DNA of 37,776 bases. It comes from Candidatus Peregrinibacteria bacterium. Its GTDB lineage: Bacteria > Patescibacteriota > Gracilibacteria > Peribacterales > Peribacteraceae. The notes below the pieces were generated by a model. That model saw only the letters and a list, made by a program, of their open reading frames with translations. It was not told the origin of the DNA and made no database searches. A program made the position numbers and the translations under genes. This document shows, in pieces, positions 1-37,776 of this stretch (positions are counted from its first letter, which is position 1; the number at the start of each line of letters is the position of its first letter). The DNA is taken from contig JACPYA010000081.1 in NCBI GenBank assembly GCA_016196295.1, positions 1-37,776 of the forward strand, given 5' to 3'.

Positions 1-67
1 CGACAACGAGTGGGGGTATTCGAATCGTTTGGTGGAATTGGCAAAATATATTGGAGCCACGTTGTAG
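1..67 (+). CDS. gap: Glyceraldehyde-3-phosphate dehydrogenase, C-terminal end (partial)
   Basis: The window opens inside a coding frame (first full codon at base 2) that reads DNEWGYSNRLVELAKYIGATL and stops at TAG 65-67. The D-N-E-W-G-Y-S-N-R string followed by a short hydrophobic helix is the well-known C-terminal signature of GAPDH, the glycolytic enzyme that oxidises glyceraldehyde-3-phosphate with NAD and phosphate. Only 21 residues are visible, so cofactor preference and upstream context cannot be judged. No terminator is evident in the following 70 bases before the repeat unit starts. Confidence 0.9.
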   Translation, partial: DNEWGYSNRLVELAKYIGATL

Positions 68-138
68 GTTCTTGTGAGGGTAAGAACTGAATTTTCCTTA
101 TTCTGCAGCGATAATTTTTGACATGGCGATTCAACCAT

Positions 139-622
139 CACCCTGACCCTCTCCCCTCAAAAGGGAGAGGGAACTACGCTGAGAGCATGAAGAGGGATGT
201 ACTCAGCAGACGCATCAGACGATCACTTTCGCATGCTCGCGCGCTTCGACAAAGAACCACTGATCCGGAAAAAATTCTCTGGAGAAGATTAAGGAATAGA
301 AGATTTCATGGAGTGAAATTCAGACGTCAAATGGCCATTGGAAATTTCATCGTAGATTTCTGCTCACCGGAACATCATCTGGTCATTGAACTGGATGGGA
401 TCGGCCATCTCATGAAAAAACGACGAGACGAAGCAAGAGACTATCTGCTCATTCGCTCCGGTTACACTATTTTGAGGTTTTCAAATCAGAACATCCGTCA
501 TGCCCTTCACTGCGTACTTCAAAAGATTGCGGACGCATGCGGCATCACTCTTCAGATTCCGGACTCAGATCGGATCGGCTTCCCCCCTCTCCCCCGGGAG
601 GGAGAGGGCAGGGGTGAGGGTG
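139..622. mobile_element. DUF559 gene unit A with terminal inverted repeats
   Basis: A DUF559 gene is bracketed by C/T-rich inverted repeats. The left end (139-155) reads CACCCTGACCCTCTCCC and folds back with GGGAGAGGG at 163-171. The right end (600-622) carries GGGAGAGGG, CA and GGGGTGAGGGTG, roughly the reverse complement of the left end. The right repeat lies inside the 3' end of the gene. A second copy of GGGGTGAGGGTGCGA occurs at 684-698. The same layout recurs at 27139-27611, with the same 15-nt spacing between the left hairpin and the start codon. No transposase or clear target-site duplication is visible here, so mobility is inferred from the repeated architecture. Confidence 0.55.
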
Positions 623-651
623 CGATTCCTATTTCTCAATGCACACATTAA
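187..651 (+). CDS. DUF559 domain protein (Vsr/PD-(D/E)XK-like nuclease fold)
   Basis: The 154-residue protein matches the DUF559 family, small proteins related to very-short-patch-repair endonucleases. Visible family motifs are a basic N-terminal helix, GVKFRRQMAIGNFIVDF, then LVIELDGIGH, an RD pair and GYTILRFSNQNI. The Asp of VDF and the Glu/Asp of ELDG are the likely metal-binding residues. The start at 187 is chosen because the upstream in-frame ATG at 118 would translate the left inverted repeat, and because the second copy (27194) starts at the same distance from its hairpin. The C-terminus (about PPLPREGEGRGEGA onward) is encoded by the right repeat and is probably not part of the fold. 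Substrate unknown. Confidence 0.8.
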   Translation: MKRDVLSRRIRRSLSHARALRQRTTDPEKILWRRLRNRRFHGVKFRRQMAIGNFIVDFCSPEHHLVIELDGIGHLMKKRRDEARDYLLIRSGYTILRFSNQNIRHALHCVLQKIADACGITLQIPDSDRIGFPPLPREGEGRGEGAIPISQCTH

Positions 652-670
652 AGCATTTGTAACGTTCTCG

Positions 671-698
671 CTCACCTTGGGCTGGGGTGAGGGTGCGA
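671..698. repeat. Hairpin and extra copy of the DUF559-unit repeat beside dnaK
   Basis: CTCACC (671-676) pairs with GGTGAG (686-691), and the segment 684-698 repeats exactly the 15 bases at 611-625. It lies just past the dnaK stop on the minus strand and could also act as a 3' structure for the dnaK transcript, though there is no T-run. Confidence 0.5.
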
Positions 699-702
699 AG
701 GA

Positions 703-2592
703 TTAATCCTTCTTCTTTTCATCCACCACCTCAGCATCCACAACCTTCTCCTTCTGCCCCTCTGCCTTGCCGCCTTCCTGCCCTTTCTGCGCGGCCTCAT
801 ACACAACTTTCCCGATCTCCTGCGCAGCGACTCCCAGCTCTTCCGTCGCCTTTTTGAGCGCATCGGCATCCGCATCTTCTTTTTTGAGCAGATCTTTCAC
901 CGCGTTGATCTTCTCATGCACATTCTTCTTCACGTTGTCCGGGATCTTTGCATCGTGCTCGCGCAGCTGTTTCTCGATCGTGAAGACGAGTGCATCTGCC
1001 TGATTCCTCGTATCGACCGCTTCGCGCTTCTTCTTGTCTTCCTCCGCATTCACTTCCGCATCTTTGCGCATCTTCTCCACTTCATCCTTGGAAAGACCCG
1101 TCGAGCCTTGGATCGTGATGTGCTGCTCTTTGCCCGTACCCTTGTCTTTGGCTTTGACGCTGAGGATACCGCTCGTATCGAGGTCGAATGTGACCTCGAT
1201 CTGCGGCATGCCGCGCGGAGCGGAGAGGATGCCGTCGAGGATGAAACGACCGAGGGATTTATTACCCTTCGCCATCTCGCGCTCGCCTTGCACGACGTGG
1301 ATCTCCACGGACGTTTGATTGTCCGCGGCGGTCGAGAACACCTGTGATTTGCTCGTCGGGATCTTCGAGTTTCGCTCGATCAGCTTCGTCGCAATGCCGC
1401 CGAGGGTTTCGATGCCCATGGAAAGCGGCGTCACATCGACGAGGACGATGTCTTTGTCGATGTCTCCGCCGAGGACTCCTGCTTGGATGGCCGCGCCGAT
1501 GGCGACGACTTCATCCGGGTTTACGCCCTTATGCGGCTCTTTGCCGAAGAGCTTCTTCACGAGCTCGACCACGGCCGGCATGCGTGTCATGCCTCCGACA
1601 AGGACGACCTCGTCGATGTCTTTCTTCGTGAGTTTTGCGTCTTTCAGCGCCGCTTCGCAGGGCTTCACCGTCCGCTCGATCAAGCTCGCGACGAGCGCCT
1701 CCATCTTCGCGCGCGTCAGCTTCATCGTCAGGTGCTTGGGGCCGGAGGCGTCGGCGGTGATGAACGGCAGGTTGATCTCTGTTTCCGTAGAGGAACTGAG
1801 CTCGATCTTCGCTTTCTCCGCGGCTTCCTTCAGACGCTGGACCGCGATCTTGTCCTTGGAGAGATCGACGCCCTGGTCTTTCAGGAACTCGAAGAGCATC
1901 CAGTCGATGATCGCTTGATCGAAATCGTCGCCACCGAGGTGCGTATCGCCATTGGTCGCGACCACTTCGAAGACGCCTTCGCCGAGCTCGAGGATGGAGA
2001 CGTCGAACGTTCCGCCGCCCAGGTCGTAGACCGCGATCTTCTGGCTTTTGCCTTTGTCGAGACCATAGGCGAGCGCCGCGGCCGTCGGCTCGTTGATGAT
2101 GCGCACGACTTCGAGGCCGGCAATCTGCCCCGCCTCTTTCGTTGCCTGGCGCTGGGAATCGTCGAAGTACGCCGGCACCGTGATGACAGCTTTTGAGACG
2201 GTAGTGCCAAGGTACGCCTCGGCATCTTTCTTCAGTTTCTGGAGCACCTTCGCGCTCACTTCCTGCGGGAGCATTTCTTTGCCATCCACGACGATCACCG
2301 CACGATCCTCCTTTCCTTTCTTCACTTCGAACGGCATGTTTTTCGCTTCCTTCTGCACTTCTGCAAACCGATGCCCGATGAAACGCTTCGCGGAGAAGAT
2401 CGTCCTCTTCGGGTTCGTGACGGCCTGACGCTTGGCAGACACCCCGACGAGCACTTCGTTATCTTTAAAAGCAACCACGGATGGCGTCGTGCGGCTGCCT
2501 TCCGCATTGGGGATCACCGTGGGTTCACCGCCTTCAATGACGGCGACGCAGGAGTTTGTCGTGCCGAGGTCGATACCGATAATTTTGGACAT
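703..2592 (-). CDS. dnaK: Molecular chaperone DnaK (Hsp70)
   Basis: This 629-residue ATP-dependent chaperone binds unfolded hydrophobic segments together with DnaJ and GrpE in the cytoplasm. All Hsp70 signatures are present: [14 protein letters not shown] at the N-terminus, [16 protein letters not shown] near residue 190 and [22 protein letters not shown] near residue 330. A substrate-binding domain and helical lid follow, and the tail ends [11 protein letters not shown], like the usual acidic EEVKD-type end. The start directly follows the CIRCE leader. There is no Shine-Dalgarno on the coding strand. The gene stands alone: grpE, dnaJ and hrcA are not in the window. Control is by CIRCE/HrcA (see the operator entry). 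Confidence 0.98.
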
Positions 2593-2608
2593 AGGAGGAT
2601 TATGTAAA

Positions 2609-2635
2609 TTAGCACTCGTTAGTGTAGAGTGCTAA
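2609..2635. promoter_or_regulatory. CIRCE operator (HrcA binding site)
   Basis: A perfect CIRCE element, TTAGCACTC-N9-GAGTGCTAA, lies 17 bases upstream of the dnaK start. Both 9-base arms match the consensus with no mismatch. HrcA is known to bind this element and repress class I heat-shock genes, so dnaK here should be derepressed on heat shock. Confidence 0.97.
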
Positions 2636-2649
2636 GAAGAGCGGGTCAA
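2621..2649 (-). promoter_or_regulatory. dnaK sigma-70 type promoter, -10 inside the CIRCE loop
   Basis: On the minus strand, TTGACC (2649-2644) is followed by a 17-base spacer and TACACT (2626-2621). The -10 falls in the 9-base loop of CIRCE and one CIRCE arm lies in the spacer, so bound HrcA would cover the -10. The -35 box overlaps the TGA stop of the upstream gene (2646-2648). Confidence 0.75.
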
Positions 2650-3137
2650 GTGCTTTGTTCCTCTTCCGCGAGCTTCTCTGCAACGATCTCTTTTGCAAGG
2701 ACCACCACGCTATGCACGGAGGCAATTCCTCGAACACAGTAGTCCGTATTTTCTTGAATATTTCGGCACACCTCTTGCGCAATGTCGCAGACATCCTCTT
2801 GGCTTAAAGAAGCTGCCACGGCTGTAAGGAGCTGGTCTTCCCTCAAGATATCCTGGGAAGCTGCATTTCGAAAGATGAGAATGAGAGAGCAAGCTGCACA
2901 TTCTCGAAAAAAATGTCGCTGATAATCGATTAGACGCCCTCGGTCATCCCACGTGTCCAATTCCTTTTGGGAGGGCTGCTGCTTGCGAACTCCCGGCGTG
3001 TCGCGATCTTTCTGAGCGTATGTGAGGAGATGCTCGGCATGAGCGATGTCTTGACCACATTCATAGAGACGAACAGCAGATGCGTACGTGTCACAAGCCA
3101 TCCCCTGCTCTAAATTAATATTCGTAGAGGACTCCAT
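2646..3137 (-). CDS. Hypothetical protein, 163 aa, upstream of dnaK
   Basis: I do not recognise this gene. The protein is soluble, without signal peptide or membrane segment, mostly helical by composition and unusually rich in Cys (about seven, including CAAC in the middle). The N-terminus is MESSTNINLEQGMACDTYASAVRLYE and the acidic tail is EKLAEEEQST. It starts 22 bases after the stop of the 3160-3423 gene on the same strand, so the two may be co-transcribed. Its stop codon overlaps the -35 box of the dnaK promoter. Codon use looks less GC-biased than dnaK. Confidence 0.6.
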   Translation of the reverse strand: MESSTNINLEQGMACDTYASAVRLYECGQDIAHAEHLLTYAQKDRDTPGVRKQQPSQKELDTWDDRGRLIDYQRHFFRECAACSLILIFRNAASQDILREDQLLTAVAASLSQEDVCDIAQEVCRNIQENTDYCVRGIASVHSVVVLAKEIVAEKLAEEEQST

Positions 3138-3159
3138 GGAGGCACTCTACAGAAAAACC

Positions 3160-3423
3160 TCACTTCGCCAAGAAACTCGTGGATAGCTCTCGCGGCAGCG
3201 GTTCCAGCTTCTGCACGAGGACCATCAATGTCTCTTTGCGATCTCCCGATACGCTCTCCAAGAGGAGGAGCAGACGGGAGTACGTATCCTCTGCCTTCAT
3301 GATGATCTCGGTCACGAACATCGCCATGACGGGTGAGAGCCCTGCATCCAAGAACCCTTCCGCTTGCAGCGGCAGATTCGCATCCTTCCCGCGCGCCTTG
3401 GACATTTTTGTGTTCCTTACCAT
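3160..3423 (-). CDS. Hypothetical small protein, 87 aa
   Basis: Not recognised. The soluble protein begins MVRNTKMSKARGKDANLPLQ and has a hydrophobic helical middle (SPVMAMFVTEIIMKAEDTYSRLLLLLES). The start is chosen from the promoter: the -10 box TATACT ends seven bases before this ATG, which would make the mRNA leaderless. The alternative ATG at 3405 (MSKARG) has AAGGAA upstream. A longer frame reaching 3507 would run through the promoter and is rejected. Probably in one transcript with the 2646-3137 gene. Confidence 0.55.
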   Translation of the reverse strand: MVRNTKMSKARGKDANLPLQAEGFLDAGLSPVMAMFVTEIIMKAEDTYSRLLLLLESVSGDRKETLMVLVQKLEPLPRELSTSFLAK

Positions 3424-3429
3424 CGGGTA

Positions 3430-3458
3430 AGTATACCTGATTTCGCCGTCTTTCTCAA
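3430..3458 (-). promoter_or_regulatory. Sigma-70 type promoter for the 3160-3423 gene
   Basis: Minus-strand TTGAGA (3458-3453), 17-base spacer, TATACT (3435-3430). The expected transcription start coincides with the ATG at 3423, pointing to a leaderless transcript. Confidence 0.65.
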
Positions 3459-3587
3459 GGAATGTGCCAGGCAAAAGACTGGATCTTTTCGCTTTCCTGA
3501 GCGACAATACCGCGGTTATCCGCCTTCGCAGAGCTTCCCACTCCGCCCTTCGGGCTTCGAGGGGACAAGTCGGCGGGATGAGACTGA

Positions 3588-4925
<1,338 letters not shown>

Positions 4926-4972
4926 GAGACATCCTTGACGATAACTCTTATCTCAATCAAAATATTTTACCT

Positions 4973-4978
4973 TATAAT
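4973..4978 (+). promoter_or_regulatory. -10 box for the 4994 gene
   Basis: A consensus TATAAT lies 15 bases before the ATG at 4994, predicting a leader of only about 8 nt. No good -35 is seen at standard spacing; TTGACG at 4935-4940 is too far away. Confidence 0.5.
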
Positions 4979-4993
4979 TTCCCTTTATTTCAC

Positions 4994-5323
4994 ATGACAA
5001 ATAGTATGCAAAAAGATGAAGCATTCGAGTTGGCTTTTGAGACTAAACAAAGAGTCCGTGACGCTCACGAGCGTTTTGATGAGGAAATTGAACGAGTGCT
5101 CTCGACCCTTAAACTTCCCCTTACCAACTCATTGAACGTTCCTGAAGAACAAGTAGCAGTGAAGAGTCAGGAAATTTTGGAAACATTGATTCGCCTTCGT
5201 GAGGCACGGGATCAGATTCTCGACGAAACAGATCACGCTATCGATGAGTACGTAAATCGTTTTCCTGAAGAAGAGCGTGACGAAATACGTGCAAAGATGC
5301 AGGTCATAGGTATGCTTTCCTAA
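4994..5323 (+). CDS. Hypothetical small helical protein, 109 aa
   Basis: Not recognised. The highly charged protein is almost entirely helix-forming and contains heptad-like stretches (RVRDAHERFDEEIERVLSTL; EILETLIRLREARDQILDETDHAIDEYV), so a coiled coil is likely. It has no signal peptide or Cys. The coding sequence is more AT-rich than the neighbouring obgE and the downstream membrane protein. A TATAAT box just upstream supports independent transcription. An alternative start at MQKDEAF lies four codons in. Confidence 0.65.
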   Translation: MTNSMQKDEAFELAFETKQRVRDAHERFDEEIERVLSTLKLPLTNSLNVPEEQVAVKSQEILETLIRLREARDQILDETDHAIDEYVNRFPEEERDEIRAKMQVIGMLS

Positions 5324-5419
5324 CGTAGACTGGAATAGGCTAAGTCTTGGATATCGATGAATTTCTGTAACCGAGCGCACGTCAATCGAACTCGGCTGAC
5401 TGCGTGATATAGTTTCGCC

Positions 5420-7135
5420 ATGCGACATGCCAAATGGCACATTGTCCTGCTGGGTGTCTTCCTCCTCGTCTTTTTCTACGGTCTCAACGCGCAGTATCCC
5501 CTGCTCGGACATGACTACTTTTACTATTGGCCACGGATACTCGAAGGCAAGTGGCACTTCCTGCGCCAGGGGCTCGCGCCGCTTCGCTTTGCCGCACACC
5601 TCTGCGGCGGATTCCCCCAGTACGGCAACCCGCAGGATCTCTTCTACTCGCTGCCGCAGTTTTTAAGTTTCTTTCTGGACCTCTGGATCGCGACGCAGCT
5701 CAGCATCTTGATCACACTCGTCCTCGGCTACCTCGGTTGGGTGAAATTTGGCAAAGACGCGCTGCGATTGAATCCTGCATGGGCACACGTCCTCGCGCTC
5801 GTCTGCACGGCAAACGGTTTCCTCTTCGTGCACATCGCCGTTGGGCACCTCTCCTACTTCGCACTGCCGCTGATGTCGTGGCTGCTGTGGGTTCTCTTCC
5901 ATCGTGAACGGGAAACCACATGGCAGCTTGCTGGCCGCTGCGTGATCGCAGCCGCAGTCGCGGGGACATTCCTCTACTCCGGCACGTACATCGCTCCGTT
6001 CATCGTTCTCCCGCTGATCCTTTTTCTCCTTCCCTTCGACTTATTCCTCGCACCGGAAGGACTGCGACCACGAACTGTCACGCTCTTGCGGCGCTTTGTG
6101 GTATTCGGTGCAGCCATTCTTGCGATTGGCGCCAGCAAGCTCGTCGCGGTCTACAGCGTGATGCGGGTCCTGCCGCGCACGGCGACACTCTATGAGTACA
6201 TTGCGGACCAGAACATGTTCGTGTTCGCCGCAAAGTCTCTGCTTATTTTCCCGCAGCTGCCGCACTTCTTCACGCTGGACCCGATCAACCGGATTCACGA
6301 GGAGAGCATGTTCACATCTCCCACCGCGCTCCTCGGCATCATCGCATTGATCGTTGTAACGCTGAGGTATCGAGCACTCCATCGATGGAAAAAAGGATTG
6401 CTCCTGGGCTGGGGCCTTGTGATCACGCTCCTGCTCACCGCCCTCGCACACGGAACGGGCATCCTCGCGGACTCGCTGCACATGCTCCCGCTCTTCTCCT
6501 CCATCCGTGTCTCCGAACGCTTCCTCGTGATCCTCTCGCTTCTCTTCTCCATCGGAGGTATCTGGGGACTTTCGCTCTTCTTTACGGACCGCACACGCGC
6601 ACCGCTCATTGCATCCGGTCTGACCATCGCAGCCTTCATCGCAGCCTACGCGCCGCTCATCCACAGTCTGGAGTACACGCTCCCCTACGACGAGATCCGC
6701 GCAGGCATCACGGCGACTCCCGATCCGTTCAAACAATCGATCACGAGGGTCGATGATCTGCGAGGAATCAAAGTTTCGGATTTTCACTACTTCTTCGAAG
6801 GCTCGACGGGTTCCCGTTGTTACGAGCCGCTCCAATCCTCCGCATTCGCCCCGCTCAAAGACGGTCCTGTGAACCTCGCATGGGACGGTGCGCTCAACAT
6901 GTATAACCCGTCCTGCATCCCCTATGGCAACGAAAATGGATGCGCCCCCGGCGACCGCATTCGCATGGATGATCTTTCAAATCTTCAGGAGTTCATCAAC
7001 GGGCGAAAAACGACGTGGAAGATCTCGACCGCGCAGAAAGTGGCGGATGGGGTTAGCATCCTTGCACTCCTCGGGATGGCGATCATTGGCAGCATTTCAC
7101 TGCTCCAGAGCCTTCGAAAGCGAATTTATGTGTAG
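5420..7135 (+). CDS. Polytopic membrane protein, GT-C glycosyltransferase-like
   Basis: The 571-residue integral membrane protein has about ten or more hydrophobic segments. After the first segment comes GLNAQYPLLGHDYFYYWPRILEGKWHFLRQG, and the next loop reads AAHLCGGFPQYGNPQDLFYSLPQ. An acidic residue in the first extracytoplasmic loop followed by a short amphipathic loop is typical of GT-C glycosyltransferases and YfhO-like proteins, which use polyprenyl-phosphate sugars. The long soluble part near the C-terminus (about residues 420-540) contains several Cys and faces outside by this model. A last segment precedes the basic tail RKRIYV. The exact family is not certain; no partner genes for glycan assembly are adjacent. 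Confidence 0.7.
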   Translation: MRHAKWHIVLLGVFLLVFFYGLNAQYPLLGHDYFYYWPRILEGKWHFLRQGLAPLRFAAHLCGGFPQYGNPQDLFYSLPQFLSFFLDLWIATQLSILITLVLGYLGWVKFGKDALRLNPAWAHVLALVCTANGFLFVHIAVGHLSYFALPLMSWLLWVLFHRERETTWQLAGRCVIAAAVAGTFLYSGTYIAPFIVLPLILFLLPFDLFLAPEGLRPRTVTLLRRFVVFGAAILAIGASKLVAVYSVMRVLPRTATLYEYIADQNMFVFAAKSLLIFPQLPHFFTLDPINRIHEESMFTSPTALLGIIALIVVTLRYRALHRWKKGLLLGWGLVITLLLTALAHGTGILADSLHMLPLFSSIRVSERFLVILSLLFSIGGIWGLSLFFTDRTRAPLIASGLTIAAFIAAYAPLIHSLEYTLPYDEIRAGITATPDPFKQSITRVDDLRGIKVSDFHYFFEGSTGSRCYEPLQSSAFAPLKDGPVNLAWDGALNMYNPSCIPYGNENGCAPGDRIRMDDLSNLQEFINGRKTTWKISTAQKVADGVSILALLGMAIIGSISLLQSLRKRIYV

Positions 7136-7173
7136 ATTTTTGAGCAGAAATTCGTAATATGTTTCAGCTTCGT

Positions 7174-7249
7174 GGGGCTGTAGCTCAGCTGATAGAGCGC
7201 TGCATTCGCATTGCAGAGGTCGAGGGTTTAAGTCCCTTCAGCTCCACCA
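7174..7249 (+). tRNA. tRNA-Ala (anticodon CGC)
   Basis: A complete cloverleaf can be drawn: acceptor GGGGCTG/CAGCTCC with the G3-U70 alanine identity pair, D-stem GCTC/GAGC, anticodon stem CTGCA/TGCAG with loop TTCGCAT, T-stem GAGGG/CCCTT, discriminator A and encoded CCA. The D-loop is AGCTGATA and the T-loop TTTAAGT, so the normally invariant G19 and C56 are A19 and U56, a compensatory change that preserves the tertiary pair. Confidence 0.93.
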
Positions 7250-7335
7250 ATAACCTCAGAAATCATATCACTATAATAATCTGCGAAGGACCTCGGCGTA
7301 GCGCAGCGAAGCCGGGTCCCTTCAGCTCCACCAAT
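7232..7335 (+). repeat. Duplicated tRNA-Ala 3' end with palindrome between copies
   Basis: The 20 bases GTCCCTTCAGCTCCACCAAT at 7232-7251 (T-stem, acceptor and CCA of tRNA-Ala) recur exactly at 7316-7335. Between them lies an imperfect palindrome, GGACCTCGGC (7288-7297) with GCCGGGTCC (7311-7319), whose right arm runs into the second copy. The arrangement resembles an att-like duplication or tRNA-associated repeat; no integrase gene is nearby. Confidence 0.85.
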
Positions 7336-7341
7336 TGGTAA

Positions 7342-9447
7342 TCATTTGCCAACTCCAACTTCCAACCCCAAAGACAGCTGCGAGACGCTCGGCGCAACGG
7401 GCAGCTCGGTCAGCTTCGAGACCGGTGGCGGCGGGAAGGAGAGGCGGAACACGGTGCCCCGTTCCATTTCGGAATCAAACGTCACACGTGCACGTAGGAG
7501 GTCTGCCGCCATCTGGACCAGATAGAGACCCAATCCAATGCCGCTCTGGTCGAGATCGAGCGCATTTTCCGCGCGGAAAAATTTCTGGAAGATCCTATGC
7601 CGCTCGCTGACGGGGATCCCGATGCCCGTGTCCTCCACTTCCAAACGCAGCTCTTGATCGTCACTGAACGCCCGGAGCGTGATGGTCCCGCCGCGCGGTG
7701 TGTACTTGATGGCATTGCGAAGGAGGTTGAGGAGGATCTCGCGGAGCAGCAGCTGATCGGTGAACAGCGCGAGACCGGCGGGACACTCGCAGCGAAATGT
7801 CTGCCCGCGTTCTTGGTACTCCAGCTCGCACTCACGGCGCAGCGCCTCGAAGAACGGGGTGAGGCGGATCTGCGTGACGCGTGGGTCTACTTTCCCCGCT
7901 TCCATCTGCGAGATCGTAAGCATGACGTCGATGGTATCCGCCATCACCTCTGCGGCGTTTTTCGCCACGGACACCAGCTTCTGCGCGTCGGAAGGCAGGA
8001 GATGCTTCTCCAGCTTCGAAACGGCCCAGCGGATCTTCGTCAGCGGCGTGCGCAGCTGGTGGCTGGCGAGCGACACGAACTCCGACTTTACGCCGTCCGC
8101 GCGCTTCTCTTGCGTCACATCGCGACAGAGGAGGAGGTGCCCGCAATGGATTCCCTGGTCGCGAATGGGAATGTAGTCGCACGAGAGCGTCGCGCCGCCC
8201 GCAGGGAGCGCCAGCTCGTACCCGAGGACCCGATCGCCTTCGCTCAGCAGCCGTTGGAGCATCTGGACGTGGAGAGGCAGCTCGCCTCGCTGTTCCAAGA
8301 TCGTCGAGAGTTTCTGGCCCATCAGACGGTCCGGCGTGCTCCGGGGAGCAAAGAACCGACAAAATTCGTCGTTGGCCTGGAGGATCACCAGATGCTCGTC
8401 CAAGGCAATGGCGGCGAGCGTCATGTGGTTGATCATGTTGCGCAGTCGCTGCACGTTTGCCTGGTCTTTCGCGCGCGCGACCGCGAGCTCGCGCGTGCGT
8501 TCCTCCACTTTGCGCTCCAGGGACTCCTCCGAGGCTTTTCGCTCCCGCAGCGCGGCGGCGAGCGAGAGACCGGCGAAGGACATGACGCCGACGAACGCTT
8601 GGAGGAAGAGGAGAGACGTGTGCACGGAGCCGCCCGCGAACGGCCCGGAACCGCGCAGCGCCCCGAATACAGCGATACAGGAGATCACAAACGTCACGGC
8701 CATGGTCTGCCGGGACCCGAAGCGGATGGCAGCCCAGAGCACAGGGAGGAAGGCGAGGTACGCCAGCGGAGACCGGATGATGGCCGAAGAGAAAGGATTG
8801 CCGAAGACGCCAAACGCAATGAGAACCGTGAACGCGCACAGGCCGGCAAGTTCCGGCAGGCGCTGCACTTGGATCCTCCAGAGCGTCGAGCGCTCGCGAG
8901 CCCAGAGAACGACGAGCGGCGTGATGGTCAGTCCTCCCACGGCGTTCCCGAGCATCCATGTGAACCAGACCGCCGTGACGTCCGCGCGTGCGAGAGACGG
9001 CCCGAAGAGGAGTGCCGTCACCCCGATGCTCGCACTGATGAACGCCGCGGCAAACACGCACGCGATGAATGCGAGCACACCATTGACGGTGTCAAACGCG
9101 CGCGAGCCCCTGGCCGTATGGCGGATCAAATACGCTCCGGCGACTCCCTCCAGCGTGTTCCCGATGGCAATGAAGAACGAGGAGAGGGTGGCTCCCGATG
9201 TTGTGACGTTCACGATGAAGGCCCCTGCGAGAATCGCCGGAAAATACCGAGGACCCAGGAGGAGCAGAGAGGCGATGGCGATGCCCGTCGCAGGCCAGAC
9301 GGGCGAGGCGCTAGTATGGAAGGACGCGAGCAGGAGGCCGAGCTTCCCGGCCACCACGTAGATCACGCACAGAAGCGCCACTTTCGTGGCATAAGGAAGC
9401 CAACCTGAAAGAGTGAATCTTCCTCGAATAGATTTCGGATTATACAC
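7342..9447 (-). CDS. MASE1-domain sensor histidine kinase (orphan)
   Basis: The 701-residue membrane-bound sensor kinase has an N-terminal MASE1 domain (about residues 15-300) with roughly eight hydrophobic segments and the motif SPVWPATGIAIASLLLLG. A short coiled coil follows (ASEESLERKVEERTRELAVARA), then a PAS-like domain (about 335-440; IALDEHLVILQANDEFCRFF). The HisKA box SLASHQLRTPLTKIRW carries the phosphorylated His near residue 460. The HATPase domain has N-box LLNLLRNAIKYTP, G1 VEDTGIGIP and G2 GIGLGLYLV. It autophosphorylates and passes phosphate to a response regulator, but none is adjacent; the only receiver in the window is at 11860 and is degenerate. The signal sensed by MASE1 is not known from sequence. 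The stop lies just beyond the second tRNA-Ala tail copy. Confidence 0.95.
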   Translation of the reverse strand: MYNPKSIRGRFTLSGWLPYATKVALLCVIYVVAGKLGLLLASFHTSASPVWPATGIAIASLLLLGPRYFPAILAGAFIVNVTTSGATLSSFFIAIGNTLEGVAGAYLIRHTARGSRAFDTVNGVLAFIACVFAAAFISASIGVTALLFGPSLARADVTAVWFTWMLGNAVGGLTITPLVVLWARERSTLWRIQVQRLPELAGLCAFTVLIAFGVFGNPFSSAIIRSPLAYLAFLPVLWAAIRFGSRQTMAVTFVISCIAVFGALRGSGPFAGGSVHTSLLFLQAFVGVMSFAGLSLAAALRERKASEESLERKVEERTRELAVARAKDQANVQRLRNMINHMTLAAIALDEHLVILQANDEFCRFFAPRSTPDRLMGQKLSTILEQRGELPLHVQMLQRLLSEGDRVLGYELALPAGGATLSCDYIPIRDQGIHCGHLLLCRDVTQEKRADGVKSEFVSLASHQLRTPLTKIRWAVSKLEKHLLPSDAQKLVSVAKNAAEVMADTIDVMLTISQMEAGKVDPRVTQIRLTPFFEALRRECELEYQERGQTFRCECPAGLALFTDQLLLREILLNLLRNAIKYTPRGGTITLRAFSDDQELRLEVEDTGIGIPVSERHRIFQKFFRAENALDLDQSGIGLGLYLVQMAADLLRARVTFDSEMERGTVFRLSFPPPPVSKLTELPVAPSVSQLSLGLEVGVGK

Positions 9448-9538
9448 AATCCGGTTCCGAGGGGAATAAGGTCATTTAGATTTATGTAATCCTAGCCATC
9501 TTTTGCGGGTCCATCATAAGCTGGTAAAGTACATCCGT

Positions 9539-9613
9539 GGCCCGGTAGCTCATCGGTAGAGCGCTGCCCTGAAGAGGCAGGCGTAGCCAGTTCGACTCTG
9601 GCCTGGGCCACCA
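9539..9613 (+). tRNA. tRNA-Phe (anticodon GAA)
   Basis: Cloverleaf: acceptor GGCCCGG/CTGGGCC, D-stem GCTC/GAGC with loop ATCGGTA, anticodon stem CTGCC/GGCAG with loop CTGAAGA, T-stem GCCAG/CTGGC with canonical loop TTCGACT, discriminator A73 and encoded CCA. G19 and C56 are normal here, unlike in the tRNA-Ala of this window. Confidence 0.95.
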
Positions 9614-9720
9614 TTCGACTCGCTTCGCTCGCTCATGGTCCTCGGCTGCGGCCTCGGGCCACTATTTGAATGAGGCGAGTCGAATGACCCTGAGCGGAGC
9701 AGCAGCGGAGTCGAAGGGCC
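9613..9720. repeat. Palindromic repeat abutting the tRNA-Phe 3' end
   Basis: ATTCGACTCGC at 9613-9623 begins with the last A of the tRNA CCA and pairs perfectly with GCGAGTCGAAT at 9675-9685. Between them 9652-9666 (CCTCGGGCCACTATT) is a near copy of the tRNA end at 9602-9615 (CCTGGGCCACCATT). The rest (9686-9720) is a GAGCGGAGCAGCAGCGGAGTC-type repeat. No coding potential is seen. Confidence 0.75.
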
Positions 9721-9734
9721 CACGTCAGTCTTCG

Positions 9735-9763
9735 TAGACCGCGGAGAAGACTTCTGGTATAAT
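9735..9763 (+). promoter_or_regulatory. Promoter for the 9779 gene
   Basis: TAGACC (9735-9740), a 17-base spacer and a consensus TATAAT (9758-9763), 15 bases before the ATG. The predicted leader is about 9 nt. Confidence 0.6.
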
Positions 9764-9778
9764 AAAGGTTACACACAC

Positions 9779-10246
9779 ATGAAAAAATACCTCCTCATGA
9801 TCTCTGCCCTGATGCTCTTTGCAGTCTCCCTGGCTGCGCTGGAGCTGGACATCTTTCCCGTGGATACAACGAGGCACTTCGTCATTTCTTTCGTGCTCTT
9901 CCTGGAACTCCTGACATTCCGCCTCCTCTTTCGCCGTCACTCTACGGAGTCGATCGCGCTCGTGCTGAGCGTGCGTGATCTGATCGTGATCGGGCTCCTC
10001 AAGGAACTCTTCGATGCTCTCGGATTCGGCACGCCGGATGCCATGGACCTTGCAGCGGATTTGATCGGCATCACGATTCCGTTTGTGGGAATCGTGTGCG
10101 CGGAATTTTGCGAAATCGGCGTCTCGACATTCATCCATGAGTCTCATCCCACGCTCAAGCGGATCCTCACAAAGGAGGAAGATTTCTTCGGCAGACAGTG
10201 GAAAGCGCTCACGCACGAGGGGTGGTCGCTGATGGTAAAAATTTGA
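9779..10246 (+). CDS. Small membrane protein, VanZ/DUF2279-like motif
   Basis: The 155-residue protein has an N-terminal hydrophobic segment (YLLMISALMLFAVSLAAL), a second (FVISFVLFLELLTF) and one or two near residues 90-110. The central stretch LLKELFDALGFGTPDAMDLAADLIGI fits the K-E-x2-D-x6-G-x2-D-x2-D-L-x2-D-x2-G pattern seen in VanZ-like and YfiM/DUF2279 membrane proteins, but similarity is short and I do not assign a function. The soluble C-terminus ends HEGWSLMVKI. The start is supported by the TATAAT box immediately upstream. Confidence 0.65.
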   Translation: MKKYLLMISALMLFAVSLAALELDIFPVDTTRHFVISFVLFLELLTFRLLFRRHSTESIALVLSVRDLIVIGLLKELFDALGFGTPDAMDLAADLIGITIPFVGIVCAEFCEIGVSTFIHESHPTLKRILTKEEDFFGRQWKALTHEGWSLMVKI

Positions 10247-10276
10247 CCTCGAAGGGCGGAGTGATACATTCGCCCT

Positions 10277-10615
10277 ATGGCGTCCGAAAACCCGTTCGCG
10301 GCATTTGAAATCACGACGAACCATCCGGAACTGGGGATCACCGAGGAGCGTCGTCGAGAGGGATACCGCTTTACTCTCTTTCGAGCGCTCGGTGGAGGGC
10401 TCGCGATCCGGCATTACATCAACGAAGGAAGGTATCCGACAAGCCTGACGGTGCACGAGCCAGAAACCCCACACTGGGATTCTTTGAATGCGCTCTATGC
10501 CCAATTGAGTGAGACACAGCAGGACATCTCTGGTTTGTTTCCCGATCGATGGGGCGATGATTATTCTCGGGTAGCCATCACCGATAGTCCTTCGCATGCT
10601 CCGGGGTCTGGCTGA
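10277..10615 (+). CDS. Hypothetical protein, 112 aa
   Basis: Not recognised. The soluble protein has no signal peptide and a mixed composition (NHPELGITEERRREGYRFTLFRALGGGLAIRHYINEG). It ends inside the 3' end of the convergent GT2 gene (38-base overlap), which is common in compact genomes. It follows the membrane protein gene by 30 bases on the same strand and may share its transcript. The last ten codons lie in the overlap and may be fortuitous. Confidence 0.5.
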   Translation: MASENPFAAFEITTNHPELGITEERRREGYRFTLFRALGGGLAIRHYINEGRYPTSLTVHEPETPHWDSLNALYAQLSETQQDISGLFPDRWGDDYSRVAITDSPSHAPGSG

Positions 10616-11300
10616 GATACCCGAGCACGTAGAATTTGACGTAGGCGCGTCCGCAACTCAGCAGCATCGCGACGCGTTCAATGAACCCGCGGACGAGTCC
10701 GTGCTTTTTCTCTTTGATGATCTGCGTGAGCCCCGGCATGTGCATGGCGCCTGTCCGCAGGCCGTGTTTCTTTGCGTAGTAATTGAGCGCGAGTTCGACG
10801 TCGTATCCCTGACGTTCCTCCGCCGGCACCAGTTCCCACAGGCGTCGCTTCAGCGCGCGTTCGCCGCCGATGATGAGGGACTCCGGGAGATACGGGAGCG
10901 GGTCCGCCCCGCGTTCGCGCACCAGCGTAAACATCTTCATGGTTCCGTGCAGCACGGGTTCGATGAGGGCGGTGAGCATGCCGGATTGGAACCCTACGAT
11001 GTCTGCATCCAAGAAGACGAGCACGTCGTGACGCGCATGCTGGATGCCTGCTTCGAGCGCCGCGCCTTTGCCTCGATTCTCTGAAAATTCGATCACGTGG
11101 GCGGAGGTTTTGCGCGCACGAGCGGCTGTTTCATCGGTCGATCCGTCGCTGATGACGATGATGTCATCGACGAGGGGATGACGCAGAGCCGTGCGGACGA
11201 TTCCTACGATCGTTTCCTCTTCATCGTAGGCCGGTATGATCACGGAGACGCGCTCCCGAGCGGCTGTTTTGGGCTTCCGGCTGATGTGTTTCATGCGCAT
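10578..11300 (-). CDS. Family 2 glycosyltransferase
   Basis: The 240-residue GT-A fold enzyme has VSVIIPAYDEEETIVGIVRTAL at the N-terminus, then DDIIVISDGSTDETAA, ENRGKGAALEAGI and the DXD-type motif VFLDADIVGF. Together these match GT2 enzymes of the dolichyl-phosphate-mannose-synthase/GpgS-like group, which transfer a sugar from an NDP-sugar. There is no transmembrane tail, but a hydrophobic patch near the C-terminus (RVAMLLSCGRAYVKFYVLGYLS) could associate with the membrane. The acceptor is unknown. A second start at MKHISRK lies two codons downstream. Confidence 0.92.
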   Translation of the reverse strand: MRMKHISRKPKTAARERVSVIIPAYDEEETIVGIVRTALRHPLVDDIIVISDGSTDETAARARKTSAHVIEFSENRGKGAALEAGIQHARHDVLVFLDADIVGFQSGMLTALIEPVLHGTMKMFTLVRERGADPLPYLPESLIIGGERALKRRLWELVPAEERQGYDVELALNYYAKKHGLRTGAMHMPGLTQIIKEKKHGLVRGFIERVAMLLSCGRAYVKFYVLGYLSQTPEHAKDYR

Positions 11301-11454
11301 TCTCTGACGAGAACTGTGGAGCAGTCTTACAGAGGGCTCGGAGAAATGTCGTCCCGTGAAGCGAAAAAACCTGAAAATTTTGGAAAGAGTCCCTCCCCCT
11401 TGCGTCGGAAAATACGGTCACAGATCAGATTTTTATTTCTTTCCGACAACGCGT

Positions 11455-11646
11455 ATGGCAGACGTACAGGTACACGATGGCACGCAAACAACACCCAAGC
11501 GAAAGAGGGGCTTTGCGGCCATGTCCCCCGAACAGCGGCGCAGGATCGCCTCCATGGGAGGACGGAGGAGCCACGAACTCGGGACCGGACACGAATGGAC
11601 GTCCGAGGAAGCGGCAAAAGCCGGAAGCATCGGTGGTCGTCGCTGA
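11455..11646 (+). CDS. KGG-motif (YciG/GsiB-like) stress protein
   Basis: The 63-residue basic, hydrophilic protein contains KRGFAAMSPEQRRRIASMGG followed by a GHEWTSEEAAKAGSIGGRR unit. These two repeats match the KGG 'stress-induced bacterial acidophilic repeat' found in YciG, Con-10-type and GsiB proteins. Such proteins are usually induced by stress and thought to be disordered protectants, without a known catalytic role. The start at 11455 is chosen over the frame's ATG at 11356 because the upstream segment is unlike the family. A 10-bp perfect hairpin lies 29 bases after the stop. Confidence 0.8.
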   Translation: MADVQVHDGTQTTPKRKRGFAAMSPEQRRRIASMGGRRSHELGTGHEWTSEEAAKAGSIGGRR

Positions 11647-11675
11647 GCCCAGGGATCCCGGCGAACAGGTGATGT

Positions 11676-11705
11676 GCAGAATCCGTCACGCCCGGCGGAT
11701 TCTGC
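11676..11705. repeat. Perfect inverted repeat after the KGG gene
   Basis: GCAGAATCCG (11676-11685) and CGGATTCTGC (11696-11705) form a 10-bp stem with a 10-base loop. No T-run follows, so a terminator call would be weak. Confidence 0.6.
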
Positions 11706-11859
11706 GATGACGATGTAGCTTAATGACACCATCTGTACAGGCAATTGTACGCACGACGAGGAAGTGAAGGTACAATGGTTCGAGTACTGAATTTCGACGT
11801 GCGAAAAGCATTCCGGGCTTTTCACATCGGGTCGTAGAAGGTTCCCTTCCGTCCGTTGT

Positions 11860-12297
11860 ATGCGTCCCGTCGTCCTCATCGCCGAAGGCGAAACCCTCTT
11901 CCGGCAGGTGATCACGCTCGAGTTGCAAGACCGCGGGCTGACGGTCATCGAAGCGGTTGATCATAAGGAAGTAATGGAACGCATTCGAATGGATCTGCCA
12001 GCCCTCATGATCCTCGATGTCGATTTTCCCGGAAGCGGAGCGGTGGGGCTTCTCGAAAGACTGCAGAGAAAAAAACACGCATTCCCCATCATCGTGCTGG
12101 CGGAGTCGTGCGACGCGAAGACGATGAAGAAACTGCTCGCCTTCGGCGTAAAGGAATGCGTGGTGAAGTCCGAAGTGGAGTGGGAGGCACTCGTGAAGAA
12201 AATCTTGAAGTATATGGAGATCCCAAAGGGGAGAGCCCCGCACCAGTCTCCCGCATGCGCGGGATCCGGTGCGGGGCAGGCCCTCCCCTCATACTGA
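11860..12297 (+). CDS. Stand-alone receiver (REC) domain protein, degenerate
   Basis: The 145-residue protein is a CheY-like receiver with no output domain. The phospho-acceptor Asp is in ALMILDVDFPG near residue 52 and the conserved Lys in ECVVKSE near residue 109. The usual acidic pair is changed (LIAEGET instead of xxDDE or xEDE) and the switch Thr/Ser position reads VLAES. It may be a poorly phosphorylated or phosphorylation-independent receiver. The last 20 residues (RAPHQSPACAGSGAGQALPS) are encoded by a large palindrome and are probably not part of the fold. It is an orphan: the nearest kinase is MASE1-HK about 2.4 kb away. Confidence 0.85.
   Translation: MRPVVLIAEGETLFRQVITLELQDRGLTVIEAVDHKEVMERIRMDLPALMILDVDFPGSGAVGLLERLQRKKHAFPIIVLAESCDAKTMKKLLAFGVKECVVKSEVEWEALVKKILKYMEIPKGRAPHQSPACAGSGAGQALPSY
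12227..12289. repeat. Large nested palindrome at the end of the receiver gene
   Basis: AGGGGAGAGC and CCCGCACC on the left pair with GGTGCGGGG and GCCCTCCCCT on the right, and a nested CCCGCATGCGCGGG sits in the loop. It covers the receiver gene's 3' end and lies just before the stop of the convergent LamG gene, so it may act as a bidirectional 3' structure. There is no T-run. Confidence 0.8.
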
Positions 12298-12311
12298 CGG
12301 TGTGAGACCGA

Positions 12312-14498
12312 TCAATTGCCCGGGTCGCTCTGACACTGTGCCACCGATGCGACCAACGTTTCGCAGCTCTGGAGCGATTCACCGTTCGCGCAGGTATCGC
12401 TGCCGCTGTTGCCATTGAGGAAGTCGAACGCGTTGCCGCCGTCGAGCTGATCGCCGGAGGAACCCGCGACGAGGAGATCGGGATTGTTCCATCCGCAGAG
12501 GACGTCGAGCCCGTTGCCGCCGCGCAGGTCATCGCTGCCGTCGCCGCCGAAGAGCAGGTCGGTTCCGTTGCCCGCGTGGAGGATGTCATCGCCCGTTCCT
12601 CCCCGCAGCTCATCGTTGCCGTTGCCGCCGTAGAGCTTGTCGTCTCCCGCGCCGCCGCAGAGGAGGTCGTTGCCGTTGCGGCCGCGGAGCCGATCGTTGC
12701 CGGATGTCCCGACGATCACGTCGTTGCCGTTGCCGCCGTCCAGCGTACCCGTGTACGGGTCGCCGTGATCGGGACCGCCGACGATGAAGCCGCCTTGGAC
12801 ATAGACTGTCGCGTTCTGACCGTCACATTGGGGGACTGTTCCCGCGGAGGAGCTGCTCGAGACCGAGCTTGCACTCGAGCTGAGGCTGCTCGAAACGGAT
12901 GAGCCGGTGCTGCTCACAGAGGAGCTGAGCGAGCTACTGAGTGACGAGCTCACGCTGCTGCTGACAGACGAGGAACTCGAGACGCAGTTACTGACGAGAT
13001 TCTGAATATCCGCGGCGGTGAGGGCCGAGGCGTAGATGCGGACATCGTCGAGCGTGCCGTCGAAGAATCCGTCGAAGGCATTGTCATGCCTGCTGCCGAG
13101 TTCCACGTCGTTCGTGTTCGTGTTGATGGGCACCGTGAAGCTGCCGGACTTGCTGAGCGCGCCGTCGAGGTAATACCGCCACGACGTGACGCCGTCGTAG
13201 ACGAACGCCATGTGGTGCCATCCCGCTGCGGGGATCTGGCTGCCCGTGAGCGTGATGTTATTGGCACTGTTGATGCCGTCCGTGAAGAGGTAGGTGTTTC
13301 CGGCGACGGTCCCGAGCTGCAGAATGAACTTCTGCGTCCCGTCGTCGGCATTGCCGAGCGCGACGAGCGAGCCCTGCGTGCTGAGCGCATCGCGGTCTGC
13401 CCAGAGCGCGATGGTGCGTGCGGTGGCGCCCGCGGGAATGCCCGTGCTGTCCGGCACGAGGACGTAATCATTCGTCCCGTCGAGTTCCAGAGCAGAAGGA
13501 TTCGGCGTGATGGCGGGTGGCGTCGAGAGGGACCAGGTCGCGCCGTTTAAGAGCATGCCGCTGTTGTTGAACACAGTGGAATCGTGTGCGGTCAGTCCGG
13601 TGTTTTCATCCAGCTTCCAGTGCGCCACGAGCGTGCCGTTCAGGAGACACGCGGCGGACGAGGCGCTGCTGCTGAGGGAGGAGGACACGGAGCTCGAGCT
13701 GCTGCTCCCCGCATTCCCGCAGCCAGCCGCCAGCGATCCGACTTCCGCGCCGGAGAGCGGTCGCCCGTAGATGCGGATGTCATCGAGCCTGCCGTCGTAG
13801 TGCGGCTGAAGGAGATACTTGCCGAAGAGAAGATCGGAGTTCGCCGTGATGTCCCCGACCGTCGCGGTATTCGTGCCGACGAGCACGCCATCGACGTAGG
13901 TATCGATGGTGAGGGAAGCGCCGCTGCGCGTGTACACGCCCGCGACGTGATGCCACTGATCATCGAGGAGCGTGACGGCTTGCGACGTGTCGTTGATGCC
14001 GAGGTTGCCGTAACCGAAGAAGTTCACGCGGTTTGTGGAGTAGAAGTAGAGGCCCCACCCGCGGTGAGACGTGCTGAAGTTCCCGAGAAGGGAGGTCCCG
14101 CCGGTCGCCGTGCGGGCAAAGCCCGTCACGGTGAAGGAGCCGGTCCCGAACGAGAAGTCTCCGCTCTGCGCGACGCGGACTTGATCGTCCGTGCCGTCGA
14201 ACGAGAGTGCGGCGGGATTGGGGACAACAACGGGCGTGCCGGTCGTCCACGTGGGACCATTTTCGAGGGTCCCGGTGTGTCCGTTGCCGGTCGAGTCGGC
14301 CGTGGTGGTTCCGGCTCCTTCGTCGAATTTCCAATGACCGAGGAGAGCCGCGGTGCTCACCGGCGTGCACACTTGTGCGTACGCGATGCGCGAGACGGAG
14401 GAAAAGACGCGAGGCATGAGGAGCGCGGCAAGCAAAAATGCCACGGCACCCAGGGCGATGCTCTTTCTCTGGAGAAAGAGCGTTGGAGGAAGGTCCAT
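12312..14498 (-). CDS. Secreted protein with two LamG-like domains and RTX-type Ca-binding repeats
   Basis: The 728-residue extracellular protein starts with a signal segment (SIALGAVAFLLAALLMPRVFSSVSRIAYA). Two concanavalin-A-like LamG_3 domains follow (about 45-265 and 285-510), each with LxGHWKFDEGAGTTTADSTGN or VAHWKLDENTGLTAHDSTV and ending LDDIRIYGRPLS or LDDVRIYASALT. The domains are separated by Ser-rich linkers. After a longer S/V/L linker come nonapeptide repeats GGNGNDxLxGG (about 590-700), the calcium-binding parallel beta-roll of RTX proteins. The end carries two Cys (SDTCANGESLQSCE). LamG domains usually bind sugars or proteins, so a surface adhesin role is likely. Confidence 0.92.
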   Translation of the reverse strand: MDLPPTLFLQRKSIALGAVAFLLAALLMPRVFSSVSRIAYAQVCTPVSTAALLGHWKFDEGAGTTTADSTGNGHTGTLENGPTWTTGTPVVVPNPAALSFDGTDDQVRVAQSGDFSFGTGSFTVTGFARTATGGTSLLGNFSTSHRGWGLYFYSTNRVNFFGYGNLGINDTSQAVTLLDDQWHHVAGVYTRSGASLTIDTYVDGVLVGTNTATVGDITANSDLLFGKYLLQPHYDGRLDDIRIYGRPLSGAEVGSLAAGCGNAGSSSSSSVSSSLSSSASSAACLLNGTLVAHWKLDENTGLTAHDSTVFNNSGMLLNGATWSLSTPPAITPNPSALELDGTNDYVLVPDSTGIPAGATARTIALWADRDALSTQGSLVALGNADDGTQKFILQLGTVAGNTYLFTDGINSANNITLTGSQIPAAGWHHMAFVYDGVTSWRYYLDGALSKSGSFTVPINTNTNDVELGSRHDNAFDGFFDGTLDDVRIYASALTAADIQNLVSNCVSSSSSVSSSVSSSLSSSLSSSVSSTGSSVSSSLSSSASSVSSSSSAGTVPQCDGQNATVYVQGGFIVGGPDHGDPYTGTLDGGNGNDVIVGTSGNDRLRGRNGNDLLCGGAGDDKLYGGNGNDELRGGTGDDILHAGNGTDLLFGGDGSDDLRGGNGLDVLCGWNNPDLLVAGSSGDQLDGGNAFDFLNGNSGSDTCANGESLQSCETLVASVAQCQSDPGN

Positions 14499-14558
14499 AG
14501 AACGAATGGGAAAAAGAAATAAAAATGGATAACCAGCTCCTATGACACGAAAACCACC

Positions 14559-14586
14559 ATTATAAGGAAAAAACGCTTTGGCTCAA
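14559..14586 (-). promoter_or_regulatory. Promoter of the LamG/RTX gene
   Basis: Minus-strand TTGAGC (14586-14581), 16-base spacer, TATAAT (14564-14559). It lies about 60 bases upstream of the ATG at 14498, giving a leader of about 55 nt. Confidence 0.65.
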
Positions 14587-14710
14587 ACAGATGGGGCACT
14601 TTCGAAGGCAACGGAGAGAAACGATCGCTCAGACGCAGGCGAGCTCATGCAAAAAGCTCTTTACGTAGCCCTTTTTGTGGGGCACCATGATCCCCTTTTT
14701 TACTTCCTCT

Positions 14711-15235
14711 ATGAAGCGCATCGCCTGCGGCGTCCTCGCCGCACTCCTCCAGATCAGTGCATTGCCGGGTGCGTACGCCGCTCCCGCGCCACACGCCACG
14801 GAGCCCGTGACCGGGTTTACGCGCGGACCGAACCCCGAGTGGAGCGCGCCTCACATGGAAGCGCACGAGGATCGCGAAGACCACCGTCGCTATCACCAGA
14901 CGATGGAGCAAACGCACCGCGATTGGCTCGACGCGCGGCCCGATGAGAAAGACACGGAACGCTACGACGAAGACTACCGCACACTGCGCGCCGGTCTGAA
15001 CGATGCCCACCGCCTCGCGCACGAGCGTTCTGCCCTGTGGCATTTTGAGTTCGGGAAGAGGGCGGAAACGGCCTCTCCGATGAGTCGCTCCAAATTTGGC
15101 ACCATCCAAAAACCCGTGCACGTGCCGACAGAAGCGTTCGTACGAACCGGCCGGCCGACGGTCACAAAGAAGACGCGACGGCAGGTCTTGCGCGAGTACG
15201 AAGAGCAAACTGCTCTGAGACCCGTAAGAGGCTAA
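14711..15235 (+). CDS. Secreted hypothetical protein, 174 aa
   Basis: Not recognised. The N-terminus MKRIACGVLAALLQISALPGAYAAPAP is a clear signal peptide with likely cleavage after AYA. The mature part is very hydrophilic and rich in His, Asp, Glu and Arg (HMEAHEDREDHRRYHQTMEQTHRDW; DARPDEKDTERYDEDYRTLRAGL), probably helical. It has no Cys after the signal. The start is placed at the Met before KRIACG; an in-frame Met at 14687 would give a longer, less typical signal peptide. Metal binding by the His/Asp-rich segment is possible but not shown. Confidence 0.7.
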   Translation: MKRIACGVLAALLQISALPGAYAAPAPHATEPVTGFTRGPNPEWSAPHMEAHEDREDHRRYHQTMEQTHRDWLDARPDEKDTERYDEDYRTLRAGLNDAHRLAHERSALWHFEFGKRAETASPMSRSKFGTIQKPVHVPTEAFVRTGRPTVTKKTRRQVLREYEEQTALRPVRG

Positions 15236-15299
15236 CTCGGCAACAAGAATCGTGAAAGACACGCGTTAGGACTCCGTCTTTTGCTATGCATGATCATAT

Positions 15300-15328
15300 T
15301 TGCAATTTTCAAAGTTTTATGTTATAAT
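15300..15328 (+). promoter_or_regulatory. Promoter of the VanW gene
   Basis: TTGCAA (15300-15305), exactly 17 bases, then consensus TATAAT (15323-15328). The ATG used (15338) is only nine bases beyond the -10, so the transcript is nearly leaderless. Confidence 0.8.
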
Positions 15329-15337
15329 ACGCATGAA

Positions 15338-16792
15338 ATGAGAAGAAAGAACAAAAAACACAATTTGTCACTTCCCAGCCTGTTTTTGCTCGCTGTGGCC
15401 GTGATCACGGCTATGGGACTTGCCGAGCGCGGAGTGATCCCCGCGAAGAGCGAAGCGGCGATCTTCGGTACACATGTGACGCCGAAAAAGAGAGCCTCCT
15501 TCGCGCAACGGTCCGTGCCGAACACGGCGCTCTATCGGCAGGCGATGCGTTTGCGCAGGCGGATCGCGCGCCACACGTTTGTCACGCCGTCCGTGCACGC
15601 ACTTGCACGAGCCCTCGGCGAGCGCAGGAAACTCCTGACCCGCTCGGTGCAGGTCACGCTGACCGCAAGCGACAGAAAAGAATTTCCGACGTGGACCGTG
15701 TCGCTCCATCGCTACCCCACCTGGCTCAAAGGAAATTTCTCCCCGAACGATGCGACCTTCCGCGTCGATCGTCAGCGCATCGCGGGCTTCCTCGCGGAGA
15801 ACCCGCCGGAGGAAATACTGCCACCCAGTGACGCAGTGTTGCTCGAGATCCTTGAACCGGAAGCGAAAGGGAAACCCATGCGGGTGAAAACGGAGGGTGT
15901 CGCGAAGGCCGGGTACCATCTGCCCGTGAAGGGAGCGGCCGAGCTGCTCGCCGCGTCTCTGACGCACGGACTGGCAGAAGTCACTCTGCCGCTTACCCCA
16001 GCTGCGGGGCGCATCGTGAATGCATCGTTCGAAGATCTCGGGTCGCTGGAACTTCTTGCGAGCGGTCGATCGGACTTCAGGGGATCGGTTCCCGGACGCA
16101 TCGCGAATGTGAAGAAAGGCCTGTCGGAACGCGTGAATAACGTCCTCGTCCCGCCGGGGGAAGTCTTTTCCTTTAACAGCACACTCGGACCCATCACGGC
16201 AAAAGCAGGATGGTTTGAAGCGCTCGGCATTTTCAACGGTGACGAACTGCGACCCGTGACAGGAGGCGGCCTCTGCCAAGTCGCGACGACCGTGTACCGC
16301 GCCATCGTGAACGCGGGGCTGCCGATTGAGGAGCGTAGAGCGCATAGCCTGTACGTCACGTACTACGAAAAATACGGTTTCGGGCTCGATGCGACCATCT
16401 ACCCGGGCCAGCAGAACCTCACCTTTCGCAACGACACGGGCAACTACATCCTCGTCCAAGCGTACTACGACGGGTTTGAAGCGACGGTGAACTTCTATGG
16501 CACGTCGGATGGACGGAAGGTGGCCTTGGACGGTCCGTACTTCACGGCGAACGCGCCGGAGGGATTGACGATCAATGAGCGCGCTTTGTACGGCAATGAA
16601 ATCGCCTGGATCCAGACGATCACGCGGGCCGATGGAACGGAGTATAAAAATACCATCCTCTCCCGCTACAAGCTGCTCCCGAAGAGCGTCGTCGCGAAGC
16701 ACGTGGAGCTTTGGAGGACCGCATCCGCCGCAAAAGAGGAATCGACACACGCCGCTGCGCCGGATCTGCTCACGGACGCACGAATACAGTAA
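15338..16792 (+). CDS. VanW family protein
   Basis: The 484-residue exported or membrane-anchored protein has an N-terminal hydrophobic segment (LPSLFLLAVAVITAMGLAERG). The middle (about 100-270) resembles the putative peptidoglycan-binding domain often found before VanW. The VanW domain proper (about 285-425) shows FSFNSTLGPITAKAGWFEA, then GGGLCQVATTVYRAIVNAGLPI and a YYEKYGFGLDATIYPGQQ segment. VanW occurs in some vancomycin-resistance clusters and is common in CPR and Firmicutes; its biochemical role is not established. The start at 15338 is fixed by the promoter; the frame extends upstream through it to 15281. A terminator follows. Confidence 0.93.
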   Translation: MRRKNKKHNLSLPSLFLLAVAVITAMGLAERGVIPAKSEAAIFGTHVTPKKRASFAQRSVPNTALYRQAMRLRRRIARHTFVTPSVHALARALGERRKLLTRSVQVTLTASDRKEFPTWTVSLHRYPTWLKGNFSPNDATFRVDRQRIAGFLAENPPEEILPPSDAVLLEILEPEAKGKPMRVKTEGVAKAGYHLPVKGAAELLAASLTHGLAEVTLPLTPAAGRIVNASFEDLGSLELLASGRSDFRGSVPGRIANVKKGLSERVNNVLVPPGEVFSFNSTLGPITAKAGWFEALGIFNGDELRPVTGGGLCQVATTVYRAIVNAGLPIEERRAHSLYVTYYEKYGFGLDATIYPGQQNLTFRNDTGNYILVQAYYDGFEATVNFYGTSDGRKVALDGPYFTANAPEGLTINERALYGNEIAWIQTITRADGTEYKNTILSRYKLLPKSVVAKHVELWRTASAAKEESTHAAAPDLLTDARIQ

Positions 16793-16827
16793 ATTCCCAT
16801 AAATGAAGAGTTCGTCAAATCGAATCG

Positions 16828-16854
16828 TTCTTCCCTGGGTGGGAAGAATTTTTT
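16828..16854 (+). terminator. Rho-independent terminator of the VanW gene
   Basis: TTCTTCCC (16828-16835), five-base loop, GGGAAGAA (16841-16848), followed by TTTTTT. It lies 36 bases after the VanW stop and before the DsbA-like gene. Confidence 0.88.
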
Positions 16855-16912
16855 CAGTCCCCTATAGTGGCACCTCTCAGGTTGAGAGTTTTGCTTCTTC
16901 CTTACCCGTATT

Positions 16913-17659
16913 ATGAACAACTCGTTCCAATCCTCCGCTCAGTCCAACAACCCGTGGTTTGTCATTTCCATCGGACTCGTCTTCTTCATGCTCGGGTATG
17001 GCGTGAATGGGATGAACCTCTTCTCCGGCGGATCCGGCGGCGGCGCGCAGTACGCGCAAGTTCCTTCTGCGCCCACGCCTCCTCCGGCGCCCGCAGCGGA
17101 TCCGGAAGAACCCGCGCCGAGCATCGACTCCGTTCCGGAGGTCGATCCCGACACCGATCACATCCGCGGCAATCTCGACGCAACGATCTCGTTGATCGAG
17201 TATTCGGACTACGAGTGCCCGTTCTGTAAGCGCCACCACCCGACCATGACGCAGGTGATGGACGCCTACGGGGATGATGTGAATTGGGTCTACCGCCACT
17301 ATCCCTTGAGCTTCCATCCGAACGCGGAGCCAGGAGCGCTCGCGGGCGAATGCGTTGCGGAACTCGGCGGCAACGACGCCTTCTGGGAATTCACCGACAA
17401 GGTCTTCGCAGGCACAAGCTTCGATTTTGCAGGCATGGCAAAAGAGATCGGCATCAACGAAGCGCAATTTAAAGATTGCTTCGACAGCAAGAGACATCTG
17501 CAGAAGATCCAGGACCAGATGGCGGGCGGCAGCAGTGCCGGCGTCAATGGCACTCCGGGAACGATCATCATCAATCACGACACGGATGAAGTGAAGCTCG
17601 TGTCCGGTGCCGTCCCCTTTGCCACCTTCAAAGCTGCAATCGACGGAATGCTGAACTGA
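16913..17659 (+). CDS. DsbA-like thiol-disulfide oxidoreductase, membrane anchored
   Basis: The 248-residue protein has one N-terminal hydrophobic anchor (WFVISIGLVFFMLGYGV), a Gly/Pro-rich linker (about 40-75) and a DsbA/Thioredoxin_4 domain. It shows the active site YECPFCKRHHP near residue 101 and the cis-Pro loop GVNGTPGTIII near 210. It probably forms disulfides in exported proteins; several neighbours are exported and Cys-containing. A reoxidising partner (DsbB or VKOR) is not in the window. The TGA stop is the first three bases of a MITE-like element (17657), so the C-terminus (AAIDGMLN) may have been set by the insertion. A weak TATAGT lies at 16863-16868. Confidence 0.93.
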   Translation: MNNSFQSSAQSNNPWFVISIGLVFFMLGYGVNGMNLFSGGSGGGAQYAQVPSAPTPPPAPAADPEEPAPSIDSVPEVDPDTDHIRGNLDATISLIEYSDYECPFCKRHHPTMTQVMDAYGDDVNWVYRHYPLSFHPNAEPGALAGECVAELGGNDAFWEFTDKVFAGTSFDFAGMAKEIGINEAQFKDCFDSKRHLQKIQDQMAGGSSAGVNGTPGTIIINHDTDEVKLVSGAVPFATFKAAIDGMLN

Positions 17660-17821
17660 TACGGCTCTGCGACTGGACGTTCGCATGTCTTGCGAAAAAT
17701 ATCGTTCATGGCGGCATAGCGATCCGACTACGCCAAGGCTTCGCCGGACATGTATCGCTCCGCCGCTATCAGGTTCATGTACGATACGTCCTGCTTCTTC
17801 CCAATCGCGAAGCCGCATGAT
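17657..17821. mobile_element. MITE-like palindromic element, copy 1 (165 bp)
   Basis: Ends are TGATACGGCTCTGCGA on the left and ATCGCGAAGCCGCATGAT on the right, inverted repeats of each other. Inside is a second palindrome (GGCATAGCGAT near 17713 with ATCGCTCCGCC near 17754) around CCGACTACGCCAAGGCTTCG. The same ends and core recur at 26343-26515 and 30759-30937. No ORF or clear target-site duplication is visible. Confidence 0.75.
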
Positions 17822-17846
17822 CCTCGTATTTTGACAGATCAGGCCC

Positions 17847-17874
17847 TTGTTGCCGTCATCAGAGGAGCTATACT
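17847..17874 (+). promoter_or_regulatory. Promoter of the 17897 lipoprotein gene
   Basis: TTGTTG (17847-17852), 16-base spacer, TATACT (17869-17874), 22 bases before the ATG. A perfect TTGACA at 17831-17836 is too far from this -10 to pair with it. Confidence 0.5.
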
Positions 17875-17896
17875 GCCCCGTCACCCCTCTTCTCCT

Positions 17897-18796
17897 ATGA
17901 AACGCCTCGCAGCCATTTCTCAGCTTTCGCTCGCTCTGCTCCTGGCAGGGTGTCTCGGCGGCCAAGTGACGAACGAACCGGCGGCGCAGCCGCCACAGCA
18001 GTCGTCGTCCGGGGGAGATCGGCCGCAAGTCACGAAGAACGTGACGTACCGCGGCGTCGTGGAGGAAGCAGGCATCAGCATTTACATGGAAGGGTCTCAT
18101 CGCTTGGCGCTGCCAGACGGGCGCGTGTTGCTCTTGCAGAGCGAAAGCCTGGAGCTCGACGACTACGTGGGCGAGGATGTGCTCGCGACGGGCGATATCC
18201 GCCCGACCGTCGAGGCCGGCGGCATCATCATGGAAGTGAAGGAGATCGAGAGCATGGAAGAATCCTCGAGTTCGAGCGCGCAGGCAGTGTCCTCCGCTCC
18301 ATCATCGCTCGCGGTGTCCTCTGCAGCGGCATCCGTCGCCGCATCGGCGGGAACATCCGTGGCTGCCTCCTCGGTCGCCGCGGAACCGGTGTCGGGAGAA
18401 ATCGCGGCGCGCGCAGCCGTCATGGCCAGGGATGACACGGCACAGGGCAACTGGACCCAGCAGTACTGCTCGTCGCACATCGGGTTCTGCATCCCGGTAC
18501 ACCGAAACTGGTGGTTCAAGTCGTTCGGCACGACGACGTCCTCCCTCTGGCACGTCGAGATCGCCCCGGCGGAAATCGAGACTATCGGCGAGGGACCGCT
18601 CGTGCTGAACCTCGTCTCGGGGAGCCTGGAGTCGATCGGTGCAAGCGATCGAGAAGTACGGGCCGTGGGCGACCGCGTGATCGGTTACCGCGCATGGACG
18701 GACAATCGCCACTTCGAGATCTCCGCGCCGAGCAACCTGCAGGCCGCCGTGAAGTACATCACGGATAATTTGGCAGTGTATGAAGCAACTGAGTAG
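17897..18796 (+). CDS. Lipoprotein with Ser/Ala-rich linker
   Basis: The 299-residue protein has a lipoprotein signal: MKRLAAISQLSLALLLAGCLG with lipobox LAGC, so Cys19 should be lipidated. After a Q/S-rich spacer comes a small beta-rich domain (about 45-110; VTYRGVVEEAGISIYMEG, DYVGEDVLATGDI). A low-complexity Ser/Ala/Val linker (about 118-165) leads to a C-terminal domain with QYCSSHIGFCIPVHRNWWFKSFG, likely disulfide bonded. No family is recognised. The frame is open back to 17750 but that part lies in the MITE-like element; the start at 17897 is clear from the signal peptide. Confidence 0.8.
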   Translation: MKRLAAISQLSLALLLAGCLGGQVTNEPAAQPPQQSSSGGDRPQVTKNVTYRGVVEEAGISIYMEGSHRLALPDGRVLLLQSESLELDDYVGEDVLATGDIRPTVEAGGIIMEVKEIESMEESSSSSAQAVSSAPSSLAVSSAAASVAASAGTSVAASSVAAEPVSGEIAARAAVMARDDTAQGNWTQQYCSSHIGFCIPVHRNWWFKSFGTTTSSLWHVEIAPAEIETIGEGPLVLNLVSGSLESIGASDREVRAVGDRVIGYRAWTDNRHFEISAPSNLQAAVKYITDNLAVYEATE

Positions 18797-18829
18797 GTGC
18801 GAAGAAGGAAGTGATGAGTGGAGTCCAAG

Positions 18830-18920
18830 GAAACCAATGAAACCAAAGAGACCGAGGAACAGAAATGCATGATAAACACATCCTTGGTCTCCTTGGTTTC
18901 CTCGGTCTCTTTGGTTTCCT
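18830..18920. repeat. Purine/pyrimidine-biased palindrome upstream of the 18976 gene
   Basis: A 21-base arm at 18839-18859 (starting GAAACCAAAGAG) is perfectly complementary to 18898-18918 (ending CTCTTTGGTTTC), with a 38-base loop. Each arm is built of degenerate ACCAAGGA-type units. A related, less perfect palindrome lies on the other side of the next gene (19573-19650). Confidence 0.85.
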
Positions 18921-18975
18921 CATCAAGGAATCCCTCTCATTGCACCAATCCTCCCGGAGTTTTAGACTCAGAGCC

Positions 18976-19566
18976 ATGCCGCTCTCCACCTACACGGCAC
19001 GGGACGGCGACGGGAAGTCGATCCGCGGAAGCATCGAGGCATTCAGCGCGCAAGCGGCGCGGGATACGTTGCGCGAGATGGATCTCCAGGCGGAAGAGAT
19101 CTACGAAGTGCCGGAACATTTGCGCGATCCAGATCCCGTAGAGGTTGAGGCACCGAAGTCCCCTGCGTGGATGACGACGGCACCGGCGAGACCGCCTGTC
19201 CTCACGCATGAGCAGATCGTGGCCGATCATATCGCGATCAAGCAGGAGCAACTGCTTCATCCCCGTTCGAACGTCGTCTACTTCCCGCTCCTCGACACTC
19301 TGCGCCTCTACGCGGGCTGGCTCTTGTCATGGTACTTCCTGATCTTCGCGTTCGGGTCGTATGCGTATTTGCGAGAACTGCCGTGGTCGATCCCCCTCGT
19401 GTCAGGGCTCTTCCAGTCTCCCGTCATCATCAGCTTCGCCTTCGGCGCGTTCCTCTTCCTCCTCCTGACGGAGCTGCATCGGATCCTCGGCAAAGGAAAG
19501 TGGGCAGGCCTCCTCATGGCCGCAGCATGGTTTGGAGTGTTCGTGTTATTTCGGATGAATATGTAA
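18976..19566 (+). CDS. Membrane protein with PilC/GspF-like N-terminal segment
   Basis: The 196-residue protein begins MPLSTYTARDGDGKSIRGSI with EAFSAQAARDTLREMDLQ next. This resembles the start of the cytoplasmic domain of type II secretion/type IV pilus F proteins (Y-x-A-x-D-x2-G-x3-x-G-x-I-E-A-x-S). A short linker and a helical stretch are followed by three hydrophobic segments near residues 115-195 (AGWLLSWYFLIFAFGSYAYL; PVIISFAFGAFLFLLL; WAGLLMAAAWFGVFVLF). Full PilC has about 400 residues and different membrane topology, so this is at most a fragment or fusion. The start is chosen after the palindrome; the frame is open upstream to 18865 through that repeat. Confidence 0.6.
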   Translation: MPLSTYTARDGDGKSIRGSIEAFSAQAARDTLREMDLQAEEIYEVPEHLRDPDPVEVEAPKSPAWMTTAPARPPVLTHEQIVADHIAIKQEQLLHPRSNVVYFPLLDTLRLYAGWLLSWYFLIFAFGSYAYLRELPWSIPLVSGLFQSPVIISFAFGAFLFLLLTELHRILGKGKWAGLLMAAAWFGVFVLFRMNM

Positions 19567-19572
19567 GGGATC

Positions 19573-19650
19573 GAGAAACCGAGGAGACCAAGGATATGAA
19601 AAAATTCCTTGGCTTCATCGGTTTCTTTGGTTTCATTGGTCTCCTCCGCA
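19573..19650. repeat. Second purine/pyrimidine-biased palindrome
   Basis: GAGAAACCGAGGAGACCAAG on the left is imperfectly complementary to CCTTGGCTTCATCGGTTTCT on the right. Unit composition matches the palindrome at 18830-18920, so the pair brackets the 18976-19566 gene. It sits between two converging genes. Confidence 0.7.
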
Positions 19651-19656
19651 GGACTA

Positions 19657-20283
19657 TTAAAGCCCCAATTGTTTTCGAATATCGCCAATCTGACTCTCTT
19701 CTTCTTTCTTCGCGCTCTTCTGAACCATCAGCGCCTGCAGGTCTTTCCAGTCTTCCGCGTGCTTCTGCTCCAGCTTCATGAGTTGGAGGAGGTGCTTCGG
19801 CGAGAGTTCGCTGAACTTGCGCTTCTCTTCGTCCAAGATCTTCTGGAGCTCGTCGATCTGGAATTGCGAGAGCTTCGGCACGGCCTGAATGATGCGCCAC
19901 TTCTCATCGCGCGTGAGCGAAATGCTGCCGCGAAGGAGGGTCAGGAAACGCGACTCGTCGAAGGTGGTCTCCGGATGAGCCGGCACCGCGATGTTCTCGT
20001 TCGAGAGCTTCGCCGTGATGGTCCCGAAGCGGTAGCTGCCGACTTCGCCCAAAATGCGGATGTCCTCGTCGTCGTACCCCATGGCCTTCGTGGCCTGCGT
20101 GCCCGGGGGCGGCGGAGGCGGCCCCGCATCGGCGGGAGGGGCTGCCCCGTCATCGCCTTGTCCCGTGCTTTGGCTGGGCGGAGGGGGCGGCGGCGACGCG
20201 AACACTTGCGTCGGATCGAGCCCTTCCTGAGGGACAGGATCGCCCGGTCTCGGTGGCGGCGGTGGAGTCGGCTGATCGGCCAT
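19657..20283 (-). CDS. Proline-rich hypothetical protein, 208 aa
   Basis: Not recognised. Residues 1-65 are low-complexity and proline-rich (MADQPTPPPPPRPGDPVPQE; runs of six Pro). The rest is soluble and helical with charged segments (LSQFQIDELQKILDEEKRKFSEL; LMKLEQKHAEDWKDLQALM). A short folded part around KAMGYDDEDIRILGEVGSYRFG joins them. There is no signal peptide or membrane segment. The C-terminal helix could be a coiled coil. A TATAAC lies six bases before the ATG, suggesting another near-leaderless start, though no -35 fits well. Confidence 0.7.
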   Translation of the reverse strand: MADQPTPPPPPRPGDPVPQEGLDPTQVFASPPPPPPSQSTGQGDDGAAPPADAGPPPPPPGTQATKAMGYDDEDIRILGEVGSYRFGTITAKLSNENIAVPAHPETTFDESRFLTLLRGSISLTRDEKWRIIQAVPKLSQFQIDELQKILDEEKRKFSELSPKHLLQLMKLEQKHAEDWKDLQALMVQKSAKKEEESQIGDIRKQLGL

Positions 20284-20350
20284 AATTCGTTATAGGAGTG
20301 TAGCACTCGTTTTGGGGCTGACAACTGTTATTTAAATCGTATCAGCCTGA

Positions 20351-21451
20351 CTACAGCGCTTTTCGGAAGCGAGCGATTCCCAAGCGAACGAAGTCTCGTA
20401 CACGCCTGCTTGCAGATGTTGGCAGAATTTCGACCTCAGCGCCGATCCCTCGATCCTTCGGTGAGAGGTAGTGACTGGGAAATTGTCCCCGACTTCCCCA
20501 GTTTGTACCGGGCTCCCAGCGGCGAGAAAGTTCGTAGTATCCAGCCGCACTTTCGCCCTCTTCGATGTCCGCGGGATTGTGCCACAGCCCCCACTCGCCT
20601 TCCGGAATGTTCGCAAGACAGTTTGCGACGTTCGCACGAATGACCGATTGACCCACACGCACGAGAACCGTTCCATCGATGAATTGTCTCTCTTCGATGT
20701 CCTCCAACAATTTGGAAAGATCCGGCGTGATGATGCGTCGGTTGTGATAGGGCTGATCGATGAAGGCGACTTCGTCATGCTCGAGGTCGGGAATAACATG
20801 ATCAAGAACTTCCCTGCAATTGCCGCGGCGCCAGACGAGCTCGAGATGTTCGGGTGCTTCGTGACCGGTCATGCCATAGAGAGAGGAACGGAATTGTTCG
20901 AGGGAAGTTGTGAGCGGATGTCCCTCTGTCGGGATGCGGAAGAGAGCATCAATTTTATTTCTGATTTTGAGATACTGCAGAACACCCGCTGGTACCGCAT
21001 AGACTTCGACCCCGTCTACGAACGCCAGGTAAAAATCATTGCCGTTCCTTCGTTCTTCTCTCTTCTGATCCCGAGGCGCGTAGTTCAAGAGAACGCGCAG
21101 CGTCTTATCTTCCCAATCCCTCATTGCCGTCGCGACATCTTCCGGCACCGACCTCCTTGACCGCGCAGCCTGCAATTCTGCGTGCCCGATTCTATCTCGG
21201 ATCATACTCGGAAGACCCGTCAGAAAATCTGCAGCGTACTTCAGGACGCGAGGGTCCATTTTTCCAATGCTGTACACTACATCTCTGAGAGGCCGGAGGT
21301 GTCTGGCCAAAATGGTCTGTTCCGCATCGAAATCTCCCGGAAAATCTCCGACGTCCGTCACTTCAATGAGTGCGTGCGTGGGCTTCTGGACGATCCTTCG
21401 CTCATCGGGAGTCAGGTGCTCGAGCGGATCTGTGGAGGGGCTGTGGTGCAT
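20351..21451 (-). CDS. Hypothetical protein, 366 aa
   Basis: Not recognised with confidence. The soluble acidic protein lacks signal peptide and membrane segments. A helical N-terminal half (LTPDERRIVQKPTHALIEVTDV; FLTGLPSMIRDRIGHAELQAARSRRSVPEDVATAMRDWEDKTLRVLLNYAPRDQ) is followed by NGNDFYLAFVDGVEVYAVPAG and a C-terminal region with VGQSVIRANVANCLANIPEGEWGLWHNP. It ends in a basic helix (RRVRDFVRLGIARFRKAL). A TATACT box 13 bases before the ATG supports the start and predicts a leader of about 6 nt. The terminator of the upstream small gene directly abuts this -10 box. Confidence 0.65.
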   Translation of the reverse strand: MHHSPSTDPLEHLTPDERRIVQKPTHALIEVTDVGDFPGDFDAEQTILARHLRPLRDVVYSIGKMDPRVLKYAADFLTGLPSMIRDRIGHAELQAARSRRSVPEDVATAMRDWEDKTLRVLLNYAPRDQKREERRNGNDFYLAFVDGVEVYAVPAGVLQYLKIRNKIDALFRIPTEGHPLTTSLEQFRSSLYGMTGHEAPEHLELVWRRGNCREVLDHVIPDLEHDEVAFIDQPYHNRRIITPDLSKLLEDIEERQFIDGTVLVRVGQSVIRANVANCLANIPEGEWGLWHNPADIEEGESAAGYYELSRRWEPGTNWGSRGQFPSHYLSPKDRGIGAEVEILPTSASRRVRDFVRLGIARFRKAL

Positions 21452-21464
21452 GAGACGGATTGGA

Positions 21465-21470
21465 AGTATA
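21465..21470 (-). promoter_or_regulatory. -10 box of the 20351-21451 gene
   Basis: Minus-strand TATACT, 13 bases before the ATG at 21451. No convincing -35 at 17-base spacing, because that region is the terminator hairpin of the previous gene. Confidence 0.45.
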
Positions 21471-21496
21471 GAAAGAAAACCCCCGTTTCGCGAGGG
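21471..21496 (-). terminator. Rho-independent terminator after the 21590-21799 gene
   Basis: On the minus strand, CCCTCG, loop CGAAA, CGGGGG (one T-G pair), then TTTTCTTTC. It lies between the small gene's stop (21590) and the next start (21451). Confidence 0.75.
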
Positions 21497-21589
21497 CGAG
21501 CATTGGTCTTATTGTCGAGTTACGACCGCATCTGCCCCCGCATGGAGCGCATCATCATGCCTGTGACAGAAAGGAAAAAAGACATGGTT

Positions 21590-21799
21590 CTATGCCGCAA
21601 GATCGGGATGCAAGGGTTCCTCGAGTTCTGCTGCGATTTGAACCAATTGCTCTTTCGTAAGATCAACACCATCCGCAAGCCGGGTATTGATACCCTTAAT
21701 GAATCGGGTGTTTCTCTGGTCACGCCATTCCTTCCACTCAGGATCAGCCTGACTGAAAAGCTTTCCGCCGGGACCAATATTCATAACTGTCATAACCAA
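21590..21799 (-). CDS. Hypothetical small protein, 69 aa
   Basis: Not recognised. The soluble, charged protein (MVMTVMNIGPGGKLFSQADP, then EWKEWRDQRNTRFIKGINTR, then LADGVDLTKEQLVQIAAELEE) has two likely helices. The real start may be the internal Met of MNIGPGG. The call rests on residue composition and on a good terminator just downstream; competing frames over the same DNA give less protein-like sequences. AT-rich compared with recG next to it. Confidence 0.5.
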   Translation of the reverse strand: MVMTVMNIGPGGKLFSQADPEWKEWRDQRNTRFIKGINTRLADGVDLTKEQLVQIAAELEEPLHPDLAA

Positions 21800-21882
21800 A
21801 CAGCAGGGCTATCCTATGATTCTCTTTTCTGAAGTCAAGAAAGTCGGCCGCTTGATCCTGAATTCGGTTCAAAATCTCGAAA

Positions 21883-23961
21883 TTATGAAAGAGAACCCGC
21901 TTTGATCCCAAGCATTTTCTCCGCGGCTCTCCGTGCTCGGACGACCAACTCGGGATTGAGGAGGCTTCCGATCTGCAATTCCGGGATGCCGCTCTGGCGA
22001 AGGCCGTAGAGCTCTCCCGGGCCGCGAAGTTTCAGGTCGATCTCCGCGAGCATGAACCCGGAGTCGTGCTCCTCCATCGCCTTGAGTCGCGGGGACTGCG
22101 CTTGCGATTGCGTGGTCGTGAAGAGGAAACAGTGGCTCTTCGCGTCGCCGCGACCCACACGGCCACGGAGCTGATGGAGCTGCGCGAGACCGAAGCGCTC
22201 GGCTCCCTCGATGAGGATGATCGTCGCGTTCGGAACATCGATGCCGACCTCGATGACGGAAGTGGAGACGAGGATGTCGCTCTCCCGCGCGCGGAACGCG
22301 CGCATGATCTCCTGTTTCTCCTCGGGCCTCAGTTTCCCATGGAGCATCGCGATGCGACGACGTGGGAATTCGATCTTCAGTCGCTGCGCCTCCGCGGTGA
22401 CATTCTTCACCTCCAGGAGTTCATCGCTCTCCGTGATGAGCGGGCAGATGACGAATGCTTGTCTCCCCTCTCCGATCTGCGCGTCGATGAAGCGCTCCAC
22501 GATGGTGCGGTCCTTCGGCGAGACGACTTTGGTGTGGATCGGCTGGCGCTTGCCGGGTTTCTCCAGCAGCACGGAGAGGTCATGATCGCCGAATGCCGTG
22601 AGGGCGAGCGTGCGCGGGATGGGCGTCGCCGTCATCGAGAGGAAGTGCGGGCTTCCCTTGTCGCGCAGCCGCTGGCGCTGGAGCACGCCGAAGCGATGCT
22701 GCTCATCGACGATCACCAGGCGAAGATCTTTGAAGCGCACGCTGTCTTCGATCAGCGCGTGCGTGCCGATCGCGACATCCACCGTGCCCGCGGCCATCCC
22801 TTGTCGCAGTTCTTCCGCCTCCGCTTTGGGCGTGGAACCGGTCAGGAGAGCAACGGAGGGAAGTGGAAAGTTGAAAATGGAAAGTGGAAAGTTTTCCTTC
22901 TCTTTCCTCTTTGCACTTTCCACTTTCCACTCGTTACTCTGAAGATAGGAATAGAAATTCAAAAGCAGTCGAGTGATAGTAGCTGCATGCTGCCTGGCAA
23001 GTACCTCGGTCGGCACCATCAGCGCGCACTGGCCGCCATGCGAAAGAACATTGGCCATCACCGCGACCGCGACGAGCGTTTTTCCCGATCCCACATCTCC
23101 CTCAAGCAGCCGCGACATCGGCACATCCTTTTCCATGTCCCGAAGAATTTCGTAGATGGCGATCTTCTGGCTGTTCGTCGGCGTGAACTTGAGCGAGGCG
23201 AAGAGTGCTTTGATGAGTTCCACTTCCATCGGGGTTCGAAGCCTCTCCTGAGTGGAGCCTTGCCACTCTTTTTTTCGTTCGAGCGCCTGGCGCTGCACCG
23301 CAAACATCTCTTCGAATGCCATCCGATTGCGAGCTTTCAAGACGTCCTCGGGCTTCTCTGGAAAATGCAGCGAGCGAATGGCATCTTTTCGTGAGAGCAA
23401 CTTCTCCTCGCGGATCAATGACTCCGGAAGCGTTTCCGAAATCAGATCGAGTGCCTCCTTCACGAGCACCATCTTCTCCCGCAACCACTTCGTATTGATG
23501 ATGTCATGCTGAGGATAGACGGGAACGAGTCGTCCCGCGTGGACGAGCGCACGCTCGCCTCCTCTCTCGAAACTCGGGCTCTGGAACTGCAGCTTGTACC
23601 CGCTCTCGATCAGTTTGCCTGTCATCACCACTTCGTCGCCGTCTTTGATCATGCGCATGATGTGCGGCTGGTTGAACCACACGGCCTGCGCCGTCGCCCC
23701 TTCGGCATCGGTGAAGCTCGCTGTCACGATCCTCTTGCGGGTACGCGTGAACGCCATCTTCAAGTTCGTGACCGTCCCGCGGATCGTCACCTTTTGCTCC
23801 AGCGGGGCAGCCGTGATCGTCTGCATTTCGCTTAAGTCCTCATGGGCCCTCGGCAAATAGTTCAGGAGATCTCCCACCGTGCGGATCCCCATCTTCTCGA
23901 GCGCTTCGAGGTGATCTTTCGTTGTGCGGAGGACGCCTTTGAGCGGGCTGGTGAGGTTCAT
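21883..23961 (-). CDS. recG: ATP-dependent DNA helicase RecG
   Basis: The 692-residue branch-migration helicase remodels stalled forks and Holliday junctions. The N-terminal wedge/OB domain (about 1-230) includes MGIRTVGDLLNYLPRAHED. The helicase core shows Walker A LEGDVGSGKTLVAVAVMA, DEQHRFGVLQRQRL (DEQH box), SMTATPIPRTLALT, VSTSVIEVGIDVPNAT and QLHQLRGRVGRG. The start is placed at 23961 (MNLTSPLKGVLRTTKDHLEA); extending to 24096 would translate a repeat. Between motifs Ia and Ib, after ITRLLLNFYSYL, about 25 extra residues (SNEWKVESAKRKEKENF...) are encoded by an in-frame palindrome at 22857-22933. Confidence 0.97.
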   Translation of the reverse strand: MNLTSPLKGVLRTTKDHLEALEKMGIRTVGDLLNYLPRAHEDLSEMQTITAAPLEQKVTIRGTVTNLKMAFTRTRKRIVTASFTDAEGATAQAVWFNQPHIMRMIKDGDEVVMTGKLIESGYKLQFQSPSFERGGERALVHAGRLVPVYPQHDIINTKWLREKMVLVKEALDLISETLPESLIREEKLLSRKDAIRSLHFPEKPEDVLKARNRMAFEEMFAVQRQALERKKEWQGSTQERLRTPMEVELIKALFASLKFTPTNSQKIAIYEILRDMEKDVPMSRLLEGDVGSGKTLVAVAVMANVLSHGGQCALMVPTEVLARQHAATITRLLLNFYSYLQSNEWKVESAKRKEKENFPLSIFNFPLPSVALLTGSTPKAEAEELRQGMAAGTVDVAIGTHALIEDSVRFKDLRLVIVDEQHRFGVLQRQRLRDKGSPHFLSMTATPIPRTLALTAFGDHDLSVLLEKPGKRQPIHTKVVSPKDRTIVERFIDAQIGEGRQAFVICPLITESDELLEVKNVTAEAQRLKIEFPRRRIAMLHGKLRPEEKQEIMRAFRARESDILVSTSVIEVGIDVPNATIILIEGAERFGLAQLHQLRGRVGRGDAKSHCFLFTTTQSQAQSPRLKAMEEHDSGFMLAEIDLKLRGPGELYGLRQSGIPELQIGSLLNPELVVRARRAAEKMLGIKAGSLS
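22857..22933. repeat. Palindromic repeat inserted in frame inside recG
   Basis: TGGAAAGTGGAAAGT at 22878-22892 is perfectly complementary to ACTTTCCACTTTCCA at 22915-22929, with further GTGGAAAG units on the left side. The stretch encodes about 25 residues absent from RecG of E. coli as I recall it, at a surface position between helicase motifs, and leaves the reading frame intact. Confidence 0.85.
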
Positions 23962-23984
23962 GGGAATAGAAGTATAGCGAACGA

Positions 23985-24041
23985 CCCCCACCCGGCGCTT
24001 CGCGCCACCCTCCCCCATCGGGGGAGGGATGGGGTGGGGGC
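23985..24041. repeat. Solo C-rich hairpin related to DUF559-unit ends
   Basis: Outer arms CCCCCACCC (23985-23993) and GGGGTGGGGG (24031-24040) enclose a GGCGCTTCGCGCC hairpin and an inner CCCTCCCCC (24008-24016)/GGGGGAGGG (24020-24028) hairpin. The inner hairpin matches those at the DUF559 units, but no gene is present. It lies between the SLH-thioredoxin stop and the recG start. Confidence 0.75.
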
Positions 24042-24092
24042 GTTCCAGAAAAGAATAATTGAGGAAATCTCGGGGGAAGACCGAGAACTCTG

Positions 24093-25079
24093 TCACCTAT
24101 TCAACAAATCCCTCAGCATCGACTCACTCGGGAATGTCACGCGCGTGATCTCGTTGCCCGAGCCGTCGATCAAAACGAACGTGTCTTGGCTCGTGACGCC
24201 GAAACGGCTCTTGAGCGAGGTTTGCGTGTCGTAGTCTACTTTGTAAGTGGGAACCGGCATGGTCTCGCTGCTGTACCAGCTCGTGAGGCGCGCGTCGTTT
24301 GCCTTGCAGTACGGACACCACGACGCGTGGAAGAAGAGGACGGACTTCTGCCCGTTGCCGATGACACCCTCTTGATAGGCCAAGTACGCCGGTGCATTCG
24401 TGGACGGTGGATTGGATGACACGACGCTGCTCACGGAAGACGAGGCAGGCGGCGTGAAGAACGCGCTCTCGGACGAGGATGCGTCGCCATGAAGCGGGAT
24501 GTATCCCTTCAAGCGGTAGATGAGCTCCGCCATGTCGCCCCGCGTCATCTTCTGATCGAACGACCGGATGGAAGGAGGCTGCGAGTTCTTCGCGGTGATC
24601 TCACTCACGTACGGGAGGTACCACGGCTGTCCGAGCGGAGCGGGACTCACGGGGAATCCGTACGTGATGGACACGATCTTCGCGGCCTCGGCGTAGTTGA
24701 TGGTCTTCTCGGGACCGAAGGTGCCATCCGGATACCCCGCGATGATGCCGCTTGCATTCGCGAAGTAGACGTACTGCGCAAACCACGCATCGAACGAGAC
24801 ATCTGGGAAGGCGGCGAGGCGCACACGCGCGAGGAGATCATCGATCTCTGCTTGTGAATAGCGCGAGAGGACGACGATCTTCGTGAACTCGGCGCGGTTC
24901 ATGAGCGCATTCGGCTTGTATGTTCCGTCCGAGTACCCGCTGACGATCCCTTTTTGCTTCACCCACGTGATCGCGAGGTTATTCGGATGAGTGAACGGCA
25001 CGTCACGGAAGGCGCCGACCTGTGCGAAGGCGAATGCCGGCTGGAGCAGGAGGACGAGGAGGGCGATGAAACGCTTCAT
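24093..25079 (-). CDS. SLH-domain protein with C-terminal thioredoxin domain
   Basis: The 328-residue exported protein has signal peptide MKRFIALLVLLLQPAFAFAQ. Three S-layer-homology repeats follow (about 22-70, 85-135, 140-200), with FRDVPFTHPNNLAITWVKQKGIVSGYSDGTYKPN and FPDVSFDAWFAQYVYFANASGIIAGYPDGTFGPEKTINYAEAAKIV. A Ser-rich linker (SSSVSSVVSS) precedes a thioredoxin-like domain with active site HASWCPYCKAND near 250 and FVLIDGSGNEITRVTFPSE near the end. SLH repeats anchor proteins to the cell wall or S-layer, so this looks like a wall-tethered thiol redox protein. It is transcribed divergently from the Cys-rich lipoprotein gene at 25193. Confidence 0.93.
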   Translation of the reverse strand: MKRFIALLVLLLQPAFAFAQVGAFRDVPFTHPNNLAITWVKQKGIVSGYSDGTYKPNALMNRAEFTKIVVLSRYSQAEIDDLLARVRLAAFPDVSFDAWFAQYVYFANASGIIAGYPDGTFGPEKTINYAEAAKIVSITYGFPVSPAPLGQPWYLPYVSEITAKNSQPPSIRSFDQKMTRGDMAELIYRLKGYIPLHGDASSSESAFFTPPASSSVSSVVSSNPPSTNAPAYLAYQEGVIGNGQKSVLFFHASWCPYCKANDARLTSWYSSETMPVPTYKVDYDTQTSLKSRFGVTSQDTFVLIDGSGNEITRVTFPSESMLRDLLNR

Positions 25080-25192
25080 GGGCAAAGTGGAAAAATAGTT
25101 CAAGAAGTATACCGGAGCTTGCCCGACAAATCCTGTATTTATAGATCGATTTGGCGAGGTTCAGAGGCACGATGTACGATGCAGAGCGACGG

Positions 25193-26305
25193 ATGAAACG
25201 AACTCCTCGTATCTTCATTTTGGGGCTTACAGTAGCGGTTTTTGGATGCGCTCAGCAGGTGAACATCCCTTCAGACCTCCTCTCGCAGTTCCCGGAGGAG
25301 CACTCCGAGGCGAAAGACACATCCATCATGACCGATGATGCGATCATGCGACGCGTGCTGCAGGATTTTGGTCCCGTCGAGGCCATGCGCGTGATGCGCG
25401 AGGCAGCGGACGCAGCGGCGACGGAGTGTCACAATCGCGCGCACGAGCTGGGGCGGATGAGCTTCGAGGAATTTAGCGAGGGCGTCTTCACGCTCGTCAT
25501 CCCGGAGTGCCACTCCGGCTTCTACCACGGGGCGATCGAAGCGTACTTCCGCAAAAACGGCACGGCTCGACTTGCGCAAAACTTGCGGAAGATCTGCACG
25601 GAGAACCTCAACGGATTTTTCGCGCACCAATGTCTGCACGGCATCGGCCATGGCCTGATGGCGTGGTCGGACTACGCGCTTCCCGACGCGCTGGAGTACT
25701 GCAACTTGATTCCCGAGAGCGGCGGGCAGAGCTCGTGCCGTACCGGCGTCTTCATGGAAAATATCGTCGGATCCCTGAATGATTCCAAGCAAGCGGCACT
25801 CCTCGGGCACATTTCAACGTACGTGTCTGATGATCCCCACTACCCATGCACCGTCGTGAAAGACGAGTACAAGTACGACTGCTACTACCTCCAGACCGAT
25901 CGCATGTCCGACCTCGCGCAAGGCGATTTCGAGATCGTCACACGCAACTGCGAGGATGCGCCGGAGGAATACCGGCACGCATGCTTCCAGAGCATGGGCC
26001 GGACCATCAGCGGCATGTTCCGAGGAAATCCCGAGGAGGAACTGCGTGCGTGCAGCTTTGCCCTGGAGCGCGACCATCGCATCGAGTGCATGCTCGGCGC
26101 CGGCCAAGATACCTTTTGGGATCCCGGGGGCGAGGACCTCGCCCTCGCGTACTGCCAAGCAGTCCCGGCGGAGGAAGGACAAGCCGAATGCTATGCGATG
26201 ATCATCACTCGCTCTCGCGAGATTCTCTCCGAGGCGGAGCAGACACGATTCTGCAAAAATTTACCCCGCATCTACGTGACCGATTGTCTATCGCAAGAAT
26301 CCTAA
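25193..26305 (+). CDS. Cys/His-rich lipoprotein with repeated CH...HG motifs
   Basis: The 370-residue protein has a lipoprotein signal (RTPRIFILGLTVAVFGCAQQ, lipobox VFGC). The mature part contains about twenty Cys and three related motifs: ECHNRAHELGR near residue 78, ECHSGFYHGAIEAYF near 105 and QCLHGIGHGLMAW near 146. Paired Cys follow (RKICTENLNGFFAHQC; YPCTVVKDEYKYDCYY; RNCEDAPEEYRHAC). The spacing suggests a disulfide-rich helical repeat fold with a His-lined metal or haem site; no c-type haem CxxCH is seen. I know of similar unannotated proteins in CPR genomes but no function. Neighbours are a thioredoxin fusion and a cupredoxin. Confidence 0.75.
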   Translation: MKRTPRIFILGLTVAVFGCAQQVNIPSDLLSQFPEEHSEAKDTSIMTDDAIMRRVLQDFGPVEAMRVMREAADAAATECHNRAHELGRMSFEEFSEGVFTLVIPECHSGFYHGAIEAYFRKNGTARLAQNLRKICTENLNGFFAHQCLHGIGHGLMAWSDYALPDALEYCNLIPESGGQSSCRTGVFMENIVGSLNDSKQAALLGHISTYVSDDPHYPCTVVKDEYKYDCYYLQTDRMSDLAQGDFEIVTRNCEDAPEEYRHACFQSMGRTISGMFRGNPEEELRACSFALERDHRIECMLGAGQDTFWDPGGEDLALAYCQAVPAEEGQAECYAMIITRSREILSEAEQTRFCKNLPRIYVTDCLSQES

Positions 26306-26342
26306 AACGTTAGGTGCGGGGCTTGCCGCGGGTGTACGTTTC

Positions 26343-26515
26343 TGATGCGTCTACGCGATTCAAAACAGGCATACTTGGTCTATATTTTCTTGGTAGCGGC
26401 GCAGCGATACTTGTCCGGCGAAGTCCGCCTTAGGCGGACGAAGCCGGATCGCTCCGCCGCCATTAGGGATGCAAGGAGCAACCAAAGTATCTTGCATATC
26501 GCGAAGCCGTATGAT
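26343..26515. mobile_element. MITE-like palindromic element, copy 2 (173 bp)
   Basis: Left end TGATGCGTCTACGCGATTCA and right end ATCGCGAAGCCGTATGAT match the ends of the other copies. The core palindrome GTCCGCC-TTA-GGCGGAC is flanked by CCGGCGAA/CGAAGCCGG, in reverse orientation to copies 1 and 3. It fills most of the gap between the Cys/His-rich lipoprotein and the cupredoxin gene. Confidence 0.8.
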
Positions 26516-26532
26516 TGTCTATCGAAGGAATC

Positions 26533-26922
26533 ATGAAGCTCCCCCGCCTCGCCATCCTCGGCATCTTCGTCGTCGCGGCTGCAAGCATGGGGACCTACAT
26601 CGGCCGGGGGAATCTGGAGCTGAATATTCTGAACCCCGTGAAAGATCGCAAAGAGATTCAGATGATCCCGGAGGGATTTGATCCGAAAGAAGTGAATCTC
26701 TACGAAGGCAATGACGTCTGCTTCGTGAATGCCGACACCGTGGAGCGCTGGCCCGCGAGCAACATCCACCCCACGCATGGCATCTACCCGGAGTTCGACC
26801 CGAAAGGACCTGTGGCCGTGGGAGAGGAGTGGTGCTTCACGTTCGAGCTCCCCGGCATCTGGCGCTTCCACGATCATCTCCTCCCGCAGTTTTCCGGGAT
26901 CGTGACCGTGAAAGACAAGTGA
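26533..26922 (+). CDS. Cupredoxin-like exported protein
   Basis: The 129-residue protein has an N-terminal hydrophobic signal or anchor (LAILGIFVVAAASMGTYIG) and a plastocyanin-like beta-sandwich. Visible are IQMIPEGFDPKEVNLYEGNDVCFVNAD, then SNIHPTHGIYPEFDP, then GEEWCFTFELPGIWRFHDHLLPQFSGIVTV. Candidate copper ligands are the His of NIHPTHG and the FHDH cluster; the classical C-x-n-H-x-n-M pattern is not fully clear, and two Cys (VCF, WCF) may form a disulfide. It probably binds copper outside the membrane. The start follows immediately after the MITE-like element, and the gene below begins two bases after its stop. Confidence 0.82.
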   Translation: MKLPRLAILGIFVVAAASMGTYIGRGNLELNILNPVKDRKEIQMIPEGFDPKEVNLYEGNDVCFVNADTVERWPASNIHPTHGIYPEFDPKGPVAVGEEWCFTFELPGIWRFHDHLLPQFSGIVTVKDK

Positions 26923-26924
26923 TC

Positions 26925-27074
26925 ATGAAAAAATCCGCGAAATCCTCGGCCGAGAAAAAAACCGCGCCGGAGAAGCGCAGAGAAATCCTCGAGACATCGA
27001 TCGATAAACTGAGCGCCCTCGCGAAGAAACTGCCCAGCGGAAAGGAGCTGCCGCCACGATACGAACAGGCGTAG
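26925..27074 (+). CDS. Small basic hypothetical protein, 49 aa
   Basis: A Lys/Ala-rich small protein (MKKSAKSSAEKKTAPEKRRE, then ILETSIDKLSALAKKLPSGK) with one likely helix and no signal peptide. It starts two bases after the cupredoxin stop (TGA-TC-ATG), so co-translation with the cupredoxin is likely. Not recognised; the Lys-rich N-terminus could bind nucleic acid, but this is only composition. Confidence 0.55.
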   Translation: MKKSAKSSAEKKTAPEKRREILETSIDKLSALAKKLPSGKELPPRYEQA

Positions 27075-27138
27075 GTTCTGAGAGCACGTAGAACCAATTT
27101 CTTCTCTTCATGGAGAGGAAATAGAGATGGTAACCAAA

Positions 27139-27611
27139 GACCCTCTCCCTAACCCTCTCCCTTTGCGAAGGGAGAGGGACGTAGGCTCCGAGCATGAACA
27201 AGATTGTGCTTGGCAAAAGATCGAAACGCACTCTGTGGAGGGCGAAATCTCTCCGCAAAAGAAGCACTCGTCCAGAGATTATTCTCTGGGAAAAATTACG
27301 CTGTCATCGCTTGCGAGGATTGAAATTTCGGAGACAAGTGCCCATTGGGAAATTCATCGTGGATTTTTACTGCCACGAACATCGATTGGTTGTGGAAGTG
27401 GATGGTCTAGCCCATGAACTGCTACACAAGAAAAAAGACAAAGATCGCGATCAATTACTTCAACGAGCAGGCTATAAAGTTCTTCGAATCCCAAACAATC
27501 ATGTCTATCAATGCCTTGATGGGGCTCTTTTTAGAATTGCACATGCTTGTGAGAAAAATGCTGAAGCAATTCCCTCCCCCTCCACAGAGGGGGAGGGTTA
27601 GGGAGGGAGGT
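27139..27611. mobile_element. DUF559 gene unit B with terminal inverted repeats
   Basis: Left end 27139-27161 carries CCCTCTCCCTAACCCTCTCC and folds with GGGAGAGGG at 27170-27178. Right end 27589-27612 carries GGGGGAGGGTTAGGGAGGGA and is its near reverse complement. The 5-base CCAAA occurs directly outside both ends (27134-27138 and 27612-27616), a possible target-site duplication. Only a DUF559 gene lies inside. The layout equals unit A at 139-622, including 15 bases between hairpin and ATG. Confidence 0.65.
27194..27601 (+). CDS. DUF559 domain protein, second copy
   Basis: The 135-residue DUF559 protein is homologous to the one at 187-651. It has RSTRPEIILWEKLRCHRLRG, LKFRRQVPIGKFIVDFYCHE, LVVEVDGLAHE and GYKVLRIPNNHV. 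The catalytic-type residues (D of VDF, E and D of EVDG) are kept. The tail PSPSTEGEG and the stop are encoded by the right inverted repeat. The two copies differ substantially in sequence, so they are not a recent duplication; the shared architecture must be older or independently acquired. Function unknown, nuclease fold inferred. Confidence 0.82.
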   Translation: MNKIVLGKRSKRTLWRAKSLRKRSTRPEIILWEKLRCHRLRGLKFRRQVPIGKFIVDFYCHEHRLVVEVDGLAHELLHKKKDKDRDQLLQRAGYKVLRIPNNHVYQCLDGALFRIAHACEKNAEAIPSPSTEGEG

Positions 27612-27687
27612 CCAAACAAAAAAATTTAGCTTCCACGAATCCATGTAATTCTCTCATCGTAACGCCACCAGCCTTCGCTCTGCGGAG

Positions 27688-28587
27688 CTATGGCTGGCAG
27701 GCCACGTCATCTCCTTTGATCCAACAAATCCGTTCATCATACTTCCACCACGTGACTTGCCGCTTCGCGTACTGGCGCGTCTTTGCAGAGATCATCTCTG
27801 CGAGCGCTCCCCGATCGATGTGTCCTGATGCAATCGCAGCGACGATCTCGCGGTAGCCGTGGCTCTTCATCGCGGGGTCGGATGCGCGGTAGCCGCGCGC
27901 GAGCAATCCTTCCACTTCTTCGATCCATCCGCTCTCGATCATCTGCCGCGTGCGGATGTTGATCCGCTCGACGAGCTTTTCACGAGGCCAACGAATGCCG
28001 AAGATCAGCAGATCGTACGGAGATCTCTCCATCCGCTTGAGGGTACTTGGCTTGTCGCCCGTGAGGAGCGCGATCTCGAGCGCGCGGACGACGTAGGGTT
28101 TGTTCTTCGGGTCAATGCCGATGGCGCTATCGGGATCGACGTCCGCAAGCTTTCGATGGAGGCGGGCCGCCCCGAGCTCGGCGTACTCTCGCTCGAGCTT
28201 CGCGCGCAGGCCCGAGTCGAAGGGAAGCGGCTGGAGCCCGTCGATCACGGCACTGACGTAGAGCATCGAGCCGCCGACGAGAAGCGGTATCGCTCCCCTG
28301 CTCTGGATGTCCTCGATGGCGCGCAGCGCTTCTTGTTGATACCACGCAATCGTCACGTCTTCGCGGGGATCTTTCAGATCGAAGAGATGATGGGGAATGC
28401 CTTGCATCTCCTCCGAGCGAACCTTCGCCGTGCCGATGTCGAGGAACCGATAGAGCTGACGCGAATCCGCATTGATGATCTCCGCGGGCTTGCCGAGCGC
28501 GCCTATGCGCTCTGCGAGGGCGATCGAGAGCGCGGTCTTCCCGCTCGCGGTCGGCCCCACGAGCACGATGAGCGGTTTCTGCGACAC
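27688..28587 (-). CDS. miaA: tRNA dimethylallyltransferase MiaA
   Basis: The enzyme adds dimethylallyl to A37 of tRNAs reading UNN codons. Motifs are P-loop [24 protein letters not shown], then [19 protein letters not shown], then [26 protein letters not shown] and the C-terminal [14 protein letters not shown] and [15 protein letters not shown]. The GTG at 28587 gives 299 residues and begins [13 protein letters not shown], typical of the family. The frame is open upstream to an ATG at 28722, adding 45 Ser/Arg-rich residues not expected in MiaA. The A37 modification would apply to tRNAs whose anticodon ends in A, such as the tRNA-Phe in this window. Confidence 0.93.
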
Positions 28588-28850
28588 GTTCAGATGCTCA
28601 GCAGTTAGCCGCGAAGCTTCTCGTACGTCTATCGAATTGTCGAGCGGACGCAGTCCGCGAGACCTTGAGCTGACATTGCTGGAGGAACGGGTTTTTAAGA
28701 ATCTGGCTTGCATAAGAGACAATCATGCCGAATGGTTAAGTGAACTCGACATGCTGCGTCACTCCATTTCACCACATTATTTTTGGAATGAACACTGCCG
28801 AATTTCCGAAAAAAAAGGTATGATAATCACGAAACTCGTTCCGAGATTTC

Positions 28851-28876
28851 CTAGCCCTAGCCCTAGCCCTAGCCCT
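28851..28876 (+). repeat. Tandem hexamer (CTAGCC)4 before clpP
   Basis: Four perfect CTAGCC units plus a partial one end 12 bases before the ATG at 28889. This is a microsatellite in the presumed clpP leader, between a TATGAT-like box (28819-28824) and the start codon. Confidence 0.85.
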
Positions 28877-28888
28877 CACCCAAGCCCT

Positions 28889-29536
28889 ATGCATCCGCTG
28901 ATTCAATCCGTCGCATCGAAGATCTCCCACGGGATGACTCCGATGAACTTCATCATCCCGACGGTCATCGAGAAGACCCAGTTCGGCGAACGCGTCTACG
29001 ACATCTACTCGCGCCTTCTGGAAGATCGCCTCGTGTTCATCGGCACCGCGATCAACGATGACGTCGCAAACTCGATCATCGCGCAGCTCCTCTTCCTCGA
29101 GAAAGAAGACGCGAAGAAAGACATCACGCTGTACGTGAACTCCCCGGGAGGCCAAGTGACTTCGACCCTCGCGATGTACGACACCATGCAGTACGTCCAG
29201 CCGAATATCTCCACGGTCTGTCTCGGCATGGCGGCCTCCGGCGCCGCGATCATCCTCATGGGCGGTGAGAAGGGCAAGCGGTTCGCGCTCCCCCACTCCG
29301 AGATCATGATCCACCAGCCCCTTGGGGGCACGGAGGGTCAGGCGACGGATATCGCGATCCACGCGGAGCACATCATCAAGACGAAGAACTTGCTCAATGA
29401 AATGATTGCCAAGCATACGGGCAAGAAGATCGACCAAGTGAAGCTCGACACCGAGCGCGACAAGTTCATGAGCGCCAAAGAAGCGCTCGACTACGGCCTC
29501 ATTGATCGCATCGTCGCGAAAGTGGAGAAGAAGTGA
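28889..29536 (+). CDS. clpP: ATP-dependent Clp protease proteolytic subunit ClpP
   Basis: The serine protease subunit forms a tetradecamer that degrades proteins delivered by ClpX or ClpA/C. It shows the family start [30 protein letters not shown], the oxyanion segment [15 protein letters not shown], catalytic Ser in [14 protein letters not shown], His in [14 protein letters not shown] and Asp in [19 protein letters not shown]. The ATG at 28889 gives 215 residues with an N-terminal extension ([15 protein letters not shown]). ATGs at 28934 or 28943 give 200 or 197 residues, closer to mature ClpP, so the extension may be a propeptide or untranslated. No clpX follows. Confidence 0.96.
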
Positions 29537-29576
29537 GATTGATAGCGGATCTGGGTCTGTGGTAGAGTTCTATCTT

Positions 29577-29768
29577 ATGGAGATCCAGTTGCCCCGGCCC
29601 TTGCTCCGAGTTATCTCCTCCATGTCCACCGATTTGTCAGTTGCCTGCTTGCTCGCAATGATAGCAGCAGCGTATCAATACCAACTGCCTTTATTGACGG
29701 CATACGCAGGAAGTTTTATCATGTTCATGCTTATTGCATTGTGGTGTGAATTCTTCCTGGATATATGA
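29577..29768 (+). CDS. Small membrane protein, 63 aa
   Basis: Not recognised. MEIQLPRPLLRVISSMSTDL is followed by two hydrophobic segments (SVACLLAMIAAAYQYQLPLL and AYAGSFIMFMLIALWCEFFL). It is the first of three tiny genes. Its stop codon TGA overlaps the ATG of the next gene (ATGA at 29765-29768), which suggests translational coupling. Confidence 0.6.
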   Translation: MEIQLPRPLLRVISSMSTDLSVACLLAMIAAAYQYQLPLLTAYAGSFIMFMLIALWCEFFLDI

Positions 29769-29890
29769 ACCTCAATGAACTCTTAACTCTCGGCAATATC
29801 GCAGCAAGCCTTCTCGCAATCGCGTTCTCGCTGACATTGCTCGTTGGAATTCTCCTGCACAAAGACCGACGACATCATCGGATGCATTGA
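29765..29890 (+). CDS. Very small single-span membrane protein, 41 aa
   Basis: The frame reads MNLNELLTLGNIAASLLAIA, then FSLTLLVGILLHKDRRHHRMH, then TGA. It has one clear transmembrane helix (about residues 11-32) and a basic, His-rich tail of about ten residues (KDRRHHRMH). It starts in an ATGA overlap with the previous gene and ends ten bases before the next ATG, a layout typical of co-translated genes. Not recognised. Confidence 0.6.
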   Translation: MNLNELLTLGNIAASLLAIAFSLTLLVGILLHKDRRHHRMH

Positions 29891-29900
29891 TAAATTTAAA

Positions 29901-30182
29901 ATGATCTTTAATGCAGGACATTGTGTTACCTTAAAGGTCATGACATTTGATCCGCCCGAAAAAGTTTTCGTTGATTGCACGGAAGAACAAGACGCACTGG
30001 TCGCAATTCCTGTTAGTGTCAAAAATCACCTCGATCGATTGGTTGAACAACATGGACGAGGAATATTGAAAACCATTGCAGATCGCGCCACGGCAGCAGG
30101 AAGAGTGCAGTACCTTGAAGGTGGTCGAGGAACTATTCCCATGGCTTTCATTCAGCCTGAAGATCTCCTAGCGAATAAATAG
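29901..30182 (+). CDS. Hypothetical small protein, 93 aa
   Basis: Not recognised. The soluble protein has mixed composition (MIFNAGHCVTLKVMTFDPPE; FVDCTEEQDALVAIPVSVKNHLDRLVEQHGRGILKTIADRA). The start at 29901 avoids overlap with the 41-aa gene; the frame is open to 29844. It ends just before a bidirectional terminator and is the last of the three-gene set. It is more AT-rich than clpP. Confidence 0.55.
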   Translation: MIFNAGHCVTLKVMTFDPPEKVFVDCTEEQDALVAIPVSVKNHLDRLVEQHGRGILKTIADRATAAGRVQYLEGGRGTIPMAFIQPEDLLANK

Positions 30183-30188
30183 TCATTG

Positions 30189-30219
30189 AAAAAGCTCCCC
30201 ACTCTCGGGGAGCTTTTTT
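30189..30219. terminator. Bidirectional rho-independent terminator
   Basis: AAAAAGCTCCCC, loop ACTCTC, GGGGAGCTTTTTT. The symmetry gives a T-run on either strand, serving the 29577-30182 genes and the convergent DoxX-like gene that ends at 30229. Confidence 0.92.
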
Positions 30220-30228
30220 AAGCAACAT

Positions 30229-30696
30229 TCAATGTTTGTGCGAGTGATCTGTCCCGCAAGTGCACGAACCATCCGGTCCGCAGCAGCCGCAGGCACACCC
30301 GTGGCCGTGCTTGAGGACGAGGAAGAAGATGATGATCCAGATAAACGCGTTGATCGCAGCTCCCATCATGTCGCCACTCGGCGCATTCGTGAGAACGGGT
30401 TTGAGCATCATGCCGGCGGGAATGGAAGAGAGCGCGAGGCCCGTCGCCCACGTCGCGTAGTAGCGGTACATCCCGATCGTGAAGAGTCCGCCACCGACGA
30501 TCATGAGACCGGGGAGGATGTACGCCCAGATCATCCCGAGCGGTTCCAGGGGCCCAAGACCGTCTTGGGTCATCGCGCTGAACGCATCGAAATCCATGTA
30601 GAGGGCGATCCCATGGAAGAGGAGCGCGAGGCCGAAGCTCAGGCGCAAGAGAAAGCCAGCCACTCCTTTGGATGAATGCCAATTGACGTGGTACAT
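30229..30696 (-). CDS. DoxX-like membrane protein with Cys/His-rich tail
   Basis: The 155-residue protein has four hydrophobic segments in a DoxX-like pattern: GVAGFLLRLSFGLALLFHGIA, then MIWAYILPGLMIVGGGLFTIGMYRYYATW, then GLALSSIPAGMMLKPVL, then AINAFIWIIIFFLVLK. The last 26 residues (HGHGCACGCCGPDGSCTCG then TDHSHKH) hold six Cys and five His and look like a metal-binding tail. DoxX-family proteins often work in thiol/quinone redox or oxidant defence; the tail is not standard for the family. The copper-type gene at 26533 is the nearest candidate functional relation. Confidence 0.78.
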   Translation of the reverse strand: MYHVNWHSSKGVAGFLLRLSFGLALLFHGIALYMDFDAFSAMTQDGLGPLEPLGMIWAYILPGLMIVGGGLFTIGMYRYYATWATGLALSSIPAGMMLKPVLTNAPSGDMMGAAINAFIWIIIFFLVLKHGHGCACGCCGPDGSCTCGTDHSHKH

Positions 30697-30758
30697 AGGA
30701 AGGAAAATGGAAGGGGATAAACAACCCTATGCTGGTCCAGATGGAATCCTTGTACAAG

Positions 30759-30937
30759 TGATACGGCTTCGCGATATGAAAAATAATATGTTCTGTTCAC
30801 AAAAAAAGATCTATATCGGCGTAGCGATCCGACTTCGTCCGCGTAAGGCGGACTTCGCCGGACAAGTATCGCTACGCCGCTATAACGAAAAATATGGGCA
30901 CATCATCACGAATACTCACATCGCGGAGTCGCATGAT
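30759..30937. mobile_element. MITE-like palindromic element, copy 3 (179 bp)
   Basis: The best-preserved copy. The left end is TGATACGGCTTCGCGATATG; the right end (ending CGGAGTCGCATGAT) is its imperfect inverse. The core has perfect 11-bp arms GGCGTAGCGAT/ATCGCTACGCC around CGTCCGCGTAAGGCGGAC. An open frame passes through it into the GNAT gene, but that extension is probably not translated. Confidence 0.82.
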
Positions 30938-31012
30938 TTGTTCATAATTGGAGTCTCTCCGCAAGCCAAAAACGATAGGTTCACAATGGGCAGGGAGGCA
31001 TCCTTTGCTCGT

Positions 31013-31516
31013 ATGCAACTCATGACGCCTTCGGTCGAATACATTGAAAGCTATCGAAAAGCACTCGAGGAATTTGAGCGAGAGGGCACGGAAGGCTTTT
31101 GGACATCACTCGAACCTCCGGACAATCCAGAAGCGTTTGTTCAGTACATTCTGGATTTGCGTGAGGGAAAAGGATTGAGAGAGGGATGGGTGCCGGCAAG
31201 TATTTACTGGCTCGTGGACGGAGGCAAATTCATCGGACATGTGAGCATTCGTCACCGGTTGAACAAACGTCTCCGAGAATTTGGCGGTCATATTGGTTAC
31301 GCCATTCGCCCATCGAAACAGCAGAAAGGCTACGGGTCGAGCATTTTAGAAATGGCAATTCCAAAAGCACGAGAGCTGGGCATTGGCAGAGTGCTTGTGA
31401 CGTGTGACCCCGACAACATCGCGTCGCGGAAAATCATCGAGAAGAACGGCGGCTCATTGATGGAGCAAGGCACCGCGGACGGAAAACCGATCCTGCGCTT
31501 CTGGATCCAGCTCTGA
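31013..31516 (+). CDS. GNAT family N-acetyltransferase
   Basis: The 167-residue acetyltransferase begins MQLMTPSVEYIESYRKALEE, the usual beginning of the COG3981-type group. It shows PASIYWLVDGGKFIGHVSIRHRLN, the acetyl-CoA motif GHIGYAIRPSKQQKGYGSSIL (Q-x2-G-x-G/A) and VTCDPDNIASRKIIEKNGG. It transfers acetyl from acetyl-CoA to an amine; the substrate is unknown. The start at 31013 is chosen because the upstream frame (to 30668) translates the MITE-like element. AGGGAGG lies 14 bases upstream. It ends 25 bases before tgt on the same strand. Confidence 0.9.
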   Translation: MQLMTPSVEYIESYRKALEEFEREGTEGFWTSLEPPDNPEAFVQYILDLREGKGLREGWVPASIYWLVDGGKFIGHVSIRHRLNKRLREFGGHIGYAIRPSKQQKGYGSSILEMAIPKARELGIGRVLVTCDPDNIASRKIIEKNGGSLMEQGTADGKPILRFWIQL

Positions 31517-31541
31517 TCGATCCCTATGGTACCGTGTCGGC

Positions 31542-32609
31542 ATGTTTACACTCGATCGAGAGACGAAAGACGGGCGACGGGGGCGGATGAAGACCGCGCA
31601 CGGCACGTTGAACACACCCGCGTTCATGCCCGTCGCGACGGCGGGAGCGATGAAGGGGATCACGCATGAGGATCTGCAAACGCTCGGCGCGGAGATCCTG
31701 CTTTGCAACAGCTACCACCTGCACCTCCAACCGGGGGAAGCGATCGTCAGAGAGGCCGGCGGACTGCATTCTTTCATCGGCTGGGACGGACCCATGCTGA
31801 CGGACTCCGGCGGATTCCAAGTGTTTTCCCTGCGCGGAATCAGTGCCATCGGTGACGAAGGCGTTCGCTTCCAATCGCACCTGAACGGCGATCCCCTCTT
31901 TCTGGGGCCGCAAGAATCGATGGATATCCAGCACACACTCGGCGCGGACATCATCATGTGTTTCGACCAGTGCCCGCCCTCCACCGCGAAGCGCGCGGAG
32001 ATACAGGCCGCAGTCGATCGCACGCTCACGTGGGCGAACGCGTGCAAGAAGGCGCATGAGCAGCATCGAAGCAGCACCGGAAGTTCCCAGATGCTCTTTG
32101 GCATCGTGCAAGGAGGGCTCGAGCGCGATCTACGCGAGAAGTGCGCGGCAGAACTGACTGCGATGGGATTTGACGGCTATGCCGTGGGAGGGCTCGCGGT
32201 CGGCGAAACTCCCGAGGAGATGTACGGCGTGCTCGACGCAGTCTGTCCCCTGCTCCCGAAAGAGGCTCCACGCTACCTGATGGGCGTCGGACGGCTGGAT
32301 CAACTGAGGGAATCGGTACGACGGGGCGTCGATATGTTCGACTGCGTGCTGCCGATGCGCGAAGCGCGTCACGGCACTGTCTATCTCGGTAACGGACAAA
32401 AAATCCGCATCATGAAGAGCGAATACCTCCATGATCACGGCGTCCTGGACCCGGAGTCTCCCTCGCCCCTCAGCCGCACGCACAAGAAGAGCTTTCTCTG
32501 CCACCTGCTGCGCGCACACGAACGTCTCGGCGAAAAGATCGCATGTATGCAAAATTTGGGCGTGACCCTCGAAACGATGCGTACGGTCCAAAAGAGAATC
32601 GCCGAGTGA
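31542..32609 (+). CDS. tgt: tRNA-guanine transglycosylase, zinc site lost
   Basis: The 355-residue TIM-barrel enzyme exchanges the queuosine precursor for G34 in GUN-anticodon tRNAs. Core motifs are intact: MPVATAGAMKGI, LTDSGGFQVFSL, IIMCFDQCPPS (catalytic Asp region), GIVQGGLERDLR, YAVGGLAVGE and the nucleophile region FDCVLPMREARHGTVY. However the zinc motif C-x-C-x2-C is S306-P-S308-P-L-S311 (DPESPSPLS), and the fourth ligand His is Gln337 (MQNL in place of the usual EHNI or IHNL). All four ligands are therefore replaced. Length is slightly below the usual 370-385. The tgt stop lies at the edge of a palindrome. Confidence 0.94.
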   Translation: MFTLDRETKDGRRGRMKTAHGTLNTPAFMPVATAGAMKGITHEDLQTLGAEILLCNSYHLHLQPGEAIVREAGGLHSFIGWDGPMLTDSGGFQVFSLRGISAIGDEGVRFQSHLNGDPLFLGPQESMDIQHTLGADIIMCFDQCPPSTAKRAEIQAAVDRTLTWANACKKAHEQHRSSTGSSQMLFGIVQGGLERDLREKCAAELTAMGFDGYAVGGLAVGETPEEMYGVLDAVCPLLPKEAPRYLMGVGRLDQLRESVRRGVDMFDCVLPMREARHGTVYLGNGQKIRIMKSEYLHDHGVLDPESPSPLSRTHKKSFLCHLLRAHERLGEKIACMQNLGVTLETMRTVQKRIAE

Positions 32610-32673
32610 GTAGTTTGTAGGTGGTAGTAGTTTGTAGAGAATATGGAAAAAATTCCTACAAACTACTCACTAC
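32608..32673. repeat. Palindrome at the tgt stop between tgt and rplU
   Basis: GAGTAGTTTGTAG (32608-32620) is perfectly complementary to CTACAAACTACTC (32656-32668). A second left unit (32626-32637) can pair with the same right arm, leaving a short loop that contains AAAAAATTCC. The palindrome begins within the tgt TGA and ends four bases before the convergent rplU stop. Confidence 0.85.
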
Positions 32674-32676
32674 CAA

Positions 32677-32988
32677 CTAAACCGAAATTTTCCCGATCTG
32701 GATCTTCATCATCTGTTGTCTGTGTCCATGGACTCTGCGGTAGCGCTTTCGCTTGTGTGCTTTCACGACGCGGATCTTCTCTCCGCGCGTGTTACCGAGG
32801 ATCTCCGCTTCCACCGTGGCACCGGAGAGGAGCGGCATGCCGAAGGTGATATTGTCGCCATTCACGACAAGCAGCACGCGATCGAGGGTCAGCTTCTGTC
32901 CATCTTTGGAAACGATACGTGGAACCTCCAGGGTATCCCCCTGCGCTACTTTCTCTTGAAAGCCGGCGATATCGACGATGGCAAACAT
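32677..32988 (-). CDS. rplU: 50S ribosomal protein L21
   Basis: The 103-residue L21 begins MFAIVDIAGFQEKVAQGDTL and has VPRIVSKDGQKLTLDRVLLV, then GMPLLSGATVEAEILGNTRGEKIRVVKAHKRKRYRRVHGHRQ, the conserved basic loop that contacts 23S rRNA. The start is clear from the family; the frame is open another 34 codons upstream. The usual partner rpmA (L27) is not adjacent, and obgE is distant, so the common rplU-rpmA-obgE cluster is broken up here. Confidence 0.96.
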   Translation of the reverse strand: MFAIVDIAGFQEKVAQGDTLEVPRIVSKDGQKLTLDRVLLVVNGDNITFGMPLLSGATVEAEILGNTRGEKIRVVKAHKRKRYRRVHGHRQQMMKIQIGKISV

Positions 32989-33415
32989 GGGAGGCAAAAA
33001 CAAAAGCTCGCAGATTTTAGGGATGAATACGCGGTCCGGCAAGGACGCTTCGGCGAAAGATATCGGCATTCTCGCGACAAGACCGAACAAGACTGAGGGG
33101 ATTGAACTAAATTTTTATACAGTTGATGCAGCTGCACTAAGTATCAAAAGAATAAATTTTTTTAATCACGGAGCCCTGAATAAAGCCATTAAATAGAAAT
33201 ACAAGATTTTTCTTGTTTATTTTTATCCTAATAATTTGGCTTAGCGAAGGGCTAAACTCATATTATTAATGAATAAAAATTTGTGCTCAAAATTCTTCCC
33301 TTTCTGCGGGGCTCAAAGAAAATCTCGGTAACATATAGTTGCCCGTGTACCAGTCGCGCTTGCGGTCGCTCCGGTACAGGGCATGCACAAAATGATTGTT
33401 AAGGTGATTGGCGCC
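32989..33415. other. AT-rich gene-free region upstream of rplU
   Basis: I see no convincing gene. The part 33100-33300 is clearly more AT-rich than its surroundings. It holds ACAAG/CTTGT and TTAGC/GCTAA small hairpins (near 33201 and 33240), and minus-strand TTGATA and TATAAA boxes at poor spacing that could belong to an rplU promoter. Near 33340-33380 an imperfect GCCCGTGTACC/GGTACAGGGC palindrome surrounds a GCGCTTGCGGTCGC loop. Confidence 0.5.
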
Positions 33416-33445
33416 GCCATGCACTCAAGCGAAGCGAGTAGTGCA

Positions 33446-33449
<4 letters not shown>
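33416..33449. repeat. Palindrome overlapping the tRNA-Gln 3' end
   Basis: GCCATGCACT (33416-33425) and AGTGCATGGC (33440-33449) form a perfect 10-bp stem. The right arm includes the CCA and discriminator base of tRNA-Gln read on the minus strand, and the loop is CAAGCGAAGCGAGT. Confidence 0.88.
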
Positions 33450-33520
<71 letters not shown>

Positions 33521-33557
33521 ATTATAAGCGGTTTCTCCTGAAAGAACTGTCTGTGAA

Positions 33558-33604
33558 GGCCCTCTGAAGCCTTGGCGAAGGAGGGCCATTTGACGACTCC
33601 CCAA
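33558..33604. repeat. Palindrome plus partial copy of the tRNA-Gln 5' end
   Basis: GGCCCTC (33558-33564) and GAGGGCC (33581-33587) form a perfect stem. Directly after it, 33587-33604 (CATTTGACGACTCCCCAA) copies the tRNA 5' segment 33504-33521 (CACTTGGCGACTCCCCAA) with two mismatches. Confidence 0.75.
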
Positions 33605-33800
33605 GGACCAGTTCTATGATAGCAGAAGACTGCAAAACGAGAGCTGAACGCATGGCAGAATCTCATCCAGAGTCGGGATGCATCACTGAAACAGGGACGA
33701 CGTTCTCATTTTCGCAGAAGCTGCAGTTCCCCCAAAAAAAATCGCAGACGGGCTCATCGCAGGGACCCTCAGAAAATGGCTACAAAGAGCCCAAAAATCA
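33605..33800. other. Gene-free stretch before the giant DUF11 gene
   Basis: No supported gene. A 62-codon frame here has no recognisable features. The only structure noted is a homopolymeric AAAAAAAA run near 33735. Confidence 0.4.
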
Positions 33801-33829
33801 TTGACAGAAGCCTGTTCCAGACCTATTCT
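33801..33829 (+). promoter_or_regulatory. Sigma-70 type promoter of the giant surface protein gene
   Basis: Consensus TTGACA (33801-33806), exactly 17 bases, TATTCT (33824-33829). It predicts a leader of about 47 nt before the ATG at 33883, longer than at most promoters in this window. Confidence 0.8.
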
Positions 33830-33882
33830 TGCCCTCTTTCGTCCACCTCTCTTTTACTTCGCCATTTTTTTCCAAAATTTCT

Positions 33883-36800
33883 ATGCAGCGCCAGAGATTC
33901 ATCGCCCGAGTGAGTTTGGTCGCACTGACACTCACACAATTACACGCAACAGGAGTCATCAACGTCGCACAGACGCTGATTAGTACTGCGAAAGCAGCTG
34001 CCGTTCATGCCTCATCGTTCAGCGGACAAACGAGCCCGCAGCCGGGAGCACTGCTCGTCAGCGGGCTGCGCGAAGGAGACACCGTGACCATCAGTGGGAT
34101 CAGCGGCTCAATCACGTGGCAGCAAGCCTCAGGGACGGGAGGAGCGCAGGGTGGGCTGCAGAATCCCGCGAGCTGCCGAGACGGAGCCGGCAACGGTGGA
34201 AACGACCTCATCGCCGTCGGCTATTTTGCGAATGACAACGGCACGCCATTCGGGGCCATTGCTCCCCTGAAAACATTCGACGGGGGGATTACCGTCCCGG
34301 CCGGAGCGGGCCAGATTCGCGGAGGATTTGCCGATCAGAACCCGAACGACAACAGCGGTGAATGTACGTTCAACATCACGGTCAAGGAGCGAGTGACAGA
34401 GTGCAGCGACGGCAAGGATAACGAAGGCGATGGCGCTGCCGATTTCCCCAATGATTTCAGTTGTGACAGCCCAGAGGACAATGATGAATTCAATCCGCGC
34501 CCGCAGTGCAACGATCGGGAAGACAATGACGGCGACGGAAAGCAGGATGGAAACGACCCGGGTTGCAGCAACGGCCAGGACAACAACGAAAGCGATGAGC
34601 CGAAACAAGAAGAAGCTCCTCAGAGCGCGATCCTCGCTCCTGCAAGCGACGGCCCTCCGGCTTCAGCGCAGGCTCCCGCAGGAGCATCTCGCACGTTCGC
34701 CAACAGAGGCGTGGAAGCCATTCACTTTGTGAACACGCACCCGGACTTCGCCGCGTTTTTCCACGGAGATCCGAATGACGGCATCATCCCAGGCGCAGGT
34801 TCCGTCGATGACGACCCCACGACGGCGCTGAAAGTCTGTCAGTTGGCGGGTTTCAATCATGTCGCAAGCATCCAGAACCGCGAATTTTCGAGCTGTGGCG
34901 ACAACACCATCAGCCACTGGAATGGCAACACATTCGTGGCGGTGAATGCCTGCACGGCGGGCAATCGATTCCTCGACACGCTCGTCTGCGATCAAGGGGG
35001 AACGAGCACGGCAACACAGTGCAGCGACGGCCGTGACAACGACGGTGACGGAAAAGTCGATGCAGGAGACTTCGGGTGCATCGATGGCAATGACGACAAT
35101 GAATTTGGCGAGCCATTCGGCTTCGTCGATGGCCAAGCGAACCCGAACCTCTGCAGAGTGTACGGATGGGCTTGTGACCCGGATAACTTCAACCAGCCGA
35201 TCGACGTGCACTTCTACCTGAATGGCCCTGCCGGAGGAGGAGGCACCATCATCGGGAGCGCGCGGGCGGACCGCACGCGCGATCCTGGCATCACGCAAGC
35301 CTGCGGAGGCAATGGCGCGCATGCCTTTGAATTTGATCTCCCGACAAACCTCCAGAACGGACAGACGCAGAACGTGTTCGTGCACGGCATCAACATTGGA
35401 TCACCGGCTCATAACCCGGTGCTCACAAACTCTCCTGCGAGGGTTGTCTGCAATCCACAAGCGCAGCAGGCAAATCTGACGGTCGAGAAGGTCCTCGCAG
35501 GAGGCGCTCTGACCGTGACGCCGAACCAGCCGGCGATCTACGAGATCCGCGTGACCAACGCATCAAACGTGCCTGCGCAGAATGTTATCGTCATCGAGAA
35601 CATCCCTCAGCACATGCAGTTTGTGACGGATGTCGGTGGAACCGGCTGCGCACTCACCGGCAATAACCAGGTGCAGTGCCCGGGCGTGACCATCAACCCA
35701 AATCAAACGAAGCTGTACCAACTCAAGTTCATGCCGGCGGCATCGGCTCCCTGTGGGGGAACGATCCGCAATCAAGTCGATGTGCAATCGGGCAACGCGC
35801 CGTTCGTCTGGGATGACTTCAATGCGACGGTGCAATGTCAGTCAAACCGCATTCCGACCGGATCCATCGATGTGGGAAACTGCCAAGAGATCGCCGGATG
35901 GACATGCGATCAGGACGTTCCGAATAACCCCCTCGACGTTCATTTCTACGTAAACGCCTCCGCGTATAACGGCGGCACAATCATCGGAAACACCCTCGCA
36001 AACCTGCCACGCGAACCGCAGGTTGGACAGACCTGTGGCGGCAACAGTGCCCACGGCTTCTCGTTCCCGATCCCCGCGAACCTGAAGGATGGTCAAAATC
36101 ACACGATCTTCGTCCACCCCATCAACCAGCCATCGGGTGACAATCCTCATCTGAATCCGCCCATCACCATCAACTGTCCGGCTCCGGGCACTACGGTGAC
36201 CGTCGAGAAGGTCCTCGCGGGAGGAGCTCTGACCGTGACGCCGAACCAGCCGGCGATCTACGAGATCCGGGTGCGAAACACAGGGACCATCGCGGCGCAG
36301 AACGTCGTTGTGATTGAGAACATTCCGCAGCACATGAACTTCGTCGCAGACGTCGGAGGGACAAACTGTTCGATAAACGCGAGCAATCAAGTGCAGTGTC
36401 CCGGTGTGACGCTGAACCCCGGCGAGACGAAGTTGTATCAATTGAAACTCATGCCGACGGCGACAGCCCCGTGCGGACAGACGATCCGAAACCAAGTGGA
36501 TGTCCAGAGCTCGAATGCGCCGTTCGTGTGGGATGACTTCTCTGCCACCGTGCAGTGTGCGCCGAGCAACCAACCTCCCATCGGACACCTGGATGGAAGC
36601 AACTGCGAAGTGCTCATTGGATGGGCGTGTGATGCCGATAACTTCGCAGGACCGATCGATGTCCATTTGTATAACGGTCCCGCGGGACAGGGTGGACAGA
36701 TCGTCGGTTCGATCACGGCCAACGCGCCGCGTGAAGCCGCGGTCGGTCAGCAGTGTGGCGGAAATGTAAACCATGGATTTAACTTCCCCGTTCCGGCATC

Positions 36801-37776
36801 TCTGAAAGACGGCCAACCGCATCAAATCTTCGCATACGCCATCAATACGCCCGCGGGCAGCAATCCTCCTATCGGCAATGTTCCTTTGACGATCACATGT
36901 GCCGCTGCGCAAACGAACCTGACGGTTGAGAAAGTCCTAGCGGGAGGGGCAACCACGGTGTCGCCGAACCAGCCTGCGATCTACGAGATCCGCGTGCGAA
37001 ACACGGGCACCATCGCGGCGCAGAACGTCGTCGTGATTGAGAATATCCCGCAGCACATGCAGTTCATCACCGATGTCGGAGGCACGAACTGCACCGTGAA
37101 CAACAGCAACCAGGTGCAGTGCCCTGCGATCACATTGAATCCGGGCGAAACGAAGCTCTACCAACTGAAATTCATGCCGGTTGCCAGCGCTCCGTGCGGC
37201 CAACAGGTCCGCAACCAAGTAGATGTGCAATCGACGAATGCGCCGTTCGTGTGGGATGACTTCAATGCCACGGTCAGCTGCCAGCAAGCGACGCTCATCG
37301 TGGAGAAGACCGTGCAAGGCGGGGCCGCGAGCGGGGCTGTCGGCCAGCCGATCTTCTATAACGTCCGCGTCCAGAACACGGGCACGGGACCGGCCAATAA
37401 CGTCGTGCTCCTCGATAACGTCCCGCAGCACCTGAGCTTCGTGCAAGGTGGCAGCACCGCAGGATGCACGGAGGCGAACGGACAAGTCCAATGCAACCTG
37501 AATACGATCGCTGCAAGCGCGACCGCGAACGTCACGCTGAAGTTCATGGTGAACCAGTCGGCGACCGCTCTCTGCGGCCAGCAACTGCGAAACCAAGTCG
37601 ATATCACTTCGACGAATGCGCCGTTTGTCTGGGACGACGTGAACGTCACGATCCAATGCAACCAACCTCCCATCGGACACCTGGATGGAAGCAACTGCGA
37701 AGTGCTCATTGGATGGGCGTGTGATGCCGATAACTTCGCAGGACCGATCGATGTCCATTTGTATAACGGTCCCGCG
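33883..37776 (+). CDS. Giant secreted DUF11-repeat surface protein (3' end outside window)
   Basis: An uninterrupted frame of 1298 codons runs off the window end. The N-terminus (MQRQRFIARVSLVALTLTQL, about 45 residues to AAAVHA) looks like a signal peptide. Three acidic ECSDGKDNEGDGAADFPNDF-type repeats follow (about 170-235 and 380-405), resembling calcium-binding thrombospondin type-3 units. Then two modules alternate: a 'GWACDPDNF..PIDVHFY...CGGN..HGF.F.iP..L.DGQ' module (four copies, last one cut) and a DUF11 module (VEKVLAGGALTVTPNQPAIY; AQNVVVIENIPQHM; four copies, two in a row near the end). DUF11 repeats form extended stalks on bacterial and archaeal surfaces. Likely an adhesin or S-layer-type protein. 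Confidence 0.93.
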   Translation, partial: MQRQRFIARVSLVALTLTQLHATGVINVAQTLISTAKAAAVHASSFSGQTSPQPGALLVSGLREGDTVTISGISGSITWQQASGTGGAQGGLQNPASCRDGAGNGGNDLIAVGYFANDNGTPFGAIAPLKTFDGGITVPAGAGQIRGGFADQNPNDNSGECTFNITVKERVTECSDGKDNEGDGAADFPNDFSCDSPEDNDEFNPRPQCNDREDNDGDGKQDGNDPGCSNGQDNNESDEPKQEEAPQSAILAPASDGPPASAQAPAGASRTFANRGVEAIHFVNTHPDFAAFFHGDPNDGIIPGAGSVDDDPTTALKVCQLAGFNHVASIQNREFSSCGDNTISHWNGNTFVAVNACTAGNRFLDTLVCDQGGTSTATQCSDGRDNDGDGKVDAGDFGCIDGNDDNEFGEPFGFVDGQANPNLCRVYGWACDPDNFNQPIDVHFYLNGPAGGGGTIIGSARADRTRDPGITQACGGNGAHAFEFDLPTNLQNGQTQNVFVHGINIGSPAHNPVLTNSPARVVCNPQAQQANLTVEKVLAGGALTVTPNQPAIYEIRVTNASNVPAQNVIVIENIPQHMQFVTDVGGTGCALTGNNQVQCPGVTINPNQTKLYQLKFMPAASAPCGGTIRNQVDVQSGNAPFVWDDFNATVQCQSNRIPTGSIDVGNCQEIAGWTCDQDVPNNPLDVHFYVNASAYNGGTIIGNTLANLPREPQVGQTCGGNSAHGFSFPIPANLKDGQNHTIFVHPINQPSGDNPHLNPPITINCPAPGTTVTVEKVLAGGALTVTPNQPAIYEIRVRNTGTIAAQNVVVIENIPQHMNFVADVGGTNCSINASNQVQCPGVTLNPGETKLYQLKLMPTATAPCGQTIRNQVDVQSSNAPFVWDDFSATVQCAPSNQPPIGHLDGSNCEVLIGWACDADNFAGPIDVHLYNGPAGQGGQIVGSITANAPREAAVGQQCGGNVNHGFNFPVPASLKDGQPHQIFAYAINTPAGSNPPIGNVPLTITCAAAQTNLTVEKVLAGGATTVSPNQPAIYEIRVRNTGTIAAQNVVVIENIPQHMQFITDVGGTNCTVNNSNQVQCPAITLNPGETKLYQLKFMPVASAPCGQQVRNQVDVQSTNAPFVWDDFNATVSCQQATLIVEKTVQGGAASGAVGQPIFYNVRVQNTGTGPANNVVLLDNVPQHLSFVQGGSTAGCTEANGQVQCNLNTIAASATANVTLKFMVNQSATALCGQQLRNQVDITSTNAPFVWDDVNVTIQCNQPPIGHLDGSNCEVLIGWACDADNFAGPIDVHLYNGPA
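36566..36684 (+). repeat. 119-bp perfect direct repeat, first copy
   Basis: These 119 bases, encoding the start of a GWACD module in the giant gene, are identical to 37658-37776. The period is 1092 bases (364 codons), so the frame is kept. Confidence 0.95.
37658..37776 (+). repeat. 119-bp perfect direct repeat, second copy (cut by window end)
   Basis: Identical to 36566-36684 up to the last base of the window, so the true repeat may be longer. Identity at synonymous positions points to recent duplication or gene conversion within the gene. Confidence 0.95.

Follow-up and report, generated by a model that had tools for sequence, protein, structure and literature searches.

A bacterial tRNA-guanine transglycosylase without zinc ligands in Candidatus Peribacteria

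Can a tRNA-guanine transglycosylase (Tgt) work without its structural zinc? In the TGT superfamily the zinc site counts as a hallmark, and ligand mutants of the Escherichia coli enzyme lose activity. That enzyme is a zinc metalloprotein (Chong et al. 1995, as cited in PMC9508795). Human QTRT1 and mouse QTRT2 retain the site (PMC6165067), and even the catalytically divergent eukaryotic subunit has kept its zinc residues (PMC4425180). The question is raised by one gene in a stretch of 37,776 nucleotides from a Candidatus Peregrinibacteria genome (the window). The original prediction held that all four ligands of its product were replaced, and that the enzyme is zinc-independent as the result of a selected change.

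The window is a contig (C45) of a 1.13 Mb genome in 84 contigs that is 85.7% complete. The tgt gene lies at 31542..32609 on the + strand and encodes 355 amino acids in an intact reading frame. The product scores 427 bits against Pfam TGT and 419 bits against the TIGR00430 equivalog model, above the curated cut-off of 306.75, and its best PDB matches are bacterial TGTs, the E. coli and Zymomonas mobilis enzymes among them. The closest named relatives are Candidatus Peribacteria/Peregrinibacteria, with identities of up to 72%. A search of the genome's contigs found one Tgt gene and no zinc-type paralogue. Elsewhere in the window, an open frame of at least 1316 amino acids with repeated DUF11 domains (33829-37776, +) runs to the window end, and the product of 12315-14498 (-), in which laminin-G-like domains occur together with RTX calcium-binding repeats, is likely a surface or secreted protein.

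The protein is about 45% identical to E. coli Tgt and has what defines bacterial Tgt (TIGR00430; the E. coli and Z. mobilis enzymes, PDB 10fb, 1pud and others): the fold, the catalytic aspartates, the base pocket and the tRNA-contact arginines. Asp88 (31803..31805, +; E. coli D89, the general acid/base), Asp142 (31965..31967, +; D143, base recognition) and Asp267 (32340..32342, +; D264, the nucleophile) are all kept in the alignment, as are R273 and R276. The pocket is of the preQ1 type: GGLAVGE, matching GG(L/V)(A/S)VGE, together with C144. It thus has Val and Cys rather than the eukaryotic Gly and Val, a pair of positions that we take to set specificity. The catalytic and substrate motifs are therefore intact, as had been claimed.

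The zinc site is different. Bacterial Tgt carries C-x-C-x2-C and a His as zinc ligands, a feature typical of the family that stands outside the curated TIGR00430 cut-off; the window Tgt has Ser, Ser, Ser and Gln in their place. Alignment to E. coli Tgt places C302, C304, C307 and H333 opposite S306, S308, S311 and Q337, which confirms the residue numbers first given. Ser306 (32457..32459, +, TCT) is Ser in 55/55 sequences of the window's family, and the following Pro307 (32460..32462, +; E. coli 303) is Pro in 52/55. Ser308 (32463..32465, +, TCG) stands where the family has 48 Ser, 5 Ala and 2 Val, Ser311 (32472..32474, +, AGC) where it has 48 Ser and 7 Gly. Gln337 (32550..32552, +, CAA) is Gln in 55/55; the end coordinate first given for the feature, 32540, stops 10 bases short of this codon. 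Hence the protein is a zinc-site-less variant of bacterial Tgt and not a zinc-type Tgt.

The family sample comprises 55 distinct complete Tgt sequences of the window's family (Peribacteria), drawn from two sequence collections. All 55 follow the pattern S-x-[SAV]-x-x-[SG]...Q, with Ser302 and Gln333 (E. coli numbering, as in the rest of this paragraph) invariant, while the zinc-type comparison set has the ligand state CCCH in 173 sequences. The former Cys302 codon is TCN throughout and the former Cys307 codon mostly AGY, consistent with a one-base Cys-to-Ser change at each site. Asp299 (55/55) and Arg308 (51/55) are conserved as well. The helix opposite the former site, residues 328-334 of the window Tgt (32523..32543, +), carries the family-diagnostic Arg328, Glu331 and Ala334, which correspond to Arg324 (55/55), Glu327 (53/55) and Ala330 (55/55); Thr328 is found in 52/55 sequences and is Lys in the window. 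These four helix residues distinguish the family from most zinc-type Tgt, in which positions 324 and 327 are mostly other, largely hydrophobic residues. One record titled Kiritimatiellales (L052) has a Tgt that is 62% identical to the window's and carries the family signature; it is probably a mislabelled or mixed bin.

Family Tgt is under purifying selection. The sole close pair (L023-L069) gives a pN/pS of 0.18, and pairs with the window Tgt give 0.24-0.35, near saturation, synonymous divergence in the family being mostly saturated.

Constraint bears directly on one rival, in which Tgt is on its way out of these reduced genomes and the zinc site, as its least essential part, went first. The gene has probably been lost repeatedly within the family. 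It was not found in seven genomes (G001, G006, G016, G126, G194, G227 and G256) and interrupted in two more (G002, in L098 and L134, and G031, in L135), several of these being more than 97% complete. Tgt is thus dispensable in some members, and the scarcity of queuosine genes described below (QueA in 11/36 family genomes, QueG and QueH in none) fits the same picture. However, where the gene is present its catalytic and pocket residues are retained, substitution is purifying, the replacement residues are themselves near-invariant and new diagnostic residues arose around the former site. We consider such relaxed constraint unlikely.

The original prediction had proposed structure prediction as a check, and AlphaFold2, given 45 aligned sequences, keeps the former zinc subdomain. 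Mean pLDDT is 92.8 for the whole window Tgt and 94-97 over residues 301-355, which contain the former site, a confidence that is no proof of stability without the metal. The model has a TM score of 0.95 to Z. mobilis TGT and is predicted to form the TIM barrel and the C-terminal subdomain. L078, which represents an independent loss (LDNH), reaches a pLDDT of 91.9.

If the metal is gone, the surrounding residues may show how the site is held. We scanned all columns of the family alignment for residues that go along with Ala/Val at 304 or with Gly at 307 (E. coli numbering), and the top column for both is residue 332, the neighbour of the former His333. Leu332 accompanies Ala/Val at 304 in 6/7 sequences as against 1/48 of the others, Ser332 accompanies Gly at 307 in 5/7 as against 0/48, and Ser or Thr at 306 accompanies Ala/Val at 304 in 6/7 as against 0/48; these counts reflect few events shared by related sequences, with three supported independent pairs and a sign test that is not significant. 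Asp305 and Lys332 occur together in 8/8 sequences, at two places on the tree. The pattern is suggestive only: the loop may still pack on the same helix, with lost hydroxyls replaced nearby. The special role that the original prediction gave to the Pro/Ser turn is plausible, given Pro303 in 52/55 family sequences.

The subdomain might instead be stabilised from outside, by a partner, be it a second Tgt protomer whose interface has changed or a different protein, or by some other ligand. In characterised TGT the C-terminal zinc subdomain forms part of the dimer interface (PMC4425180). Several residues around the subdomain have changed in the family, which would suit an altered interface. Yet Tyr314 and His317 (E. 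coli numbering), presumably the equivalents of the Z. mobilis interface residues Tyr330 and His333, are largely kept, and the window's genome has no second Tgt gene. Such outside stabilisation seems to us improbable, to about the same degree as relaxed constraint.

Still less probable is a general zinc economy, in which Tgt would be one of many proteins shedding zinc. Zinc-free ribosomal-protein paralogues are known to come into use when zinc is limiting (PMC5912738, PMC5007448). But the zinc ribbon of RpoC is kept (CFC...CEKC), the zinc finger of DNA ligase (LigA) is kept in 35/36 family genomes, the window's included, and the window's genome offers no zinc-type Tgt paralogue as an alternative. 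As far as these two controls show, zinc was lost from Tgt specifically. Finally, an artefact of sequencing, assembly or alignment, for which only the fragmented assembly speaks, has next to no probability: the frame is intact and the same residues recur across independent assemblies, in 55 distinct sequences of the family, which excludes the sequencing error that the original prediction had named as its refutation.

We favour a zinc-independent, structurally compensated and working bacterial Tgt, and regard this reading as likely. Comparison gives good support to the selected, zinc-independent enzyme of the original prediction through clade-wide invariance, retained catalytic residues, a confident fold and covariation across the former site. 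Against this reading stand the zinc residues that even the catalytically inactive eukaryotic subunit retains (PMC4425180, PMC6165067), and the lack or interruption of the gene in several members of the family.

Under the zinc-independent reading, the four ligands would have become Ser, Ser, Ser and Gln in the ancestor of the family, probably one shared with the sister lineage to which L073 belongs, and each replacement lies within reach of a one-base change. The loop and the helix once clamped by zinc would now be joined by polar and packing contacts, with the Ser hydroxyls, the Gln amide, a Pro-stiffened loop and the new Arg and Glu on the helix as holding elements. Family Tgt would contain no metal, a hydrogen-bond network would take the place of zinc, and base exchange at G34 of tRNAs with GUN anticodons would be retained.

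Did zinc loss happen only here? Outside the family, Tgt of the same class has the state CCCH in 81 distinct sequences and has lost ligands in 23. Elsewhere in the phylum, with one sequence per family, CCCH is found in 55/60 and loss in 5/60, a rate that may be an underestimate because the 60 were drawn from the higher-scoring entries of the list. In the 36 named non-CPR loci that we read the state is always CCCH, as it is in E. coli; this non-CPR sample is small and rich in Chloroflexi. Sequences without the zinc site come from CPR or group with CPR. Their states outside the family are diverse: AGSH, [FYL]TSH, [VI][HC]SH, VSSH, CLLH, L-GN, DNIH, DNTN, DETN, NILQ, SSCH, LDNH, LASQ, SILQ, NCSH, QDTA, --LN and CQ-N.

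The original prediction had asked whether an alignment of Tgt across CPR phyla would show a single loss; the trees point to many. With the zinc-site columns left out, we built one tree with FastTree (239 sequences) and a quick one with IQ-TREE (102 sequences). Neither can be explained with fewer than 14 changes of zinc-site state, a count that holds for these trees, in which some splits are modestly supported and several losses each appear in just one metagenome-derived sequence. An AU test rejects a single origin (p = 3.5e-51, with the group defined by the trait itself). Judged from these sequences, zinc-site loss is recurrent in CPR and family-wide in Peribacteria. The count alone cannot tell loss from gain; E. 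coli, eukaryotes and the other phyla likewise have CCCH, which would make loss the direction.

Nor is a coordinated loss of all four ligands demonstrated, since partial states (SSCH, ICSH, VSSH, NCSH, DNIH) exist elsewhere. Where the His is lost it is mostly replaced by Asn or Gln, and partly lost sites usually retain it, so the Cys residues were probably lost first. The partial states in other lineages suggest a stepwise loss with His usually last. One Tgt (L016, from G052) has S-x-S-P-x-C and the His (SSCH) and may represent a midway stage of a change like that in the window Tgt.

A broader reading we hold tentatively, at somewhat less than an even chance. Zinc in CPR Tgt may be disposable, shed about a dozen times or more and stepwise, with His last and often turned into Asn or Gln. 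The Peribacteria enzyme would then have, in place of the zinc, a dedicated core of hydrogen bonds and salt bridges that evolves as a coupled unit, and CPR Tgt would form a natural series from zinc-bound to fully metal-free.

What would such an enzyme make? The window's genome has genes for the substrate tRNAs tRNA-His(GTG), tRNA-Tyr(GTA) and tRNA-Asp(GTC); tRNA-Asn was not found in this incomplete assembly. QueA, QueG, QueH, YhhQ/Vut_1 and a convincing QueF were not found either in this genome (G000, about 86% complete), whose gaps could hide them. Weak QueF matches of about 20-30 bits, covering the first 60 positions only, were set aside as the related GTP cyclohydrolase fold. With these genes undetected, Q34 is not the expected product in this organism, and preQ1-tRNA or a salvaged 7-deazaguanine is likelier than de novo queuosine. 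Hence a lack of Q-modified tRNA, which the original prediction counted towards its refutation, would not refute activity.

Among 36 family genomes, QueA occurs in 11, YhhQ in 18, and QueG and QueH in none. Many near-complete family genomes have Tgt and YhhQ without QueA, a combination that points to salvage. From the known pathway, the end product in the family is likely preQ1-tRNA or a salvaged base, or else epoxyqueuosine in those genomes that have QueA. That zinc loss simply followed from the loss of QueA is unsupported: in the 11 family genomes with QueA, 10/10 readable Tgt are zinc-less. Elsewhere in the class, G037 combines a zinc-less Tgt (AGSH) with QueA and QueG, and thus zinc loss can coexist with the remaining pathway.

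Some other Tgt keep the zinc site and have an altered base pocket: L242, L262, L266, L260, L264, L267, L269, L270 and L292, from CPR outside the class, and L218 and L220 of f22. In these proteins GGLAVGE is replaced (GGESIGYN, GGETIGYN, GGSF[AS], GGVFVADG, GGNMYTFGQ; LRIE/LKIE); the replacements suggest a changed base specificity.

Our literature search, of partial coverage, returned no paper joining TGT or queuosine with zinc loss in CPR or Patescibacteria, and none on a zinc-less TGT or on the adenylate kinase precedent mentioned below. Many parallel losses with intermediates offer a test case for the purpose of a structural zinc and for the ways in which a protein can substitute for it. It is unsafe to judge by the zinc ligands whether a Tgt is functional, and in many CPR bacteria the end product may be preQ1 or another base.

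How does the window Tgt compare with known systems? Eukaryotic QTRT1 and QTRT2 share its superfamily and its C-terminal subdomain, but both keep zinc, even the catalytically inactive QTRT2 (PMC6165067, PMC4425180), whereas the window Tgt lacks the ligands. The zinc-free ribosomal paralogues (C- forms of bL31, bL36 and others) are alike in that Cys ligands are replaced and the homologue still functions. They are second copies for zinc limitation, however, while the zinc-less Tgt is the only copy and fixed in its lineage. The LID domain of adenylate kinase exists in a zinc-Cys4 form and in a hydrogen-bond tetrad form, so that a set of side chains replaces a structural zinc in part of that family. 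There the alternative is structurally known; in the window Tgt a comparable replacement of zinc is what we infer.
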